A DNA stretch of 64,000 bases. It comes from Myxococcus eversor. GTDB lineage: Bacteria; Myxococcota; Myxococcia; Myxococcales; Myxococcaceae. Below are positions 1-64,000 of this stretch, piece after piece. Under the pieces are notes generated by a model that had not been told where the DNA came from, ran no database searches, and saw only the letters and a list, made by a program, of their open reading frames with translations. The DNA is taken from assembly GCF_010894455.1 (NCBI RefSeq), contig NZ_JAAIXY010000003.1, positions 372,001 through 436,000 of the forward strand. Direction: 5' to 3'. Each line of letters opens with the position of its first letter. Within the stretch, counting starts at the first letter, position 1. Made by a program: the position numbers and the translations under genes.

Positions 1-56
1 TGCACGGAGCGCACGGCGACGAGCCGGTGGCGGAGCCCGGGAGGAAGGCGTCGTGA
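1..56 (+). CDS. C-terminal end of an upstream gene (partial)
   Basis: Frame 3 is open from the window edge to a TGA at 54-56 and encodes about 17 residues. The TGA overlaps the GTG start of the next gene as GTGA, the usual sign of translational coupling, and a GAGGAAGG ribosome binding site for the next gene lies inside it. The product cannot be identified. A TrkH-type potassium channel subunit would fit next to a TrkA protein, but that is only a guess from context. Confidence 0.4.
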   Translation, partial: HGAHGDEPVAEPGRKAS

Positions 57-1183
57 AAATCGTCATCGCGGGAGGGGGACGGGTGGGAAGTGTGCTCGCG
101 TCCCGGCTGGTGGCCGAGCAACACAGCGTGACGGTCATCGAGCGGGACTCAAGCATCTGCACGCGCCTCTTCGAGGAGGTGGGCGTGGTGGCGGTGTGCG
201 GGGACGCGACGAGTCCTCAAGTGCTGGAAGCCGCGGGCGTGGCCTCGGCGGACGTGGCGGCGGGCGTGCTGGCGAGGGACCCGGAGAACCTGGCGTTCGC
301 CATGCTGGTGCGCAGCATGTCTCCCGCGCGCATCATGGTGCGCATGCTCGACACGAGCTACCGCGAGGCCTACCGGTTGGCGGGCGTGAAGGAGCTGGTG
401 GCGGAGGCGGAGGTGGTGGTGGCGAAGATGACCACGGCCATCGACTTCCCGCAGGTGGCCGGCTCGTTGCCGCTGGGCGATGGCGACACGGTGCTGTTCG
501 AGCTGGCGTTGCCGTTGCGTGCGCGCGTCGCGGGGCAGACGGTGGCGCAGGTGCGGGCGATGGAGGGCTTCCCGCGCGAGTGCATCTTCATCGGCATGGT
601 GGACCCGCAGGGCCGGGCGGCGCTGCCGGATGGGAGCACGGTGCTGAAGGCGGGGCACACCATCATCCTCGTCGCGCGGCGGGCGCAGCTCGCGGACGCG
701 GTGACGTTCCTCACGGCGGAGCCGGTGGGTACGACGGGCGCGGCGGCGCTGGCGGCGACGTTGCGCAAGGTGGACTTCCTGGCGCCGTTGAATCCGGGGG
801 AGCTGGAGGCGGTGGCGCGCGGCGCGGAGCACCTCCAGCGTCCGGCGGGCACGGAGCTGTTCCGGCAGGGCGACGCGGGAGAGAGCTTCTACGTGGTGCT
901 CGCGGGCGAGGTGCAGCTCAAGGACACGGGGGGACAGGCCGTGGCCACGGTGAAGCCAGGAGGCTTCTTCGGGGAGTTGGCGCTGCTGACGGGCGAGCCG
1001 CGCACGGCCACGGCGGTGACTGCCACGGCCTGCGAGCTGGCGGCGGTGGGCCGCGAGGACTTCCGCAGCGTCGTCATGGCCAACCCGGGCGTGGCGCTGG
1101 AGATGAGCCGCATCCTCGGAGAGCGCCTGTCGCGCGCACAGGGCGGCAAGCCGCCCAAACGCTGGGGACTGTTCGGCCGGTAA
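53..1183 (+). CDS. TrkA-type NAD-binding potassium regulator with a C-terminal cyclic-nucleotide-binding domain
   Basis: This 376-residue protein is probably a cytoplasmic gating subunit for potassium uptake. Residues 1-120 form a TrkA-N (RCK) Rossmann domain with the nucleotide-binding GGGRVGS motif and an acidic residue (IERD) after the second strand. Residues about 135-215 resemble TrkA-C. Residues about 240-355 form a CRP-type cyclic-nucleotide-binding domain. Its phosphate-binding cassette FFGELALLTGEPRTAT is intact, with the expected Glu and Arg, so ligand binding is plausible. The GTG start follows GAGGAAGG and overlaps the upstream stop. TrkA linked to a cNMP domain is less usual than plain TrkA-N/TrkA-C and suggests that potassium flux responds to a nucleotide signal. 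The domain call is firm; the channel partner lies outside the window. Confidence 0.88.
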   Translation: MKIVIAGGGRVGSVLASRLVAEQHSVTVIERDSSICTRLFEEVGVVAVCGDATSPQVLEAAGVASADVAAGVLARDPENLAFAMLVRSMSPARIMVRMLDTSYREAYRLAGVKELVAEAEVVVAKMTTAIDFPQVAGSLPLGDGDTVLFELALPLRARVAGQTVAQVRAMEGFPRECIFIGMVDPQGRAALPDGSTVLKAGHTIILVARRAQLADAVTFLTAEPVGTTGAAALAATLRKVDFLAPLNPGELEAVARGAEHLQRPAGTELFRQGDAGESFYVVLAGEVQLKDTGGQAVATVKPGGFFGELALLTGEPRTATAVTATACELAAVGREDFRSVVMANPGVALEMSRILGERLSRAQGGKPPKRWGLFGR

Positions 1184-1226
1184 CCGCCGAGGCATCGGGC
1201 AGGAAATCCACAGGGAACCGGAGAGC

Positions 1227-1652
1227 ATGATGCGCGCGCAATGGGCCCTCTGGCTGGGGCTCCTCCTCGTCGGTGCTGGCTGTTCGACGAGCCGGGTCGT
1301 CCGCCTGGATACAGGCTCTGGGACCTCTCTTGTCCACAAGCCTTTCACGGAAGACGACTCCGGCCCCTCCACCGTACGCGGCGGCCCCTGGACGCCACGC
1401 TTCAGGAAAATCTTCAGGAAGGCGGGGATGGAGCTGAAGGACTCCGAGAACATCGTCCCCCTCGAGGGACACAAAGGGCCTCATCCCCAGGCGTATCACG
1501 AGCGCGTCTTCGACCAATTGAACGGTGCCACCGCGAACTGTCGCAAGGTGGAGGAATGCCGTGAGGCCCTGACACGCGCACTCCAGAAGCTGGCCAAGGA
1601 AGTCTCCACCCGAGGCACGGACCTCAACAAGCTCGTGACGCAAGGAAGGTAG
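1227..1652 (+). CDS. Short SitA5/TIGR02269-like lipoprotein, probable remnant of an AHH-nuclease toxin
   Basis: The 141-residue product starts with a lipoprotein signal (LLLVGAGC) followed by RVVRLDTG, the N-terminal signature I associate with myxobacterial SitA5/TIGR02269 toxins. The second half matches the C-terminal part of an AHH (HNH/EndoVII-like) nuclease: RGGPWTPRF, KAGM, GHKGPHPQAYH and a CR...L tail. Full members are clearly longer and carry a HH(I/V)AT-type motif just before RGGPW. Here the lipoprotein leader runs almost directly into RGGPW, so that motif and the linker are missing. Known family biology is lipoprotein toxin delivery to kin by outer-membrane exchange. This copy looks internally deleted and catalytically dead, yet it still precedes an immunity-type gene. 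Confidence 0.72.
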   Translation: MMRAQWALWLGLLLVGAGCSTSRVVRLDTGSGTSLVHKPFTEDDSGPSTVRGGPWTPRFRKIFRKAGMELKDSENIVPLEGHKGPHPQAYHERVFDQLNGATANCRKVEECREALTRALQKLAKEVSTRGTDLNKLVTQGR

Positions 1653-1655
1653 CGG

Positions 1656-2234
1656 TTGGAAACACCCATGCCGAGTCGCTTCTTCAGGATGGCCGAGGAT
1701 GTCCAGGCCGGGAACTGGTACCTGGGAGATGCCGAGGACTCTCGCGGACAAGAGGTGGAAGACCCTTGGATGTTCAGGGGCGGGCGGACTGTCCGCGTTG
1801 AAGGTCCGCTGAGCATCCCCATCGACGAGCAGGGCAAAGCGCTGGATTTCTCCCTGGCGGGCGTGGGCCTCGCGCCCATCGTCCACGTCAAGGTGGCAAC
1901 CCTCGTCTCCGAGCTGGCTCCCGACGATGTGCAGACCGTGCCCGTCAGCATCAAGGGCCATCCGGACCAATACCTCATCCTGGTCGCCACCCGGCTCATC
2001 CACTGCATCGACGAACAGGCGTCCAAGGTCCAGTTCTGGGAACCAGGGGACGGGATGCCTCAGAAGGTCGGCCAATACTTCGCGGTGAACGACCTTCGCA
2101 TCGACGTCACGAAGGTCGGCGATGCCAAGGTCTTCCGCACGGCGGGCTGGGACCTGGCCCTCATCGTCTCCGAGGAAATCAAGCAGGCCCTGGAGCGCAT
2201 CAAGACCACCGGCGTGAAGTTCACACCGGTGTAG
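1656..2234 (+). CDS. Imm11-family (DUF1629) immunity protein, SitI5-like
   Basis: This 192-residue cytoplasmic protein carries the features I associate with the Imm11/DUF1629 family found behind SitA5 lipoproteins: an N-terminal PSRFF, a GPLSIPID and LDFS block, VPV.IKGHPDQY, CIDEQAS, a GQY...LRID block, and a C-terminal VFRTAGW...LIVSEEIKQALE. It should bind and neutralise the cognate nuclease toxin. It starts three bases after the toxin-like gene stop. TTG at 1656 is well placed behind AAGGAAGG (1642-1649). The ATG at 1668 gives the usual family start MPSRFF but lies 18 bases from that site. The gene looks intact, unlike its shortened partner. Confidence 0.8.
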   Translation: METPMPSRFFRMAEDVQAGNWYLGDAEDSRGQEVEDPWMFRGGRTVRVEGPLSIPIDEQGKALDFSLAGVGLAPIVHVKVATLVSELAPDDVQTVPVSIKGHPDQYLILVATRLIHCIDEQASKVQFWEPGDGMPQKVGQYFAVNDLRIDVTKVGDAKVFRTAGWDLALIVSEEIKQALERIKTTGVKFTPV

Positions 2235-2237
2235 CTC

Positions 2238-3410
2238 TCAACCCTCGGTCAGCGTCTTCAACAGCCGCTCGGCCTGCTCGCGGACGACGCCTTCTCCCAG
2301 CGCCTGCGCGCGCTGTGCGTGGTGGATGCACGCGGCGCGGTCCGTCAGGAACAGGGCCACGGACATGTTCAGGTGCGTCGTCGCATCCTCTGGATGCGCG
2401 GCCAGCGCCAGCTCCAGGATGGGCTTCGCGCGAGCATGCTCGTCGTCCTGCATCAGGAGCAGCGCCAGGTCATTCACCGGCCCCAGCTCGGTGGGCACCA
2501 GCGCCACCGTCTCCTCCAGCCTCCGACGTGACTCCGCGCGCTCACCCAGCGCTCCATGCATCTGCGCCAGCGCATGCAACGTCTGCCAGCTCCGGGGCGC
2601 CAATCGCAGCGCCTCCTCGAACAGCGCCTTCGCCTCCGCGAAGCTGCCCGCGCTCATCACCGCCAGGCCGTGCATGTACACGTAGTTCACGTGGTTCGGC
2701 TCCACCTGCCGCAACTCCAGCGCGGAGCGCTTCGCACCCTCGGGACTTCCCGCCGACAGGTACAGCTTGAACAGGTCCTCCAGCACCGCGCGACGCAGGC
2801 CACCCTGCGCCTTGTCCAACGCCTGCGTACCCGCCTGGATGCCCAGCCCCAACGAGCCCTGCGCCGCGTGCGCGCGCATCAACATCAGCAGCGGCATCGC
2901 CTCCTGCGCCGCGCCCTCGGCCGCCTTCTGGAAGTGCGTCACCGCCGCGCTCGGCGTGCCCTGCTGGAGATGGATGCGCCCCAGCTCGAAGTGCGTGTGC
3001 GCGCTGTCGGGCGACACCTGGAGCGCGGACTCGTACGCGGCCCTCGCGCCATTCAAGTCACCCCGGTCCAGCAGCAGGCCACCCAGGTTGAAGCGCTCGA
3101 AGTAGCCCGACGTGGGCGCCGCGGCCAACGCCTTGAGCGCCTCCAGCGCATCCGCGTTGCCCGCCTGCGCCCTCAGCATGGCGAGGTGCGCCTGCCCCTC
3201 CGCATGGTCCGGCTTCGCATTCAAGAGCCGCAACGCCGCGGCCTCCGCGTCGCCGGCGGCGCCCGTGCTCAGGTACGTCCGGACCAGCCCCAGCAGACAG
3301 TCCACGTCGGCCGGGTCGATGGCGAGCCCCTTCTGGAAACTCTTCACCGCCTCCTGCGGCTGCCCCACCTGGAGAAACCGTCCGCCTTCCCGAGCATGCG
3401 TCGATGACAT
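2238..3410 (-). CDS. Tetratricopeptide-repeat protein
   Basis: The 390-residue product is a string of TPR-like helical pairs with 34-residue spacing. Clear repeat signatures include the opening LQVGQPQEAVKSFQKGLAIDP and later FNLGGLLLDRGDLNGARAAY and ALFEEALRLAPRS. No signal peptide or membrane segment is seen, so it is probably a cytoplasmic scaffold. Its stop lies three bases from the stop of the convergent immunity gene. The upstream region on this strand holds a 12-bp palindrome (3428-3439) of unknown meaning. A specific partner cannot be inferred. Confidence 0.82.
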   Translation of the reverse strand: MSSTHAREGGRFLQVGQPQEAVKSFQKGLAIDPADVDCLLGLVRTYLSTGAAGDAEAAALRLLNAKPDHAEGQAHLAMLRAQAGNADALEALKALAAAPTSGYFERFNLGGLLLDRGDLNGARAAYESALQVSPDSAHTHFELGRIHLQQGTPSAAVTHFQKAAEGAAQEAMPLLMLMRAHAAQGSLGLGIQAGTQALDKAQGGLRRAVLEDLFKLYLSAGSPEGAKRSALELRQVEPNHVNYVYMHGLAVMSAGSFAEAKALFEEALRLAPRSWQTLHALAQMHGALGERAESRRRLEETVALVPTELGPVNDLALLLMQDDEHARAKPILELALAAHPEDATTHLNMSVALFLTDRAACIHHAQRAQALGEGVVREQAERLLKTLTEG

Positions 3411-3497
3411 GCCCCGGGTTTATCACGGGCTCATGAGCCTCGGCAGCCCGGGGACAGGCCCCCCCGAGCCCCTGCTGGGAGAGCGAATCCACGACAC

Positions 3498-5216
3498 TCA
3501 GCGACGCAGCGCCGCCGCCGCGATACCCGGCATCTTGAGCCAGGACGGGGACCGCTCGAACTGGACCAGCCGCCGCCCCAGGTCACCCACGCTCCGGTGC
3601 CCCGGGACCCAGGGCGGGACGGGCAGGCTCGTCAGCGGCGCCCGCAGGACGGACTTCTCCACCTGCTCCAGCATCAGGCTGTTGTGCACCCAGCCCAGGC
3701 CACTCTGGATGTCCCGGGCCGTCGAGGACGGATGCCCACCCCAGGGCAACGAGACGAGCGCATAGCCCGCCGCGGGCCACGTGTTCACCGCCACGGTGCC
3801 GTAACGCAGCTCGCGGATGGCCTTCTCCAGCGCGGCGGCCACGGCCGTGTCCTTCAGCGAGCGCGGGTGGATGACGAGGGTGACGTTCAACGTGCCCCAC
3901 ACCTTGTCGTTGAGGAACGACACCGCGCTCGAAAGGAAGGCCACCGGGTCGTCTCCACCGGGCAGCCCCGTCTCCGAGAGCACCGTGCACCAGGGCTCGT
4001 GACGGAAGACCCGGTCCTCGGCGTGGCTCGGGTCCACGTCTGGAATCAGCGCGAAGGGCAGCTCGCCCACGCCCGCGTGGCCCACCTGCCGCAAGCGCGG
4101 ACGTCCCTCGGTGAACTGGCGCCAGCGCTGGTCCGCGCCCGGGTAGTACGCGCGTCGCACGGTGGCCTTGCCCAGGCTGGCCTCCACCACATCCACCAGG
4201 TGCGCGCGCGGCCTCCAGTCCTTCGGCTGCACCAGCAGCTTGGCCGCGTTGCAGTTGAAGGACGCGTTGTTGGACACCATGCCGGCGATGCTGTCCGCCT
4301 GGAAGCGCAGCTCCCCTTCCGTGTACGGCCCTGGCACCACCACCACCGGCGAGATGTTCCCCAACTCGCTGGTGAACGGCTTGCGCAGCAAGGGCTCATT
4401 GCGCGCGCGGCGCGCGTCCGACTCCGGGCCGGGCGGCCCCCACACCAGGGCGTCATGGGTTTTATCGCTGCCGGTGATGTGGACCTCATCCACCGCCGGG
4501 TGCCCCACCAGCGCCGCGCCTTCGTCCGCGCCGCCGTACACCACGGCGAAGACGTCCCGCCGCGCCAGCGCCGCGAAGGCCCGCTCCAGCATGGGCCCCA
4601 GGTAGGCGTTCACCGGGTTCATCTTGAGGACGCACGCGGCGCCTTCGACGAAGAGCTTGTAGAGACAGTCCGCGGGAGGAATCGAGTTGACGTTGCCCGC
4701 ACCGAGCACCGCGCACAGCCGTCCGTCATGCGGCTTGCGGTAGAAGGACGCCTGGTGCTCGCGGAGATTGTCCGCGGTGACTCCGGGGAGGAAGTGGACC
4801 TCCCCTTCGGTGCGGGGCAACAGCATCCCCTCGAGCGCGTTCATCGGGTAGATGCGCGCCGCGAGCCTTCCGTCCTCCAGCGTGCGCAGCCGGGACGCGG
4901 GGATGCGCGGGACACCGTGACGTTGGATGTCTCGCAGTGACGCGGCCAGCAGGCGCAGGTTGCGCACCACCACCATGGGGCCCGCCAGCCACTCTTCTCC
5001 GGCCAGCGGACCATTGGGGTCGATTCCCTTCGCCTCACAGGCCGCGCGCACGCTCGGCTCGGCGATGGCCATGTAGCCGCGACTGAGCTCCTCCAGCAGC
5101 GAGAGCCGCTCGGGAATCCCGAGCTTCACCCACGCTCGCGAGCCCTGCTTCACCCGCTGGATGACGGTCTCCAGCGTACCGACGGGAGTGCTGCGAGGGG
5201 CGGCGGCGAGGCTCAT
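3498..5216 (-). CDS. Aldehyde dehydrogenase family protein
   Basis: This 572-residue NAD(P)-dependent aldehyde dehydrogenase homologue is longer than the usual 480-500. The fold signatures are present. HITGSDKT takes the place of the FTGS nucleotide motif, ELGNISPVVV holds the catalytic-base glutamate, and NNASFNCNAAKLLV holds the nucleophilic cysteine. The N-terminal 110 residues (TLETVIQRV onward) are helical and not typical of classical members. ATG at 5216 follows GGAGG five bases upstream. The gene sits downstream of the BlaR1-like gene on the same strand, 80 bp apart and separated by a hairpin. Activity is likely, but the substrate cannot be told. Confidence 0.85.
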   Translation of the reverse strand: MSLAAAPRSTPVGTLETVIQRVKQGSRAWVKLGIPERLSLLEELSRGYMAIAEPSVRAACEAKGIDPNGPLAGEEWLAGPMVVVRNLRLLAASLRDIQRHGVPRIPASRLRTLEDGRLAARIYPMNALEGMLLPRTEGEVHFLPGVTADNLREHQASFYRKPHDGRLCAVLGAGNVNSIPPADCLYKLFVEGAACVLKMNPVNAYLGPMLERAFAALARRDVFAVVYGGADEGAALVGHPAVDEVHITGSDKTHDALVWGPPGPESDARRARNEPLLRKPFTSELGNISPVVVVPGPYTEGELRFQADSIAGMVSNNASFNCNAAKLLVQPKDWRPRAHLVDVVEASLGKATVRRAYYPGADQRWRQFTEGRPRLRQVGHAGVGELPFALIPDVDPSHAEDRVFRHEPWCTVLSETGLPGGDDPVAFLSSAVSFLNDKVWGTLNVTLVIHPRSLKDTAVAAALEKAIRELRYGTVAVNTWPAAGYALVSLPWGGHPSSTARDIQSGLGWVHNSLMLEQVEKSVLRAPLTSLPVPPWVPGHRSVGDLGRRLVQFERSPSWLKMPGIAAAALRR

Positions 5217-5238
5217 GGGGACCTCCGGCAGAGGACGG

Positions 5239-5258
5239 GCTCCTCAAGCTAGAGGAGC
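5239..5258 (-). terminator. Short hairpin between the BlaR1-like and aldehyde dehydrogenase genes
   Basis: A perfect 7-bp inverted repeat (GCTCCTC / GAGGAGC) with a 6-base loop lies between the stop of the BlaR1-like gene and the start of the aldehyde dehydrogenase gene. No run of T follows on the minus strand, so it is a weak intrinsic terminator at best. It could instead be an operator or leader structure for the dehydrogenase gene. Confidence 0.3.
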
Positions 5259-5296
5259 GCCAGCCCGCGCGACACGAGTCCCCACGCGGACCGTCA

Positions 5297-7693
5297 TCAG
5301 GTGGGCAACGGCTGGCCCAGACCCTTGCGCAGTGCCTCGTCGATGACGGATTGGATCTTCCGCTCCGAGTCGCGAATGTCGGACTCGTGGAGCTTGTGGA
5401 CCTTCTCCATCTCGCGCCCCATCTCCTCCTGTCGCTTGCCGAGCTTCTCCTGCTCGCGGCTCAGCTCCTCCTGCTGCTTCGACAGCTCCTCCTGCTTCGC
5501 GTCGAGGGCGTCGATCTCCTTGTCGAGCGCGGCCTCCTGCTTGTCCAGCTCCGCCTGACGACGCTCGCGCTCGGCCTCGGGGAGCGAGTCCAGGCGATTG
5601 GACTCCAGATGCAACCCGGCGCGCTTGTGGGCCAGCTCGGCGTGCTGCAACCCCAGCTCGCTCTGCTGCACGCCCAGCTTGCCCTGCTTCAGTCCCAGCT
5701 TGCCCTGCTCCTGCCCCAGCACCCCCATGCGCGAGCCCATGGCGCCCTGCTCCAGGCTCTTCACCCGGATGGGCTCCATGGCGTCCTTCATCGCCTTCAG
5801 TGTGGCCGCGTCACGGATGATGAACGCCTCACCCTTGCGACGGACGTAGAGCAGCTCGCCGCCGTTCTTGTCCTTGAACATCTTCGCGAGCTTCAGGTCC
5901 ACCGTGCTGCCGTTCATCGTGGCCTTGTCGCCTGACAGCAGCACGTAGCCGGAGTCGTCGTCGTCATCGAGAGGCGCCGGGGGCGTGGGCGGCGTCGGAG
6001 GAACAGCGAGCACACCGCTCACCGCCAGGCGTGGCGCGACTGGGGCCATGGCCAGCATGGGCCTCGGCGCGACAGGAGCCATCACGACGGGAGGCAGCGG
6101 CGGCTTCGGCGCGACAGGGCGCTCACCCACGGGAGCCATCGGCGCCACCGGTGCGACGGGACTCGGTCGAGTCACGGGCATCGGCGTCGCGGGCGTCGCC
6201 GCGTCCATCGTCCCGGTGCGCACCGTGCCCCGCTTCCTGGAGGTCACCGTCGTTGACGGGGCATTGTCGGGCGATGTCGGGCTGACAGGACGTGGCTCCG
6301 CGATGGGCGCCGACGCGGGAGTCGTGCTCGACGCGCGCTCCTGCTTCGGCTCCGCCTCCTGCTCGGGCGCCGCCTCCTGTCGCGCGACGACCTGGAAGGG
6401 AACCAGGGCCACGAGCCCCAGCGCGGAGACCGTCACCTTCAACCAACGACGAGAACGGGAGGAACCGATGTCGACGTGCTCCAGCATGCTCAACCTCCTG
6501 TGCAACGCGTGAACGTGAGCGGACGCACCGAGCGCGGCGGCGGTCCCATGAGAACGGGTGACTCCGAAGGCGAGCAGCAGCTCGCCGTAATCCGCGGGCT
6601 CCGCGCCCGTCAGCCGCAGCGCCTCCGCGTCACACGCCTCCTCGCGGGCCAGCGCGTATTCCCGCGCCGCACGACGAGCGAGCGGATGGAAGAAGAGCAG
6701 CGCCTCCGCCAGCGCCGGCACCCAGCCGAGCCACAAGTCACCGCGCTTCAGGTGCGCCACCTCGTGCGCCAGCGCCATGCGCAGCCCCTCCACGGGAAGC
6801 CGCTGCACCGCCTTCGCCGGCAGCACCACCACCGGAGACCACAGCCCCGTCGCCAACGGACTCGCGACGACGTCCGACACGAGCAACGAAGGAGCCCGCC
6901 GCAGTCCCGCGCTCTCCGACAACTCGAGGACCTCGGCCTCCAGCACCGGGTGCACCAGCGGGCGCGCACTCCGCCGCAACCGCCGCATCAAGGCCCAGCT
7001 CCGCGCCTGCGACCGCACCTGCCACGCCACGCCCATCACCCACGCCGCCAGGAGCGACAACACCAGGACCTGCTTCCAGCCCACCGCCAGCTCACGCATC
7101 CCGGACAGGAGCGAGCCGTTCACGGCTCCGACACCCTGCCCCGAGGCCTCGGCACCCGACACCCGGGTGACCTGTCCCGGAGGCTCGGCGCTCGACCTCC
7201 GTGTGGCCTGCCCCGAGGGCTCTTCACGCGCCACCCGCGCGCCCTGCCCCACCGGCGCGAAGTGGACCTCACCGCCCACCATCCCGAGATTCCCCACGTG
7301 CGTGTCACGCTCGCCCACCGACACATGCGCCGCACCGGTGGACCGCGCCACGACGGCACTCCGCTCCGTCGAGCCGAGCGACGTCCCCATCGCGCCACCC
7401 TCGACGCGCTCGGAGCCCACGGGCGCCTTCGCCTCCGTCTGCCCCGAGAGGAACGCGAGCGACGCGGGCAACACCGGCAACGCCAGCGGACGCGGCCCGC
7501 CCAGCGACACCACGAACTTGAGCGCCACCAACCACCACAGGCCCGCGCGCAGCGAGGCCGGCATCCGCGTCCACACGCGCGTCAGCCCCCACACCAGCGC
7601 CGCGCACACCGCGCCCTGCCACGACGCGCGCCACAAGCCTTCCGGCCACGAAGCCAACCCCGAGGCCACTTCCATCAGCCATCCGGTCCGCAT
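5297..7693 (-). CDS. BlaR1/MecR1-like M56 membrane metallopeptidase with a coiled-coil C-terminal region
   Basis: The 798-residue protein pairs with the BlaI-type repressor encoded 3 bases upstream. The N-terminus has hydrophobic segments (LWWLVALKFVVSLGG; a second near VLVLSLLAAWVMGVAW). The M56 zinc protease block carries HEVAHLKRGDLW (HExxH) and a downstream EEACDAEA. A further hydrophobic stretch (LKVTVSALGLVALVPF) follows. The classical BlaR1 ends in a penicillin-binding sensor domain; here that is replaced by a Pro/Ala/Val-rich segment and about 180 residues of Gln/Glu/Leu-rich repeats (EQGKLGLKQGKLGVQQSEL) that should form a coiled coil. It probably senses an envelope signal and cleaves the repressor, but beta-lactam sensing is not supported. 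Confidence 0.85.
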   Translation of the reverse strand: MRTGWLMEVASGLASWPEGLWRASWQGAVCAALVWGLTRVWTRMPASLRAGLWWLVALKFVVSLGGPRPLALPVLPASLAFLSGQTEAKAPVGSERVEGGAMGTSLGSTERSAVVARSTGAAHVSVGERDTHVGNLGMVGGEVHFAPVGQGARVAREEPSGQATRRSSAEPPGQVTRVSGAEASGQGVGAVNGSLLSGMRELAVGWKQVLVLSLLAAWVMGVAWQVRSQARSWALMRRLRRSARPLVHPVLEAEVLELSESAGLRRAPSLLVSDVVASPLATGLWSPVVVLPAKAVQRLPVEGLRMALAHEVAHLKRGDLWLGWVPALAEALLFFHPLARRAAREYALAREEACDAEALRLTGAEPADYGELLLAFGVTRSHGTAAALGASAHVHALHRRLSMLEHVDIGSSRSRRWLKVTVSALGLVALVPFQVVARQEAAPEQEAEPKQERASSTTPASAPIAEPRPVSPTSPDNAPSTTVTSRKRGTVRTGTMDAATPATPMPVTRPSPVAPVAPMAPVGERPVAPKPPLPPVVMAPVAPRPMLAMAPVAPRLAVSGVLAVPPTPPTPPAPLDDDDDSGYVLLSGDKATMNGSTVDLKLAKMFKDKNGGELLYVRRKGEAFIIRDAATLKAMKDAMEPIRVKSLEQGAMGSRMGVLGQEQGKLGLKQGKLGVQQSELGLQHAELAHKRAGLHLESNRLDSLPEAERERRQAELDKQEAALDKEIDALDAKQEELSKQQEELSREQEKLGKRQEEMGREMEKVHKLHESDIRDSERKIQSVIDEALRKGLGQPLPT

Positions 7694-7696
7694 GGG

Positions 7697-8080
7697 CTAC
7701 TCCTTCCGCTTCTTCGAGCGAAGCCGCGCCACCACATCCTGGAGCTGCGCGAGGTCCTTGTCGGAGACATCGTCCGCGTCGGACAGATACGCGGCGAACG
7801 GAGACAGCGAGCCGGAAAGCGTGCGCTGGACGAAGTCGCCCACCACGTCCCGCAACAGCTCTCCCTCCCGCACCGGCGAGGCGTACTGGTACACGCCGTC
7901 CACCTTGCGCCGCGTGAGGTAGCCCTTCAGCCGCAGCCGCTCCATCACCGTCAGGATGGTGGAACGCGCCAGCCCCTGGGGCTCACCGAAGCGCTCCACC
8001 ACCTCGCCCACCGTCGCGGGCCCGTGCTCGGCCACGTACCGCAGCACCGACAGCTCCTGCTCACCCACCGGCTTCTTCAT
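7697..8080 (-). CDS. BlaI/MecI/CopY-family transcriptional repressor
   Basis: This 127-residue winged-helix repressor has the family layout: an N-terminal EQELSVLRYVAEHGPATVGEV helix-turn-helix, the recognition segment ARSTILTVMERLRLKGYLTR, a wing with VYQYASPV, and a C-terminal dimerisation helix with DLAQLQDVVARLR. ATG at 8080 is chosen because AGGGG lies six bases upstream; the in-frame ATG at 8086 would leave no spacing. Two matching palindromes lie just upstream, as expected for autoregulation. It is the first gene of an operon with the M56 protease, which should inactivate it by cleavage upon signal. Confidence 0.9.
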   Translation of the reverse strand: MKKPVGEQELSVLRYVAEHGPATVGEVVERFGEPQGLARSTILTVMERLRLKGYLTRRKVDGVYQYASPVREGELLRDVVGDFVQRTLSGSLSPFAAYLSDADDVSDKDLAQLQDVVARLRSKKRKE

Positions 8081-8091
8081 GACCATCCCCT

Positions 8092-8107
8092 GACGACAAC
8101 TGTAGTC
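8092..8107. promoter_or_regulatory. BlaI-type operator 1
   Basis: The site differs by one base from the perfect dyad GACTACANNTGTAGTC, which contains the TACA/TGTA core recognised by BlaI, MecI and CopY. It lies 12 bases before the repressor start codon, so binding there should block transcription of the repressor-protease operon. Its centre is 33 bp (about three helical turns) from the second copy. Confidence 0.72.
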
Positions 8108-8124
8108 ACGGAACAAGTACGCCT

Positions 8125-8140
8125 GACTACAGCCGTAGTC
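8125..8140. promoter_or_regulatory. BlaI-type operator 2
   Basis: This is a second copy of the GACTACANNTGTAGTC dyad, again with one mismatch. It lies on the same helical face as operator 1, which favours cooperative binding of two repressor dimers. Its position between the divergent repressor and histidine kinase genes means the kinase could be under the same control. Confidence 0.72.
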
Positions 8141-8252
8141 AAGCAGGCACCAAGGGGCGAAGCGACCCTTTCCCGCCACTGGGACGAGTCCCATGTTTGG
8201 GAATGAGCGGGCGGCCATGCCGCAGGGGGTGGCGCGAGTGACGAAGGGCGAC

Positions 8253-10562
8253 ATGCGGGAGGGGCAGGCAAGGCCGGACGCCGCCGCTCCGGCGAGTCCC
8301 GTGCCCGCGCTCGAGCGACTTCTCCAGGTGGGCAGGAGCCTCCACGCCGCGCTCATCGTGGACGCGGCGAATCACATCGTCTGGATGGACTCGGTGCTGA
8401 CCCTGTCCGCCGGCTGGGAGCAGGGGGACGTCGAAGGGCGAGCGGCGGACGAGGTGCTCGCCCGGATGCCCTGGCTCACCCGCGCGCTGGAAGCGGCGCT
8501 GTCGGGTGGACAGGGGCTGGGCGAGGGAAGCGGCGAGAGCCAGCGGCTGCGCGCCCTGGTGCTGGCCGTGCATGGAGACGACGACGAGTTGCTGGGAGCG
8601 TGCGCGAGGCTCCAGACGCTGGGGCTCGAGGAGGTGGCGCGAGACGCGCTGACCGCGGAGTTGTCACGCGTCCGCAAGCGCTACGAGGACTTCATCGACA
8701 GCATCGACGGCATCGTCTGGGAGGCCGACGCCGAGTTCCGCTTCACCTTCGTCAGCCGACAGGCCGAGCGGCTCCTGGGCATCCCCGCGGAGCAGTGGCT
8801 GCGCCAGCCGGACTTCTGGGCGCGGCACGTCCATCCGGATGACTGGTCGGAGGTCCTCTCCTCGTGCCTGAGCGCCTGGCGGCAGGGGCGTCCTCACGAG
8901 TTCGAGTACCGCATGCTGGCCGTCGACGGGCGCATCGCCTGGATGCGGGCCCACGTCACGGCCGTCTCGGAGGAGGGCCAGCCAATGCGGCTGCGCGGGC
9001 TGATGGTGGACGTCACGGAGCAGCGCCTGTCCCGCGAGCGGCTGGAGCACACCCACTCCGTGCTGCGCGCGACGTTCGACTCCATCGCGGACGGCGTCAT
9101 CGTGGTGGACGCGGACCAGCGGATGATTGCCTACAACAAGCGCTTCCAGCTCATGTGGGGACTCAGCGACGAGGTGATGGAGTCACGTGTCGCGCAACGG
9201 GCGCTCGAACTCGCGGCGCCGCTGGCGAAGGACCCGGAGCGCTTCGTCACGCGCATCCAGAACCAGCTCATCCTCTCGGAGGACGTCACCGTGGACACCA
9301 TCGAACTGCGCGACGGCCGCCTGCTCGAGAGCACGTCGCTGCCCCAGCGGATGGGCGACGCGGTCATCGGCCGGGTGTGGAGCTACCGCGACGTGACGGA
9401 GGAGCGCCGCGCGAAGGTGGAGCGGGAGCGGCTGCTCGTCGCGGAGCAGAACGCGCGGGAGCGTGCCGAGGAGTCCTTCGCGCTGCTCGACACCTTCCTC
9501 AACCACGCCCCCGTGGGGCTCGCCTTCATCAACCGGGAGCTGCGCTACCTGCGCATCAACGACGCCCTGGCGTCCCTGCACGGGCGCAAGCGCGACCAGG
9601 AGCTGGGCAGGACGGTGCGGGAGATGAACCCCAATATGGCCTCCACCTTCGAGCCGCTGATGCTCCAGGTCATGAAGACCGGCATCCCCCTGAGCGACAT
9701 GGAGATGTCCGGACACGTGCCCGCCACGCCCGACGAGCTGCGGCACTGGCGCGTCAGCTACTACCCGGTACGGACCCCGAGCGGTGGCATCGTCGGCCTG
9801 GGCGCCGTCGTCGTGGAGGTGACGGCGGAGCACCGCGCGCGCCAGGAGCGGGAGCGGCTGCTGAAGGAAGCGCAGGAGGCCATCCGCGTCCGGGACGACT
9901 TCCTGTCCATCGCCGCCCACGAGCTGAAGACGCCGCTGACGCCGCTCAAGCTGCACCTCCAGATGATGAAGCAGCAGTCCGCCGCGGGCCACACTCCCAA
10001 GCCGCACCACGTGGACAAGGCGCTCGCCCAGGTGACGCGGCTGTCCGTGCTCATCCACGACCTGCTGGATGCCACGCGCATCGAGGCCGGCAGGCTGGAG
10101 CTGCGCCGCGAGCCCGTGGAGCTGCAGGCGCTCGCCAACGAGGTGCTCGCGGAGACCCGCCCGCTCGGCCATCAACACACGCTGGAGTACGAAGCGCCGC
10201 CGGAGCCGCTCATGGTGAAGGGAGACCGGGGCCGGCTGGCGCAGGTGCTGACGAACCTGCTGGAGAACGCGTTCAAGTACAGCCCCAACGGGGGCGTCGT
10301 CCGGCTGACGCTGGAGCGCGACGGAGCCCAGGCGCGGATATCCGTGAAGGACGCGGGCATCGGCATCCCCGAGGACCAGCGCGAGCACCTCTTCCAGCGC
10401 TTCTTCCGCGCGCGCAACGCGCCCATCTCCGGCTTCGGCGGGCTGGGCCTGGGGCTCTACATCTGCCGCGACATCATCGAGCGTCACGGGGGCCACATCT
10501 CGGTGGACACGGAGGTGGGCCAGGGCTCCACCTTCCGCGTCACCCTGCCGCTGGAGACCTGA
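8253..10562 (+). CDS. Soluble multi-PAS sensor histidine kinase
   Basis: With the ATG at 8253 the product has 769 residues; this start is favoured by GAAGG five bases upstream. In-frame ATGs at 8193 and 8217 are weaker. The N-terminal part is PAS-like (LIVDAANHIVWMD). A PAS/PAC unit follows (IDGIVWEADAEFRFTFVS...HVHPDDW), then a second (IADGVIVVDADQRMIAYN) and a third (HAPVGLAFINRELRYLRIN). The kinase core shows the H-box AAHELKTPLTPL near residue 555, the N-box NLLENAFKYSPNGG, G1 DAGIGIPEDQ, and G2 GLGLGLYICRDIIERHGG. No membrane segment is seen, so it should sense a cytoplasmic cue. No response regulator is adjacent, making it an orphan kinase. It diverges from the blaI-like gene. Confidence 0.9.
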   Translation: MREGQARPDAAAPASPVPALERLLQVGRSLHAALIVDAANHIVWMDSVLTLSAGWEQGDVEGRAADEVLARMPWLTRALEAALSGGQGLGEGSGESQRLRALVLAVHGDDDELLGACARLQTLGLEEVARDALTAELSRVRKRYEDFIDSIDGIVWEADAEFRFTFVSRQAERLLGIPAEQWLRQPDFWARHVHPDDWSEVLSSCLSAWRQGRPHEFEYRMLAVDGRIAWMRAHVTAVSEEGQPMRLRGLMVDVTEQRLSRERLEHTHSVLRATFDSIADGVIVVDADQRMIAYNKRFQLMWGLSDEVMESRVAQRALELAAPLAKDPERFVTRIQNQLILSEDVTVDTIELRDGRLLESTSLPQRMGDAVIGRVWSYRDVTEERRAKVERERLLVAEQNARERAEESFALLDTFLNHAPVGLAFINRELRYLRINDALASLHGRKRDQELGRTVREMNPNMASTFEPLMLQVMKTGIPLSDMEMSGHVPATPDELRHWRVSYYPVRTPSGGIVGLGAVVVEVTAEHRARQERERLLKEAQEAIRVRDDFLSIAAHELKTPLTPLKLHLQMMKQQSAAGHTPKPHHVDKALAQVTRLSVLIHDLLDATRIEAGRLELRREPVELQALANEVLAETRPLGHQHTLEYEAPPEPLMVKGDRGRLAQVLTNLLENAFKYSPNGGVVRLTLERDGAQARISVKDAGIGIPEDQREHLFQRFFRARNAPISGFGGLGLGLYICRDIIERHGGHISVDTEVGQGSTFRVTLPLET

Positions 10563-10566
10563 ACGC

Positions 10567-11958
10567 TCAGCGCTGGAAGTCCACGCCCACGCCCATGCCC
10601 GCCGTCACGCCGCGCACCAGCTGCCCATCCGCCTGCGGGAAGTGCACCGTGCCGCCGGAGCCCCAGGCGTACAGGTGGTTCATCAACCGCTGGCGGACCT
10701 CCACGCCCAGCGAGTAGCGCGGCCTGTCCCCCAGCGCCGTCAGCACCGCGCGCGCCAGGGCCCGGGTGCGGCCTCCGGGCAGCTCGAAGCCCGCTGACAC
10801 ATCCAGGTCCGTGCGGCCGAAGCCGTGGTACTGCGCGGCCAGGCTGCCCAACAGCAGCGTCGTGTCGGCGCTGCCCTTGGCGATGGACGCCTCCAGGTAG
10901 CCGGCGAAGCCGTCCGGAAGCTCCTCGTCGGCGATGGGCTGCTCCGCCAGGCCCGTGCCGGAGAAGCGCCCCAGTTCGTAGTCCGGGCCGAACATGCCGA
11001 AGCGGAAGCGCCCGCCCTGCTTGCGCCCTTGCAGCGTGAAGCTGAGCTGCGTGCCGCTCTCCAACTGGCCCTCCATCGCCACGCCCAACAGGCCACCGAC
11101 GGCCGGCGAGTGCGACTCCGCGAAGCGCGCGCCACCGGCGAGCAGCGCCCACGCCCGCAGGCGCTCACCCTTGTAGAGCGCGACATCGCCGCCCACCGAG
11201 GTCAACGTCATGTTCGGCGTCTCGCCGCCCGCCTTCGCCGCGTCGTGCGCGGCGGACAGGCGCAAGAGGTAGCGGTCGAACTTGCCCGCGTCATCACTGG
11301 CCGCGCGGCCCAAATCCAACATCAGCTCACCGGCGAAGATGCGCGCGCCCAGCACGTCGCTGGCCAGAATCTCCGCGCGCACCGGGCCCTTCACCATCGT
11401 CAGCGCGCCACCCGCCGGGTGGTAGTCCGGCGACGACACGTTGCTGTAGCGGCCCATCAGGTAGCCCCGGCCGAGCGACTCGTCGACGAAGGGCTCCACG
11501 CGCAGGTAGAGCGTCGACTGCCCCTCCTGGCCGATGCGCAGCATGCGCACCACCTGGCCGATATCGCTCAGCTCGTCCCAGTCCTCGCGGCGCAGGCGCG
11601 CGCCGTAGTCGCCGTCCGCCTGCTTGGGCTCCTCGTCCACCATGCGCATCCGGAGGTTGGCGCCCAGGCGCAGCACGAAGGAGTCTCCCTTCGTCAGCCC
11701 CAGCGACGGGTACACCCGGATGAACAAATCCTGCCCGCCGTCCGGCGTTCCGGAGGGGAGACTCAGGCCACCGGCCTCGAGCTGGCCGCTGAAACCGAAG
11801 CCCTCGCCGCCCACGCGACTGCCTGGAGGCGCGGGTTCATCCAGGCGCGCCGCGGACACGGGCGTGTCCTGTCCGGAGGGCTCTGGCCCCTCCTCGGAGA
11901 TGCTGGAGCTCTGGTTGGAGACGAGTGCGAAGAGGACGAGAAGGGGGGCGCCAGTCAT
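10567..11958 (-). CDS. Uncharacterised outer-membrane beta-barrel protein
   Basis: The 463-residue protein begins with a short hydrophobic leader (APLLVLFALVSNQSS), probably a signal peptide. It then alternates amphipathic strands rich in Gly, Phe and Arg, such as DSFVLRLGANLRMRM, QLSFTLQGRKQGGRFRFGMFG and YSLGVEVRQRL, and ends in an aromatic/hydrophobic strand (GMGVGVDFQR). This pattern fits an outer-membrane barrel of 16 or more strands. Its stop lies five bases from the stop of the convergent histidine kinase gene. I recognise no named family. Confidence 0.65.
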   Translation of the reverse strand: MTGAPLLVLFALVSNQSSSISEEGPEPSGQDTPVSAARLDEPAPPGSRVGGEGFGFSGQLEAGGLSLPSGTPDGGQDLFIRVYPSLGLTKGDSFVLRLGANLRMRMVDEEPKQADGDYGARLRREDWDELSDIGQVVRMLRIGQEGQSTLYLRVEPFVDESLGRGYLMGRYSNVSSPDYHPAGGALTMVKGPVRAEILASDVLGARIFAGELMLDLGRAASDDAGKFDRYLLRLSAAHDAAKAGGETPNMTLTSVGGDVALYKGERLRAWALLAGGARFAESHSPAVGGLLGVAMEGQLESGTQLSFTLQGRKQGGRFRFGMFGPDYELGRFSGTGLAEQPIADEELPDGFAGYLEASIAKGSADTTLLLGSLAAQYHGFGRTDLDVSAGFELPGGRTRALARAVLTALGDRPRYSLGVEVRQRLMNHLYAWGSGGTVHFPQADGQLVRGVTAGMGVGVDFQR

Positions 11959-12110
11959 CGTCCCCCGAGTCTACCCGGCCCCGTGCTCCCGCGAAGCAAC
12001 TGGGCCTCACGGTGTGGGTGACACTGCCGAGCCTCGGCACACCCGCCTCACGGGTGCCCCCCCGCCACGCTCCTCCGCTCTCCGGGCAACCCCGCGCGCG
12101 CGGGCGGCCT

Positions 12111-13718
12111 TCAGCCGCAGCGACCGCCCTCGTCATCCGGGCCCGCGGGCAGAATCGCGCGATGGGGCCGCTCCTCCGCCGCGCCCACCAGCCAGCGAGA
12201 CAGGAGCCGGATGCCCGAGGCGAACAGCCCGTCCTCCGCGCCGCGCAGCGCCTCGAAGAGGGACTCGTCCAGCACGGAGTCCTCCGGGTCGATGACGAGC
12301 TCCTCCGGCTCCAGCGACTTGAGCAGCGGGCTCTGGTCGAACACCGTCTCCAAGGGGTGCGGACGCAGCCGGTGCAGGCCCGCGCTCGCGACCGCGTCCA
12401 GCCAGTCCACCCACGCCGGCTCCGCGCGAGCCAGCGGCAGCAGCTCCTCCACGCCCGACAGCCCCGCGTGCTCCGCCACCAGCGACAGGCGGACGCGGCG
12501 GATGGCGAGCGACACCGCGTCGCCCTCCTCCTCCGACTCCCAGCTCAGGTTCAGCTCCGAGTCCAGGCCGAGGCTGCGGTTGGTGGTGTTGGCCGAGCCC
12601 AGCGTGAGGAAGCGGTCGTCCACCACCATCACCTTCGAGTGGATGTACGTGTAGACGTCCGCGCCCGTCTCCGGGTCTCTCCCCGCCGAGCAGTACACCC
12701 GGAAGGTGTTGCCCGTCTCCTTCGCCACCTTCTCCAACGTGCGCAGCAGCCGCACCTGGGCGATGCCCATGGCCAGTTGCTCTCGCAGGGCCTCCGGCTG
12801 CCGTGGCAGCACCAGCACCACCTGAATCGGTGGACGTCCGGACGCGCGGAAGCGCTTCACCAGCGCCTGGAAGATGGCCCGCGACGAAAAGTATTGGTTC
12901 TCGATGTAGATGAACCGGTCAGCCGCCTCGATGGCGTCCAGGAACAGCGCGCGCACCTCCTGCACCGCTTCCTGCGGCGGCACGAGCGTCTTGCCGAACG
13001 TGCGGCTGATGGCCACCGGCCCTGGCGGCGCCGGCACGCTGGACGAGAACGTCACGTCGTCGCGCGCCACCCTCGGCAGGTGCAGCTCACCCCCGCCCGA
13101 GTGCGCCCAGCGCGCCTCGAACAGCTCCGTCAGTCTCTCCACCACCGGGCCCGTCAGCACGGCCTGCACGTCGTGGTAGGGACCGTGGGGGTCTCTGCCG
13201 CTGTCACACCTGAGCGTCGAGCCCAGCCGGTGCTCGCGGTCATCCCACCGACAATCACAGACATCCATGCCGCCCGTGAAGGCCTGCACGCCGTCCACCA
13301 CGACGAGCTTCTGGTGATGCGCCCCATACAGGGGACTGGAGGCGTCGAAGCGGAACTTCACGCGCTCGTTCGTCGTCCAGTTGAACAGCAGGTGCTGCAT
13401 CCACTCGCGCTCCATGGCGAGCAACATGCTGAAGTCCCACGCCAGGATGTAGACGTGCAGCTCCGGGTTGGCCCGGCACAGCGCATCCAGCATGGGCAGC
13501 AGCCGTACTTCGCCGCCGCGCGCTTCTTCCAGGTCCTCGCCCCGCAGCAAGGACACGTCGCTGTCGAACTGCCAACCCGTCATCGCGATGTAGCGACGGG
13601 CCTTCTTCGCCGCCCGGTACAGCTCCCGATAGTAGTCGCGCCCGTCCACCAGCACGCCACCGTCGCTCGAGTCCTCCACCGTCCAGCAGTTGCGTCCGGG
13701 AATGATGATGCGTTTCAC
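12111..13718 (-). CDS. Phospholipase D family protein (two HKD motifs)
   Basis: The 535-residue enzyme has two complete HKD motifs: HHQKLVVVDG followed by GGMD near residue 133, and HSKVMVVDD followed by GSANTTNRS near residue 360. The two halves would form one active site for phosphodiester hydrolysis or transphosphatidylation. No N-terminal membrane segment of the bacterial cardiolipin synthase type is present, so a soluble PLD-like phospholipase is more likely. GTG at 13718 is chosen because GAGGGGAG lies eight bases upstream; a GTG at 13757 would add 13 residues without a good ribosome binding site. Confidence 0.85.
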   Translation of the reverse strand: MKRIIIPGRNCWTVEDSSDGGVLVDGRDYYRELYRAAKKARRYIAMTGWQFDSDVSLLRGEDLEEARGGEVRLLPMLDALCRANPELHVYILAWDFSMLLAMEREWMQHLLFNWTTNERVKFRFDASSPLYGAHHQKLVVVDGVQAFTGGMDVCDCRWDDREHRLGSTLRCDSGRDPHGPYHDVQAVLTGPVVERLTELFEARWAHSGGGELHLPRVARDDVTFSSSVPAPPGPVAISRTFGKTLVPPQEAVQEVRALFLDAIEAADRFIYIENQYFSSRAIFQALVKRFRASGRPPIQVVLVLPRQPEALREQLAMGIAQVRLLRTLEKVAKETGNTFRVYCSAGRDPETGADVYTYIHSKVMVVDDRFLTLGSANTTNRSLGLDSELNLSWESEEEGDAVSLAIRRVRLSLVAEHAGLSGVEELLPLARAEPAWVDWLDAVASAGLHRLRPHPLETVFDQSPLLKSLEPEELVIDPEDSVLDESLFEALRGAEDGLFASGIRLLSRWLVGAAEERPHRAILPAGPDDEGGRCG

Positions 13719-13786
13719 GCAGTCCGCTCCCCTCGCCGCCCCCACCCTGAGCGCCACTCGCCGTGGCGCCGTCCGCGCGCTCTTCT

Positions 13787-14029
13787 TCAGCCCACGAAGA
13801 CGATGTGCTTGCCGGTGGCGAGCGTCATGTCCGTGGAGGACATCACCTGCTTCACCTTCTTCACCTCGCCGCCCACGGTGTCGAACGCCGCCGCGATGAG
13901 GTCGCCCAGCGTCACCTGCACCTGGCGCGCGTGCTTCCCAGCGCCCGACACCGCCCGAGCCGTCGTCGCCTTCACCTGCCGCGCCTTACGACGGATGACC
14001 TGCCCACCACTCCGCTGAGTCTTCGCCAT
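13787..14029 (-). CDS. Small basic protein of unknown function
   Basis: This 80-residue protein starts MAKTQRSGG and has a very basic first third (QVIRRKARQVKA) followed by an amphipathic helix (TLGDLIAAAFDTVGGEVKKVKQVM). ATG at 14029 follows GGAGAAG. It reads like a small nucleic-acid- or polymer-associated protein, but no family is recognised. It lies 68 bases upstream of the phospholipase D gene on the same strand, so the two could be cotranscribed. Confidence 0.6.
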   Translation of the reverse strand: MAKTQRSGGQVIRRKARQVKATTARAVSGAGKHARQVQVTLGDLIAAAFDTVGGEVKKVKQVMSSTDMTLATGKHIVFVG

Positions 14030-14442
14030 GGTTCTTCTCCAAGGATGAGGGATGCACCGCGCCACCACACCGACCCGCCACCGCCGCCGCCGCCCGCCTG
14101 CCCCCAGCCCAAAAGCAACCCACGTGCCGAAGCTCAACCCCGCGACTTCACTGGAATCAGCCGCCCGCACCGGCTCCGCGCTTTGTGCAGGACTGCCATT
14201 TTTTCAGTCCGGACTGCGATCTCCGCACGACCTGTCACGCCCACCCGCATCCGCACACCCGCGCCCCAATCCTCCCACGCGAGTGTTTGAAACCTCACAC
14301 GAGACATCAAGACATGGGTCAGCCCTACCCCCAATGTAAAACGTATTCACGCCAGCGGAAAAGTTTAAACATATCAGTCAATTTGAAAAGACTTGAGAAA
14401 ACGGCTTCAATGCATGGCACCGCATCGCGAGGTCATCCACGT
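14030..14442. promoter_or_regulatory. Long divergent intergenic region with an AT-rich block and repeated GGACTG half-sites
   Basis: This region separates two divergent genes. GGACTGC occurs at 14190 and again at 14211, and with CAGTCC at 14205-14210 forms both a hairpin and a 12-bp palindrome (CAGTCCGGACTG, 14205-14216). From about 14320 to 14410 the base composition becomes AT-rich, unlike the surroundings. A possible sigma-70-type promoter is TTGAAA (14383-14388), 17 bases, then TTCAAT (14406-14411). That would place the transcript start downstream of the ATG at 14410 and so support the later start of the next gene. Confidence 0.4.
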
Positions 14443-15018
14443 ATGGAATTGAAGACCCCTCCCTCAGTCCATCCCGCCCCGCCCACCTTCGCCGCCTTCC
14501 AGGGCGTCGAAATCGTCGGACAGTCCATCCTCGCCATCGTCAACGGAATGGAGCTGGCCCAGGCCCGGGCGCTGCGAATCCTCGCTGAGAACGGCATCAC
14601 GCCCCTGGAGGCGAAGACGTGGTACCCGATGCCATCGCTGTTGAAATCCTTCAGCCTGGTGTTCGAGAAGATTGGCCCCAGCACGGTGCGAACGATTGGC
14701 CGGAAGATTCCAGACAGCGCGCACTTTCCCCCGGACATCGACACCCTGGAGAAAGGGCTGCGCGCGGTGGACCTGGCGTACAAGATGAATCACCGGGGCA
14801 AGGGCAATATCGGGGGTTACCACTACGAGCCGGTGGACAAGCGCAACGCGAGGATGCGCTGCGACAATCCCTATCCGTGCGACCTGGACTACGGGCTCCT
14901 GGAGGCAATCACGGACAGGTTCCGTCCCAAGGATTCGCTTTGGGTGCGTATTGAACATGACCCCAAGAGTTGCCGCCGTCGGGGAGATGGGGCCTGTACG
15001 TACAACATCAGTTGGTAG
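14443..15018 (+). CDS. Uncharacterised protein, possibly V4R/haem-NO-binding-like fold
   Basis: The 191-residue protein starts at ATG 14443, with GAGG at 14429-14432; an upstream ATG at 14410 is possible. Notable conserved-looking features are WYPM, a segment TVRTIGRKIPDSAHFPP, the motif GGYHYEP, CDNPYPCDLDYG with two close cysteines, and a C-terminal CRRRGDGACTYNISW. The layout of a helical first half and a small Cys-containing sheet resembles the V4R / haem-NO-binding superfamily, but I hold this only as a weak inference. It lies 109 bp upstream of a haem-oxygenase-like gene on the same strand. Confidence 0.6.
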   Translation: MELKTPPSVHPAPPTFAAFQGVEIVGQSILAIVNGMELAQARALRILAENGITPLEAKTWYPMPSLLKSFSLVFEKIGPSTVRTIGRKIPDSAHFPPDIDTLEKGLRAVDLAYKMNHRGKGNIGGYHYEPVDKRNARMRCDNPYPCDLDYGLLEAITDRFRPKDSLWVRIEHDPKSCRRRGDGACTYNISW

Positions 15019-15127
15019 CGCACATCGCAGGCCTCCAGGCCCGCGTGGCTCCCCCACTCGGACCTGGGCGTCGTCTAAAGACACTCCGCCTGGGCCGCGC
15101 GGAGACATGCATCCGGGAGGGACATCC

Positions 15128-15916
15128 ATGAAGGCCGTGCTCCAACACATCGCGGTGTGCGAGGAGCGGTTCGCCGCACACCCCTTCTTCGCGGACCTGA
15201 AGCAGGACCGACCGATAGAACAGGTGATGGCGTTCGCGCCTCGCCTCACCTTCTGGGTGATGACGTTCCAGGACGTGCTGCGCCTCAACGCGCACTTCAT
15301 CCAGGACGCTCACCTGAAGGAGCTCGCCACGCATCACCATGCGGAGGAAGGCGGGCATGACCAGTGGTTCGAGGACGACATCGCCCAGCTCACCGGGGGC
15401 TCGCTGAGCATCGGCACGCTCTACGGCAAGGCCCACGCGAAGACGCGCGACGCGGCGTACTCCATCATCAGCGAGGTGTACCGCTCGGTGGATGACCGGC
15501 TGCGCATCGTCCTGTTGTGGGCGCTGGAGTCCACCAGTCACGTGTTCTTCAGCCGCACCGCCGTCATCAGCGCGGCGCAGGGCGCGGACGACAAGCTGAA
15601 GTACTTCTCCGACCACCACATGCAGGCCGAACAGCAGCACGCCATGTTCGAGCAGCAGCTGGCCGAGGAGCTGGAGGCCATGGTGCTGGCGCCGGCGGTG
15701 CGCGATGACGCACTGGCCATGGTGGACCGCATCTACGCGGCCTTCGACACCATGTTCGACGGGCTGCGCATCCACCTGGAGCACGAGCGCGCCGACCAGA
15801 CGGAGCCGCGACGCGCCACGCTCGCCCCCGCCGCGAAGGTGGAGGTCGAGGAGCCCTTCGAGGTGGACGAGGCCGACTTCAGCGATGTGGCGCTGGAAGT
15901 GGACCGGGCCGCCTGA
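15128..15916 (+). CDS. Haem-oxygenase-like (TenA/PqqC-fold) metal-dependent protein
   Basis: This 262-residue all-helical protein carries ligand-type motifs of the iron-containing haem-oxygenase-like superfamily: HHHAEEGGHDQWFEDD about one third in, ALESTSH in the middle, and DHHMQAEQQH further on. These Glu/His spacings fit a diiron oxygenase or oxidase rather than a haem-cleaving enzyme. The last 60 residues are acidic and probably disordered. ATG at 15128 follows GGGAGGG at eight bases. The substrate is unknown; no biosynthetic gene cluster surrounds it. Confidence 0.65.
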   Translation: MKAVLQHIAVCEERFAAHPFFADLKQDRPIEQVMAFAPRLTFWVMTFQDVLRLNAHFIQDAHLKELATHHHAEEGGHDQWFEDDIAQLTGGSLSIGTLYGKAHAKTRDAAYSIISEVYRSVDDRLRIVLLWALESTSHVFFSRTAVISAAQGADDKLKYFSDHHMQAEQQHAMFEQQLAEELEAMVLAPAVRDDALAMVDRIYAAFDTMFDGLRIHLEHERADQTEPRRATLAPAAKVEVEEPFEVDEADFSDVALEVDRAA

Positions 15917-15949
15917 GCCATCAGGCCCGGCAAGCCCGCCCCAGGCGGG

Positions 15950-16408
15950 CTACTTCGAGGGCGGGGAGAGCACCAGGATGAGCTCTCCGCCCACGTACTT
16001 GCCCGCCTTCTGGTAGACGGCGCCCTGACGGCCCAGCTCCACGTCCAACGTGGGCTGGCGCGGAATGGCCACGCGCACCGTGGCGGTGCCGTCCTTCATG
16101 CCCAGCAGGAGCAGCGACGCGTTGCTGCCGTTGGGCAGCTTCACCTCGGTCGCCGTCTTCGCGCCCACCTCCAGCTTGTCGTTGGACAGGCGCTTGAAGG
16201 ACGTGAAGTTGAAGTTCTGCTTCTCGAACTGCTCCTTCATCTTCGCCAGTTCCGGGGGCTCCACCTCCGAGCCCTTCTTGGAGGCGAGCACCACCTCCAC
16301 CTGGACGCTGACCTTCTGCTCCTCCTGGGCCCGGCCCACCACCGGCATCAGCAAGCCCAGACCCAGCACGGCCAGCAGCAGCCGGCCGGACGACACGTTT
16401 CTTCTCAC
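15950..16408 (-). CDS. Small secreted protein cotranscribed with the anti-sigma gene
   Basis: The 152-residue product has a clear signal peptide (MRRNVSSGRLLLAVLGLGLLMPVVGRAQ). The rest is a small beta-rich domain (KVSVQVEVVLASKKG, NASLLLLGMKDGTATVRVAIP, KYVGGELILVLSP). Its start overlaps the stop of the anti-sigma factor gene by four bases, so translation is coupled. It is likely an envelope component under control of the same ECF system. No family is recognised. Confidence 0.7.
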   Translation of the reverse strand: MRRNVSSGRLLLAVLGLGLLMPVVGRAQEEQKVSVQVEVVLASKKGSEVEPPELAKMKEQFEKQNFNFTSFKRLSNDKLEVGAKTATEVKLPNGSNASLLLLGMKDGTATVRVAIPRQPTLDVELGRQGAVYQKAGKYVGGELILVLSPPSK

Positions 16409-17061
16409 AGGGGACCTCCCGAGGGGCGCTCCACGTCGGTCTTCGGCTTGCCCAGGGGCTTGGGCCCCTTGCCCTTGCCGCGGAGCCCGCCGCCAATGTC
16501 CTCTTCCAGCTCCTCGTCCTCTTCCGACGGGGAGCCGTCCTGCGTCTCTTCATCCACCAGCCAGATGATGGTGCCACCGTTATCGGTTTCCATCACCACC
16601 GGCGCCACGCGGGCGTCCTGGTAGGGCTGGATGGACTTCACCGTCATCCGCTCCGCGCCGTAACCCACCGGGGCCCTGTCGCTGAGGAGCAGCGGCAGCC
16701 CCACCAGCACGAGCACCGCCGCCGTCGCCAGCGAGGAGACCATCGCCGTGCGCTGGTAGAGGAACATTTCAGACAGCGCCAGCTTCAGCCGCTCCAGGAG
16801 GGGCGGCTTCTCCGGCGTCACTCGCGCCATGACCTTCTGGGCGAAGTCCTTGAAGTCGACGTCATCCACCGCCATGTCCAGGCCGACCCGGAGCAGGCCC
16901 GATTCGGCCCGCAGGTCCGCCGCGCGCCCCGTGCAGTCGCGGCACGCGCCGAGATGACGCTCCACGTTCACCCGCTCCGCGGGGGTCAGCTCCCCGTCGA
17001 CATACGGGGAGAGCATGGGGACGAAACGCTCACATGCGGGATTTCCGGCCATAACCTTCAC
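16405..17061 (-). CDS. Zinc-finger (zf-HC2) transmembrane anti-sigma factor
   Basis: This 218-residue protein fits a membrane anti-sigma factor for the ECF gene just upstream. Residues 9-44 carry the zinc-binding pattern: a Cys in NPACERF and HLGACRDC, which is HxxxCxxC. One membrane span follows near residue 110 (SLATAAVLVLVGLPLLL). The outer part holds a small domain ending in a very acidic stretch (EEDEELEEDIGG) and then a basic, Pro/Gly-rich tail. The start is GTG at 17061; ATG at 17052 is an alternative. Confidence 0.85.
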   Translation of the reverse strand: MKVMAGNPACERFVPMLSPYVDGELTPAERVNVERHLGACRDCTGRAADLRAESGLLRVGLDMAVDDVDFKDFAQKVMARVTPEKPPLLERLKLALSEMFLYQRTAMVSSLATAAVLVLVGLPLLLSDRAPVGYGAERMTVKSIQPYQDARVAPVVMETDNGGTIIWLVDEETQDGSPSEEDEELEEDIGGGLRGKGKGPKPLGKPKTDVERPSGGPL

Positions 17062-17125
17062 CCTGCTCGGTGGTGGAAGCTGCGAACGCTGTGACGCGGG
17101 GGTCCCTCAGATATTCGAGGGCCCT

Positions 17126-17752
17126 TCATTCGCTGCCCACTCCGCTCTTCGCTTCGTCCAACTCCAGGTATTCACTCAGGATTTTCTGGACCTTCGCCCG
17201 GGCATGGAAGAGGCGGCTCATCACCGTGCCCTTGGGGATATCGAGCGTCCGGGCCAGGTCCTCGTAGGACATGCCCTCAATCTCCCGGAGGAGGAGGATG
17301 GCGCGGTGCTTCTCGGGCACCGTGGCGAGCGCTTCCTGGATCTTCTCCGCCAGCTCGCGTCGCAGCGCGCTCTTCTGGGGGTTGGTGCCCAGGCGACTGC
17401 CCAGCGCGCCGATGCGCGCCTCGGACAGGTCCATGGCCTGGTTCTCGTCGAACTCCACCACCTCGCCTCCGCCTCCGCGCTTGCGCAGCACGTCGATGCA
17501 GATGTTCACGGTGATGCGGTAGAGCCAGGTGTAGAAGGACGAGTCACCCTTGAAGTGGTCCAGGTACTTGTAGACCTTGACGAACGCCTCCTGGGAGACG
17601 TCCATCGATTCCTCCTTGTCCTTGAGCATGCCGAGCGCGACCGCGTACACCTTGCGCTGGTAACGCTCGACGAGGAGTTTGAAGGCGCGCTGGTCGCCGC
17701 TCCGGACGCGCTTGACGAGTGTAAGGTCGTCGGTTGCCAATGGGTGCGGCAA
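17126..17752 (-). CDS. ECF-family RNA polymerase sigma factor (RpoE-like)
   Basis: The 208-residue protein has both ECF regions. Sigma-2 runs from FKLLVERYQRKVYAVAL through DVSQEAFVKVYKYLDHF to SSFYTWLYRITVNICID. Sigma-4 is LATVPEKHRAILLLREIEGM followed by the helix-turn-helix YEDLARTLDIPKGTVMSRL. The linker between them is fairly long and acidic. No ATG or GTG fits; TTG at 17752 or TTG at 17737 (giving MATDDLTLVKRV) is used. It resembles the RpoE1-type factor of Myxococcus, though identity with it is not proven. The anti-sigma gene follows 64 bases downstream. Confidence 0.88.
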   Translation of the reverse strand: MPHPLATDDLTLVKRVRSGDQRAFKLLVERYQRKVYAVALGMLKDKEESMDVSQEAFVKVYKYLDHFKGDSSFYTWLYRITVNICIDVLRKRGGGGEVVEFDENQAMDLSEARIGALGSRLGTNPQKSALRRELAEKIQEALATVPEKHRAILLLREIEGMSYEDLARTLDIPKGTVMSRLFHARAKVQKILSEYLELDEAKSGVGSE

Positions 17753-17816
17753 CGTACCACAAGCCGGCCAACGCCGAGGACTTTCCGCCGCGAGGTCGTC
17801 TCCCCGGCCCTTCTGC

Positions 17817-19124
17817 CTAGAGGCTCACGAGCGCCAGCACGACGAGGGCGATGCCCACCAGGGCCAACATGGCCCCGAAGGCCACCCTGTCCCACTGCCC
17901 CTGCGCCACCGCCCCGTCCTCGGGCTCCGAGCGGAACCGGTGCAGCACGTTCCAGAGCATCATCGGCCCCAGCCGCTTGCCCGAGGCACGGCGCCGGCCG
18001 TCGGAATCCTGGGGCGGGTCTTCGGACTCCTCGGACTCGGACGCCCGGAACTCCAGCGGCGCGGGGCCGCCCCGGAGCGTGTCTGGTCCCCGGGCCTGCA
18101 TGGCGAGCCCTCCCTCGGCCAGCCCCTCCTTGCGGACGGCGGCCTCTGAGTGGCGGACCTCCGGGGGCGGCTCCAGCCGGACGGTGGCCACCCGCTCGCG
18201 GGCCTCCTCGGGCGTCCCGGCATTCAGCACCCACAGGCCCTGCGTCACGCCGTCCTGGCCGGTGCGCGCGTCGCGCAGCTCCGCGAAGCCCTGGGCCTTG
18301 AGCGAGTCACGGAAGGCCTCCTGCCCCTCCTTCTGGGACGGCTGGGCGACGGCGGTCTCAGCGTAGGCGGCGAAGAAGGCCCACAGCCGGGTGGCGCGCT
18401 CGCTGCTCGACAGCTGCGAGGGCTTGAGGTGCTGGGCCAGCAGCGCCGCGTCCGAGCCGAAGCGCAGGCCCAGCTCCTCCTGGCCCGCCACCTTCTCGAG
18501 CCCGGGAGGAATCAGCTCCGCCACCCTGCGCACCGGCGCCCGTTCCTGGCCACCCAAGGTGGGATGGCCACCGGGGATGGTGCCCTCGGTCCGGAAGGCG
18601 TCGCCCTTCCCACGGCCCGCCAGCCCGCCGCCCTCGGGGACCTGAGGGAGGGAGCGCGGCACTCCCGAGGGGGATTTGAGGAGGAGCCGGGCCAGCCGGC
18701 CGAAGCCGGAAGTGATGCGCGAGGAAGAGGACATGGGCGCGGCCTCGTCATCCAGCGTGGAAAGGGGCGTCTCCAGCACGTCCCCGGTGGGCTCCGGCTC
18801 CGCCGAAGGACTCCGGGAGCCTAACGCGGGAGTGTCCTGAGGGCTGTTTCGGGAACTGGACGAAGTGTCCGCCAGTGACGACGTGCCCCGCGGAGTGGCG
18901 CTGCTCTCACGCGGTGTGTCGGAGACGGGGGTGCGCCAGATGCGGGTGGGCTCCGGGCCGTCCGGCTCCATCCCGTCACCGATGAGGGGCAGTCCCGCGG
19001 GCGGCGTCCGGGGGCTGGGGCCCGCACTGGACGATGCGCGAGGGCCAGGCTCGCCCCGAGGCTCCCCGCCCCTGCCCGCCCGGGAGCCATCGCGAGGCCC
19101 CCTCATGTCGCCGACGTGGCCCAT
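17817..19124 (-). CDS. Uncharacterised tail-anchored membrane protein
   Basis: The 435-residue protein is mostly low-complexity, rich in Pro, Ser, Gly, Glu and Arg. A more ordered middle part (residues about 220-330) contains LGLRFGSDAALLAQHLKPSQLSS-type helices. The very C-terminus is a single hydrophobic helix (FGAMLALVGIALVVLALVSL) that ends the protein, a tail-anchor arrangement. It lies between a pilin-like gene and the ECF sigma gene on the same strand. No family is recognised. Confidence 0.6.
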   Translation of the reverse strand: MGHVGDMRGPRDGSRAGRGGEPRGEPGPRASSSAGPSPRTPPAGLPLIGDGMEPDGPEPTRIWRTPVSDTPRESSATPRGTSSLADTSSSSRNSPQDTPALGSRSPSAEPEPTGDVLETPLSTLDDEAAPMSSSSRITSGFGRLARLLLKSPSGVPRSLPQVPEGGGLAGRGKGDAFRTEGTIPGGHPTLGGQERAPVRRVAELIPPGLEKVAGQEELGLRFGSDAALLAQHLKPSQLSSSERATRLWAFFAAYAETAVAQPSQKEGQEAFRDSLKAQGFAELRDARTGQDGVTQGLWVLNAGTPEEARERVATVRLEPPPEVRHSEAAVRKEGLAEGGLAMQARGPDTLRGGPAPLEFRASESEESEDPPQDSDGRRRASGKRLGPMMLWNVLHRFRSEPEDGAVAQGQWDRVAFGAMLALVGIALVVLALVSL

Positions 19125-19166
19125 TTCCCAGATTCTCGCCCTGAGCGAGGAGTGGGTTGCGGCCCG

Positions 19167-19667
19167 TCACTCGCCTTCGCGCTCCACCTCGACGGCGGTT
19201 GTCATCCCGTTGGCATCCAGCCGCACGCGGTAGACGGAGTTCAGCCCGTCCCCGTCGAAGTCGCCGCGCGCCAGGCACGACACCTCGGGCTCTCCCACGG
19301 GGCTCTCCTGCACCACCACCTCGTACTGGAACCGGACCTTCTCCCCCGGCTCGAAGCCCAGGCGGTGGAAGACGTCGTTCTCCGGGAAGGGCACCGCCTC
19401 GCCGCCTCGCGGCACGTCCCGGGGCGTGGGGCCCGCGACTTGATAGGCGCCATGCTCGTCGCGGTAGGCCTGCACCGCGTCACAGAGCGCCAGCACGTTG
19501 AGGCGCGCCTCGGTGTCGGTGGGGCGCTCGCTCGACCGCCGGGCGTGCCGGAGGGAGAGCACGCCCAGCACCGCGGCGATGACGCCCAGCACCAAGGCGA
19601 GGAAGGGCCACTTCTTGAGAGGGCTGCTGCTCGAAGGCGGCGGGGACGGTGACGCGTCGTCGGACAT
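19167..19667 (-). CDS. Single-span membrane protein, pilin-like topology
   Basis: The 166-residue product has a short Ser/Pro-rich cytoplasmic segment, one hydrophobic helix (WPFLALVLGVIAAVLGVLSL), then a long helix beginning EARLNVLALCDAVQAYRDEHGAY and a beta-rich end. The order of helix, then AYRDEHGAY, resembles type IV pilin or pseudopilin globular domains, but the Gly-Phe prepilin cleavage site is missing. A later cysteine (VSCLARGDFDGDG) sits in a possible calcium-type Asp loop. It starts five bases after hemF, with GAGG three bases before the ATG. Confidence 0.6.
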   Translation of the reverse strand: MSDDASPSPPPSSSSPLKKWPFLALVLGVIAAVLGVLSLRHARRSSERPTDTEARLNVLALCDAVQAYRDEHGAYQVAGPTPRDVPRGGEAVPFPENDVFHRLGFEPGEKVRFQYEVVVQESPVGEPEVSCLARGDFDGDGLNSVYRVRLDANGMTTAVEVEREGE

Positions 19668-19672
19668 GGTCC

Positions 19673-20587
19673 TCAGCCCTCCGGCTTCCAGGCGGCCCAG
19701 TCGCGAGGCTGCCGCAGCACGTCCACCAGCCGCGCCTCCCAGGTTCCGGGCTCGGGGTGGTGGTCATAGCGCCAGCGCGTCTGGGGCGGCAGGGACATGA
19801 GGATGGACTCGGTGCGCCCGCGCGTCTCCAGGCCGAAGACGGTGCCCCGGTCATAGACGAGGTTGAACTCCACGTAGCGCCCGCGCCGCACCTCCTGCCA
19901 GAAGCGCTGGGCCTCGGTGAAGGGCGTGTCCTTGCGGCGCTCGGCGATGGGCAGGTAGGCGTCCAGGAAGGCCCGGCCGCAGTCGCGCACGAAGTCCAGC
20001 TCGCGCTCCAAATCCCCGCCCATGTTCTCGAAGAAGACGCCGCCCACGCCGCGCGTCTCCTCGCGGTGGCGCACGAAGAAGTACTGGTCACACGCGGCCT
20101 TGAAGCGCGGGTAGTACGTCGAATCGTGCGTGTCGCACGCGGCCTTGTGCACGCGGTGGAAGTGCGCCGCGTCCTCTTCATAGAGGTAGTACGGCGTCAG
20201 GTCCGCGCCACCGCCGAACCACGCCTTGCCGCCCTGGTGGATGAAGCGGTAGTTGGCGTGCACGGTGGGCACGTGCGGGTTGCGCGGGTGCAGGACGAGG
20301 GAGATGCCGCCGGCCCAGAAGGAGCGCCCCTCGCCCTGGAGCTTCTTGGCGAACTGGTCCTCCAATTCACCGAAGACCACCGACGTGTTGACGCCCGCCT
20401 TCTCCAGCACGGCGCCGTCCTCCAGCACGCGGCTGCGTCCGCCGCCCCCGCCGGGCCGCGTCCAGGCGTCCTCGCGAAAGCGCCCCGTGCCGTCCAGTCG
20501 CTCCAGCGCGCCGCAGATGTCGTCCTGCAGCGACTGGGTGAAGGAGGCCATCCGCTCCTTCAGACTCTCCACGTCCACCTTCGTCAT
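19673..20587 (-). CDS. hemF: Oxygen-dependent coproporphyrinogen III oxidase
   Basis: The 304-residue protein matches the usual bacterial HemF length. It decarboxylates coproporphyrinogen III to protoporphyrinogen IX in haem synthesis, using oxygen. Visible family blocks include GGGRSRVLEDGAVLEKAGVN, SLVLHPRNPHVPTVHANYR, WFGGGADLTPYYLYEEDA, RGVGGVFFENM near residue 185, and VEFNLVYDRGTVFGLET. ATG at 20587 follows AGGAG. The next gene begins five bases downstream, so hemF heads or shares an operon with a membrane protein and, further on, the ECF sigma locus. Confidence 0.95.
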   Translation of the reverse strand: MTKVDVESLKERMASFTQSLQDDICGALERLDGTGRFREDAWTRPGGGGGRSRVLEDGAVLEKAGVNTSVVFGELEDQFAKKLQGEGRSFWAGGISLVLHPRNPHVPTVHANYRFIHQGGKAWFGGGADLTPYYLYEEDAAHFHRVHKAACDTHDSTYYPRFKAACDQYFFVRHREETRGVGGVFFENMGGDLERELDFVRDCGRAFLDAYLPIAERRKDTPFTEAQRFWQEVRRGRYVEFNLVYDRGTVFGLETRGRTESILMSLPPQTRWRYDHHPEPGTWEARLVDVLRQPRDWAAWKPEG

Positions 20588-20608
20588 GCCTGCTCCTGGC
20601 GATTGGCG

Positions 20609-21364
20609 CTACGGCGCGGAGTAGTCGGCCGGCGCCTCGAAGTCCACAGGCGGAACGGGGGGCGCGTTGTGGCCGGCCGCATCGAACGCCTCGATGCGCG
20701 CCCGGTAGCTGCGGCCGTCCTCCATGGCGAACGTCCCGCTGCACGCCTCGTGGCCGATGAAGGCCGTGTTGTTGCTCACCGGCACCACGTACTGCTGGAC
20801 GCTGGGGCCCGGGCGACGCGGCTCCAGCTTCACCACCAGGTACGCGGGGCTCTCCTCCTTCAGCGACAGGTTGAGGCGCACGAAGCGCGCGGTGCCCTGG
20901 GCCGTGCGGCGCAGGAAGCCCTCCGACACGGCGGGGCGCTTCTGCCAGCGCGGCGGCTGGGTGTCGGCGCCCTTGCCGGTGTTCCACTCGGGCAGCACCA
21001 CCCCACCCCGGCCGTTGAGCAAGGTGACGTTGGGCAACACCTCGTCGAGCCGCAGCGTGTAGCGCGTGTCCGGCTCCAGCTTGCCCACCACCTTGAGGAC
21101 GATGGTGGCCCGTCCCAGGCTGCTCTCCCAGCCGCGCTGCGCCTTCACCTCCACCTCGTGGTCGCTCGCCACCAGCCGCAGCTTCTTGCCCACCAGCGCG
21201 ATGACGGGCTCCCGGGCCGTGCCCACGCCTTCCAGCAGGAACCGGCTGTTGATGGGGACGATGGCACCGGGCGTGGGAAACAACTGCACGCCGTCACCCA
21301 GGCACTGGGCAGAGGCGGTACGAGCGCACAGCAACACGAACAACGAGACGAGGATTCGGAGCAC
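20609..21364 (-). CDS. Secreted protein with immunoglobulin-like domains, unknown function
   Basis: The 251-residue protein begins at GTG 21364 with a signal peptide (VLRILVSLFVLLCARTASAQ). The mature part looks like two beta-sandwich domains. The first includes RFLLEGVGTAREPVIALVGKK and LEPDTRYTLRLDEVLP, in the style of a bacterial Ig-like domain. The second ends with AMEDGRSYRARIEAFDAAGHNAPP, fibronectin-like. Two cysteines are present. The gene ends 21 bases before hemF on the same strand. Function is unknown. Confidence 0.68.
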   Translation of the reverse strand: MLRILVSLFVLLCARTASAQCLGDGVQLFPTPGAIVPINSRFLLEGVGTAREPVIALVGKKLRLVASDHEVEVKAQRGWESSLGRATIVLKVVGKLEPDTRYTLRLDEVLPNVTLLNGRGGVVLPEWNTGKGADTQPPRWQKRPAVSEGFLRRTAQGTARFVRLNLSLKEESPAYLVVKLEPRRPGPSVQQYVVPVSNNTAFIGHEACSGTFAMEDGRSYRARIEAFDAAGHNAPPVPPVDFEAPADYSAP

Positions 21365-21525
21365 GATGTCCCGAGTCTGCGCCGCCGCCGGATGGATTCC
21401 AACCCGTTCAGCGCGCCCGGCGATATGAGCGGCACACACGGTGCGTTTCCAGGCGTGTCCCCCGCGCGCCAGGCCCCAAGCTCGCGCTCCCCCCGTCTTC
21501 CCCGGGGAATTCCGAGAACATCGCC

Positions 21526-22116
21526 ATGCGCTCACGCCTTTCGACGTGGGTGACGGTCGGGCTCCTGTGGGGAGCCTGCGGCTGCGCCGTCACGCCCGAA
21601 ACCCGCCAGCAGTTGGTGGAGACCACCAGCGGCAATGCCATCTACGCGCTGCCGTCGGACGCCCTGCTGGCGACGACGCGACGCCTGCTCGCTGAGCAGA
21701 AGTACGAGCTGCTCCCCACCGCGGACCCGCTCTACATCCACACCACCTGGCGCATCCGGGGCAACACGGACATGGGCGCCAGCTGGTCCCGCATCTTCGT
21801 GCAGGTGCATCCGCTGTCGGACGGCCGCGCCGTGCTGCGCGCCTACCGGATGGCCTACACCACCAACGGGCGCGCTCCCGAGCATCCCTCCCTCGGCGCT
21901 GGCACCCGGGACGCGAAGCTGGGGGATGGAGCGGCGGCGGCCTCCGTCCAGGGGGAGCCCCTGTCACCGACGAAGCCCGTCGTGCGCCGCGCCTCGGATA
22001 TCGAATGGGAGGTGCTGTCGCGCGTGGAGCCCAGGCTCGCCGCCCACCTGGAGGCCCGCGCGGAGGCGTACCTGGCCACCGGAAGGAAGGACCCGAGCGA
22101 GCCCACCGAGGAGTGA
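21526..22116 (+). CDS. Uncharacterised lipoprotein
   Basis: The 196-residue protein has a signal peptide with a lipobox-like end (VGLLWGACGC) and should be lipid-anchored. The mature part begins with a helix (ALLATTRRLLAEQKYELLP) followed by a sheet (YIHTTWRIRG, ASWSRIFVQVHPL, AVLRAYRMAYTT). This alternation resembles BamC-like or DUF-type lipoprotein domains, but no family is certain. The gene stands alone on the plus strand, with a weak ribosome binding site. Confidence 0.65.
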   Translation: MRSRLSTWVTVGLLWGACGCAVTPETRQQLVETTSGNAIYALPSDALLATTRRLLAEQKYELLPTADPLYIHTTWRIRGNTDMGASWSRIFVQVHPLSDGRAVLRAYRMAYTTNGRAPEHPSLGAGTRDAKLGDGAAAASVQGEPLSPTKPVVRRASDIEWEVLSRVEPRLAAHLEARAEAYLATGRKDPSEPTEE

Positions 22117-22144
22117 GCACGCCGCCGGGCCTCAGGGCCCCACG

Positions 22145-22435
22145 TCAGTGCATGCCGCCGTCGTCCTCGCGCAGGACGATGGCGCCGTACTTGGCCTCAT
22201 AGCGGTTGAGGTTGTCCTGCATGGCCAGCATCAGCCGCTTCATGTGCTTGGGGCTGGTGATGATGCGCGAGCGCACCTTGGCCCGGAGCTGCTGCGGTTG
22301 GACGTAGATGAAATCCAACGTGAATTCCGTGTCCGTATGGTTCACGAGGGCCATGTTCGCGTACTGACCATTGGCGACGTCCTCGTCGATTTGAATCTGC
22401 AACTGCATGTCCGGGGGCTTCGGAGTGTCCGCCAT
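22145..22435 (-). CDS. DUF3467 protein
   Basis: This 96-residue cytoplasmic protein matches the DUF3467 pattern as I remember it: QIQIDEDVANGQYANMALVNHT, an EFTLDFIYVQP strand pair, then AKVRSRIITSPKHMKRLMLAMQDNLNRYE. The family is widespread in bacteria and of unknown function. ATG at 22435 begins MADTPKPPD. The gene diverges from the esterase gene 48 bases away. Confidence 0.82.
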   Translation of the reverse strand: MADTPKPPDMQLQIQIDEDVANGQYANMALVNHTDTEFTLDFIYVQPQQLRAKVRSRIITSPKHMKRLMLAMQDNLNRYEAKYGAIVLREDDGGMH

Positions 22436-22483
22436 GAGGCATGGGGCATAGCGCCTGCGCCTCCGCGTGGCCAGCCTGTCTTC

Positions 22484-23305
22484 ATGATGGATGCCCTGCT
22501 CGCCATGGACGCTGGGAAGACGGAGCCCTTCGAGCTGGGACGGGGCCCCGACGCGTGCCTGCTGCTGCACGGCTTCACCGGCAGTCCCTGGGATGTGCGC
22601 CCGCTGGGAGAAGCGCTGGCGGCGCGGGGGATGCATGTGGTGGCGCCGCTGCTGCCGGGCCACGGCACCACGCCCCAGGCGCTCCTGGGAGTCACCTGGC
22701 GCGACTGGCGGGCGGCGGCCCGGGACGCCCTGGACTCACTGCGAGGCCACCGGAGCATCTTCGTCGCGGGGCTGTCCATGGGGGCGCTGCTGGCGCTGGG
22801 GCTGGCGGCGGACCATCCGGAGGCGGTGCGGGCGCTGGCGCTCGTGGCCCCGGCGGTGCGCTTCCGGGGGCCTCGGATGATGCTCATCCGACAGCTGTCG
22901 CGCACGCCGCTGTTGGAGTGGGCGCGCCCGTGGGTGGAGAAGACGGGCACGGACATCTCGGACCCGGTGGCCCTGGCCGAGGCGCCGGTGCTCGCGGGCT
23001 TCCCGGTGGCGCGCCTGAGGGATTTGGTCACCTTGCAGGACGAGGCGGCGCGCCGAGTCTCGGGGGTGCGCTGTCCGGTGCTGGTGGCGGTGGCCGAGCA
23101 GGACCACGTCGTGGACCCGGAGGGAGGACGGTGGCTGGCGCGCCGGCTCACCGGGTCTCCGAGCGTGCGCGTCGTGTCGCTGCGACGCGGCTTCCACGTC
23201 ATCCCCCGGGACACCGACGGCCCCCTGCTGGCGAGCGAGGTAGGGGGCTTCCTCACGCAGTGGCGTGACTTCGGGGAATGGGAGCCACAACCGGCGGGCG
23301 CGTGA
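22484..23305 (+). CDS. Alpha/beta-hydrolase (carboxylesterase / monoacylglycerol lipase type)
   Basis: The 273-residue cytoplasmic hydrolase shows LLLHGFTGSPWDVRPLG with the oxyanion-hole HGF, the nucleophile elbow GLSMGA, the acid in VAEQDHVVDP, and the histidine in RRGFHVIPRD. It has the layout of Est30-type carboxylesterases, which cleave short-chain esters or monoacylglycerols. The start is uncertain because no good ribosome binding site precedes 22484; ATG at 22505 is an alternative. No partner gene is evident. Confidence 0.85.
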   Translation: MMDALLAMDAGKTEPFELGRGPDACLLLHGFTGSPWDVRPLGEALAARGMHVVAPLLPGHGTTPQALLGVTWRDWRAAARDALDSLRGHRSIFVAGLSMGALLALGLAADHPEAVRALALVAPAVRFRGPRMMLIRQLSRTPLLEWARPWVEKTGTDISDPVALAEAPVLAGFPVARLRDLVTLQDEAARRVSGVRCPVLVAVAEQDHVVDPEGGRWLARRLTGSPSVRVVSLRRGFHVIPRDTDGPLLASEVGGFLTQWRDFGEWEPQPAGA

Positions 23306-23359
23306 CGGGGGCTCGGGACGCGGCGAAAAGCGCCGTCCCCGTATATCAAGGGCTCGCAC

Positions 23360-24076
23360 ATGACTGAGTCCGACACTCCTCCTCTCGTCGAGCTGCGTGA
23401 CGTCACCAAGTCCTATGCCGAGGGCGACACCGCGCGCGAGGTGCTCTCCGGCGTGCGGCTGACGCTGCGCCGGGGCGAGTTCGTGGTGCTCCTGGGCCGC
23501 AGCGGCTCGGGCAAGTCCACGCTGCTCAACCTCATCAGCGGCATCGACCTGCCCACGCGCGGCGAGGTGCTCGTCGATGGACGGAGCCTGGGCACCATGA
23601 GCGAGCGGGAGCGCACGCTGCTGCGCCGCGAGCACGTGGGTTTCATCTTCCAGGCCTTCAACCTGCTGCCCACGTTGACGGTGGAGGAGAACGTGCGGCT
23701 GCCCGTGGAACTCAACGGGCACGACGCGGCGGAGGCGAGCGCGAAGGCCCGGGCGCTGCTGGAGCGGGTGGGCCTTGCCACTCGCGCGAACAGCTTTCCG
23801 GACCGGCTCTCCGGTGGCGAGCAGCAGCGCGTGGCGGTGGCCCGGGCGCTCGCGCACTCACCGCCGCTGCTCCTGGCGGACGAGCCCACGGGCAACCTGG
23901 ATGAGGCCACGGGTCGGCAAGTATTGGACTTGCTGGAGGGCCTCACGCGGCAAGGCAACGCGTGCGCGTTCGTCGTCACGCACGAGCCGGGCCTCGTCGC
24001 TCGCGCGGACCGGGTGTTGGAGATGACGGGCGGGCGCCTCGTTGAACGCGAAGCGCCGCGAAGGGAGCCCCGGTGA
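23360..24076 (+). CDS. ABC transporter ATP-binding protein (LolD/MacB/YbbA type)
   Basis: The 238-residue ATPase has Walker [10 protein letters not shown], a Q-loop ([11 protein letters not shown]), signature [15 protein letters not shown] and Walker [13 protein letters not shown], all typical of the LolD/MacB branch. It energises the FtsX-type permease encoded next, with which it overlaps by four bases. Together with the following AttH-like gene this forms a three-gene operon of the att type. Its likely role is extraction or export of a hydrophobic molecule or lipoprotein at the inner membrane. Confidence 0.92.
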
Positions 24077-26613
24077 CGAACCTCCTGGTGCGCTCCAGCC
24101 TGCGCCACCTGGGTCGCCACCCGTGGCTGACGGCGCTGTCCCTGCTGGGCATCGCCCTGGGCGTCGCGGTGGTGGTGTCGATTGATTTGGCGAGCGGGAG
24201 CGCGCTGCGCGCCTTCGAGCGCTCCACGGATGCGGTGACAGGGAGGGCCACGCATCAGCTCGTGGGCGGTACCTCGGGACTGGCGGAGGATGTGTACCGC
24301 GACTTGCGGCTGCGTCCGGATGCGCCCGTGTCCGCGCCAGTGGTGGAGGGCTACGTGCAAGCGGCGGTGGGCGACCGGCGCACGCTGACGGTGCTGGGGG
24401 TGGACCCCTTCGCGGAGGCACCCTTCCGCGACTACGCGGGGGACGAGGCGGTGGGCGACGTGGGCGCGCTGCTCACCCAGCCGGGCACGGTGCTCTTGAG
24501 CGCGCGGGCCGCGCGGGCGCTGGGTGTGGAAGCCGGTGGACTCCTGCCGGTGCGCGTGGAGGGCCGCGAGACGTCGCTGCGGGTGGCGGCGCTGCTGGCC
24601 CCCGCGAATGAGGACACCGCGCGGGCGCTGGAGGCGCTGGTGTTGACGGACGTGTCCACGGCGCAGGAGGTGCTCGGGCGCGTGGGGCGGCTGACGCGCG
24701 TGGACCTGCGACTGACGGACGGAGACGCGCAGGTGGAGCGACTGCGCGCGAGCCTGCCCACGGGGACGGAGGTGGTGCGCGCGTCGGCACGGGCCAGCAC
24801 GGTGGAGCAGATGACGAAGGCGTTCCGCACCAACCTCACCGCGCTGTCGCTGCTGGCGCTCGTGGTGGGGATGTTCCTCATCTACAACACGATGACGTTC
24901 TCCGTGGTGCAGCGGCGCGGACTGCTCGGGCGGCTGCGCGCGGTGGGCATCACCCGGGGCGAGCTGTTCGCGCTGGTGCTCGGCGAGGCGCTGGTGCTCG
25001 GCATCGTCGGCACGGTGGCGGGGCTGCTGCTCGGCATCCTCCTGGGGCGCGGGCTGGTGGGGCTCATCACCCAGACCATCAATGACCTCTACTTCGTGGT
25101 GAGCGTGCGCGGGCTGGTGCTGGAGCCCTTCACGCTGGCCAAGGGACTGGCGTTGGGCCTGGGGGCCACGGTGCTGGCGGCCCTGGTGCCCGCGTGGGAG
25201 GCAGCCCGCTCCGCGCCGGCGACGACGCTGCGCCGCTCGGCGCTGGAGGACGTGTCGCGCACACGCGCGCCGAAGCTGGCGCTGCTCGGGGTGCTGGTGC
25301 TGGCGGGAGGAGTGGGGCTGTTGGGGTGGCCCACGCAGGCGCTGGTGCCGGCGTACCTGGGGCTCTTCTCGGTGCTGATTGGCGCCGCGCTGCTGGTGCC
25401 GTGGGTGACGGAGCGGCTGTCCCTCTTCGCGGCGGTGCCCCTGGGATTCGCCTTCGGGCTGCTGGGACGCATGGCGGCGCGCGGGGTGAGGACGAGCCTC
25501 AGTCGCACGGCGGTGGCGCTGGCGGCGCTGATGGTCGCGGTGGCGACGACGGTGGGCGTGGGCCTGATGGTGTCCAGCTTCCGAGGCACGGTGTTGTCGT
25601 GGCTGGAGTCCTCGCTCCTGGCGGATGTGTTCATCTCCCCACCCTCGCTGGTGGCGCGACGAGGAGACTCCACGCTGGCGCCGGACCTGGTGGAGCGACT
25701 GCGCACCCTTCCGGGCGTCTCCGGCAGCAGCACCCTGCGCGTGACGCGGGCCCGGGTGGACGGCGTGCCCACGGACCTGCTCGCCGTCGACTTCAGTCGC
25801 TCTCCGGCGCGGCCCTACCAGTTCAAGCAGGGTGAGGAGGCCGCCGTGTGGCGCGAACTGGATGCGTCGACGCAGGCGCTCATCGTCTCGGAGCCCTTCG
25901 CGTTCCACCGAGGAGTGGGCGTGGGCGACACGGTGCGACTGGCCACGGACCGGGGACTTCAGGCCTTCCGCGTGGCCGGCGTGTACTTCGATTACGGCTC
26001 CGACGTGGGGACGATGCTGATGCCTCGCGCCACGTACGAGCATTGGTACGAGGACAGGGGCGTGAGCGGCGTGGCGCTGTACGCGTCGCCGGGGCAGGAC
26101 GTGGACTCGCTGGTGACCGCGGTGCGAGAGCGCGCGGGGGATGAGCAGGCATTGCTGGTGCGGGCCAATCGCTCACTGCGACAAGCGTCGATGGAGGTGT
26201 TCGACCGCACCTTCACGATTACCCAGGTGCTCCGGCTGCTGGCCATCGGCGTGGCCTTCGTAGGGGTGCTCAGCGCGTTGATGTCATTGCAGTTGGAGCG
26301 GGCGCGGGAGTTCGCGGTGCTGCGGGCCATGGGGCTGACGCCTCGACAGCTCTGGGGGTTGGTGTCGCTGCAGACGGGGCTCCTGGGTTTGCTGGCGGGG
26401 TTGTTCTCGATGCCGCTGGGCGTGGGGCTGGCGTACATCCTGGTGCATGTCATCAACCAGCGGTCCTTCGGCTGGACGGTGCGGCTCGAGGTGATGCCGG
26501 AGACGCTGGGGCAGGCGATGCTGCTGGCGTTGGTGGCCTCGGCGCTGGCGGGGCTGTACCCGGCGTGGAAGATGACCCGTGCCAATCCCGCGTTCGCGCT
26601 GAGGGAGGAGTGA
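24073..26613 (+). CDS. FtsX-like ABC transporter permease (YbbP type)
   Basis: The 846-residue permease has an N-terminal span ([20 protein letters not shown]), a periplasmic domain, then a first FtsX cluster ([62 protein letters not shown]). After two linking spans comes a second half with its own periplasmic domain (about residues 505-690) and a final FtsX cluster ending in [19 protein letters not shown]. The internal duplication is typical of YbbP/AttF-type permeases. Its start overlaps the ATPase stop. Confidence 0.9.
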
Positions 26614-26617
26614 CGCC

Positions 26618-27880
26618 ATGAGCAACGGCCGAGGGCTCGTCATCGGAACGGCGGTGGTGCTGGCGGCACTCGCGGTGGCGGCGTACGTCGTCACGCGGGA
26701 GACGGAGCCTCCCGTGCTCGCGAGGAGCGGAGCGCTGACGGTGGCGAAGGCGCTCGGTGGGGGCGATGGCGGCACGGAGGGTTATGCGCGCGCCTTCGAG
26801 CCCCGGACATTCCACTTCCCCGAGGACCACGGCCCGCATCCGGAGTTCCGCACGGAGTGGTGGTACTGGACGGGGAACCTCGAGACCGCGGACGGGCGCG
26901 CGTTCGGATATCAGTTCACGCTGTTCCGCAACGCGCTGGCACCCGAGGCACCGACGCGGGACTCCGCGTGGGGCACGCGGCAGGTGTACCTGGGGCACTT
27001 CACGGTGACGGACGTGGCGGCGGGGCGCTTCCACGTCGAGGAGCGCTACAGCCGCGCGGCCTTGGGGCTCGCGGGGGCGAGCGCGAAGCCGTTCAAGGTG
27101 TGGCTGGAGGACTGGGAGGCGGCGAGCGTGGGTGAGGCGACGTGGCCGGTGCGGCTGCGCGCGCAGACGGATGAAGTCACGCTGGAGTTGTTGTTGGAGC
27201 CGGGCAAGCCGCCGGTGCTCGAGGGCGACCGGGGCTTGAGCCAGAAGAGCGCCGAGCCGGGCAATGCGTCGTATTACTACTCAATGACACGCATGCCCTC
27301 GCGCGGCACGGTGCGACTGGAAGGACAGACGTACGCGGTGACGGGTGAGAGCTGGATGGACCGCGAGTGGAGCACCAGTGCGTTGGGCGCGGACCAGGTG
27401 GGCTGGGATTGGTTCTCGCTCCAGCTCTCGGATGGAAGCGAGCTGATGTATTACCAACTGCGTCGCGAGGACGGGACGGTGGACCCGTTCAGCTCGGGGA
27501 CGTGGGTGCCTCCGGTGGGCGCGGTGGACAGCGCATCCGTGCACCTGGGCCGGGAGGACGTGGGGCTGGCGGTGCTGGACACGTGGAAGAGTCCGCGTGG
27601 CGGGGTGTATCCGTCGAAGTGGAAGCTGCGCGTGGAGAAGCTCGGGTTGGAGCTGACGGTGACGCCGAAGCTGGCGGACCAGGAGCTGCCGGTGAGCGTG
27701 CGCTACTGGGAGGGCAGCGTGGACCTGGACGGCGTGCGGGCGGGCCAGCCCGTGAAGGGGCGCGGTTACGTGGAGCTGACGGGGTACGCGGACACTGCGG
27801 CTTCGACACGACGGCCAGAGGCTCGGGCCCGGGGGACTCCGGAGCGAGAGACTCCGACCCGGACTCAGCCCAGGCCCTGA
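26618..27880 (+). CDS. AttH/CrtC-like lipocalin-fold protein
   Basis: The 420-residue protein has an N-terminal membrane anchor or signal (VIGTAVVLAALAVAAYVV). The body carries the family signatures: FPEDHGPHPEFRTEWWYWTG, GYQFTLFR, the pattern MDREW, and WDWFSLQLSDGSELMYYQLR. The family includes AttH and carotenoid 1,2-hydratase CrtC, both with two lipocalin-type barrels. Its position behind the ATPase and permease (four bases after the permease stop, with GGGAGGAG) fits the att-type trio. The last 29 residues after VELTGYA are Arg/Pro/Thr-rich and overlap the 3' end of the convergent gene, so they may be an extension by readthrough. Confidence 0.87.
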   Translation: MSNGRGLVIGTAVVLAALAVAAYVVTRETEPPVLARSGALTVAKALGGGDGGTEGYARAFEPRTFHFPEDHGPHPEFRTEWWYWTGNLETADGRAFGYQFTLFRNALAPEAPTRDSAWGTRQVYLGHFTVTDVAAGRFHVEERYSRAALGLAGASAKPFKVWLEDWEAASVGEATWPVRLRAQTDEVTLELLLEPGKPPVLEGDRGLSQKSAEPGNASYYYSMTRMPSRGTVRLEGQTYAVTGESWMDREWSTSALGADQVGWDWFSLQLSDGSELMYYQLRREDGTVDPFSSGTWVPPVGAVDSASVHLGREDVGLAVLDTWKSPRGGVYPSKWKLRVEKLGLELTVTPKLADQELPVSVRYWEGSVDLDGVRAGQPVKGRGYVELTGYADTAASTRRPEARARGTPERETPTRTQPRP

Positions 27881-28218
27881 ACCTGGATGTCGGGCAGCAC
27901 CTCGACAACGGACTGACGCTCGAGCACGCCACCTTGTTGGACCAGCTCGCGCCACTTGGCGACCGAAGCGGTGACGATGGCCTCTGACGACGACTTGAGG
28001 TCTTCCACCGACACGCCGGCTTCCCTGCCCAACTGGACGAGGAGCGGCGCCTTGAGTGCCTGGAAGTACGTCTCCATGGCAGCCAGGCGCTCTCGTTTGC
28101 TCGTCAGTCCATCGACACGAGGAAGGGCATCGCCCCCCTTGAACCGCAGCACGTACGAGCGCTGGGTCTGCGGGTCACGAACCCTCTCCAATTGATGAAC
28201 AAGCTCGGGATGGACCAT
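27865..28218 (-). CDS. Small helical partner protein behind the double-subtilisin gene
   Basis: The 117-residue protein is mainly helical (LTSKRERLAAMETYFQALKA; SVEDLKSSSEAIVTASVAKW) with one early strand (QRSYVLRFKGGD). It starts seven bases after the subtilisin stop, so it is almost certainly cotranscribed. Its end overlaps the 3' end of the convergent AttH-like gene by 16 bases. A small gene tied to a signal-less protease suggests an inhibitor, adaptor or substrate, but that is inference; no family is recognised. Confidence 0.68.
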   Translation of the reverse strand: MVHPELVHQLERVRDPQTQRSYVLRFKGGDALPRVDGLTSKRERLAAMETYFQALKAPLLVQLGREAGVSVEDLKSSSEAIVTASVAKWRELVQQGGVLERQSVVEVLPDIQVQGLG

Positions 28219-28225
28219 GGCAGCT

Positions 28226-31200
28226 CTATTCTATGGTGCTTCCGCCGCTGCGTCGCAAGAGGCTCTCCGGTACGAGCCGAAGGCCGCCACGCCCTGCCCG
28301 GTCGCTGGGCAGCGCACCGACATGCGAGAACAGCGCCTCCGTCAAAGCCTGGGCGTTGAGCTTGAGCGCCGGGTTTCGCTCCAGGAGCAGGGCCGCGATG
28401 CCTGCCACGAGAGGGCAGGCCATGGAGCTTCCATCCAGGGGGCCGAATCTCCCACCAGGAAGGCTCGACCAGACGCCTTCACCCGGAGCGCACAAATCAG
28501 GCTTTTGTAGCCCATTGTGCCGAGACACCGTTCCCCAATCGCTGAATGAAGCCACTTCGTTCCGCGCGTTGACGGCTCCGACCCCCACGGCGAGGTCATA
28601 GTTACCTGGGCTGCTGTGCTGGTTGATTCCCCATTCCCCCAGGTTTCCGATGGCGGCGATGGCCAGCGTTCCCGCGATTCGCGCGGTGCTCAGGGTGTCC
28701 CGGAGGAACTCGTCATAGCCAGGAATCCCCAAAGACAGGTTGAGGACGTCAACACCCGCGTCCCCCTCCGTCCCCCGGAAATTCTCCGTCAGCAACCAGT
28801 TGAGCCCTCTCGCAATCTGGACGCGTCCACCCCCCATTCCGTGTCCACCAGGAATCGGCTGATTGAGGACGCACGCCACAGCCAGGTCCGCATCAGGAGC
28901 GACCCCCGCGCTCTGCCCCGCGATGAGCCCGCACACGTGCGTTCCATGGCCACGGGTCGTATCCGCGTCGTGCGCACCCTGTTGAGTAGGCCGGCCCAGG
29001 AGGTCGAAATGGGCGAAGTGCACCTTGCGACCCTGGAACTCCTGGTGCGTGGCATCAATCCCCGTGTCGAGTACGCCGACCAGGATGCCCGCTCCTCTGC
29101 CTTCGACCAGCCGCTGTCCCTGCGCATCGATGACGCCCAGGTGTTCGAGGTGCCAGCGCGTGCGCGCTCCCGGCGCACCTCCGGACGGGATGGGTTCGAC
29201 ACAAGGAAGGATGACGTCCTCGTAGACGCGAGCCCCCAAGGCCTCCAGCACGGTGCGGTCCACCTGGTCGCCATCCAGCAGCAATGCCCCTACTCCCGCG
29301 AGCACCTCGAATGCCGGACGCAGGGCCGTGGTCGCCGCCTCCAGCATCCGCCCGGTGGAAGCCATCGCGGTGAATGCAACCAGGGACATGGCATCTTGTA
29401 CCGCGGCTCCGGCCCCTGACAGGGCGAGTCGCCCGAACGCCTCCAGGTAGTGGCCTCGCTCCTGAATCGCCGCGCGGTGGGACGTGGGTGCGCGCGTCGC
29501 GGAGAGGGCGCCGACAAGCCCCAGGCTCGTCATGGCCGAGGCCAGGACCGAAGGAGGAGGAACGACGAGCACCTGTCGGGAGGCCAGCTCGGCCTTCCGC
29601 TGGGGGCGCGTCCTCGTTGGTGCGGGGACCGCCATGGACGCCACCAGGTGCGACTCTGGCTCCCCAAGCCGGGTCTGGAGCGAAGACGAGGACCTCGCCG
29701 CGAGGGCGGTTCGCGCGAGCCCCTCGATATCCATGGCGTGGCTGGTCCAGAGCAACTCGATGGCATCAGCGAGTTCCGGCCCTCGCGACGACAGGCTGGT
29801 GACGAGCCCCAGGACCTTGAGCGCGGCCCAGCTCACGTCGTCCTTGGGCTGCGCCGGGAGGCCAGCGACAGGGGGAAACTCCCGGAGGCTCCGCGCGATG
29901 TCGAGCCGCCCATCCCCGAAGTACTTGTTGTGGGTGCGCTGTCCCCCGTCGATGGGCGTGTAGCTCTCGGAGCCTGCATCCCGTGCCCCCATCAGCAGGG
30001 CCCGGCGGCAGGCCTCGACACGCTCGACGGGCGAGAAGCCCTTGAGTTGCTCGCGGTAATAGGAGAGCCAGAGCGCGGCGGCACCCGCGACCTGCGGCGT
30101 CGCCGTCGAAGTCCCCGCGCCCGGTGCGTAGCCCTGTCCTGGCCGTGCCCACAGCACATCGGGCGTGGGCGCGCAGATGTCCACCTCGGGGCCACGGTTA
30201 CCGGACATCTCCCTGTCAGACCAGTAGGGTTGCTCTCCACGCGTGATTCCAGACACGGCAAGGACCCGGTTGAAGCGAGCGGGATAGACGACTCGCGACG
30301 GAGTCCGCAGGCCGAGGGGCAGCGGGAAGTTGTTGCCCGCCGCGGCGCAGATGACGACGCCCCGCTCGTAGGCGTAGTTGACCGCGTCCGCCCAGAGGCG
30401 ACTGGGAAGCCCTCCCATGCTGATGGTGATGACGTCCGCCCCCTTGTTGACGGCGTAGAGGATTCCGTACGCCATCGACTTCGTCCCGATGTGGATGACC
30501 GAGGGAGAGATTCGAATGGGGAGGATCTTGCTGGCTCGCGCGATGCCCTTGTACTGCGGATGGTCCGCCGCCAGCAGACAGAGCGTGCCCGTTCCGTGTC
30601 CGGGGGCCAAGGCGATACCACTATCCAATGGGTCGCTCGCATCCGCGCGGTCCCGGTCCCACAGGTCGATGCCTGGACTGACGAAGCGGTCGCGAGGAAC
30701 AGCCGGGTGGTTCGTATAACCCGTGTCCAGGTGCGCGATGACGATGCCCTCTCCTGGCACCTTCCCCGCATCCGCGATGAACGCCCACGCCGCGTGGGCC
30801 CCAACGACATCGAGATGCCAGAAGTCCAGCGCGGCGGCTCCCGCTTGAGTCCCGGAGGCAACCGCGAGCGTCTCCGGAACTGGATGGATGAGAATCGCAT
30901 CCGGTTCGGCGTACTCGACCTCGGGTTGAGTCAGCAGGGTCCTCACCGCGAACCAGACCTGCTCGTCCAGGGCGGAGGAGGAGAGGGCTCTGACCAGTCC
31001 AGAGTCCGGGAGCGCCAAGGACACCCATCGGTCCATCTCTCCCGAGGGCTCGACAGCGCCGGCCGCCAGGGTCCCCACGAGAGGCTCGATTCCGTCGAGA
31101 AGGCGGCCCACCGCCTTGAGCCCCGTCGCTTGCGCGAGACGCTCGAGGCGCGTCGGGGGCCCAGCGGCGAGCGTGGTGATGGGCTCGTGCCAGGTCTCGC

Positions 31201-31258
31201 GCAGCTTGACGTGAATCTGCCCTGTGAACTTGATGGACGGCGTGCCGGTGTCAGCCAT
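28226..31258 (-). CDS. Tandem subtilisin (S8) protease with two complete catalytic domains
   Basis: The 1010-residue protein has no signal peptide and should be cytoplasmic unless released by other means. Residues about 1-150 look like an I9-type propeptide, ending VEYAEPDAIL. The first S8 domain has HLDTGY (Asp near 177), GHGTGT (His near 220), AAAGNN and GTSTATP (Ser near 383). A helical linker of about 280 residues follows. The second S8 domain has LDTGID (Asp near 728), GHGTHV (His near 769), AIGN and GSSMACP (Ser near 943). Both triads are intact. ATG at 31258 follows GAGG at four bases. Two active subtilases in one chain with a coupled small gene is unusual. Confidence 0.88.
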   Translation of the reverse strand: MADTGTPSIKFTGQIHVKLRETWHEPITTLAAGPPTRLERLAQATGLKAVGRLLDGIEPLVGTLAAGAVEPSGEMDRWVSLALPDSGLVRALSSSALDEQVWFAVRTLLTQPEVEYAEPDAILIHPVPETLAVASGTQAGAAALDFWHLDVVGAHAAWAFIADAGKVPGEGIVIAHLDTGYTNHPAVPRDRFVSPGIDLWDRDRADASDPLDSGIALAPGHGTGTLCLLAADHPQYKGIARASKILPIRISPSVIHIGTKSMAYGILYAVNKGADVITISMGGLPSRLWADAVNYAYERGVVICAAAGNNFPLPLGLRTPSRVVYPARFNRVLAVSGITRGEQPYWSDREMSGNRGPEVDICAPTPDVLWARPGQGYAPGAGTSTATPQVAGAAALWLSYYREQLKGFSPVERVEACRRALLMGARDAGSESYTPIDGGQRTHNKYFGDGRLDIARSLREFPPVAGLPAQPKDDVSWAALKVLGLVTSLSSRGPELADAIELLWTSHAMDIEGLARTALAARSSSSLQTRLGEPESHLVASMAVPAPTRTRPQRKAELASRQVLVVPPPSVLASAMTSLGLVGALSATRAPTSHRAAIQERGHYLEAFGRLALSGAGAAVQDAMSLVAFTAMASTGRMLEAATTALRPAFEVLAGVGALLLDGDQVDRTVLEALGARVYEDVILPCVEPIPSGGAPGARTRWHLEHLGVIDAQGQRLVEGRGAGILVGVLDTGIDATHQEFQGRKVHFAHFDLLGRPTQQGAHDADTTRGHGTHVCGLIAGQSAGVAPDADLAVACVLNQPIPGGHGMGGGRVQIARGLNWLLTENFRGTEGDAGVDVLNLSLGIPGYDEFLRDTLSTARIAGTLAIAAIGNLGEWGINQHSSPGNYDLAVGVGAVNARNEVASFSDWGTVSRHNGLQKPDLCAPGEGVWSSLPGGRFGPLDGSSMACPLVAGIAALLLERNPALKLNAQALTEALFSHVGALPSDRAGRGGLRLVPESLLRRSGGSTIE

Positions 31259-31646
31259 GAGCCTCGGACCCAGAGAATGTGGGGTGGACGTTGCGGAAAC
31301 AGGTTCTGTGCGGCACGCCTGGACTGCAGTGGCCATGCCAATCAGACGTATCCGAGAAGAACGAGAATCTCCCCGCGAGGAACGGAGTTTCCCTGCCCTG
31401 GCCTGTTGATGTCTGTGATTGAAAGGGTAACGCCATCAACCCTTGCCCATCATCCAGCGCCATCCCGAGACTGTCACCTGGACAACATTTGTCGATGACT
31501 GGGGCGGTCCTGACCACTGATGCACCAAGTCATACGAGCTCCACCCCGAACACCTGAGCCAGAGGAAATCACGACACAACTGACAGGCCCCCAAAGCAAA
31601 CTCACACCGGGCTCTGCTACATTTCCCCCCTCACCGAGGGGGTGTC
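31259..31646. promoter_or_regulatory. Divergent intergenic region between subtilisin and membrane-protein genes
   Basis: The region must hold promoters for both genes. GAGGGGG before 31647 is the ribosome binding site of the membrane protein gene, and GAGG serves the subtilisin gene. A 7-bp inverted repeat GTTGATG / CATCAAC (31405-31411 and 31434-31440, 22 bases apart) is the only dyad I find. No recognisable sigma-70 or sigma-54 promoter stands out. Confidence 0.3.
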
Positions 31647-32516
31647 ATGAGTCATGACAGTGAAGCGAGCGCCAGTACCGGTGTGTCCGCCGTCGCCGCA
31701 GTGCAATCCGAAGTGCGCCTCGCGCCTCCAGAAACAGGCGCCGTCACTCCCGTCCCCCTCCCACAGAACCAGCGGCTGATGATGCTCACCACCGCGCTGC
31801 CACTGCTCAGTCTCGCGGCGGCGTGGTTCGTCGCCCCTGGCTGGGGCTACATCGCCACCTCCCTCGTGCTGCTCGCCTTCATCGCCGTGCTCGGACAGAG
31901 CATCACCGGGACTCCCTTCGGCGTGCTCATCAGCGAACGCAACAGCATGAGCCTGTCTCGCTTCCAGGCCGTCACCTGGACCGTCGTCGTCGTCTCCGGC
32001 TACCTGGCCATGGTCATCGCCCGCGTGAAGACAGGCACCCCCAATGCCGTCGACGTCGCCATCCCCCAGGAACTCTGGTGGGCCATGGGCATCTCATCCA
32101 CCTCCCTGCTCGGCACTCCCCTGCTGCTCAGCGGCAAGCGCTCCAAGACTCCTGACGCCAAGGTCGTCGATGCCACCGCCGCCCAGCTCGCGGAGACGTC
32201 CGACGAAATCAACGCCCAGCGCCAGGGCGCCCTCTACGCCAACAAAGGCATCCAGGACGCTCGAATCTCAGACATGTTCCAGGGCGACGAGGTCGGCAAC
32301 ACCGCGCAAATCGACATCGCCAAGGTGCAGATGTTCTTTTTCACCGCCATCGCCTCGGTGAGCTACTTCGTCGACATCGCCATGTCCCTCCGACGCGGCG
32401 GCTCCCTCACCAGCCTCCCAGAGCTCTCCGAAGGACTCGTCGCCCTCCTCGCCATCAGCCATGGCGGCTACCTCGTCAGCAAGACCACCGACCACTCCAA
32501 CTCCAAGCCCTCCTGA
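31647..32516 (+). CDS. Multi-spanning membrane protein of unknown function
   Basis: The 289-residue protein has a 45-residue cytosolic lead, then about six hydrophobic segments: LMMLTTALPLLSLAAAWFV, YIATSLVLLAFIAVLG, VTWTVVVVSGYLAMVIA, MGISSTSLLGTPLLL, QMFFFTAIASVSYFVDIA and GLVALLAISHGGYLV. A hydrophilic loop of about 70 residues sits between the fourth and fifth. The motif ISERNSMSLSRFQ just before the third segment looks conserved and functional. I know of similar unnamed membrane proteins in other bacteria but cannot name the family. The gene is divergent from the double-subtilisin gene. Confidence 0.72.
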   Translation: MSHDSEASASTGVSAVAAVQSEVRLAPPETGAVTPVPLPQNQRLMMLTTALPLLSLAAAWFVAPGWGYIATSLVLLAFIAVLGQSITGTPFGVLISERNSMSLSRFQAVTWTVVVVSGYLAMVIARVKTGTPNAVDVAIPQELWWAMGISSTSLLGTPLLLSGKRSKTPDAKVVDATAAQLAETSDEINAQRQGALYANKGIQDARISDMFQGDEVGNTAQIDIAKVQMFFFTAIASVSYFVDIAMSLRRGGSLTSLPELSEGLVALLAISHGGYLVSKTTDHSNSKPS

Positions 32517-32608
32517 GCCACCCGCCCGCCGTATGCTCGGCCCCGGCGCGCCCTCGCGAGCGCCGGGCGTCCGAGCACGCGAGCGCGCAAGCACGGAGGA
32601 ACGTCGCG

Positions 32609-33472
32609 GTGCCCAAGCCCCTGGTGGACGTGGACGCGGCCCCCGCCTCCTCCTTCTGCCTCACCGACACGCTGACGCCCTTCACCTCCGGCTGGCACAC
32701 CCACCGCCGCCACCAGCTCCTCTACGCCGCGCGCGGCGCCCTCCACCTGGAAGTCGCCGAGGCCCAGTGGCTCCTGCCTCCCCAGCGCGCCGCGTGGCTC
32801 GCCGCCGGCACCCGCCACCGCGTGCGCTCCACGCAGCCCGCCACCCTCTGCACCGTGTACCTGGAGCCCTCGCGCGTCCCCACCACCCCCGAAGGCCCCT
32901 GCCGCGTCTTCGTCCTCCCCCCACTCGCGCGCGAGATGCTCCTCTACTCCACCCGCTGGGGACCGGAGCGCTCACCCAAGGACGCCGTCGCGGAGAGCTT
33001 CTTCTCCGCCCTGGCCCACCTGCTCTCCGAGTGGGCCGCGGAGCCTCGCGAGTGGCGACTGCCTCGCGCCCGCACTCCCGAGCTGGAGCGCGCCATGGCC
33101 TACACCCTGGCCCGACTCTCGGGACCCGCCACCCTCGCGGGCGCCGCACGCGCGGCGGGCCTGTCCCAGCGCACCCTCGCCCGCCGCTTCGAGGACGAAG
33201 CCGGTACCTCCTGGCGCCGCTTCCTCCATGACGCCCGCATGCTGCGCGCCATGGAGCTGCTCGCCGAGGACGGCGCCCGCGTCACCCAGACGGCCTACAC
33301 CGTCGGCTTCGAGAGCCTCGCCGCCTTCACCCACGCCTTCACCGCCTTCACGGGTGAGAGGCCTCGCGACTTCCGCCAGCGCATCGCCCAGGGCACCACG
33401 GTCCCTCTTCCGAGCGCGACACCCCGCCCCAGGCGACCTGCCGGACGAGCCCCCCGAGGGCCACATGGGTAG
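32609..33472 (+). CDS. AraC-family transcriptional regulator
   Basis: The 287-residue regulator has an N-terminal cupin-type sensing domain (GWHTHRRHQLLYAARGALHLE) and a C-terminal AraC DNA-binding domain. Its two helix-turn-helix units are LAGAARAAGLSQRTLARRF and VTQTAYTVGFESLAAFTHAF, followed by FTGERPRDFR. The start is GTG at 32609 behind GGAGG. A Pro/Arg-rich tail ends the protein. The target is unknown; the next gene is a TetR regulator 72 bases downstream, with its own promoter-like site. Confidence 0.9.
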   Translation: MPKPLVDVDAAPASSFCLTDTLTPFTSGWHTHRRHQLLYAARGALHLEVAEAQWLLPPQRAAWLAAGTRHRVRSTQPATLCTVYLEPSRVPTTPEGPCRVFVLPPLAREMLLYSTRWGPERSPKDAVAESFFSALAHLLSEWAAEPREWRLPRARTPELERAMAYTLARLSGPATLAGAARAAGLSQRTLARRFEDEAGTSWRRFLHDARMLRAMELLAEDGARVTQTAYTVGFESLAAFTHAFTAFTGERPRDFRQRIAQGTTVPLPSATPRPRRPAGRAPRGPHG

Positions 33473-33507
33473 GCACATGCGGCACATGGGCCTCCACGAA
33501 CGAGGAC

Positions 33508-33536
33508 TTGCGATGACTGACTGACCAGATTACCAT
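33508..33536 (+). promoter_or_regulatory. Candidate promoter of the TetR gene, possibly giving a leaderless mRNA
   Basis: TTGCGA (33508-33513), a 17-base spacer and TACCAT (33531-33536) form a reasonable sigma-70-type promoter. Transcription would begin about seven to nine bases later, essentially at the ATG at 33545. No ribosome binding site precedes that ATG, which fits a leaderless transcript. Confidence 0.4.
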
Positions 33537-33544
33537 CCTGGTCA
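33520..33544. promoter_or_regulatory. TetR operator-like site upstream of the TetR gene
   Basis: A perfect 7-bp inverted repeat, TGACCAG / CTGGTCA with a 9-base spacer, ends one base before the TetR start codon and covers the probable -10 element. The 25-bp site shares 18 positions with a second copy before the efflux operon (34207-34231), including the outer TGAC-N15-GTCA. Autorepression is the natural reading. Confidence 0.65.
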
Positions 33545-34147
33545 ATGAGTTCCGACCCTCGCATCGCCATCCTCAAGGCCGCCGGCGAAGTCTTCGCCCG
33601 GTTCGGCTTCAAGAAGGCCTCGGTGGAGGACATCGCCAAACGCGCGGGCGTCGGCAAGGGCAGCATCTACCTGCACTTCGAGAGCAAGGAAGCGCTGTTC
33701 GAGGCGATTGTCCGGCAATCGCACGAGATGAGCCTCGCCGAGCTCAAGGCGAGCGTCCAGCGCGCCACGACGCCCGAGGCCCAGGTCCGCGCGTACATCC
33801 GCTGCAAGTTGGAGCAGAGCGTCCGCAAGCCCGACGGGGAGCGCATCGAGTTGGCCACGCTCTTCGAACTGGGCACTCAGGTGCAGCACCTCGTGCCCCA
33901 GATGCAGGAGGCGGACGCGGCCATCCTCGCGCGCGTCATCGAGGGCGGGGCGGCGCAGGGGGCTTTCTCCGTCAGCGACCCCCAGCTGACAGCGCGCGGC
34001 TTCGTGGAGCTCATCACCATGCTCGTCCCCAGGCTGATGACCCAGGAGACCTCTCCCCTGACGCTCCAATCCCTGGACGCCGCCTTCGAGGTCTTCATCC
34101 GCGGCCTCTCCGCCCCACCGCCCCACCCGGCCCCAAGCCCCCCATGA
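33545..34147 (+). CDS. TetR-family repressor of the adjacent RND efflux operon (probable)
   Basis: The 200-residue protein has the TetR N-terminal DNA-binding domain: ILKAAGEVFARFGFKKASVE followed by DIAKRAGVGKGSIYLHF and SKEALFEAI. The C-terminal helices would bind an inducer and dimerise. Its start codon directly follows an operator-like dyad, with no Shine-Dalgarno sequence. A terminator-like hairpin follows the gene, and the matched operator precedes the downstream adaptor gene. Together these argue that it represses both itself and the efflux operon. Confidence 0.88.
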   Translation: MSSDPRIAILKAAGEVFARFGFKKASVEDIAKRAGVGKGSIYLHFESKEALFEAIVRQSHEMSLAELKASVQRATTPEAQVRAYIRCKLEQSVRKPDGERIELATLFELGTQVQHLVPQMQEADAAILARVIEGGAAQGAFSVSDPQLTARGFVELITMLVPRLMTQETSPLTLQSLDAAFEVFIRGLSAPPPHPAPSPP

Positions 34148-34163
34148 GCTGACACCTTACGGA

Positions 34164-34200
34164 CCCCACTCCGTGCCCGGAGGGTTGGGGTGTTCGTTTG
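34164..34200 (+). terminator. Intrinsic terminator after the TetR gene
   Basis: CCCCA and CTCCG pair with CGGAG and TGGGG around a TGCC loop, with a 3-base bulge (34164-34190), and TGTTCGTTTG follows. The U-rich tail makes this a plausible rho-independent terminator separating the TetR gene from the efflux operon. Confidence 0.5.
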
Positions 34201-34206
34201 CCCGGG

Positions 34207-34231
34207 ACTGACCAGAAAACCAAATCAGTCA
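34207..34231. promoter_or_regulatory. TetR operator-like site upstream of the efflux operon
   Basis: The 25-bp site has the same start (ACTGACCAGA) and the same TGAC-N15-GTCA outline as the site in front of the TetR gene. It also contains GACTGA / TCAGTC at 34206-34211 and 34225-34230 as a perfect 6-bp dyad. It lies 53 bases before the adaptor start codon. Confidence 0.62.
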
Positions 34232-34283
34232 CTCAGTGCCGGATGCCTGTGAAGTCCCCGGCCCCACGACGAGGAACGCAGCG

Positions 34284-35399
34284 ATGAAGACGACCTTGAA
34301 GGCAGCAATGGTGGCGGTGGCCGTGGTGGCGGGCGCGTGCGGCGGCGGCGCCAAGCCCGTGGCGCCTCCTCCTCCCTCGGCGCAGGCCGCGCAGAAGCCC
34401 GTGGGCGTCAAGGCCGTCACGCCGGCCACGAAGCTGGAGGCGAGCGTCCTGCAGGCCACCGGCAACGTGCGCGCCAGGCAGGAGGCGACGCTGAGCGCGG
34501 AGGCCTCCGGCACCCTCACCAAAGTCACCGTGAATGCGGGCGACGCGGTGAAGCGAGGACAGGTGCTCGCGCAGCTCGACACCTCCAATGCGCGCCTCAC
34601 CGCCAACCAGGCACGCGCCGCCAAGGCCGCGGCTGAAGCGGCGCTGGAGGGCGCGAAGACGGAGGTGGAGCGGGCACGGACGCTGGCGCAGTCGGGCAGC
34701 CTCGCGCGCGCCTCGCTCGACAAGGCCGAAGTGGGCTACCGCCAGGCGCAGGCCCAGGCCGAGCAGGCCGCCGCGGTCCTCGCCAGCGCGCAGGAGACGC
34801 TGCGCGACGCCACCCTCACCGCGCCCTTCGACGGCGTCATCACCACCCGCAGCCGCAACGAGGGCGACTACGTGACTCCGGGAACGGCCATCTTCGGCCT
34901 CGTCAACCCGCAGGCGCTGGAGGTGCGCGCCCCGGTGCCCGAGGCCTTCGTGGACCGCGTGAAGGTTGGCACCATCGTCAAGGGCACGCTCAATCCCTCC
35001 GGTGCTCCGTTCGAGGCGAAGGTGCGGAGCCTCGGCGCCATCATCGACTCGCAGACGCGCACCGTCGAAGTCCTCGCGGACGTGCTGCCGGCGAAGAGCG
35101 AAGGCGTCGTCCTGCGCGCGGGCGCGCTGGTGGAGCTGGACTTCTCCAACATGATGGCCACCGACGACGCGCCGGGACAGGCGGGGGTCTTCCTCCCCTC
35201 GCAGGCCGTCAACTCCAAGGGCCAGCAGGGCTTCGTCTGGGTGGTCCAGGACGGCAAGGCGCAGCGCCGTGACGTCAAGGTGGAGCGCGTGCTGCCCGGC
35301 TTCGTGCGCGTCGTCCACGGGCTCGGCCACGAGGAGCGCGTCGTCGCGGACGCCAGCTTGCCGCTCCAGAACGGCGTCGCGCTCCAGGTCGTGCAGTAG
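34284..35399 (+). CDS. RND efflux periplasmic adaptor (membrane fusion protein)
   Basis: The 371-residue protein joins the inner-membrane pump to the outer-membrane channel. It starts at ATG 34284 behind GAGGAA with a lipoprotein-type signal (VAVAVVAGACGGG). The lipoyl/hairpin part shows ATGNVRARQEATLSAEASG, VNAGDAVKRGQVLAQLD and the helical hairpin (ARTLAQSGSLARASLDKAE). The second lipoyl half reads ATLTAPFDGVITTRSRNEGD, and barrel and membrane-proximal domains end the chain. It is first in a four-gene efflux operon. The substrate is unknown. Confidence 0.9.
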   Translation: MKTTLKAAMVAVAVVAGACGGGAKPVAPPPPSAQAAQKPVGVKAVTPATKLEASVLQATGNVRARQEATLSAEASGTLTKVTVNAGDAVKRGQVLAQLDTSNARLTANQARAAKAAAEAALEGAKTEVERARTLAQSGSLARASLDKAEVGYRQAQAQAEQAAAVLASAQETLRDATLTAPFDGVITTRSRNEGDYVTPGTAIFGLVNPQALEVRAPVPEAFVDRVKVGTIVKGTLNPSGAPFEAKVRSLGAIIDSQTRTVEVLADVLPAKSEGVVLRAGALVELDFSNMMATDDAPGQAGVFLPSQAVNSKGQQGFVWVVQDGKAQRRDVKVERVLPGFVRVVHGLGHEERVVADASLPLQNGVALQVVQ

Positions 35400-35438
35400 C
35401 CCTTCTCCTCCCTCCCTTCTTCGACGAGCGCCACTGCC

Positions 35439-38558
<3,120 letters not shown>

Positions 38559-38582
38559 GACACGAGCCCACGCCCCGCTGAA

Positions 38583-38615
38583 GGCGGAACCGGGAGCCAC
38601 ACACCCGGTTCCGCC
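38583..38615 (+). terminator. Strong hairpin between pump and TolC genes (attenuator or terminator)
   Basis: A perfect 12-bp stem, GGCGGAACCGGG / CCCGGTTCCGCC, with a 9-base loop lies 24 bases after the pump stop codon. No run of U follows, so it is not a classical terminator. It may lower transcription or protect the upstream mRNA, giving less TolC than pump, or act with Rho. Confidence 0.45.
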
Positions 38616-38717
38616 CCCTTCCACCTGATTCACGCGGTCGACGCTCCGGTCCTCTCAAGGGACCGCGACGCACCTCGTGTGTCCTCTGCTCCTGACGCAT
38701 CCACCTCGGTCTCCACC

Positions 38718-40169
38718 ATGCTCCTCCATGCGCTCATCACCAGCGTCCTGCTGACGCAGACTCCCAGCGTCTCCGCCACTCCCGAACGCACCCCCACGTC
38801 CCAGCCGGCTCCCGCCATCACCGACACACCCGTGCGGGACACGGCGCCCCAGGCGGCCTCCAGCGACTCCGCCGTGCCGATGCCCGCGTCTGGCACGAAG
38901 GCGACCGCGCTTCCGCTGCTCACTCTCGACGAGGCCATCGCCCTCGCGGAGAAGCAGAGCCCCAGCCTCGACGCCGCACGTGCGCGCCTTCAGCAGTCCA
39001 AGGAGCTGGGCAACAAGGCCTGGTCCGGATACCTCCCCAGTGTCACCGCGAGCGGCTCGTACATCCGCAATCCGCAGGAGCTGACGTTCGCCCTCCCCGG
39101 TGCTCCGGACCCCATCACCTTGCAGAAGCGGGACCAGCTCTCCGGTCAAATCTCCGCGCGGCAGGCCCTGATTGTCCCCACGCTGTGGCCCGCCATCAAG
39201 AATGCCTACCTGGGCGAGAAGGTGGCGGGGCTGACGGCGGAGAACTCGCGCCGCGAGATTCTCTTCTCGGTGGCCCAGGCCTATCTCGGAGCCGCGAGCC
39301 TGCGGGAGGCCATGGCGGTGCAGGAGCAGCTCCTGGAGGTCCGCCGCGGCTTCGAGCGCGACGCCCAGAACCGCTTCGAGGTGGGTGACGTGGAGCGGCT
39401 GGCGCTGCTGCGCGCGACGCTGGACCGCAAGCAGGCCGAGCAGGAGGTGGTGCGAAGCCGCAATGCCTATGCGACGGCGAAGAGTTCTCTCGCCGCGCTC
39501 CTCGCGCGACCGGTGGACTTCGACGTGGCGCCTCCCAAGCAGACGGCCGTGTCACTCCCCGCCGAGACAGGGGATGCGGCGTCCGCCGAGAAGACGGCCC
39601 TGGACCGGCGGCCGGATGCCTCGGCGGCGCGCCTCAACGTGGACCTGGCTCGCGGCGGGCGCAAGCAGGTCGTCATGGAGTACCTCCCCAGCCTGCATGC
39701 CACGGGCAACGTCTCGACGAGCAACACCGCCGGCCTCACCGGCGTGGCGTCCACGTGGACTGCGGGGCTGGCCCTGTCGTGGAACCTGTTCGACGGCGGA
39801 CTGCGCGAGGCCAACCTGCGGGAGTCCTCTGGAAAAATCGCCGAGGCGAACGCCAACCTGCGCGGCACCGAGGAGAAGATTCGCGACGAGGTGCGCAAGG
39901 CGCGCAGCGAGCTGGAGAGCGCGGAGGTCAACCTCAGCACAGCCGAGGAGCGGGTGAAGCTGGCATGGGAGAGCGCGCGCCTGGCGAAGCAGAGCTTCGA
40001 TGCGGGAGCCTCGACGTACCTTCAGGTGACGGACGTCAACGCGACGCTCGCGAGCGCGCAGATGTCCGCCGTGACGGAGGCGCTCAACGTGCAGTTGTCG
40101 CGTCTCGCCCTGGCCCGCGCGACGGGCCTCTTCGACCCCACCGGCAACGCCCTGGCGCCCGTGCAGTAG
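38718..40169 (+). CDS. TolC-family outer-membrane efflux channel
   Basis: The 483-residue protein has a signal peptide (MLLHALITSVLLTQTPSVSA) and a Pro/Thr-rich linker before the channel. Family features are LTLDEAIALAEKQSPSLDAARARLQQSK at the start of the first repeat, GYLPSVTASGSYIRNP, and in the second repeat DRRPDASAARLNVDLARGGRK. TAGLALSWNLFDGGLREANLRE and the final RLALARATGLF complete the pattern. Long coiled coils form the periplasmic tunnel. ATG at 38718 is preferred over GTG at 38679, since it gives the clean signal peptide. Confidence 0.9.
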   Translation: MLLHALITSVLLTQTPSVSATPERTPTSQPAPAITDTPVRDTAPQAASSDSAVPMPASGTKATALPLLTLDEAIALAEKQSPSLDAARARLQQSKELGNKAWSGYLPSVTASGSYIRNPQELTFALPGAPDPITLQKRDQLSGQISARQALIVPTLWPAIKNAYLGEKVAGLTAENSRREILFSVAQAYLGAASLREAMAVQEQLLEVRRGFERDAQNRFEVGDVERLALLRATLDRKQAEQEVVRSRNAYATAKSSLAALLARPVDFDVAPPKQTAVSLPAETGDAASAEKTALDRRPDASAARLNVDLARGGRKQVVMEYLPSLHATGNVSTSNTAGLTGVASTWTAGLALSWNLFDGGLREANLRESSGKIAEANANLRGTEEKIRDEVRKARSELESAEVNLSTAEERVKLAWESARLAKQSFDAGASTYLQVTDVNATLASAQMSAVTEALNVQLSRLALARATGLFDPTGNALAPVQ

Positions 40170-40188
40170 CCGCGACTCGACGAACGCC

Positions 40189-41532
40189 ATGAAGAACGCA
40201 TCCACGCTGAACGCGTCTCTGCATCACGCCCGGCTCCTCGTCGTGCTGCATGCCGTCGGCCTCCCATTCGTGAGTCGGGCTCAGGACGTGCCCGCCCCGC
40301 CGAGTCCCAGCTCCGCGCCACTCGCTGGAGAAGTATCGGTCGAAGGCGCGGCACCCACGCCCGCGACGCTGGTCGGGCGCATCGAGCGCATCGACATCCA
40401 GGGCAACACCCGCACACAGGAGTCCGTCATCCTCCGGGCCATGCGCATGGCTCCGGGGGATGTGCTCACCACCGGGGACGCCGACGAGCTGAAGCGCAGG
40501 CTCCTCAACCTCCAGCGCTTCAAGAGCGTGGAGGTGCTGACACGTCCCGAGGGCCAAGGCGTCGGACTCCAAGTCACGGTGGAGGAGCGCTGGACGCTGC
40601 TGCCCATCCCCGTCTTCTCCTCGGGCAAGGGACAGTGGCAGGCGGGTGTCTTCGCCGTCGAGAGCAACCTGTTCGGGCTGCGCAAGACGCTGGTGGGCGG
40701 AGGCATGTGGGGCAACCGGGGAGGCACCCTGTTCTCCATGTACCGGGACCCGAGCATCGGAGGCAGCCAGTGGACGAGCCTCCTCTCGTTCCAGTTCTCC
40801 AAGACGGACCGGGAGCGCCACGTCCGGGACGTCATCATGGACACGTACACGGACCGGCGCTTCGACATCGCGGGGACGCTCGGCTACCAGGTGACTCCCG
40901 AGCTGAATGTCGGCGCGGGCTGGTTCTCCCTCATCAACAAGCCATTGGCCTTGCCGGAGGGCCCCGAGACGCCCCAGCGCGGAGAGGTGCACGGGGTGAG
41001 CGTCTCGGCCGAGTACCTGGGCCAGGACTTCCACTTCTATTTCAACGAGGGACTGGTGGCCCGGGCGCTCTACCGCGAGGGCCTGGGCGTCATGGGCTCC
41101 TCTCGCGAGCTGCGTCAGGTGTCGCTCTTCGCGAGCTACACGCTGCCTGTCTTTGGAAACCATGCGCTGACGTTGACGGCCCAGCACGGGCAGACACGAG
41201 GAGATGCGTTCCTGGATGCGCAGCTCCTGGGAGGCCGCACGGGGAGCCGGGGCTTCGCCGCCGGGACACTGTGGGCGGAGATGGCCAGCTCGGCGACGTT
41301 GGAATATCAGGTGCCGCTCTGGAGCCCCAGCATGTTGACCCTCACCGCGCATGCCTTCGTGGATGTGGGCCGGGTGGAGTGGCGCAACTCGCTGCTCAAG
41401 TACGTCTCTCCCGGCGTGGGCGTCCGCGCCTACGTCCGCGAGGTGGCGATTCCGGCCGTCGGCGTCGAACTGGCCCGGGACCCGCTGTCGGGAGACCTGG
41501 TGACCTCGGTGGCGGTGGGCTTCGGTTTCTAA
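40189..41532 (+). CDS. Omp85-superfamily protein with one POTRA domain and a surface-antigen barrel
   Basis: The 447-residue protein has a signal peptide ending FVSRAQD, then a POTRA domain (VGRIERIDIQGNTRTQESVIL...GDADELKRRLLNLQRFKSVEV) near residues 60-135. The remainder is a C-terminal barrel with alternating strands. The last strand ends in VAVGFGF, a typical outer-membrane insertion signal. The gene is 19 bases after the TolC gene, so it belongs to the efflux operon. A single-POTRA Omp85-like partner is unusual there and could insert or assist the channel, or act separately. Confidence 0.82.
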   Translation: MKNASTLNASLHHARLLVVLHAVGLPFVSRAQDVPAPPSPSSAPLAGEVSVEGAAPTPATLVGRIERIDIQGNTRTQESVILRAMRMAPGDVLTTGDADELKRRLLNLQRFKSVEVLTRPEGQGVGLQVTVEERWTLLPIPVFSSGKGQWQAGVFAVESNLFGLRKTLVGGGMWGNRGGTLFSMYRDPSIGGSQWTSLLSFQFSKTDRERHVRDVIMDTYTDRRFDIAGTLGYQVTPELNVGAGWFSLINKPLALPEGPETPQRGEVHGVSVSAEYLGQDFHFYFNEGLVARALYREGLGVMGSSRELRQVSLFASYTLPVFGNHALTLTAQHGQTRGDAFLDAQLLGGRTGSRGFAAGTLWAEMASSATLEYQVPLWSPSMLTLTAHAFVDVGRVEWRNSLLKYVSPGVGVRAYVREVAIPAVGVELARDPLSGDLVTSVAVGFGF

Positions 41533-41555
41533 CGGCCTTCGGAGCGCGTGCTCAC

Positions 41556-42113
41556 ATGATGACCGTCGTTTCGATGATTCCCAGGCAGCGCGCCGCCATT
41601 CTCACGGCGGCGCGCGAGGCCTTTTCCCGGAGGGGCTTCACACAGACCTCCATGCAAGACATTGCTCGAAGCGCGAGCCTGTCACCGGGGATGCTCCACT
41701 CCTATTTCAAGACCAAGAAGGACCTGTTCCACGCGGTGGTGGACCAGGTCTGGACGGTGGCCCTCTCCGAACTCGAGGCCGCGGTCTGGGACGCGCGGAC
41801 TCCCGAGGTGCGGTTGCAGACGTTCATCGAAATCCGCCAGGGGATGGTGGAGCGGATGGTCCGGGAGCTGCGCATCACAACCGCGGCGCTTCGCGACATC
41901 CTTCCCCTCGTCGAGCCGTGCCTCGCCGGCCCCCGGGCTCGCGAGCTCGCGCTGCTGGAGGCCATCTTCGAGGAAGGCAGGGTCCGGAGAGCCTTCACCG
42001 TCTCCAACCCCCGGGCCACCGCACGTGCACTCGCGGTGGGACTGCATCAAATCGAGTGCACCATGGTGCGCTTCTGCCTGATGCCAGGACCGCGCGCCTC
42101 CCACCTTGAGTGA
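41556..42113 (+). CDS. TetR-family transcriptional regulator (second)
   Basis: The 185-residue regulator has the TetR DNA-binding domain: ILTAAREAFSRRGFTQTSMQDIARSASLSPGMLHSYFKTKKDLF. The C-terminal helices include RARELALLEAIFEEGRVRRAF. It follows the Omp85-like gene by 23 bases, so it is probably read as the last gene of the efflux operon. A second TetR gene at the end of the operon suggests feedback or control of an unlinked target. ATG at 41556 is used, with 41559 and 41574 possible. Confidence 0.87.
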   Translation: MMTVVSMIPRQRAAILTAAREAFSRRGFTQTSMQDIARSASLSPGMLHSYFKTKKDLFHAVVDQVWTVALSELEAAVWDARTPEVRLQTFIEIRQGMVERMVRELRITTAALRDILPLVEPCLAGPRARELALLEAIFEEGRVRRAFTVSNPRATARALAVGLHQIECTMVRFCLMPGPRASHLE

Positions 42114-42117
42114 GCCC

Positions 42118-43083
42118 TCACCCGCCGCAAGCGACGCGGTGGACGAGCCCGTACACGCCGTAGCGCACCATGTACGGCAGCGCGTACTCCGGGAAGGCCG
42201 CCGCCGCGCGCTTCTCCAGCTCCGCGTGGTGCGGCGCCGCCGCGTCACCGCACAGCTCCGCCTTGCGCCCGCCCAGCTCCGCCGCGTACGTCGTCACCAC
42301 CGTCACCATTCCATCCAGGTAGCGCTGCTGCGCGGCAATCGCCTCCGCCACCGGCGCTGACGTCCCCCGGCCTCCATACACCGTGGCGCGCGGCCACGCG
42401 GACAGCTCCTCCAGCGCCGCCTTCCACGCCTCGACGTCCGGCACCACCTTGCCGTCACGCACCCCGCCCTCCAGCCACGCATGCGCGCCGTGGTGCACCA
42501 GGTCTCCGACGATGAGCGCCTCGCGCCCCGGCACGTACGCCACCGTCTGCGTCACCGTGACTCCCGCGTGCTTCAGCTCCGTCAGCTCCACCTTCGCGCC
42601 CCCCTCCAGCGGCAGCGAGTACGTCCCCCGGAACGTGACGTCCACCGAGGCCTGTGCCGGATAGGTCTCCTCGGTGAAGGCCTTCGCGATGTTCACCCAG
42701 AAGTACTTCTTGTACGCGTGCACGGCGGGAATCGCCGCGGCGGTGGCCTCGCTCGCCACCACCTTCGCGCCCACGCGCTGGAACACCGCCGCGCCGTTGA
42801 ACTTGTCCGGGTTCGGATGCGTGAGGACCACGTAGCGGATGGGGTGGTCCGTCCGCGAGCGGATGTGCTCCAGCACCCGATTCGCCTCCGCCTCGGTGAA
42901 CTGCGCGTCGAACACCACCACCTCCGCGCCCGTGTCGTAGAAGAACGAGTGCGTGTCGAACCCGTTCGCGTCACTCGTGTAGTGCTGGACCTCCGAGTCA
43001 CCCAGGTTCACCTTGGTCCCCGCGCACCCCAGCAGACACAGCGCGCCCAGCATCAACACCTTCGCGTTCATCGTGAAGCCCAT
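42118..43083 (-). CDS. Metallo-beta-lactamase-fold lipoprotein with a degenerate metal-binding motif
   Basis: The 321-residue protein has a lipoprotein leader (VLMLGALCLLGC). The MBL-fold signature THxHxDHxxG is replaced by LTHPNPDKFNGA, where the second His is Asn and the third is Lys. The first His, the Asp and the Gly survive. Later, ELKHAGVT and IVGDLVHHGAH provide the His and Asp positions of the fold. It could be a non-canonical metal enzyme or a binding protein. It starts at ATG 43083 with GAGGA nearby and is convergent with the TetR gene. Confidence 0.78.
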   Translation of the reverse strand: MGFTMNAKVLMLGALCLLGCAGTKVNLGDSEVQHYTSDANGFDTHSFFYDTGAEVVVFDAQFTEAEANRVLEHIRSRTDHPIRYVVLTHPNPDKFNGAAVFQRVGAKVVASEATAAAIPAVHAYKKYFWVNIAKAFTEETYPAQASVDVTFRGTYSLPLEGGAKVELTELKHAGVTVTQTVAYVPGREALIVGDLVHHGAHAWLEGGVRDGKVVPDVEAWKAALEELSAWPRATVYGGRGTSAPVAEAIAAQQRYLDGMVTVVTTYAAELGGRKAELCGDAAAPHHAELEKRAAAAFPEYALPYMVRYGVYGLVHRVACGG

Positions 43084-43501
43084 GGTCGTCGTCCTCGTGT
43101 GAGAAGGCCGGAACCTCCACACGAGGCCCCAGCGAGCGAGGCGAAAGATGCTCGCGTCCCATCTGGCGCGCTTGCGCGCATCGGCCATCGATTTGCTTGA
43201 ATCCGCCAACCGTCCCGGCACGCGGGCCACGAGGAGCGGCACGCCCGCATCGCCGAGTGCACTGTCGTGACGGATTCCGTTCGCGCCGCGCTGCTCACCA
43301 CGTGACGTGGCTCCCCACCTCGGGGGCCAGGCTTCGCGCTTCCACTCGTGGGAAGCACGCGGGTTCCTCACGCCCCTCGCGTCACCCTGTCATGTCCGTG
43401 ACGCGGCCCTTTCCAGCCCCCGCGCGGCTGGCACCTGACTTGCCTTTGAGCCACCGGCGCTCGAGGGACGTCCGCCCAAGGACGTCGGAGGCGGAGCAGA
43501 C
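43084..43501. promoter_or_regulatory. Divergent intergenic region with a sigma-54 promoter
   Basis: This region separates the MBL-fold gene from the lipoprotein gene at 43502. It holds the sigma-54 element described separately at 43429-43443. The ribosome binding site of the lipoprotein gene (GGAGGCGGAG) lies at its right end. I see no other clear dyad or gene. Confidence 0.4.
43429..43443 (+). promoter_or_regulatory. Sigma-54 (-24/-12) promoter
   Basis: TGGCAC, five bases and TTGC match the sigma-54 consensus with the invariant GG and GC exactly 10 bases apart. It lies about 60 bases before the lipoprotein start codon, a normal distance. Myxobacteria use many sigma-54 activators, so this fits the host. 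It predicts that the propeller lipoprotein needs an enhancer-binding protein for expression. Confidence 0.65.
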
Positions 43502-45133
43502 ATGTGCGGGCATGGACGAGGTCGATGGTGGCTGGGATTGCTGGGCGCGCTATTGCTCGCCGGCTGCAAGGAGAGCGCGGAGACACAAGCTCCGCCCATC
43601 GAGGACCAGGAGGAGCTTCCCGATTCGGGCCCACCGCCCGTCGAGGAAGAAGACGCTGGAGTCCCCGATGCGGGTGAGCCTCCCGACGCGGGCCTCCCCG
43701 AGGACGCGGGCACACCGGATGCCGGTCCAGCCAGCGGCCCTCCCCTGCCTCCGGATGCGAGCGGCTGGCGCTTCCTCGGCTCCGCGCAGGGCGGACCTCG
43801 CGAGGTGCTCGGCGTCACGCAGGACGAGGGCGGCAACATCTGGGTCGCGGGCGGCGAGGACGGCCTCTGTCTGCTGCGCCCCGGCGCCAACACCTTCCAG
43901 TGCTTCACCATGGCGGACGGCCTGCATCCCTGGGCCGCGTGGAAGGGCAAGGACCCGCTGCCGGAGAACCGCTACCTCAAGGTGACGGCGGTGACGGGCG
44001 GCCCTCCAGGCACCGTCTTCGTCGGCTACCAGGGTCGCCCCCACTGCGAGAACGAGTTCTACAAGCCCCCCGGCCAGCCCGAGGACCCCGCCATCTACAA
44101 GAGCGGCGACGCGGACCGCGTGGAGCTGAAGGTCGATGGCACCCTGGCCGTCGTCCACTATGACATCCACTCGCCCGCGCACTCGGTGCCCGGCTACGGC
44201 CACCGCGAGAAGCTCTGCACGGTGAACCGCATCGTCTGGGACAAGGCCACCCAGGGCCTGTGGTTCGCCGCCAACCACGGCCTCGCGTGGGGCGAGGCGA
44301 ACTACCAGGGCGGAGAGGCCTGCGCCAACGCCGAGGTCCGCGCCGTCAACACGTGGGCCTATGTGACTCACGACTCCCAGGGCAACGAGGTGGACCGCGA
44401 GCTGCGCCAGCGCTGCAAGTTCGGCGTCATGGAGCACGTCCACCCCGCAATCCAGATGCACGGCACGGACGAAACGGACGAGGACAGCCGGCTCGCCGGA
44501 GACGTGTGGGGCGTGGCGGTGCGTCCGGACGGCGACGTGTGGATGGGCACCGCCATCCGCAGCTCGCGCTTCCGCATCATGACCAACGCCGTGGGCCACG
44601 CGGGCACCGGCGCACCCTGGAACTTCGAGGCCGCGCGCAAGCAGTCCGAGGACAAGAAGAACGCCGCCAACCGCATCGACATCTGGCCCGACGCCGTGGC
44701 CGAGCCCATTCCTCCCACGTCCGCGCAGCGCAAGGACGACCTGGTGAGCGATGTCGCCCTGATGCCGGACGGCACCGTCTGGGTGTCCAGCTTCGCCTGG
44801 GGCCTGGCCAAGCTGAACGACACGGGGCAGGTGGTGGACCATGAGCTGACGGGAGAGGCGGAGCGCTTCGTGTCCTCGCTGGAGCGGGACTCGCGCGACG
44901 GCAGCCTGTGGATTGGCCACCGCTGGGGTCGGGGCCTGATGCGCCTTCACACCGAGGGCACCTTCGTCACCCACAACAAAGCGCTGGGCGGATTGGCCAG
45001 CCAGCCCATCTGGGACATCCAGGTGGTGGGCACGGGCGACTCGCGCGTGGTGCTGGTGGCCTTCTCGGCCACACGTGATGGCGCCAACACCATCACCCGT
45101 CCGGGCGCCATCGGCATCTACACCGGCCGTTGA
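43502..45133 (+). CDS. Lipoprotein with a beta-propeller-type repeat region
   Basis: The 543-residue protein has a lipobox (LLGALLLAGC) followed by a Pro/Asp/Glu-rich spacer with DAG repeats. The body has several WVAGG/WFAANHGL/WMGTA/WVSSFAWG/WIGHRWGRG blades (GGNIWVAGGEDGL, GLWFAANHGLAWG, GDVWMGTAI, GTVWVSSFAWGL, GSLWIGHRWGRG). This is the two-component-regulator-propeller or NHL style, about seven blades. It should be a surface or periplasmic binding protein. It is preceded by a sigma-54 promoter and followed by glpK. Confidence 0.75.
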   Translation: MCGHGRGRWWLGLLGALLLAGCKESAETQAPPIEDQEELPDSGPPPVEEEDAGVPDAGEPPDAGLPEDAGTPDAGPASGPPLPPDASGWRFLGSAQGGPREVLGVTQDEGGNIWVAGGEDGLCLLRPGANTFQCFTMADGLHPWAAWKGKDPLPENRYLKVTAVTGGPPGTVFVGYQGRPHCENEFYKPPGQPEDPAIYKSGDADRVELKVDGTLAVVHYDIHSPAHSVPGYGHREKLCTVNRIVWDKATQGLWFAANHGLAWGEANYQGGEACANAEVRAVNTWAYVTHDSQGNEVDRELRQRCKFGVMEHVHPAIQMHGTDETDEDSRLAGDVWGVAVRPDGDVWMGTAIRSSRFRIMTNAVGHAGTGAPWNFEAARKQSEDKKNAANRIDIWPDAVAEPIPPTSAQRKDDLVSDVALMPDGTVWVSSFAWGLAKLNDTGQVVDHELTGEAERFVSSLERDSRDGSLWIGHRWGRGLMRLHTEGTFVTHNKALGGLASQPIWDIQVVGTGDSRVVLVAFSATRDGANTITRPGAIGIYTGR

Positions 45134-45144
45134 CGTGGAGTAGG

Positions 45145-45176
45145 GTCCTCCCAACGCCGTCAATCTTTGGGAGGAC
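45145..45176 (+). promoter_or_regulatory. Hairpin covering the glpK ribosome binding site
   Basis: A perfect 10-bp stem (GTCCTCCCAA / TTGGGAGGAC, loop of 12) contains the whole GGGAGGA Shine-Dalgarno sequence of the glycerol kinase gene in its 3' arm. If the mRNA includes both arms, translation would be shut off until the stem opens. This could be temperature, ribosome-stalling or protein controlled. Confidence 0.55.
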
Positions 45177-45183
45177 TCACCCC

Positions 45184-46670
<1,487 letters not shown>

Positions 46671-46674
<4 letters not shown>

Positions 46675-48056
46675 GCCGGGCGGCGCGCACACCTCGGCTT
46701 CTCGCCGCGGTGCTCGCCCTGGTCCTCGGGGTGGGCTGCCCCGCCCCCATCCCGGAGGAGTGCCTCATGGGCGGCGGCAGCAGCGTGGAGCCGCCGTCGC
46801 TCCTCGTTCCGGTGAACCAACCGGCGAGCCTGCTCATCCCCGCCAGCGCGAACTCGGCCTGCGGCGACATGGGCGCCGAGCGACCCGAGTCCGTCACCGT
46901 CGAGGCCCAGGACCCGTACAACCTGCCCGTGCCCGCCACCGTCGAGCTGGGCCCGACCTCCTGGACGGCCACCGTCCACTTCACCCCGACGATGCCGGGC
47001 CGCTACCACCTCATCGTCGCCTTCTCGCCCGTGGGCAGCCTGCGCCAGTTCGACGTGTTCGTGGCGGAGGACGGTCGCCAGCGCTCCACCGTGACGCGGA
47101 TGACCAACAAGCCCGATTGCCCGTTCCTGGCGCGCACGCACGGCGGCACCTGGGTCTGCGGTGGCCGGGCCTGGCGGGAGTCGAGCGAGCCGGAACAGTC
47201 GATTGGCCAGGGCCGCAACCCCGCGACGGCGGTGGCCGGTGACGTGGTGTGGTCGATGTTCGAAGGTCAGGTGCGCCGCTACGTCGACCCGGGCACGGGT
47301 CCCCTCGTCCTCACCGGCACCGCGCCCTTCCCGCCGAGCACGACGACCGACAACACCCCGCACGCCCGGCTGGCCACGGAGGACGAGTACGTGGTGCTGG
47401 ATGCCACCACCGTGTACCGCTACACCTTCAGCGAGGGCGTGGGCGTGCTCCCCGTCCCGACGTCCCAGTGGGCCGAGCAGCCCGGGATGACCTTCGGCGC
47501 GGACAGCGCGCAGGTGCTGGCGCTGCGCGCGGGTGCGACGCTCTGGCTGGTGAGCCGCGTACAGGAGCGGGTGACCTTCGTCCCGCGCACGTGGGCCTGT
47601 CCCTTCCAGCTCGGCCCCCTGAACACCTATGTGCCCGTGACGGGCCAGCCCTGCACGTCGCTCGAAGGCGAACCCCAGGGCTTTGGCGACGGCGTGCTGT
47701 GGACGCGGGGGACCCTCACGTCCACGCAAGGGTTCAGCAACATCCTGCACCGCTACACGGTGACCGCCGAGCACGGTCCCCGGGAAGAAGGCGTCCTCTC
47801 CCTGGACTCGAGCCTCTCCTTCCACCAACCGGAGCTGCGCTACGGCCCCACCCTGCCCGTCCTCACTCCCGTCTCGAGCACGGGCCCCCGCGCCACCCCG
47901 CGCTGGGACTCGGAGCGTGGTGAGCTGTTGCTCGTGTTGGTACCTGGCGGCGGCGCGAACACCACCGTTACGCGCATCTCGGACCATTTCACCTGGACGG
48001 TGAATCACGACGTGATTCCCGAGCTGCGCATCTATCCCTGGACGTCCACTCCCTGA
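46671..48056 (+). CDS. Lipoprotein of unknown function, coupled to glpK
   Basis: The 461-residue protein has a lipobox-type leader (LLAAVLALVLGVGC). The body is beta-rich with an early Ig-like stretch (TIPARY-style: TVHFTPTMPGRYHLIVAFS) and later strand repeats. Its ATG overlaps the glpK stop as ATGA, so the two are translationally coupled. No link to glycerol use is visible in the protein, so the coupling may only reflect compact gene packing. No family is recognised. Confidence 0.7.
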
Positions 48057-48111
48057 CGCCACCCACGGATGGCTTCCCTCGGGCGCGGGAGCGGATATGA
48101 AGGAGGTCATC

Positions 48112-48423
48112 ATGGCCCATGACCGCACCCTGCTCGCTCCCGAGGCGCTCCAGTCCTTCCTCACCCAGCATCCCGACTGGAAGCACGAAGGCGGGATGAT
48201 TCGCCGCACCTACGAGGCGCCCTCCTTCCTGGAGGGCATCGCCTTCGTGGAGAAGGTGGCCCAGGCGGCGGAGAAGGCGGACCACCACCCGGACATCGAC
48301 ATCCGCTGGCGCAAGGTGACGCTGGCGCTCGTCACGCATGACGCCGGGGGCCTCACCTTCCGCGACACCGCCCTGGCGGCGGACTCGGACAGGCTCTTCG
48401 CCGAGGTGGTGCGGGAGCAGTGA
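48112..48423 (+). CDS. 4a-hydroxytetrahydrobiopterin dehydratase (pterin carbinolamine dehydratase)
   Basis: The 103-residue protein recycles the pterin cofactor of aromatic amino acid hydroxylases. Family features are HPDWKHEGGMIRRTYEAPSF, then EKADHHPDIDIRWRKVTLALVTHDAGGLT, with the active-site HHPD motif. ATG at 48112 is chosen because AAGGAGG lies five bases upstream, which in turn removes an earlier ATG at 48097 that overlaps the site. No phenylalanine hydroxylase gene is adjacent, so it is a stand-alone copy. The next gene overlaps its stop. Confidence 0.92.
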   Translation: MAHDRTLLAPEALQSFLTQHPDWKHEGGMIRRTYEAPSFLEGIAFVEKVAQAAEKADHHPDIDIRWRKVTLALVTHDAGGLTFRDTALAADSDRLFAEVVREQ

Positions 48424-49736
48424 GTCCCTTCGCGGTGAGTGCCTCCAACAACGTGATGGACTCCAGGATGGGCGGCTCGACGCGGTGGAACGGATGGCTT
48501 CGCGCGCTCGGTGCGTGCGGGGTGCTGGGCCTTTCGCCTGCGGCCTGGGCGCAGGACGAGCAGCCCACCGAGCCACGTCCGGAGCGGCTGTACTTCAACC
48601 CCGGCGCGCTCCTGGGCTCCGCTCGCGTGGTGGCGCTGGGCGGCGCCTACGTGGGCATCGCCGAGGGCGCTGCGGGGTTTCCCAGCAACCTGGCGGCGCT
48701 GGCCCACCGGGGCGCGGCGCTGGAGAAGGACTGGGATTTGGGCGTCACCCTGTCCTGGTTGGATTTGCCCTTCACCAGCTCCCGCGGGCGCGACGTGGAC
48801 AACGACGGGCGCCCGGACGAGTCGCAGGACCGGCGCCAGCTGCTGGGCGGCCTGCTGCTCCAGTACAAGCGCTTCGGCATCGGCTTCGCGCTGCGCAACA
48901 GCGCCGTCACCTACTGCGCGACGGAAGCCTGCGCGGGGGATAGCGAGCGCATCCGCGTGTCGATGACGCAGTCGGTGCTGGCCGGAGCGGTGTCTTTCGG
49001 ACAGGACGACTTCATCCTCGCGCTGGGCATCTACGCGGCGCAGGCGTCCTTCCGGCTGTCGTCGGGCGGGACGGAGCTGCGCTACGGCGACACGGGCGTG
49101 GCGGTGGACATGTTGTACCGCCCGCATGGGCGCCCCTGGCGGCTGGGCGTGACGGTGCGGCCGGAAGTCGTGGCGGACTGGAGGCGCGAGGAGGGCCAGG
49201 CGCCGGTGCTGGCGGACCGGACGCTGTTCGGCGCGGTGGTGTCTCCGGCGGTGCTCTCCGTGGGCGCGAGCTGGCGACTGGGCGAGGGCGCGGAGCGCTA
49301 CAACCGCCTGTCTCCCGCCGCCCGGCGTCAGCTCATCGTCGAAGGGGACGCGCTGCCGGTGCCGGACGAGGAGCCTCGGGATGCGCCGGCGGGACGGTGG
49401 CTCATCAGCGCGCAGGTGGACCTGTTGTCCGGCGTGGACAACGCGGTGCCGCTGCGCACCTTCGCGTCCACGGCCGGAGAGGAGCGCGTGGGCGCAGGCT
49501 CCGAGTTCGCCCCCCGGCTGGGCGTGGAGCACGACACGGTGCAGGGGATGATTCGGCTGCGAGCGGGCGTGTACGCGGAGCCCTCGCCCTTCGACGGCCG
49601 GCCGCCGCGCCCCCACCTCACCGGCGGCTTCGAGGTCTTCATCCTGCGCTACTGGGAGGACTGGTCCATCAGCGCCTCGTTCGACCTGGCGAGCCGCTAC
49701 ACCAACGTCGGCCTGTCCGTGGGCTTCTGGCGCTGA
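48420..49736 (+). CDS. Outer-membrane beta-barrel protein, FadL/OmpP1-like
   Basis: The 438-residue protein has a signal peptide (ALGACGVLGLSPAAWAQDE) and a mature N-terminus with the pattern NPGALLGSARVVALGGAYVGIAEG, which resembles FadL/OmpP1 and PorV-type barrels. Strands alternate to a final SVGFWR. A loop with DVDNDGRPDES has calcium-type Asp repeats. GTG at 48420 overlaps the stop of the upstream dehydratase gene; ATG at 48456 is also possible. It may import hydrophobic compounds, but that is inference. Confidence 0.75.
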   Translation: MSPFAVSASNNVMDSRMGGSTRWNGWLRALGACGVLGLSPAAWAQDEQPTEPRPERLYFNPGALLGSARVVALGGAYVGIAEGAAGFPSNLAALAHRGAALEKDWDLGVTLSWLDLPFTSSRGRDVDNDGRPDESQDRRQLLGGLLLQYKRFGIGFALRNSAVTYCATEACAGDSERIRVSMTQSVLAGAVSFGQDDFILALGIYAAQASFRLSSGGTELRYGDTGVAVDMLYRPHGRPWRLGVTVRPEVVADWRREEGQAPVLADRTLFGAVVSPAVLSVGASWRLGEGAERYNRLSPAARRQLIVEGDALPVPDEEPRDAPAGRWLISAQVDLLSGVDNAVPLRTFASTAGEERVGAGSEFAPRLGVEHDTVQGMIRLRAGVYAEPSPFDGRPPRPHLTGGFEVFILRYWEDWSISASFDLASRYTNVGLSVGFWR

Positions 49737-49794
49737 AGGGCGCGCGCGCGGCCCGACGTGGGAAGCGCGACGCCCTCACCGCGAACTTCCGGTG

Positions 49795-49828
49795 CTCATT
49801 CGAGGCACGCGCGCGCCTCGCGAATGAG
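49795..49828 (+). terminator. Hairpin downstream of the outer-membrane protein gene
   Basis: CTCATTCG and AGGC pair with GCCT and CGAATGAG around an 8-base loop, with a 2-base bulge. It lies 58 bases after the stop codon. No T run follows, so termination is uncertain. Confidence 0.35.
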
Positions 49829-49925
49829 TCCCCGCACGGCTCGAAGCGGGCGGGCGGGCAGACGTCGCACACGGTATTGCTGGCACCTACCAGCATGGAG
49901 AACCTCGGAAGGCTGAGGAGGCTTC

Positions 49926-51482
49926 ATGCATCAGGGGCGGCGGTGGTTCCGGACTGTCGCAATCGCGACAGCGCTGGGCTGGGCGGGGCTGGTGACGGGC
50001 TGTGATGACGCGGAGGCCGAGACGCCTTCCGATTGTCCGAACTCTTCGAGGAGGGACTGTCCCGAACAGGAGACACCTTCGGAGGGAGACGACGCGGGGA
50101 CGCCACCTCCCGAGGAGACTCCGGATGCGGGCGGTCCGCCGCCAGTAGAGCCACCACCGCCTCCTCCTCCGGCGACACCCGGGAGCACGCTGTGGCTGGC
50201 GCGCGAGGGCACCGCCCAGGACGACCTGGCGCTCGGCGCATCGATGGATGCGAATGGGGACCTCCTCACCGCGGCGCTCTACGAATTGGATGACCTGCAG
50301 GAGCGTCAACCCACGGACAACACGGTGCGGCTGACGCTCGCGCGGCGCGCCTCGACGGGTGAGGTGCGTTGGACGCGGAGCTACCCCGTGCGCGTGGCGG
50401 AGCTGCCCGCGTCGATGCGCGCGGACGTGAATGCGCGCGTCGCCCCGGCGCCCGAGGGGGGCCTCTTCGTGGCGGTGGATGCCCGAGGGCTGGTGGACTT
50501 CGAGCCGCAGCAGTTGGGTGACGGCGCCTTCCTCGTCCGGTTGGACCCGGCGGGCAAAGTCCTCTGGTCAGCCACGGTTCCGGGGGGAGACACCTCCGTG
50601 GCGGACCTGGTGCTGGATGGCCAGGGGCGGCCGATGGTGGCGTTCAACACCTCGGGCGCCACGGACTTCGGCGGCGGCGTGGTGGGCTCCGGCGCGGTGG
50701 TGGTGACGTACTCGCTGGACGGCAAGCCCGAGCGCGCGCTGTCCATCGGCCGGGCGGAAGGTTCGGACTCGCGGGTGCTGGTGACCACCCTGGCGCGCGG
50801 CGCGAGTGACAGGCTCGTGGTGGGCGGGCGCTACGTGGGCACGGCCCGGTTCGGCACGCAGAGCACGGAGTCCTCAAAGGATGGAAGCCCGTTCGTCGCC
50901 GTGTACGAGGCGACCGGTACCCTGGTGTGGGCGAGGCCGCTCGCCCAGGCCCGCGGCACCGTGAGTGACGTGGGAGTGGATGGCCAGGGCACGGTGGTGG
51001 CGCTGGGTTCCTTCCTGGGCACGGTGTCGTGGGGTGCATCGAAGCTGCAGGGGCACGTGTACCGGGCAAGCCCGTTCCTGGTGTCGGCGGATGCCTCGGG
51101 CAAGGAGCGCTGGAGCCGCAACCTGGGCGATGGCCTCCTGGCGGGAGCGCTGGGCGTGGAGCCCTCGGGCGGGCTCGTCGTCGCCGGGTTCACCTACTCG
51201 CTCATCGTGGATGGCGCGTCGGGGCCGGACGGGCTCGGCTCGGCGCAGCCCGTGGCGCTGCGCTACGGCGCGGATGGCACGTCGCTCGGGTTGAGGCTGT
51301 ATCTGTCGGACCCGCCCCGGCCTCGAGGCGAGCTGTATGGCGTGGAGGACATCCGCTTCGTGGAGGTGCTCCCGGACGGCGATGCCCTGCTCTTCGGTCA
51401 CTCCGACCGGGAGTCGGACTTCGGCACCGGCCGCAGGGCGCCCGCACGCAGTGATTTGTTCCTGCTGCGCATGAAGCGCTGA
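49926..51482 (+). CDS. Lipoprotein with repeated beta-propeller-type segments
   Basis: The 518-residue protein has a lipoprotein leader (LGWAGLVTGC) and a Pro/Asp/Glu-rich spacer (residues about 30-85). The rest consists of repeated strand units such as GGLFVAVDARGLVDF, FLVRLDPAGKVLWS, LVVGGRYVGTARFG and GTVVALGSFLGTVSWG. This alternation of gain, of loss and of accounting-type blades matches propeller or delta-60-type repeats of myxobacterial lipoproteins. ATG at 49926 is used. A bidirectional hairpin ends it. Function is unknown. Confidence 0.72.
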   Translation: MHQGRRWFRTVAIATALGWAGLVTGCDDAEAETPSDCPNSSRRDCPEQETPSEGDDAGTPPPEETPDAGGPPPVEPPPPPPPATPGSTLWLAREGTAQDDLALGASMDANGDLLTAALYELDDLQERQPTDNTVRLTLARRASTGEVRWTRSYPVRVAELPASMRADVNARVAPAPEGGLFVAVDARGLVDFEPQQLGDGAFLVRLDPAGKVLWSATVPGGDTSVADLVLDGQGRPMVAFNTSGATDFGGGVVGSGAVVVTYSLDGKPERALSIGRAEGSDSRVLVTTLARGASDRLVVGGRYVGTARFGTQSTESSKDGSPFVAVYEATGTLVWARPLAQARGTVSDVGVDGQGTVVALGSFLGTVSWGASKLQGHVYRASPFLVSADASGKERWSRNLGDGLLAGALGVEPSGGLVVAGFTYSLIVDGASGPDGLGSAQPVALRYGADGTSLGLRLYLSDPPRPRGELYGVEDIRFVEVLPDGDALLFGHSDRESDFGTGRRAPARSDLFLLRMKR

Positions 51483-51489
51483 GCACGCG

Positions 51490-51521
51490 GCGGGGACCCT
51501 GTCCTTGGAGGGGGTCCCCGC
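51490..51521. terminator. Bidirectional intrinsic-type hairpin between convergent genes
   Basis: A perfect 10-bp stem (GCGGGGACCC / GGGTCCCCGC) with a 12-base loop lies between the lipoprotein gene and the H1-like gene, which converge here. TTGCTTG follows on the plus strand. It could end both transcripts. Confidence 0.6.
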
Positions 51522-51539
51522 TTGCTTGCGCTCGGGTGA

Positions 51540-51947
51540 TTAGCGGCGCGTCGTGCGGCGGGTGGTGGTCTTCCGGGCTCCCTTGCGCGCGACGCCACGG
51601 GTGGCGGTCTTCTTCCGGGCCGGGCTCTTGCGAGCGGTGCGACCGGCGGCGGCCGTCCTGCGCGTGGTGGCCTTGCGAACACCCTTGCGCGTGCCCCGGA
51701 CCGCGGTCTTCCGCTTGGCCGTCTTGCGCGTCGTCGACTTGCGAGCGGCGGTCTTGCCCCGCTTCGCGGAGGCACGGCGCGAGGTGGTCTTCTTCGCACG
51801 GGCACCGGTGCGGCCAGCGGCCTTCTTCGTCACGCGGCGACGACGCGTGGACGACTTGCGCGTCGAGGACGACGAGTCAGAGGTCGCACCCAGGTCCGTG
51901 GGCGCCGTGGCATCGGTGATTTGCGAATTGACGGTCTCGTGAGTCAT
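51540..51947 (-). CDS. Histone H1-like Lys/Arg/Ala/Thr-rich protein
   Basis: The 135-residue protein has a short acidic/polar lead (residues 1-30), then about 100 residues of Arg, Lys, Ala and Thr in repeats such as RKTAKRKTAVRGTRKG and RKSPARKKTATRG. This is the composition of eukaryotic H1 tails and of bacterial H1-like proteins, which bind DNA and compact it. ATG at 51947 follows GGAGGAG. No folded domain is visible. The repeats suggest replication slippage as the source of length changes. Confidence 0.85.
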   Translation of the reverse strand: MTHETVNSQITDATAPTDLGATSDSSSSTRKSSTRRRRVTKKAAGRTGARAKKTTSRRASAKRGKTAARKSTTRKTAKRKTAVRGTRKGVRKATTRRTAAAGRTARKSPARKKTATRGVARKGARKTTTRRTTRR

Positions 51948-52075
51948 TCCAACTCCTCCAGTGAGGGCAACTTCATGGATTACGACCCACAGCGTACGCC
52001 GATGAGCACGCGATGAGAGCCATCCCCTCGCGAAGATGAACGACAGCGGACGAATGGCGCGTCAGCCTTCGCGCA

Positions 52076-53230
52076 TCACGGTGCGCGCGTCAGCTCGCGT
52101 TCGTGCTGATCCACCTTCGCGAGCGACGCCGTCAGCCCGTGCTCCGTCGCCACCGCGCGCGCCTGTCGCAGCCGTTCCTCGACTCGGGCCCGCTCGCCGC
52201 GCAGGGCGTGGGCCCGCGCCGAATCCAGCAGCAGGTCCACCGTCGAGAGCCAGTCCTCGTGGGACTCCGCGTTGGAGAGGGACTGCTCCAGGAAGGGGAG
52301 CGCGGAGGTGGCGTCCTCGCGGCGCAGATGGATGCGGCCGAGGGCGGCCCGAGCCTCGCGCTCGCCCGACGGGTCCTTCAGCTCCAGGGCCAGCGCCAGC
52401 GCCTTGCGCGCGGGCTCCAGCGCCAAGGTGCCCTTGGGCTCCAGCCGGGAGCGGACCAGGGCCACCGTGACGAGCGCGAACATCTGGCCCGTTCGAAAGC
52501 CCACCTGCTCCCGCAGGCGCAGCGACTCCTCGAACTGTTCCAGGGCCAGGTGCAGCTCCCCCCGGTCCTCCGCGAGCCCCGCGAGGTGCCGCAGGCCGTA
52601 GGACTGCATCAGCGCGTCTCCCGACGACCGGGCCAGGGCCAGGGAGTGCTCGAAGCTCGCCTTCGCGCCCGCGAAGTCATCCTGGAACTGTTGGGTGAGG
52701 CCCAGGTGGAAGAGCGCCTCGGTGTGCCCGCGCGTGTCCCCGGAGGACTCGGCCAGGGCGCGGGCCTGCTCGAAGAGGGAGACGATGGGCGCCCACTCGC
52801 CCTTCCCCGACAGGAGCTTGTCGAAGTAGTGGAACATGCCCTCGGCATCCAGCGCGGCCACCCTCGCGCGAGCGTCCCCCGAGTCCTCCGCGAGCCGACG
52901 TGCTCGACGCAGCAGGTCGAGGACGGCGCCCGCGTCCATTCCGGGCTCATGGCGGAGCTGGCGGGAGAGGACACGTCCCAGCTCGACCTGGAGGCGGGCC
53001 TCTCCGCCCGGGTCCTTCAGGAGTCGGGCCCGCTCACTGGCGAACCGGCCCAGGGCCGCGGCCTCATTGAAGCGACTCTCCAAATCGTAGGCCTGGATGA
53101 CGGTGACGGCCGCCTCGGTGAACCGGCGCCCCTCCTCCGAGGTGACAGCGTCTCCATGTCCACGCGCCGACTTCCCGGCCGCGCACGCCGTGACGAGCGC
53201 AGCCAATCCCACACACACGACAGACCTCAT
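52076..53230 (-). CDS. TPR-repeat lipoprotein
   Basis: The 384-residue protein begins with a lipoprotein leader (CVGLAALVTACAA). The rest is made of TPR units such as TEALFHLGLTQQFQDDFAGA, YGLRHLAGLAEDRGELHLAL, and EREARAALGRIHLRREDATS. ATG at 53230 follows GGAGG. It should be a lipid-anchored periplasmic scaffold. The partner is unknown. Confidence 0.82.
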   Translation of the reverse strand: MRSVVCVGLAALVTACAAGKSARGHGDAVTSEEGRRFTEAAVTVIQAYDLESRFNEAAALGRFASERARLLKDPGGEARLQVELGRVLSRQLRHEPGMDAGAVLDLLRRARRLAEDSGDARARVAALDAEGMFHYFDKLLSGKGEWAPIVSLFEQARALAESSGDTRGHTEALFHLGLTQQFQDDFAGAKASFEHSLALARSSGDALMQSYGLRHLAGLAEDRGELHLALEQFEESLRLREQVGFRTGQMFALVTVALVRSRLEPKGTLALEPARKALALALELKDPSGEREARAALGRIHLRREDATSALPFLEQSLSNAESHEDWLSTVDLLLDSARAHALRGERARVEERLRQARAVATEHGLTASLAKVDQHERELTRAP

Positions 53231-53401
53231 GACGTCCTCCGTGGGGAGGCGATGGGCCTCCCTGGTGGACGGAAGGCTAGGGACGTCGCGGTCCGGTGGG
53301 GCGTGGCTGGGATGAGACGCGGAATCGGGGGACGAGCCGAGGCCGGGCGGGGACGAACTCCTCGCGGAGGCAGGCGGGTGCGTCTAGCCTCCCGAGCCAC
53401 C

Positions 53402-53782
53402 ATGACGCCCGAGGAGAAGCAGAGACTCATCGAGCGCGCTCGCGCCATCCTCCTGGAGCAGGTGCCCCACTGGGAGCCGGCGACTCGCGTGCAGGGCAAG
53501 CCACTCAGTGGTTACGAGCAGCTCGCGTCCGCGGTCAGGGGTGCCCTCGCGGGAGACCCGGGCGTGATTCCCACCCTGCATCGCGTTCTCGACGAGCCGT
53601 TCTTCGCGACGACGAACTCCCTGAATGAGAACGCGCTGGCCTCCTTGAGCCTCGCCCTGCTCGGAGACCATGCGTCCATCCCGAGGATTCGCGCGGCGCC
53701 CGGCATCAACCTGAACCGCCAGGCGAAGCCCCTCGCGCTCGCGATTCTCGACGCCCCGAAGGAACCATCCTCGTCTCCGTGA
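53402..53782 (+). CDS. Small hypothetical helical protein
   Basis: The 126-residue protein starts at ATG 53402 (MTPEEKQRLIERARAILLEQ) and is mostly helical, with HEAT-like hints (LASLSLALLGDHASIPRIR). The ribosome binding site is weak. The gene converges with the ABC permease gene 18 bases away. No family is recognised. Its coding potential rests on codon bias and a normal start. Confidence 0.55.
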   Translation: MTPEEKQRLIERARAILLEQVPHWEPATRVQGKPLSGYEQLASAVRGALAGDPGVIPTLHRVLDEPFFATTNSLNENALASLSLALLGDHASIPRIRAAPGINLNRQAKPLALAILDAPKEPSSSP

Positions 53783-53800
53783 GGAGTCGGACCGACGCGC

Positions 53801-54586
53801 TCAGCCCTTCTCAGCCCGAGTCGAGAAGAGCCAATACCCGGCGACGGTGAAGAGGAGGAAGTACCCGCTGGCCATCCAATGGATGTCGACGAGGGGAGTG
53901 GCGACCTTGCTGCTGTTCCCGGCCCGCAGGTAGTCGATCATCGTGTAGGCGTAGGGAATCAGGAAGTTCCACCGCCAGGACAGCGCGGCCAGCGTCCCGA
54001 CCCAGAGCAGGAACCCGAAGCCAATCGGCGCGAGGAAGTTCCGGGAGCGCAGGCTGATGAGGTACTGCAGCGCCACGATGGGCAGACAGTCCACGAAGAA
54101 CAGCAGGTTCTCCCCGAGGAACCGCGTGAAGGGAATCGGGCCCTTCGGATAGGGGACGCCCGACACGAGCAGGGGCGGGATGACGCCCGACAGATAGATG
54201 CCGACATTGAACAGCAGGAAGAACTGCACGAGCGTCAGCAGGATGATGGCGAGCTTGGAGAAGTAGATGGTCGCCAGGCTCAGCGGCAACACGTGGACCA
54301 GCTTCCAAGCGTTGTTCTTGTACTCAATCTGGGTCATCAGCGTGGTCGCCAGGATTCCGCCCATCGGCAGGAAGAAGATGGCCGCTGACTCCCACGAGTT
54401 CTTCCAGAGCAGGGCCCAGAAGCCGTCCGTGGCGTAGAGGGCCGGCAGCGTTTCATGGTGAAGCAGCCGGACCACGATGATGACCGCCGGCGTGAAGAAC
54501 GCCCCCAGCAGCACCATCCAGGAGGCGAAGCTCTTGCGCTGCTTGAGCCACTCACTGTGGAGACTGTGAACAAAGGCCAGGCTCAC
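53801..54586 (-). CDS. ABC-2-type transporter permease (BcrB/MutE-like)
   Basis: The 261-residue permease has six hydrophobic segments: SWMVLLGAFFTPAVIIVV, SAAIFFLPMGGILATTLM, IILLTLVQFFLLFNVGIYL, LLFFVDCLPIVALQYLI, LAPIGFGFLLWVGTLAA and ASGYFLLFTVAGYWLF. The early motif EWLKQRKSFASW is typical of ABC-2 permeases of the bacitracin/lantibiotic resistance group. Its GTG start overlaps the ATPase stop. It is half of a probable exporter. Confidence 0.85.
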   Translation of the reverse strand: MSLAFVHSLHSEWLKQRKSFASWMVLLGAFFTPAVIIVVRLLHHETLPALYATDGFWALLWKNSWESAAIFFLPMGGILATTLMTQIEYKNNAWKLVHVLPLSLATIYFSKLAIILLTLVQFFLLFNVGIYLSGVIPPLLVSGVPYPKGPIPFTRFLGENLLFFVDCLPIVALQYLISLRSRNFLAPIGFGFLLWVGTLAALSWRWNFLIPYAYTMIDYLRAGNSSKVATPLVDIHWMASGYFLLFTVAGYWLFSTRAEKG

Positions 54587-55491
54587 GCGACACCTTCAAT
54601 CAGCTCCATGAAGATGGACTCCAGGTCGTTCCGGGCCACGTGGAGCTCGTAGACATCCAGGCCGCTGCTCACGAGGCACCGGTTCACCGCGGCGACCTCT
54701 TCGTCCGTGGACCCAGGCAGGACGAGCTGGCCCTCCTCGGCGCGGACAGAGAGGCCTTGCTCCGTGAGGAGCCGCAGGGCCTTGCCGTCATCACGGGTGC
54801 GCACAGTGACGGCGAGCGCACGGTGCCGCCGCTGCTTCAGCTCGCTCATGGTGCCCTGGAACCGCATCGTTCCCCGGCTGATGATTCCGACATCGGTCAC
54901 CAGTCGCTCAATCTCCGGGAGGAGGTGGCTCGAAATCACAATCGTGATGCCGTGCTCCCGGTTCAGCCGCTTGAGCAGCTCGCGCATCTCGATGATGCCG
55001 TTCGGGTCCAACCCGTTGGTCGGTTCATCCAGGATGAGCAACTCAGGACTGTGCAAGAGCGCGATGGCGATGCTCAGTCGCTGCTTCATGCCCAGCGAGA
55101 ACTGGCGGGTGGTCTTCCCTCTCGTGTCGGCCAGGTCCACGAGCGTGAGGACCTCCTGGATGCGTGCCCGGGGACATTGATGCACGCGCTGCAACAGCTC
55201 CAGGTTTTCGACGGCCGTGAGGTGGTCGTAGAGCGAGGGGCTCTCGATGAGCGCGCCGACCTTGCGAAGAATCTCGATGCGATGTTCGTCGAAGCTTCGT
55301 CCGAAGACGTGGATGGAACCGTGTTGCTTGCGCAACAGGCCCAGCATCAACCGCAGCGTCGTCGTCTTCCCCGCGCCATTCGGGCCCAGGAACCCATAGA
55401 TGCTTCCGCGAGGCACCTGGAGGTCGATGCCTCCCAGAACGGTGTCCCCTCCGTAGCGATGGACCAGCCCGCCCACTTCGATGGAGTGCAT
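54583..55491 (-). CDS. ABC transporter ATP-binding protein (BcrA-like)
   Basis: The 302-residue ATPase has Walker A GPNGAGKTTT, signature FSLGMKQRLSIAIAL and Walker B LLILDEPTNGLDP. The SLGMKQR signature and the C-terminal extension (DVYELHVARNDLESIF) are typical of BcrA/NatA/DrrA-type exporter ATPases. It lies before the permease, with which it overlaps. It diverges from the DUF2975/Xre pair across an AT-rich operator region. Confidence 0.92.
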   Translation of the reverse strand: MHSIEVGGLVHRYGGDTVLGGIDLQVPRGSIYGFLGPNGAGKTTTLRLMLGLLRKQHGSIHVFGRSFDEHRIEILRKVGALIESPSLYDHLTAVENLELLQRVHQCPRARIQEVLTLVDLADTRGKTTRQFSLGMKQRLSIAIALLHSPELLILDEPTNGLDPNGIIEMRELLKRLNREHGITIVISSHLLPEIERLVTDVGIISRGTMRFQGTMSELKQRRHRALAVTVRTRDDGKALRLLTEQGLSVRAEEGQLVLPGSTDEEVAAVNRCLVSSGLDVYELHVARNDLESIFMELIEGVA

Positions 55492-55514
55492 GGAGCCTGT
55501 CCTCAGGCTGGAGA

Positions 55515-55535
55515 AATTTAACTCTTAATTAAATT
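55515..55535. promoter_or_regulatory. AT-rich dyad 1 in the ABC / DUF2975 divergent promoter
   Basis: A perfect 7-bp inverted repeat AATTTAA / TTAAATT with a 7-base spacer lies 24 bases upstream of the ATPase start codon. The region is strikingly AT-rich in this GC-rich DNA. It is a likely operator for the adjacent Xre regulator, or a promoter element. Confidence 0.5.
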
Positions 55536-55548
55536 AGTGGCCGTTTTA

Positions 55549-55565
55549 TTTAAGTCAAGCTTAAA
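55549..55565. promoter_or_regulatory. AT-rich dyad 2 in the ABC / DUF2975 divergent promoter
   Basis: A perfect 6-bp inverted repeat TTTAAG / CTTAAA with a 5-base spacer ends 13 bases before the DUF2975 start codon. It and dyad 1 share TTTAA / TTAAA arms, so one regulator could bind both and control the two divergent operons. Confidence 0.5.
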
Positions 55566-55578
55566 TTCCCCACCTGCC

Positions 55579-56082
55579 ATGACCTCGAAAACGATGACGG
55601 CGCGAATCCGGACCCGCAGCGCGCGACTGCGCCGAGTGATGACGCTGCTGGTGGCGCTGTTGTCGGTGTTGCTGGTGCTGGAGCGGTTCTCCGCCGTCAC
55701 GCTCGCGCTCTACCGGGGCGGTGGCGCGGAAGCAGCGCGCCGGCTGGCCTTTCAGGGCGTGGCGGCGATTCCCGAGGTCTTCTACCTGCTGGCGCTGTGG
55801 TGGATTCGCCAGGCGTTGGCGGCGTTCGCGCGCGGGGAGTTCTACACGCCCACGCTCACGCGGGCCTTGAGTCGCGTCGGGGTCATGCTGGCCACGGGTG
55901 CATTGCTCGGCGTGTTCATCGTCCCGAGCTTGATGCGCCTCATCGGCTTCGAGCCGGGCTATGTCATCGCGTATGACGTGGGTGGACTCGTGCTGGGGGC
56001 GGTCGGTCTCGCGCTGACGCTCCTCGCCAACGTGCTGACGCATGCCTTCGCTCTGCAGAGCGAGCTTGAAGAGATTTTCTGA
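55579..56082 (+). CDS. DUF2975 membrane protein
   Basis: The 167-residue protein has four hydrophobic segments: MTLLVALLSVLLVLERF, AIPEVFYLLALWWI, VMLATGALLGVFIVPSL and GGLVLGAVGLALTLLANVL. The pattern of ALWWIRQALAAFARGEFYTP and the acidic end (ELEEIF) match the DUF2975 family, whose members pair with a small Xre-type regulator (as in Bacillus YoaS with YozG). ATG at 55579 is used. Its stop overlaps the next start by one base. Confidence 0.82.
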   Translation: MTSKTMTARIRTRSARLRRVMTLLVALLSVLLVLERFSAVTLALYRGGGAEAARRLAFQGVAAIPEVFYLLALWWIRQALAAFARGEFYTPTLTRALSRVGVMLATGALLGVFIVPSLMRLIGFEPGYVIAYDVGGLVLGAVGLALTLLANVLTHAFALQSELEEIF

Positions 56083-56318
56083 TGCCGATTCGAATCACGC
56101 TGGATGAGGTGCTCGCCAGGAAGGGGCTGAAGGCGAAGCAGCTCGCCGAGCAGATCGGCGTGAGCCAGACGCACCTGTCCCTGTTCCGCTCGGGCAAGGT
56201 CAAGGGCGTCCGGTTCTCGACCCTGTCCAAGCTGTGCATGGCGCTCGAATGCGCTCCGGGCGACCTCATCCAGTACGACCCGGACCCTGAAGATTTGGTG
56301 GCCGTCGACGAGGAGTGA
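56082..56318 (+). CDS. Small Xre/Cro-type transcriptional regulator
   Basis: The 78-residue protein is a single helix-turn-helix domain: ITLDEVLARKGLKAKQLAEQIGVSQTHLSLF followed by FSTLSKLCMALECAPGDLI. It belongs to the HTH_26-type small regulators that pair with DUF2975 proteins. The membrane partner may tether it. The AT-rich dyads upstream are its probable operators. Confidence 0.9.
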   Translation: MPIRITLDEVLARKGLKAKQLAEQIGVSQTHLSLFRSGKVKGVRFSTLSKLCMALECAPGDLIQYDPDPEDLVAVDEE

Positions 56319-56331
56319 GCAGGGGCACCCG

Positions 56332-57102
56332 TCACAACGGATGGCCGAGCACCTGCTCCAGTCGGGCCCGGTAGGTGCGGCTCAACGTCAGCTCCTGCCC
56401 ATCGCGAAGCACCAGCCGGTGGTCCCCCGACAGCGTGGGTGACAGCGAGACGATGCGGTCCACGTTCACGAGCGCCGAGCGGTGCACCCGAGCGAACCGA
56501 CGCGGCGGCAACCGCGCTTCCAGTTCCGCCATCGTCTCGCGCAGCAGGTGCTCCTCCGCGCCAACATGCAGCGTGACGTAGTTGCCGGCGGACTCCACCC
56601 AGTCGAGGTCCTCCACGGGCACCAGCAGCGTCCGGCTCCCGGTCTTCACCACCAGGCGCTCCGCGCTCCCAGGAACTGGGTCCGGACGCAGTTCCTGGAA
56701 CAAGCGCTGGAGCTGCTGACGCAAGTCGCCCGGAGGCGCGGCCAGCCGCTCACGCACCCGCGTCAACGTGCGACGGAAGCGCTCCACGGTGAAGGGCTTG
56801 AGCAGATAGTCCACCGCGGCGGCATCGAAGGCCCGCAGCGCGTGTTGGGGCCACGCCGTCACGAAGACGATGACGGGAAGGGGCACCAGCGACGCCTCGG
56901 TCAGCACTCCGAAGCCATCCCGCTCCGGCATCTCCACATCCAGGAAGACCAGCGCGGGCCGCTCCCGAGCCAGCACCTCCAGGGCTTCCTGCCCGTCACC
57001 ACATTCGGCCACCGGGTGCAGGTCCGGCTCCGAGGCCAGGAGCATGCGCAGGCGCTCGCGGGCCAGCGGCTCGTCATCGACGATGAGCGTGCGCACCATC
57101 AT
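56332..57102 (-). CDS. LytTR-family response regulator
   Basis: The 256-residue regulator has an N-terminal receiver domain (TLIVDDEPLARERLR, phosphoacceptor in ALVFLDVEMP, FVTAWPQHALRAFDAAAVDYLLKPF) and a C-terminal LytTR DNA-binding domain (VEDLDWVESAGNYVTLHV, FARVHRSALVNVDRI). ATG at 57102 follows GGAG and overlaps the kinase stop. Regulation by the adjacent kinase is expected. Its targets should carry LytTR direct repeats. Confidence 0.92.
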   Translation of the reverse strand: MMVRTLIVDDEPLARERLRMLLASEPDLHPVAECGDGQEALEVLARERPALVFLDVEMPERDGFGVLTEASLVPLPVIVFVTAWPQHALRAFDAAAVDYLLKPFTVERFRRTLTRVRERLAAPPGDLRQQLQRLFQELRPDPVPGSAERLVVKTGSRTLLVPVEDLDWVESAGNYVTLHVGAEEHLLRETMAELEARLPPRRFARVHRSALVNVDRIVSLSPTLSGDHRLVLRDGQELTLSRTYRARLEQVLGHPL

Positions 57103-58256
57103 GTCCGCGCGCTCCGATAAGGAATCGAGAGCGAGACGACAAAGCCGCTCGGCACCTGGGCCCGCCACGTCAGCGACTGCTCGGCGCCATGGAGCCGCTC
57201 CAAGCGCGCACGCGTAGACCCCAGACCGATGCCCTCGTGCAGCTCCGTGACTCCCGGTGGCGGCCCCACTCCGTCGTCACCCACCTCCAGTGCAAGCCGC
57301 GCCCCTTCGCGATGCACGCGAACCCAGACACAGCCTGGTCCCCGACGCGGGGCGATGCCGTGACGAATCGCGTTCTCGACCAGGGGCTGGAGCAGCAACG
57401 GAGGCACCAGGGCATCACGCACCTCCAGCGCCACGTCCACCTCCACCTGGAGCCGGTCCGAGAAGCGGGTGCGCTCGATGTCGAGGTAGGGCGACAGCAG
57501 CTCCAGCTCCTCGGACAGAGGCACTTCGTGGCGGCCGTCCCGCTCCAGGCTCGCGCGCAGCAACTCGCTGAGTTGCCCCACCATGCGGTCCGCCGACTCC
57601 ACATCCCTGTGCATCAGCGTGGAGATGGCATGCAGCGTGTTGAACAGGAAGTGGGGACGGAGCTGGCTGCGCAAGAGGTGGAGCTGCGCCTGCGCGAGCT
57701 GCGCCTCGAGCATCGAAGCCCGCACCGCCTCCTCGCGCATCCTCCGCGAATACCCGAGCGCCGCATCGAGCCCCACCACGGAGAGGTAGACGAGCAAATC
57801 GAAGTCCGTCGTCTTCGACAGCATCCACGTGAAGTGCGCCCACGCCGCCGGCCACCCGCCTCCGTTTGGCACCTGGACGAACTGCCTCAGCACCGCGACA
57901 AGCGCCAGGTGCAGCACCGCGAAGAACAACCCCGGCGGCACATGGAGCACGAGCTGCACGGGCCAGGGCTTCCCCGTCGCCGCCACCCGGCGCGCCACCG
58001 CGAGGATGAACGGCGTCAGGACCGCCCAGCAGTACCAGACGATGGCGCCCGTCAGCAGGGCCTCGCCGGTGTTGGGGGGCTCGCCTCGCGACGCGCGGTA
58101 GACGAAGAGCTGCGCGCCATAGAGGAGCGCGAGCACCGTGTAGCCCGCCAGCACCAGCGCGGGCCAACGCCAGTGGCTCGCAAGTCCGCGCCAGGAGGCA
58201 GCGGGCTCGGCGGCGCGAGCGGGGGTGTTCAATGACAAGGGAGGACTCGACGACAT
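57099..58256 (-). CDS. LytS/YehU-type sensor histidine kinase
   Basis: The 385-residue kinase has about four membrane segments in the first 170 residues (LVLAGYTVLALLYGAQLF, LLTGAIVWYCWAVLTPFIL, VLHVPPGLFFAVLHLALVA, and one near DFDLLVYLSVVGLDAAL). The kinase part has the His_kinase box LRSQLRPHFLFNTLHAIS with the phosphoacceptor His, the N-box LLQPLVENAIRHG, and the G-box DDGVGPP with GIGLGSTRARLERLHG. It pairs with the LytTR regulator by overlapping translation. A hairpin lies directly upstream of its start codon. Confidence 0.92.
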   Translation of the reverse strand: MSSSPPLSLNTPARAAEPAASWRGLASHWRWPALVLAGYTVLALLYGAQLFVYRASRGEPPNTGEALLTGAIVWYCWAVLTPFILAVARRVAATGKPWPVQLVLHVPPGLFFAVLHLALVAVLRQFVQVPNGGGWPAAWAHFTWMLSKTTDFDLLVYLSVVGLDAALGYSRRMREEAVRASMLEAQLAQAQLHLLRSQLRPHFLFNTLHAISTLMHRDVESADRMVGQLSELLRASLERDGRHEVPLSEELELLSPYLDIERTRFSDRLQVEVDVALEVRDALVPPLLLQPLVENAIRHGIAPRRGPGCVWVRVHREGARLALEVGDDGVGPPPGVTELHEGIGLGSTRARLERLHGAEQSLTWRAQVPSGFVVSLSIPYRSART

Positions 58257-58259
58257 GGC

Positions 58260-58290
58260 GGGCGCGGTGGATTCTAATCCTCCCGCGCCC
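58260..58290 (-). promoter_or_regulatory. Nested hairpin directly upstream of the sensor kinase start codon
   Basis: An outer 8-bp stem (GGGCGCGG / CCGCGCCC) encloses an inner 5-bp stem (GGATT / AATCC) and ends four bases before the ATG at 58256. No ribosome binding site is properly placed. A GGAGG within the loop region lies about 22 bases from the ATG, so folding could bring it into range. It might alternatively terminate the dapE-like transcript. Confidence 0.35.
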
Positions 58291-58310
58291 TCCTTGCGGA
58301 GTCCGCCCCG

Positions 58311-59393
58311 TCAACCCTTGAGGAACGCGGCCAGCTTCTCGTAGGCCACCGCCAACGGAGCGATGGGCGCGCTCTCGTTGGCCTGATGGGCCTGCGCCGT
58401 CTCACCGGGCCCGTAGTTGATGGCATCCACGCCCCACTCGCCGAAGCGGGCCACGTCCGTCCACGCCTGCTTGGACGCGGCGGGCAGTCCGGTGATGGCG
58501 AGCAGCTTCTGGAACAGCGGGTTGCCGGCGACGACGGGCCCGCTGGGCGACGCGTCCGAGATTTCCACCTCCGCGCGGCCCGCGACCAGCGCGTGCACGT
58601 CCGCCTTCGCCTGTTCGATGCTCTTGCCCGGCGCGAAGCGGTAGTTGAGGTTCAGCTCGAACGCCTCGGGGATGACGTTGCGCGCGCGCCCGCCCTTGGC
58701 GAGCGTGGCGTTGATGACCTCGTAGAAGCGGAAGCCGTCGACATCCACCTCCACGCGCTGACGGGCCAGCAGCTCCGTGAGGAACGGCCCCGCCTTGTGG
58801 ATGGCGTTCTCCCCCTGCCACGGCCGCGCCGAGTGCGCGCTGCGCCCGGTGAAGCGCACCGTCACCTGCATGGAGCCGACGCAGCCCACCTGCACCTCGC
58901 TGTCCGTGGGCTCCATCGCGATGCCGAACTTCACACCCGCCAGGTCCGGCCGCTTCGCGAAGAGCGGAATCAAGCCGCTCTCCGCATAGGCGCCCTCCTC
59001 GCGCTCGTAGAAGAGGAACGCGAGATTCACCGGCAGCGTGTCGCGGCGCAGGTCCTCCGCCAGCGCCATCATCACCGCCAGCCCGCCCTTCATGTCCGAA
59101 GCACCCAGGCCGAAGACGCGCTCACCCTCGATGCGAGGCTCCCGCCCCACGTCACTGGGGTGCGCGGGCACCGTGTCCAGATGGCCGATGAGCGCCACCG
59201 TGGGACGAGGGTCGTCCAGGCGACCGAGCAGCAACGTGTGCCCTACCCGGAAGACCTCCCCCGCGGGGAAGTGCTGGAGCGCCCAGCGCTCGACGAAGTC
59301 CGCGATGGGGCCTTCGTGGGTGATGGGGCTGGAGATGCGGCACAGCTCGAGCGTCGTGCGGGCGAGCCTCATGGCGAGGTCTTGGGAGGACAT
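58311..59393 (-). CDS. dapE: Succinyl-diaminopimelate desuccinylase-type M20 peptidase
   Basis: The 360-residue zinc hydrolase follows the M20 pattern: ALIGHLDTVP with the first metal His, GLGASDMKGGLAVMMAL with the bridging Asp, YEREEGAYAESGLIP with the catalytic and metal Glu residues, and GRSAHSARPWQGENAIHKA at the dimerisation domain. The whole is most like DapE, which cleaves N-succinyl-LL-diaminopimelate for lysine and cell-wall synthesis. An ArgE-type or other deacylase cannot be ruled out. ATG at 59393 gives the standard family length. Confidence 0.85.
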   Translation of the reverse strand: MSSQDLAMRLARTTLELCRISSPITHEGPIADFVERWALQHFPAGEVFRVGHTLLLGRLDDPRPTVALIGHLDTVPAHPSDVGREPRIEGERVFGLGASDMKGGLAVMMALAEDLRRDTLPVNLAFLFYEREEGAYAESGLIPLFAKRPDLAGVKFGIAMEPTDSEVQVGCVGSMQVTVRFTGRSAHSARPWQGENAIHKAGPFLTELLARQRVEVDVDGFRFYEVINATLAKGGRARNVIPEAFELNLNYRFAPGKSIEQAKADVHALVAGRAEVEISDASPSGPVVAGNPLFQKLLAITGLPAASKQAWTDVARFGEWGVDAINYGPGETAQAHQANESAPIAPLAVAYEKLAAFLKG

Positions 59394-59637
59394 ACGCCGC
59401 GTACCATAGCGCCACCTCCCCCCGCCCGGTGGTCTCGCCTTCATGGCGACAACGAACGGGGTCGGCAAGCAGGCAGAACGAGGGGGCTCGAAACCATCGA
59501 TTTGTGGAAAACCCATGACATGGGGCCCCGCCCGTGCTCCAGGGGACGGGCGGTGCGCGACGAGTCCCCCGGGATTGCGGGTGACAGTGCGAAGGGGTTC
59601 CCTGACACTCGCGCCGCTTTCCACCTCCGAGGCTGAA

Positions 59638-61371
59638 ATGTCGGCGAAGTCGAACAGTGACGCGACCCAGGCTTTGCTCTCGCTCTGCGAAGCCAAGGCC
59701 CGCTGGAAGAACGAACTGACCGCGGAGGCCGTGAAGAAGGCCGTTGCCGAAGGCGCTGACGTGAAGGCTGGCAATCAGTACGGCATGACGGCCCTGCATC
59801 TCGCCGTGCAGGCGCCCTACTCGAAGGGTGACCCGCTCCCCAGCGTCGACGTGGCTCGGGCGCTCATCGACGCGGGCGCGGATGTGAATGCGCGCGACGA
59901 CCATCAGCAGACGCCGTTGATACATGCCGTCAGCTACGAGCCGGACAAGGCCAGCGAGGACCGGGCGCTGGAGATCATCCGGGTGCTGCGCGCCGCGGGC
60001 GGCAAGGTGCCCTCGGAGGTGAAGGACAGGAGCGGCGGCGCGTTCAGACTGTCGACCGAGGCGCTCTACCGGGAGGTCCTGGACGCGGGCGCGGCCGTCA
60101 ACGCACGGGACGATTCGGGACAGACGCCGCTTCACCGCGCGATGGCCGTGGGCAAGCCGGAGCTCGTGACGCTGCTGCTCGAGCGCGGCGCCGAAGTGAA
60201 TGCCATCGACGGGATGGGACGCACGCCGATGGGCGTGGGGCTGCGCACCAAGGAGGAGGTGTGGGTGGCCCACAACAAGCGCACGCCGGGCTTCGTCGCG
60301 GCCATCAGCGCGCTGGAGGCCGCCGGAGGCAAGGCGAGAGTTCCCTTCCAGTACGACAGCACGGACCCGTTCGCGCCCTTCCCCATCGACGAGGCCGCGC
60401 TGACGAAGGCCCTGGAGGGCAAGAAGCTCTCCTTCAAGCACGCGGTGAGTTCGGCGCAGGAGCTGGCCACGGGGCTGCATAGCTTCGGTGACCCGAACGA
60501 CGCGTTGGACAAGCTGGAGGCCGTGAGTGACGTGCTCGAAGTGGAGGAGCGGACGGTCCGGCTGAAGGGCCCGCTGACGCTGAAGCGCGCCTTCTTCCAC
60601 CACGGCGACCTGGAGGTGGACGGCGACCTGGACATCCAGAAGCCGTTCGCGGTGACAGGGGACGTCATCGTGCACGGCGTGGTGCGCGACTGCGGGAATG
60701 ACTCGCTCGTGAACATCCTGGGCGACCTGAAGTGCCACGGCCTCTACACCGACGGAGAGTTCAGCGTCGGGGGCGACATCGAGGCGCGGGACGTGGTGCT
60801 CGGCTACTACAACGACCACATCCTGAGCGCGGACACCATCCGGGCCAAGGTCGTCATCGAGGATGAACACGCCGTCGATGCCACCGTCGAGGCCGAGCAC
60901 CACTTCGACATCGACACGTATGCCCAGGGCTACGGCGATGGCGTGGCCGACTCCCTCCGCGCCATCTTCGTCGACCAGGTGTTCGAGGGCGCCAAGGACG
61001 TGCCCGAGGAAGAGGAGTCGGACGAGGAGGAGCTGGACGAAGAGGACTCCGATGTGGACGACCTCGACGTGGAGGACTCGGACGACGTCGATTCCGACGA
61101 CGAAGAAGAAGCGGACGAAGAGAACTCCGACGACGCGTCCGATGATGAAGACGACTCCGACGACGACGCGTCAGACGATGAGGAGTCCGACGACGAGGAG
61201 GAGCTGGACGACGAGGACTCCAGCGACGAAGAAGCAACGGACGACGACTCCGATGATGAAGAGGAGTCGGACGACGACGAGGATGAAGAGACGCCGCAGC
61301 TCGACAAGGGAGCGCTCTTCGACCGCATCCGCAAGGGGCTGCCTGTCTTCCGCAAGAAGGCGAAGAAGTAG
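59638..61371 (+). CDS. Ankyrin-repeat protein with a bactofilin-like segment and a long acidic tail
   Basis: The 577-residue protein has three parts. Residues about 30-230 hold ankyrin repeats (NQYGMTALHLAVQAP, DVARALIDAGADVNARDDHQQTPL, DDSGQTPLHRAMAVGKPELVTLLLERGAEVNA). Residues about 300-440 form a beta-helix-like region with repeated strands (LEVDGDLDIQKPFAVTGDVI, VNILGDLKCHGLYTDGEFSV), reminiscent of bactofilins. About 110 residues of Asp, Glu and Ser then follow before a short basic end (FRKKAKK). ATG at 59638 follows GAGG. No signal peptide is seen. The three-part arrangement is unusual. Confidence 0.8.
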   Translation: MSAKSNSDATQALLSLCEAKARWKNELTAEAVKKAVAEGADVKAGNQYGMTALHLAVQAPYSKGDPLPSVDVARALIDAGADVNARDDHQQTPLIHAVSYEPDKASEDRALEIIRVLRAAGGKVPSEVKDRSGGAFRLSTEALYREVLDAGAAVNARDDSGQTPLHRAMAVGKPELVTLLLERGAEVNAIDGMGRTPMGVGLRTKEEVWVAHNKRTPGFVAAISALEAAGGKARVPFQYDSTDPFAPFPIDEAALTKALEGKKLSFKHAVSSAQELATGLHSFGDPNDALDKLEAVSDVLEVEERTVRLKGPLTLKRAFFHHGDLEVDGDLDIQKPFAVTGDVIVHGVVRDCGNDSLVNILGDLKCHGLYTDGEFSVGGDIEARDVVLGYYNDHILSADTIRAKVVIEDEHAVDATVEAEHHFDIDTYAQGYGDGVADSLRAIFVDQVFEGAKDVPEEEESDEEELDEEDSDVDDLDVEDSDDVDSDDEEEADEENSDDASDDEDDSDDDASDDEESDDEEELDDEDSSDEEATDDDSDDEEESDDDEDEETPQLDKGALFDRIRKGLPVFRKKAKK

Positions 61372-61384
61372 GAGCCCCGCGAAG

Positions 61385-61413
61385 CAGGCACGGGAACATC
61401 CCTCCCGTGCCTG
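61385..61413. terminator. Intrinsic-type hairpin between convergent genes
   Basis: A perfect 11-bp stem (CAGGCACGGGA / TCCCGTGCCTG) with a 7-base loop lies 14 bases after the ankyrin gene stop and just before the end of the TROVE gene on the other strand. It probably ends both transcripts, though the U tracts are poor. Confidence 0.58.
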
Positions 61414-61423
61414 AAGCGGCCCG

Positions 61424-63181
61424 TCAGAACGTCCGGATGAAGTCGAGCTCCACGCCCGGCTTCTTCGTGCCACCCGCGTCGGAGGAGGTCACCGCCGGGG
61501 CCTTCGCCGGAAGCGCCGGGCTGCCCGACGCCTGCCACGCGGACACGTGGCGGAACGAGTTGGCGTCGAAGCCCGCGAGCATCAACACGTTGGGCACCCG
61601 CGAGGGCAGCGGCGCGTTCTCGTAGGCCGCCAGGTTCCACAACACCACGTCCACCGGACCCAGCACGTGGTGCCACGCCCGGAGCACGGCCTGGAGCGGA
61701 GGCACGCTCGCGTCGAACTCGAGGCCCTTCTTTCGCAGCGACTCCACCAGGGCCGGGTCCGCGCTCTGGACCTCCGGCGGATGGAACTGCATGTCGGAGA
61801 AGAAGTAGAGCGTGCGGGGCCTCGGCCGCGAGGGGTTCTTCAGCAGCAGGGCGATGAGGTTCATCACCGAGTTCACCACCTGCGTGCCGCCCCACCCCTG
61901 CCCGCCGCGCAGCTTCGTGGCCAGGTCGAACACCCCCTGCCCCGGCGCGCGGTCCTCCACGAAGATGTCATCGGAGAACGTCGCCGCGTACCCCAGCTCG
62001 CGCGCCATCACCGCGGCCAGCACCACCGCCACGTCACCTACGTGCGCCGAACTCTTCGCCCCGCCCAGCTTCGCGCCGAACATGGAGCCGGAGATATCCG
62101 CGATGCCCAGGCTCTTGCCCTCCGGCAACAAGCCCTCGCACACCTTCTCCAGGATGACCTCGAACACGGGAGCAATCGCCGGCACCGCGTCCGCGTGGAA
62201 GCAGTCCTCGCCCTGGGAGTCCTCCCGCGTCTTGCCCTCCTTCGCCGCCCACCACCCCATGTAGACCTGATGCGGCCACAGCCCCGCGAAGCGACGCTTG
62301 CGCGCCTCCGCCAGCAGCACCTCCACCGGAATGCCCGCCAGGTACATCGCGCGCAGGTAGCCCTTGAAGGCCAGGTCCGGCAGCAGCCCCGGCACGTCCA
62401 GCACGCGGCGCCACGTCTCCTGCGTCGACCCCAGGAACGACAGCGCCTGCTCCGTGGAGAGCCGCCCCTTCACGAAGTGCTCCACGCTCGTCTCGCCGCC
62501 GAAGAACGCGCGGCGCGCCTCCAACAGCTCCAGCCCCTCCGCCAGGGCCGAGCGCTCGCGCGTGGGCGCGTGCAGGTAGCGGTAGAGCTTCAGCGTGCGC
62601 TCGTCCAGGTGCGCCTTCGCCACGCCCATCGCATCCACCAGCCGCAGGCTCGCGCGCTGGCCGTTCTTCCGGCGCCGCGTGAGCGGGAACTGCCGCCCCG
62701 CGTACTTGAGCACCTGGTACAGGTCCATGCCCGCCAGCGCCCGCGCCATGCCCTTGCGCGCCGCCTCGGGCACCTCGCCCAGCCCCAGGTTGTCGAAGTG
62801 CGTGAGGAACACCGCCACGTCATCCGCGCGGTGTCGCAGACAGCGGAACGTGTACTCCTCCGTGAAGGGCCCGTCCGGGTCCGCCGCCGCGAGGATGGCC
62901 GGCGCGACACTCCCCTGGATGCGATTGCCCTTCCCCTTCACCGGGTCGCGCATGTACGCGGCGAACTTCCAGCCGAAGCCCCGCTCGTGACGCTCCGCCC
63001 CGAGCAGCGCCGTCGCGTAGCTCCGAATCTCCTCCACCTGGGTCCGGTAGAAGCTGTCCTCGAACAGCGCCGAACCCTGGGTGAAGGTCAGGTGCGTCAG
63101 CGGGTCCGTCTGGGACAGGTCGAAGGCCGCGGCGCCCTCGTGTGTCAGCGCTCCCACCACCTCACGCAGCACCTGAGGCAT
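61424..63181 (-). CDS. TROVE-vWA domain protein (Ro60/Rsr-like RNA-binding protein)
   Basis: The 585-residue protein fits the Ro60 family. The N-terminal TROVE-like helical repeats include KFAAYMRDPVKGKGNRIQGS, the block PEAARKGMARALAGMDLYQVLKYAGRQ, and SLRLVDAMGVAKAHLDERTLKLYRYL. A C-terminal von Willebrand A domain holds the metal site ADISGSMFG (DxSxS) near residue 362, then FSDDIF and GGTQV. Ro proteins bind the ends of misfolded RNAs and small Y RNAs and work in RNA quality control and stress survival. ATG at 63181 follows GGGAGGGG. A strongly folded 60-70-base stretch lies between this gene and its upstream neighbour. Confidence 0.8.
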   Translation of the reverse strand: MPQVLREVVGALTHEGAAAFDLSQTDPLTHLTFTQGSALFEDSFYRTQVEEIRSYATALLGAERHERGFGWKFAAYMRDPVKGKGNRIQGSVAPAILAAADPDGPFTEEYTFRCLRHRADDVAVFLTHFDNLGLGEVPEAARKGMARALAGMDLYQVLKYAGRQFPLTRRRKNGQRASLRLVDAMGVAKAHLDERTLKLYRYLHAPTRERSALAEGLELLEARRAFFGGETSVEHFVKGRLSTEQALSFLGSTQETWRRVLDVPGLLPDLAFKGYLRAMYLAGIPVEVLLAEARKRRFAGLWPHQVYMGWWAAKEGKTREDSQGEDCFHADAVPAIAPVFEVILEKVCEGLLPEGKSLGIADISGSMFGAKLGGAKSSAHVGDVAVVLAAVMARELGYAATFSDDIFVEDRAPGQGVFDLATKLRGGQGWGGTQVVNSVMNLIALLLKNPSRPRPRTLYFFSDMQFHPPEVQSADPALVESLRKKGLEFDASVPPLQAVLRAWHHVLGPVDVVLWNLAAYENAPLPSRVPNVLMLAGFDANSFRHVSAWQASGSPALPAKAPAVTSSDAGGTKKPGVELDFIRTF

Positions 63182-63189
63182 GTCCCCTC

Positions 63190-63265
63190 CCGACCTGAAA
63201 AGAAAAGTCGGCGCCCCGTCCCTGAAGGCAAGCCATCAGGGACTCATGGACGAAGTAGGGGCGCC
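63190..63265 (-). ncRNA. Candidate Y-like small RNA or structured leader upstream of the TROVE gene
   Basis: On the gene strand an outer 8-bp stem (GGCGCCCC / GGGGCGCC, 63258-63265 with 63210-63217) and an inner 8-bp stem (GTCCCTGA / TCAGGGAC, 63236-63243 with 63218-63225, loop of 10) stack on the 3' side, with a 14-base bulge on the 5' side. GACTTTTCTTTTC follows. The long closing stem, one-sided internal loop and U-rich 3' end are features of Y RNAs, and bacterial Y RNAs are often encoded next to Ro genes. A second possible hairpin (CCGAC / GTCGG, 63207-63211 with 63190-63194) competes with the end of the outer stem. Alternatives are an intrinsic terminator of the upstream gene or a leader that controls TROVE translation. 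The canonical Ro-binding sequence is not evident. Confidence 0.45.
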
Positions 63266-63289
63266 AGATGTCTGGGAGGCTATGACAAC

Positions 63290-63946
63290 TCACCCGGGCG
63301 TGGCGAGTTCTTCCTCGAACTCCGTCGCGCCCTCCAGCAGCGTCGCGCACAGACACGCGGGGCCCCGCAGCGCGCTGAAGCCGTGGGCACTGCCCTCCGT
63401 CTTCTCCAGCTCCTCGCCCGGCCACACCTCGTGCCCGCCGTCCTCGCGCAGCCCGCCCTCCAGCACCAGGTTCAGCTCGCGGCCATGGTGCGTGTGCCTG
63501 GGGTAATACACGCCCGGGTTCAGCCGCAGCACCGCGGCCATCATCCCCTCGCGCCCTGGGCCCGACTCCACCGGCAGCAGCTCCGAGCCCTCCACCGGCC
63601 CCGGCATCCACTGCGACGCGTCCGAGAGCGACTCCAGCAGGGCCAGCGCCCGCTCCCTCGACACGTCGTAGAACGCGGCCACCCGGTCCGCGAAGCGCTC
63701 CAGGCGACGCGGCCCCTCCATGCGCTCCATCAACCCCCGCAGCACGGCGGCGGGCGGCTCGACGGGCGGCACCGCCATCGACAGGCCCTCGCGAGCCATG
63801 GACAGGCGGTCGGCCTCGACCCGGCAACGCGAGCACGTGGACAGATGACGCTCCGCGGCCTCCCAGGCAGGGGAGTCCAGCGTACCCAGGGCCCACTCGG
63901 CCAGGATGTCGTCGAGGTGCTCCATCGTCACATTCCGTCCCGTCAC
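63290..63946 (-). CDS. ChrR-like zinc-binding anti-sigma factor with a cupin domain
   Basis: The 218-residue protein has an N-terminal anti-sigma domain with EHLDDILAEWALGTL and the zinc motif HLSTCSRC (HxxxCxxC), and a C-terminal cupin with HTHHGRELNLVLEGG, in the style of ChrR. ChrR releases its ECF sigma factor upon singlet oxygen or related stress. The sigma gene should lie just beyond the window on the same strand. GTG at 63946 follows GAGGGAG closely; ATG at 63925, giving MEHLDDI, is the more usual family start. Confidence 0.82.
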   Translation of the reverse strand: MTGRNVTMEHLDDILAEWALGTLDSPAWEAAERHLSTCSRCRVEADRLSMAREGLSMAVPPVEPPAAVLRGLMERMEGPRRLERFADRVAAFYDVSRERALALLESLSDASQWMPGPVEGSELLPVESGPGREGMMAAVLRLNPGVYYPRHTHHGRELNLVLEGGLREDGGHEVWPGEELEKTEGSAHGFSALRGPACLCATLLEGATEFEEELATPG

Positions 63947-64000
63947 ACTCCCTCTACGGAAGTATCAGCCGCTCCGGATTTCTGGCGCTCAGACTGGCAC

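What the first reader, a model, noticed from the sequence alone, without database searches (positions are those of the whole stretch)
61424..63290. Ro60-like TROVE gene preceded by a highly folded RNA element that could be an unannotated Y RNA
The 108 bases between the ChrR-like gene and the TROVE-vWA gene contain two perfect 8-bp stems stacked on one side with a 14-base bulge on the other, then a U-rich end, on the same strand as the TROVE gene. Known bacterial Ro proteins act with Y RNAs often encoded beside them. The element could equally be a terminator or an mRNA leader. The sequence shows the fold; the Y RNA reading is inference. The canonical Ro-binding sequence and a tRNA-like module were not found.
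Basis: partly seen in the sequence, partly recalled or inferred. Interest (0 to 1): 0.8.

Follow-up and report, generated by a model that had tools for sequence, protein, structure and literature searches.

The report
Conserved RNA leading a Ro60-like gene
Just in front of a distant relative of the RNA-binding protein Ro60, this Myxococcus genome carries a small folded RNA that is kept with the gene in related bacteria and in one unrelated bacterium, so it is probably a real RNA partner or control switch of that protein, though it lacks the usual marks of the known Ro60-bound Y RNAs.

Summary
The fold is real. A 65-base element (63206-63270, minus strand, sense of the TROVE-like gene) lies before all 12 Myxococcus copies of this gene that were found (window included) and before a 49%-identical copy in a Melainabacteria MAG. 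A covariance model from Myxococcus alone finds the MAG copy (E 5.7e-7). In 12 sequences its 21 pairs are formed in 99.2% of cells; 6 pairs (7 with the MAG) change on both sides. G.U cells occur only on the TROVE-sense strand. Fifteen sister genomes without the gene lack the element at the same site, and one genome carries gene and element together elsewhere, so it is not the upstream gene's terminator. A TAnnnT box lies 5-6 bases before it in 13 of 13. The protein is a diverged TROVE/Ro60 member by fold and profile, although Pfam TROVE misses it.

It is not shown to be a Y RNA: the recalled Ro-binding motif is absent, no tRNA-like gene is found, and it ends 22-26 (MAG: 14) bases before the start codon. 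Best reading: the TROVE protein's cognate RNA, placed as the 5' leader of its own mRNA; cis action or release as a small RNA is undecided.

The parts
63206..63270 (-). conserved structured RNA core, CATCTGG...CCGACT (65 nt)
   Evidence: found in 12 Myxococcus genomes and one Melainabacteria MAG, each time directly upstream of the TROVE-like gene
63258..63266 (-). outer stem, 5' arm UGGCGCCCC (9 pairs with 63209-63217, lowest pair U.G)
   Evidence: 100% of cells paired; changes on both sides at two pairs (C-G to U-A in L010, G-C to A-U in L004)
63209..63217 (-). outer stem, 3' arm GGGGCGCCG
63244..63257 (-). 14-nt one-sided bulge UACUUCGUCCAUGA; UACUUCG and the C at its tenth position invariant in 13 of 13 loci; longer (about 26 nt by eye) in L004
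   Evidence: alignments A2, A7 and the core list
63232..63243 (-). inner hairpin, 5' arm GTCCCTGATGGC
   Evidence: 5 of 12 pairs with changes on both sides, 98.5% of cells paired in 12 Myxococcus sequences
63218..63229 (-). inner hairpin, 3' arm GCCTTCAGGGAC (loop 63230-63231; the innermost C-G is left open by RNAfold, giving a CUUG loop)
   Evidence: in the window itself one U-U mismatch interrupts the arm
63277..63282 (-). -10-like box TAGCCT, 6 nt before the element
   Evidence: TAnnnT 5-6 nt before CATC in 13 of 13 loci; no -35 recognised, and the sigma-70 consensus scan finds no promoter; inference
63197..63206 (-). pyrimidine-rich run TTTTCTTTTC after the element
   Evidence: CCGACTTT in 12 of 12 Myxococcus, absent in L004
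63184..63191 (-). Shine-Dalgarno-like GGGAGGGG of the TROVE-like gene
   Evidence: sequence
61424..63181 (-). TROVE/Ro60-like protein, 585 aa, helical region plus vWA domain with MIDAS residues (D362, S364, S366, T433, D463 invariant in 7)
63290..63946 (-). ChrR-like anti-sigma/cupin gene upstream; not part of the cassette
   Evidence: present in 27 of 27 genus genomes whether or not the element is there

Best explanation
The element is a conserved structured RNA that forms the 5' end of the TROVE-like gene's own transcript and is the cognate RNA of that TROVE-like protein. The protein recognises the constant part (CAUCUGG / GCCGAC ends, the GC outer stem and the UACUUCG bulge) while the apical hairpin only needs to be paired. 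As placed, binding would most simply regulate translation of the TROVE mRNA (autoregulatory leader), and the bound leader could also serve as, or be cut to, a short Ro-associated RNA. Shown: conserved RNA fold, strand, strict linkage to the gene in the genomes reached, co-inheritance with the gene independent of the upstream gene. Inferred: own promoter and start at the element, binding by the protein, autoregulation.
For: Structure: A7, 12 Myxococcus sequences, 243 of 245 cells paired (99.2%), 6 of 21 pairs with changes on both sides in 18 cells, covariation score above all 500 shuffles, slid controls 0-1 such pairs; with L004 (A5, 11 sequences) 7 of 21 pairs. Strand: 13 G.U cells against 0 A.C cells in eight hand-aligned sequences; the pair table of A7 gives 20 against 0, 8 of the 20 in pairs that vary. 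Linkage: strong model hits in 12 of 189 Myxococcota genomes, the same 12 that hold the full-length protein; and in the MAG L004. Co-inheritance: chrR in 27 of 27 genus genomes, element after it in 11, none in 15 without the TROVE gene, and none at chrR of G026, whose gene plus element sit elsewhere. Conservation: first 20 bases identical in 11 of 13 loci, while the 60 bases upstream are 44-77% identical to the window in 10 of 12 comparisons. Own start: TAnnnT box at near-fixed distance in 13 of 13, kept also at the relocated site. Leader position: 22-26 bases (14 in L004) from element to ATG. Protein: Ro60/TROVE fold.
Against: No transcript, binding or regulation data. Only one sequence outside Myxococcus; its bulge and hairpin differ in length. 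In Myxococcus 8 of 9 outer pairs never vary. The proposed effect on the ribosome site is not supported by folding: a pyrimidine-tract/SD hairpin is no stronger than shuffles or other leaders (z -2.4 to +0.9 in 11 leaders) and is absent in L004, L012 and L013. Folds of the first 120 bases do not keep the outer stem as the MFE in several loci. Proximity plus co-inheritance does not prove binding; another ligand could be sensed.
Confidence: 0.5

Rival explanations
1. A discrete Y-RNA-like small RNA: transcribed from its own promoter, ended at the pyrimidine-rich run or cut from the mRNA, stably bound by the TROVE protein and acting in trans (gate or tether, as in Deinococcus and Salmonella).
For: Encoded beside a Ro60-fold protein and inherited with it; constant lower stem with a bulge and a variable top, while PMC4030889 calls the stem the most conserved part of Y RNAs (passage); U-rich run 2-3 nt after the stem in 12 of 12 Myxococcus.
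Against: Recalled Ro motif GNCGAAGN0-1G absent on both strands in 13 of 13; no tRNA-like gene reported; 64-70 nt against 90-150 nt reported for bacterial Y RNA (PMC8394870 passage); no terminator scored; in L004 no U run and only 14 nt to the start codon.
Confidence: 0.3
2. A cis-regulatory leader that senses something other than the TROVE protein (a metabolite, another RNA or protein).
For: Leader position, strong primary-sequence conservation in the bulge.
Against: Strong copies were seen only before this one protein family, in 189 Myxococcota and 328 Cyanobacteriota genomes searched (stricter filters, weak copies may be lost), which is what a protein-specific operator predicts.
Confidence: 0.13
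3. Terminator or 3' structure of the upstream ChrR-like gene.
For: Lies 19 nt after the chrR stop in the window and is followed by a U-rich run.
Against: 15 genomes have chrR without it; G026 has it without chrR next to it; in L004 no chrR was seen among the flanking ORFs read; L094 and L098 carry 45-47 nt between chrR and the element; terminator scan finds none.
Confidence: 0.03
4. Opposite-strand RNA (plus strand), where CGAAGUAGG vaguely recalls the Y RNA motif.
For: Plus strand folds as well and reads GACGAAGUAG in the window.
Against: All wobble cells are G.U on the TROVE-sense strand and would be A.C on the plus strand: 13 to 0 and 20 to 0; the motif itself is not matched.
Confidence: 0.02

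Closest known systems
Bacterial Ro60 (Rsr) - Y RNA system (Deinococcus radiodurans, Salmonella rsr-yrlBA-rtcBA)
   Same: Ro60-fold protein (Foldseek match to D. radiodurans Rsr 2nvo, E 1.4e-8) with a folded RNA encoded next to it; lower stem conserved, top variable.
   Different: Protein not reported by Pfam TROVE; RNA 64-70 nt, recalled Ro motif absent, no tRNA-like gene found; lies in the leader 14-26 nt before the start codon. Whether rtcBA genes are near was not searched.
Ro60 of Thermus phage phiLo and another TROVE protein of the PDB (9l5y, 9kop)
   Same: Nearest solved relatives by sequence profile (E 6.9e-7) and fold (Z 18.4 and 19.1, rmsd 7.5).
   Different: About 19% identity; their RNA partners were not examined here.
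Autoregulatory mRNA leaders bound by their own gene product (for example ribosomal-protein leaders; recalled)
   Same: Short structured leader with conserved primary sequence, seen before one gene only, just upstream of the ribosome site.
   Different: The bound protein would be a TROVE/Ro60 protein, for which no such leader is known to me; binding untested.
Other TROVE genes met here (L039, L040, L052) and on a Haloarcula plasmid (L054)
   Same: Same protein superfamily by profile or tblastn; L039 and L052 score as Pfam TROVE.
   Different: The element model finds nothing in these four loci.

Membership tests
TROVE/Ro60 proteins | helical-ring plus vWA fold of Ro60/Rsr | tested here: met
   AF2 model of modest quality (pLDDT 64, pTM 0.50); the 12 PDB chains with E <= 0.001 are all Ro60/TROVE; VIA Z 13.3-19.1, rmsd 7.1-9.5, over 386-432 residues, next unrelated 9.8
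TROVE/Ro60 proteins | sequence relation to TROVE proteins | tested here: met
   PDB TROVE chains E 5.4e-5 single, 6.9e-7 profile; profile hits TROVE-like proteins L039, L040, L052 at E 1.4e-5 to 6.9e-5
TROVE/Ro60 proteins | Pfam TROVE (PF05731) over its cut-off | tested here: not met
   not reported at E <= 10; 0 of 27 genus genomes; 'divergent TROVE-like' is therefore the claim
TROVE/Ro60 proteins | MIDAS residues DxSxS...T...D in the vWA domain | tested here: met
   D362, S364, S366, T433, D463 invariant in 7 sequences
TROVE/Ro60 proteins | binds RNA through the ring | not testable with these tools
   no binding data
bacterial Y RNA | encoded beside a Ro60-family gene | tested here: met
   13 of 13 loci
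bacterial Y RNA | stem joining the 5' and 3' ends | tested here: met
   9-pair outer stem, 100% of cells paired; that the RNA ends there is not known
bacterial Y RNA | Ro-binding motif GNCGAAGN0-1G (recalled from Chen et al. 2014, paper not held) | tested here: not met
   absent on both strands of 13 elements with their leaders
bacterial Y RNA | tRNA-like module | tested here: not met
   ARAGORN finds no tRNA gene in the window; the apical part is a single hairpin. ARAGORN is not made for Y RNA modules.
bacterial Y RNA | length 90-150 nt (PMC8394870 passage) | tested here: not met
   core 64-70 nt; about 75 with the pyrimidine run
bacterial Y RNA | matches an Rfam family | tested here: not met
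   no family at gathering in 64 kb; in 63100-63400 two unrelated chance matches at E 4.3 and 7.4. I did not check which bacterial Y RNA families Rfam 15 holds.
bacterial Y RNA | bound and stabilised by Ro60/Rsr as a discrete RNA | not testable with these tools
   needs co-purification and Northern blot
intrinsic terminator of the upstream gene | GC hairpin directly followed by a U run, kept with the upstream gene | tested here: not met
   scan finds none; absent after chrR in 16 of 27 genomes

The most novel reading that the evidence does not exclude
A new, minimal kind of Ro RNP: a divergent Ro60-like protein whose only conserved RNA partner is the 65-nt 5' leader of its own mRNA, so that one RNA is at once Y-like ligand and switch for Ro synthesis, carried between bacterial phyla as a two-part cassette.
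Probability: 0.3. Interest if true: 0.8.

Novelty: new variant of a known kind. Interest (0 to 1): 0.6.

Why it matters
Bacterial Ro60 proteins are known mainly through Rsr with tRNA-mimicking Y RNAs. A diverged Ro60 branch that keeps a different, much smaller RNA, with invariant unpaired bases to mutate, offers a simple system to ask what Ro60 rings recognise and how Ro synthesis is tied to RNA load. It is directly testable in Myxococcus species, three of whose genomes with the gene are held here as one contig (G008, G013, G014). It is also an RNA family with compensatory evidence that matches no family of Rfam release 15.

Tried and rejected
Terminator of chrR: rejected as main role. Plus-strand RNA: rejected on G.U against A.C cells. 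Weak model hits: 23 loci with E 2.3e-4 to about 0.2 were read; 20 lie inside long open frames of coding-like composition (among them L067, which reads like lepA, and L070, the only one with both CATCTGG and TACTTCG, inside a 308-codon frame and in a genome where one search found no TROVE relative); the other three (L087, L089, L090) lack the invariant bases. The many further matches for which no locus was returned were not opened. In some searches only 27 and 16 candidates per genome were scored, with stricter filters, so weak copies can be lost. Viral contigs: 19 exact matches to TGGYRCCCCTACTTCG were all read and none continues into the element; L036 is the reverse complement of a tRNA end. 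Protein: no match in phages or viral contigs; in plasmids one Haloarcula TROVE at 25% identity. Element: in plasmids and phages only matches with E of 2 or more among the rows listed (4 of 9 plasmid records not listed).

SD-sequestering hairpin (pyrimidine run against the SD): in 8 of 11 leaders folded alone, but z -2.4 to +0.9 against shuffles and within the range of 25 other leaders of the window picked by a crude ORF filter; kept as a lead only. A CCGAC/GUCGG hairpin competing with the outer stem appears in some 120-nt folds, not tested further. A strand-swapped partial match of CAUCUG/GCCGA to the recalled CNNCNG/GNCGA parts of the Ro motif was noted by eye; too weak to use.

Wider distribution: only Myxococcota (195 genomes with the protein profile; 189 with the RNA model) and Cyanobacteriota (339, 328, 53) were reached; the single scan of all genome contigs used short exact peptides of one sequence, so other phyla may hold more copies. 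L053 and L017, weak protein hits, were judged unrelated or unclear and dropped; L039, L040, L052 are TROVE-like proteins without the element. Rows dropped before pair counts: second copies of the same loci (L005-L007, L016, L038, L041-L051, L055-L066), and in A5 also L013 and L015 (identical cores); one search used 8 of 11 distinct cores (L008, L011, L014 left out as near copies).

Literature: eight searches (lists capped at 7 to 20 rows) listed no paper on a TROVE-linked leader RNA or on TROVE in Myxococcus; I saw listings, and passages of PMC7790460, PMC4030889, PMC8394870, PMC13174449, PMC4726728 and PMC7824862; no paper was read whole, and lists of candidate RNA motifs were not read. Five bacterial Y RNA papers are not held.
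Full report
OBSERVATION. The gap between the ChrR-like ORF (63290-63946, -) and the TROVE-like ORF (61424-63181, -) is 63182-63289, 108 bases. On the minus strand it holds two perfect 8-bp stems stacked on the 3' side with a 14-base bulge on the 5' side. The arrangement was found in 0 of 5000 dinucleotide shuffles of the gap and in 0 of 4710 other 108-base stretches of the window. The gap folds at z -3.6 on the minus and -4.2 on the plus strand.

THE ELEMENT IN RELATIVES. The search for related loci gave three Myxococcus species and one Melainabacteria MAG whose protein is 49% identical. All four carry, just before the start codon and on the same strand, CATCTGGC[GA]CCCCTACTTCG, a hairpin, and GGGG[CT]GCCGAC. 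The genome search found the protein at full length in 12 of 195 Myxococcota genomes, all of the window's genus (two further weak hits are a canonical TROVE, L052, and an unclear one, L053). All 12 carry the element. A covariance model R1 built from ten Myxococcus sequences only finds the MAG element at 35.5 bits, E 5.7e-7 over the 11 sources given and E 2.4e-5 in its genome. In 189 Myxococcota genomes the model gives E below 1e-17 in exactly these 12; the next match is E 2.3e-4 and lies in a frame that reads like lepA. In 328 Cyanobacteriota genomes only the MAG stands out; five others at E 0.006-0.05 are in coding frames or lack the invariant bases. and one search scored only 27 and 16 candidates per genome. 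The MAG stretch has 52% G+C, the window 69%, so it is unlikely to be a stray Myxococcus contig.

STRUCTURE AND STRAND. On alignment A7 (12 distinct Myxococcus sequences) the 21-pair structure is formed in 99.2% of 245 cells; 6 pairs have changes on both sides (18 cells; 2 of 500 shuffles reach 6 pairs, 0 of 500 reach 18 cells or the covariation score); slid structures give 39-60% paired and 0-1 such pairs. Adding the MAG (A5, 11 sequences) makes 7 pairs, through G-C to A-U in the outer stem; L010 changes the neighbouring pair from C-G to U-A. In A5 the inner hairpin of the MAG is not aligned and counts as gaps. The measure 'further pair types' does not exceed the shuffles (495 and 456 of 500 reach it). 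Eight of nine outer pairs never vary in Myxococcus, so the outer stem rests on two pairs with double changes; the inner hairpin on five. Related sequences can exceed such shuffles without structure, as the tool warns; the slid control and the MAG hit are the firmer evidence. The strand is told by wobble cells: 13 G.U and 0 A.C in eight hand-aligned sequences, 20 and 0 in the table (its two unpaired cells are a G-G and a U-U), of which 8 are in pairs that vary. The RNA is therefore on the TROVE-sense strand.

CONSERVATION. The first 20 bases are identical in 11 of 13 loci; the two exceptions are the outer-stem changes just named. Identity to the window in the core is 80-98% in Myxococcus (67% in the MAG), in the 60 bases upstream 56-98% (44%), at fourfold sites of the TROVE gene 69-91% (29%). 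The invariant unpaired bases are CAUC at the 5' end, UACUUCG in the bulge and AC after the stem.

CO-INHERITANCE. The upstream chrR is present in 27 of 27 genomes of the genus. It is followed by the element in 11; in the 15 genomes without the TROVE gene no element lies in the fetched chrR locus, and by eye another gene follows close by; at chrR of G026 there is none either, although G026 has the TROVE gene plus element at another place, beside a gene that by eye is an ABC-2 type permease. The box and element are with the TROVE gene there too. L094 and L098 carry 45-47 bases between chrR and the element in place of 18-19. This excludes a chrR terminator as the main role.

START AND DISTANCE. 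TAnnnT lies 5-6 bases before CATC in 13 of 13 loci, which would put a transcript start at the first base of the element; no -35 was recognised and the consensus scan finds none, so this is inference. The element ends 22-26 bases before ATG in Myxococcus and 14 in the MAG. A pyrimidine run follows it in Myxococcus only. It can pair with the SD in 8 of 11 leaders folded, but no better than shuffles or 25 other leaders of the window. When 120 bases are folded, several loci prefer long-range alternatives to the outer stem, so the core fold may need a protein or co-transcriptional folding to hold.

THE PROTEIN. Pfam reports no family for it at E <= 0.001 and only sub-cut-off matches (DUF7788 E 0.015, UPF0175 E 0.076) at E <= 10; NCBIfam gives none. 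Pfam TROVE finds 0 of 27 genus genomes. A single-sequence and a profile search hit TROVE chains of the PDB (5.4e-5, 6.9e-7), and the profile finds TROVE-like proteins L039, L040, L052, of which L039 and L052 were scanned and score as Pfam TROVE. An AlphaFold2 model of modest quality (pLDDT 64, pTM 0.50) matches only Ro60/TROVE chains at E <= 0.001 (12 of 12), with Z 13.3-19.1 at rmsd 7.1-9.5 against Z 9.8 for the best unrelated vWA chain. MIDAS residues are invariant in 7. It is a diverged Ro60-like protein.

COMPARISON WITH Y RNAs. Passages read: bacterial Y RNA is 90-150 nt with an end-to-end stem and a tRNA-like domain (PMC8394870); Rsr binds the lower stem and Y RNA can tether it to PNPase (PMC4726728; PMC7790460); the stem is the most conserved part and a bulged C is kept (PMC4030889). 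The element shares the end-to-end stem, a bulge and the gene neighbourhood, but is 64-70 nt, lacks the motif recalled from Chen et al. 2014 (not held) on both strands, and no tRNA gene is found. It has no Rfam match. It should not be filed as a Y RNA; it may still work like one.

HOW IT MOST LIKELY WORKS. The only gene it was found with is this TROVE branch, in two phyla, and it moves with it. The simplest reading is that the TROVE-like protein binds the constant lower part. Given the leader position I favour a cis role (autoregulation) over a released small RNA, about 0.5 to 0.3; both predict binding, which is the test to do first.

Noticed in passing
59443-61371 (+): Ankyrin-repeat gene (Pfam Ank) with a long acidic D/E/S-rich low-complexity tail and a basic C-terminus, convergent with the TROVE-like gene.
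   Followed up: no
L054 2570-2980 (Haloarcula halophila plasmid NZ_CP119561.1): Upstream of a TROVE gene, a GTCGAAGCG copy of the recalled Ro motif and tRNA-like stretches; six copies of the motif lie in the 7 kb locus in all. These could be canonical archaeal Y RNAs.
   Followed up: no
L052 near 986 (minus strand): A GCCGAAGG copy of the recalled Ro motif next to the start of a canonical TROVE gene in a Myxococcota genome, followed by a tRNA-like stretch.
   Followed up: no
L010 about 3352-3420 (minus strand, genome G026): At the relocated site about 30 bases before the box look by eye like the 3' tail of chrR, as if the cassette had left the chrR site with a scrap of it; tblastn finds no chrR there.
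   Followed up: partly
63182-63212 (-): CCGAC at the end of the element can pair with GUCGG beside the SD in several Myxococcus leaders, sharing CCG with the outer stem; a possible switch.
   Followed up: partly
L036, minus strand 1747: A viral contig match to TGGTGCCCCTACTTCG is the reverse complement of a tRNA 3' end: the 5' strand of the element happens to resemble an antisense acceptor end.
   Followed up: partly
L004 4980-6839 and window protein: Weak Pfam match of the vWA part to DUF7788 (E 0.0024 and 0.015, below cut-off), which may be the nearest named family of this vWA branch.
   Followed up: no
L070 1501-1568 (minus strand, genome G473): A 68-base stretch in a Myxococcota genome shows CATCTGG and TACTTCG at the right spacing and 8 of 9 outer pairs by eye, but lies inside a 308-codon frame; probably chance.
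   Followed up: partly
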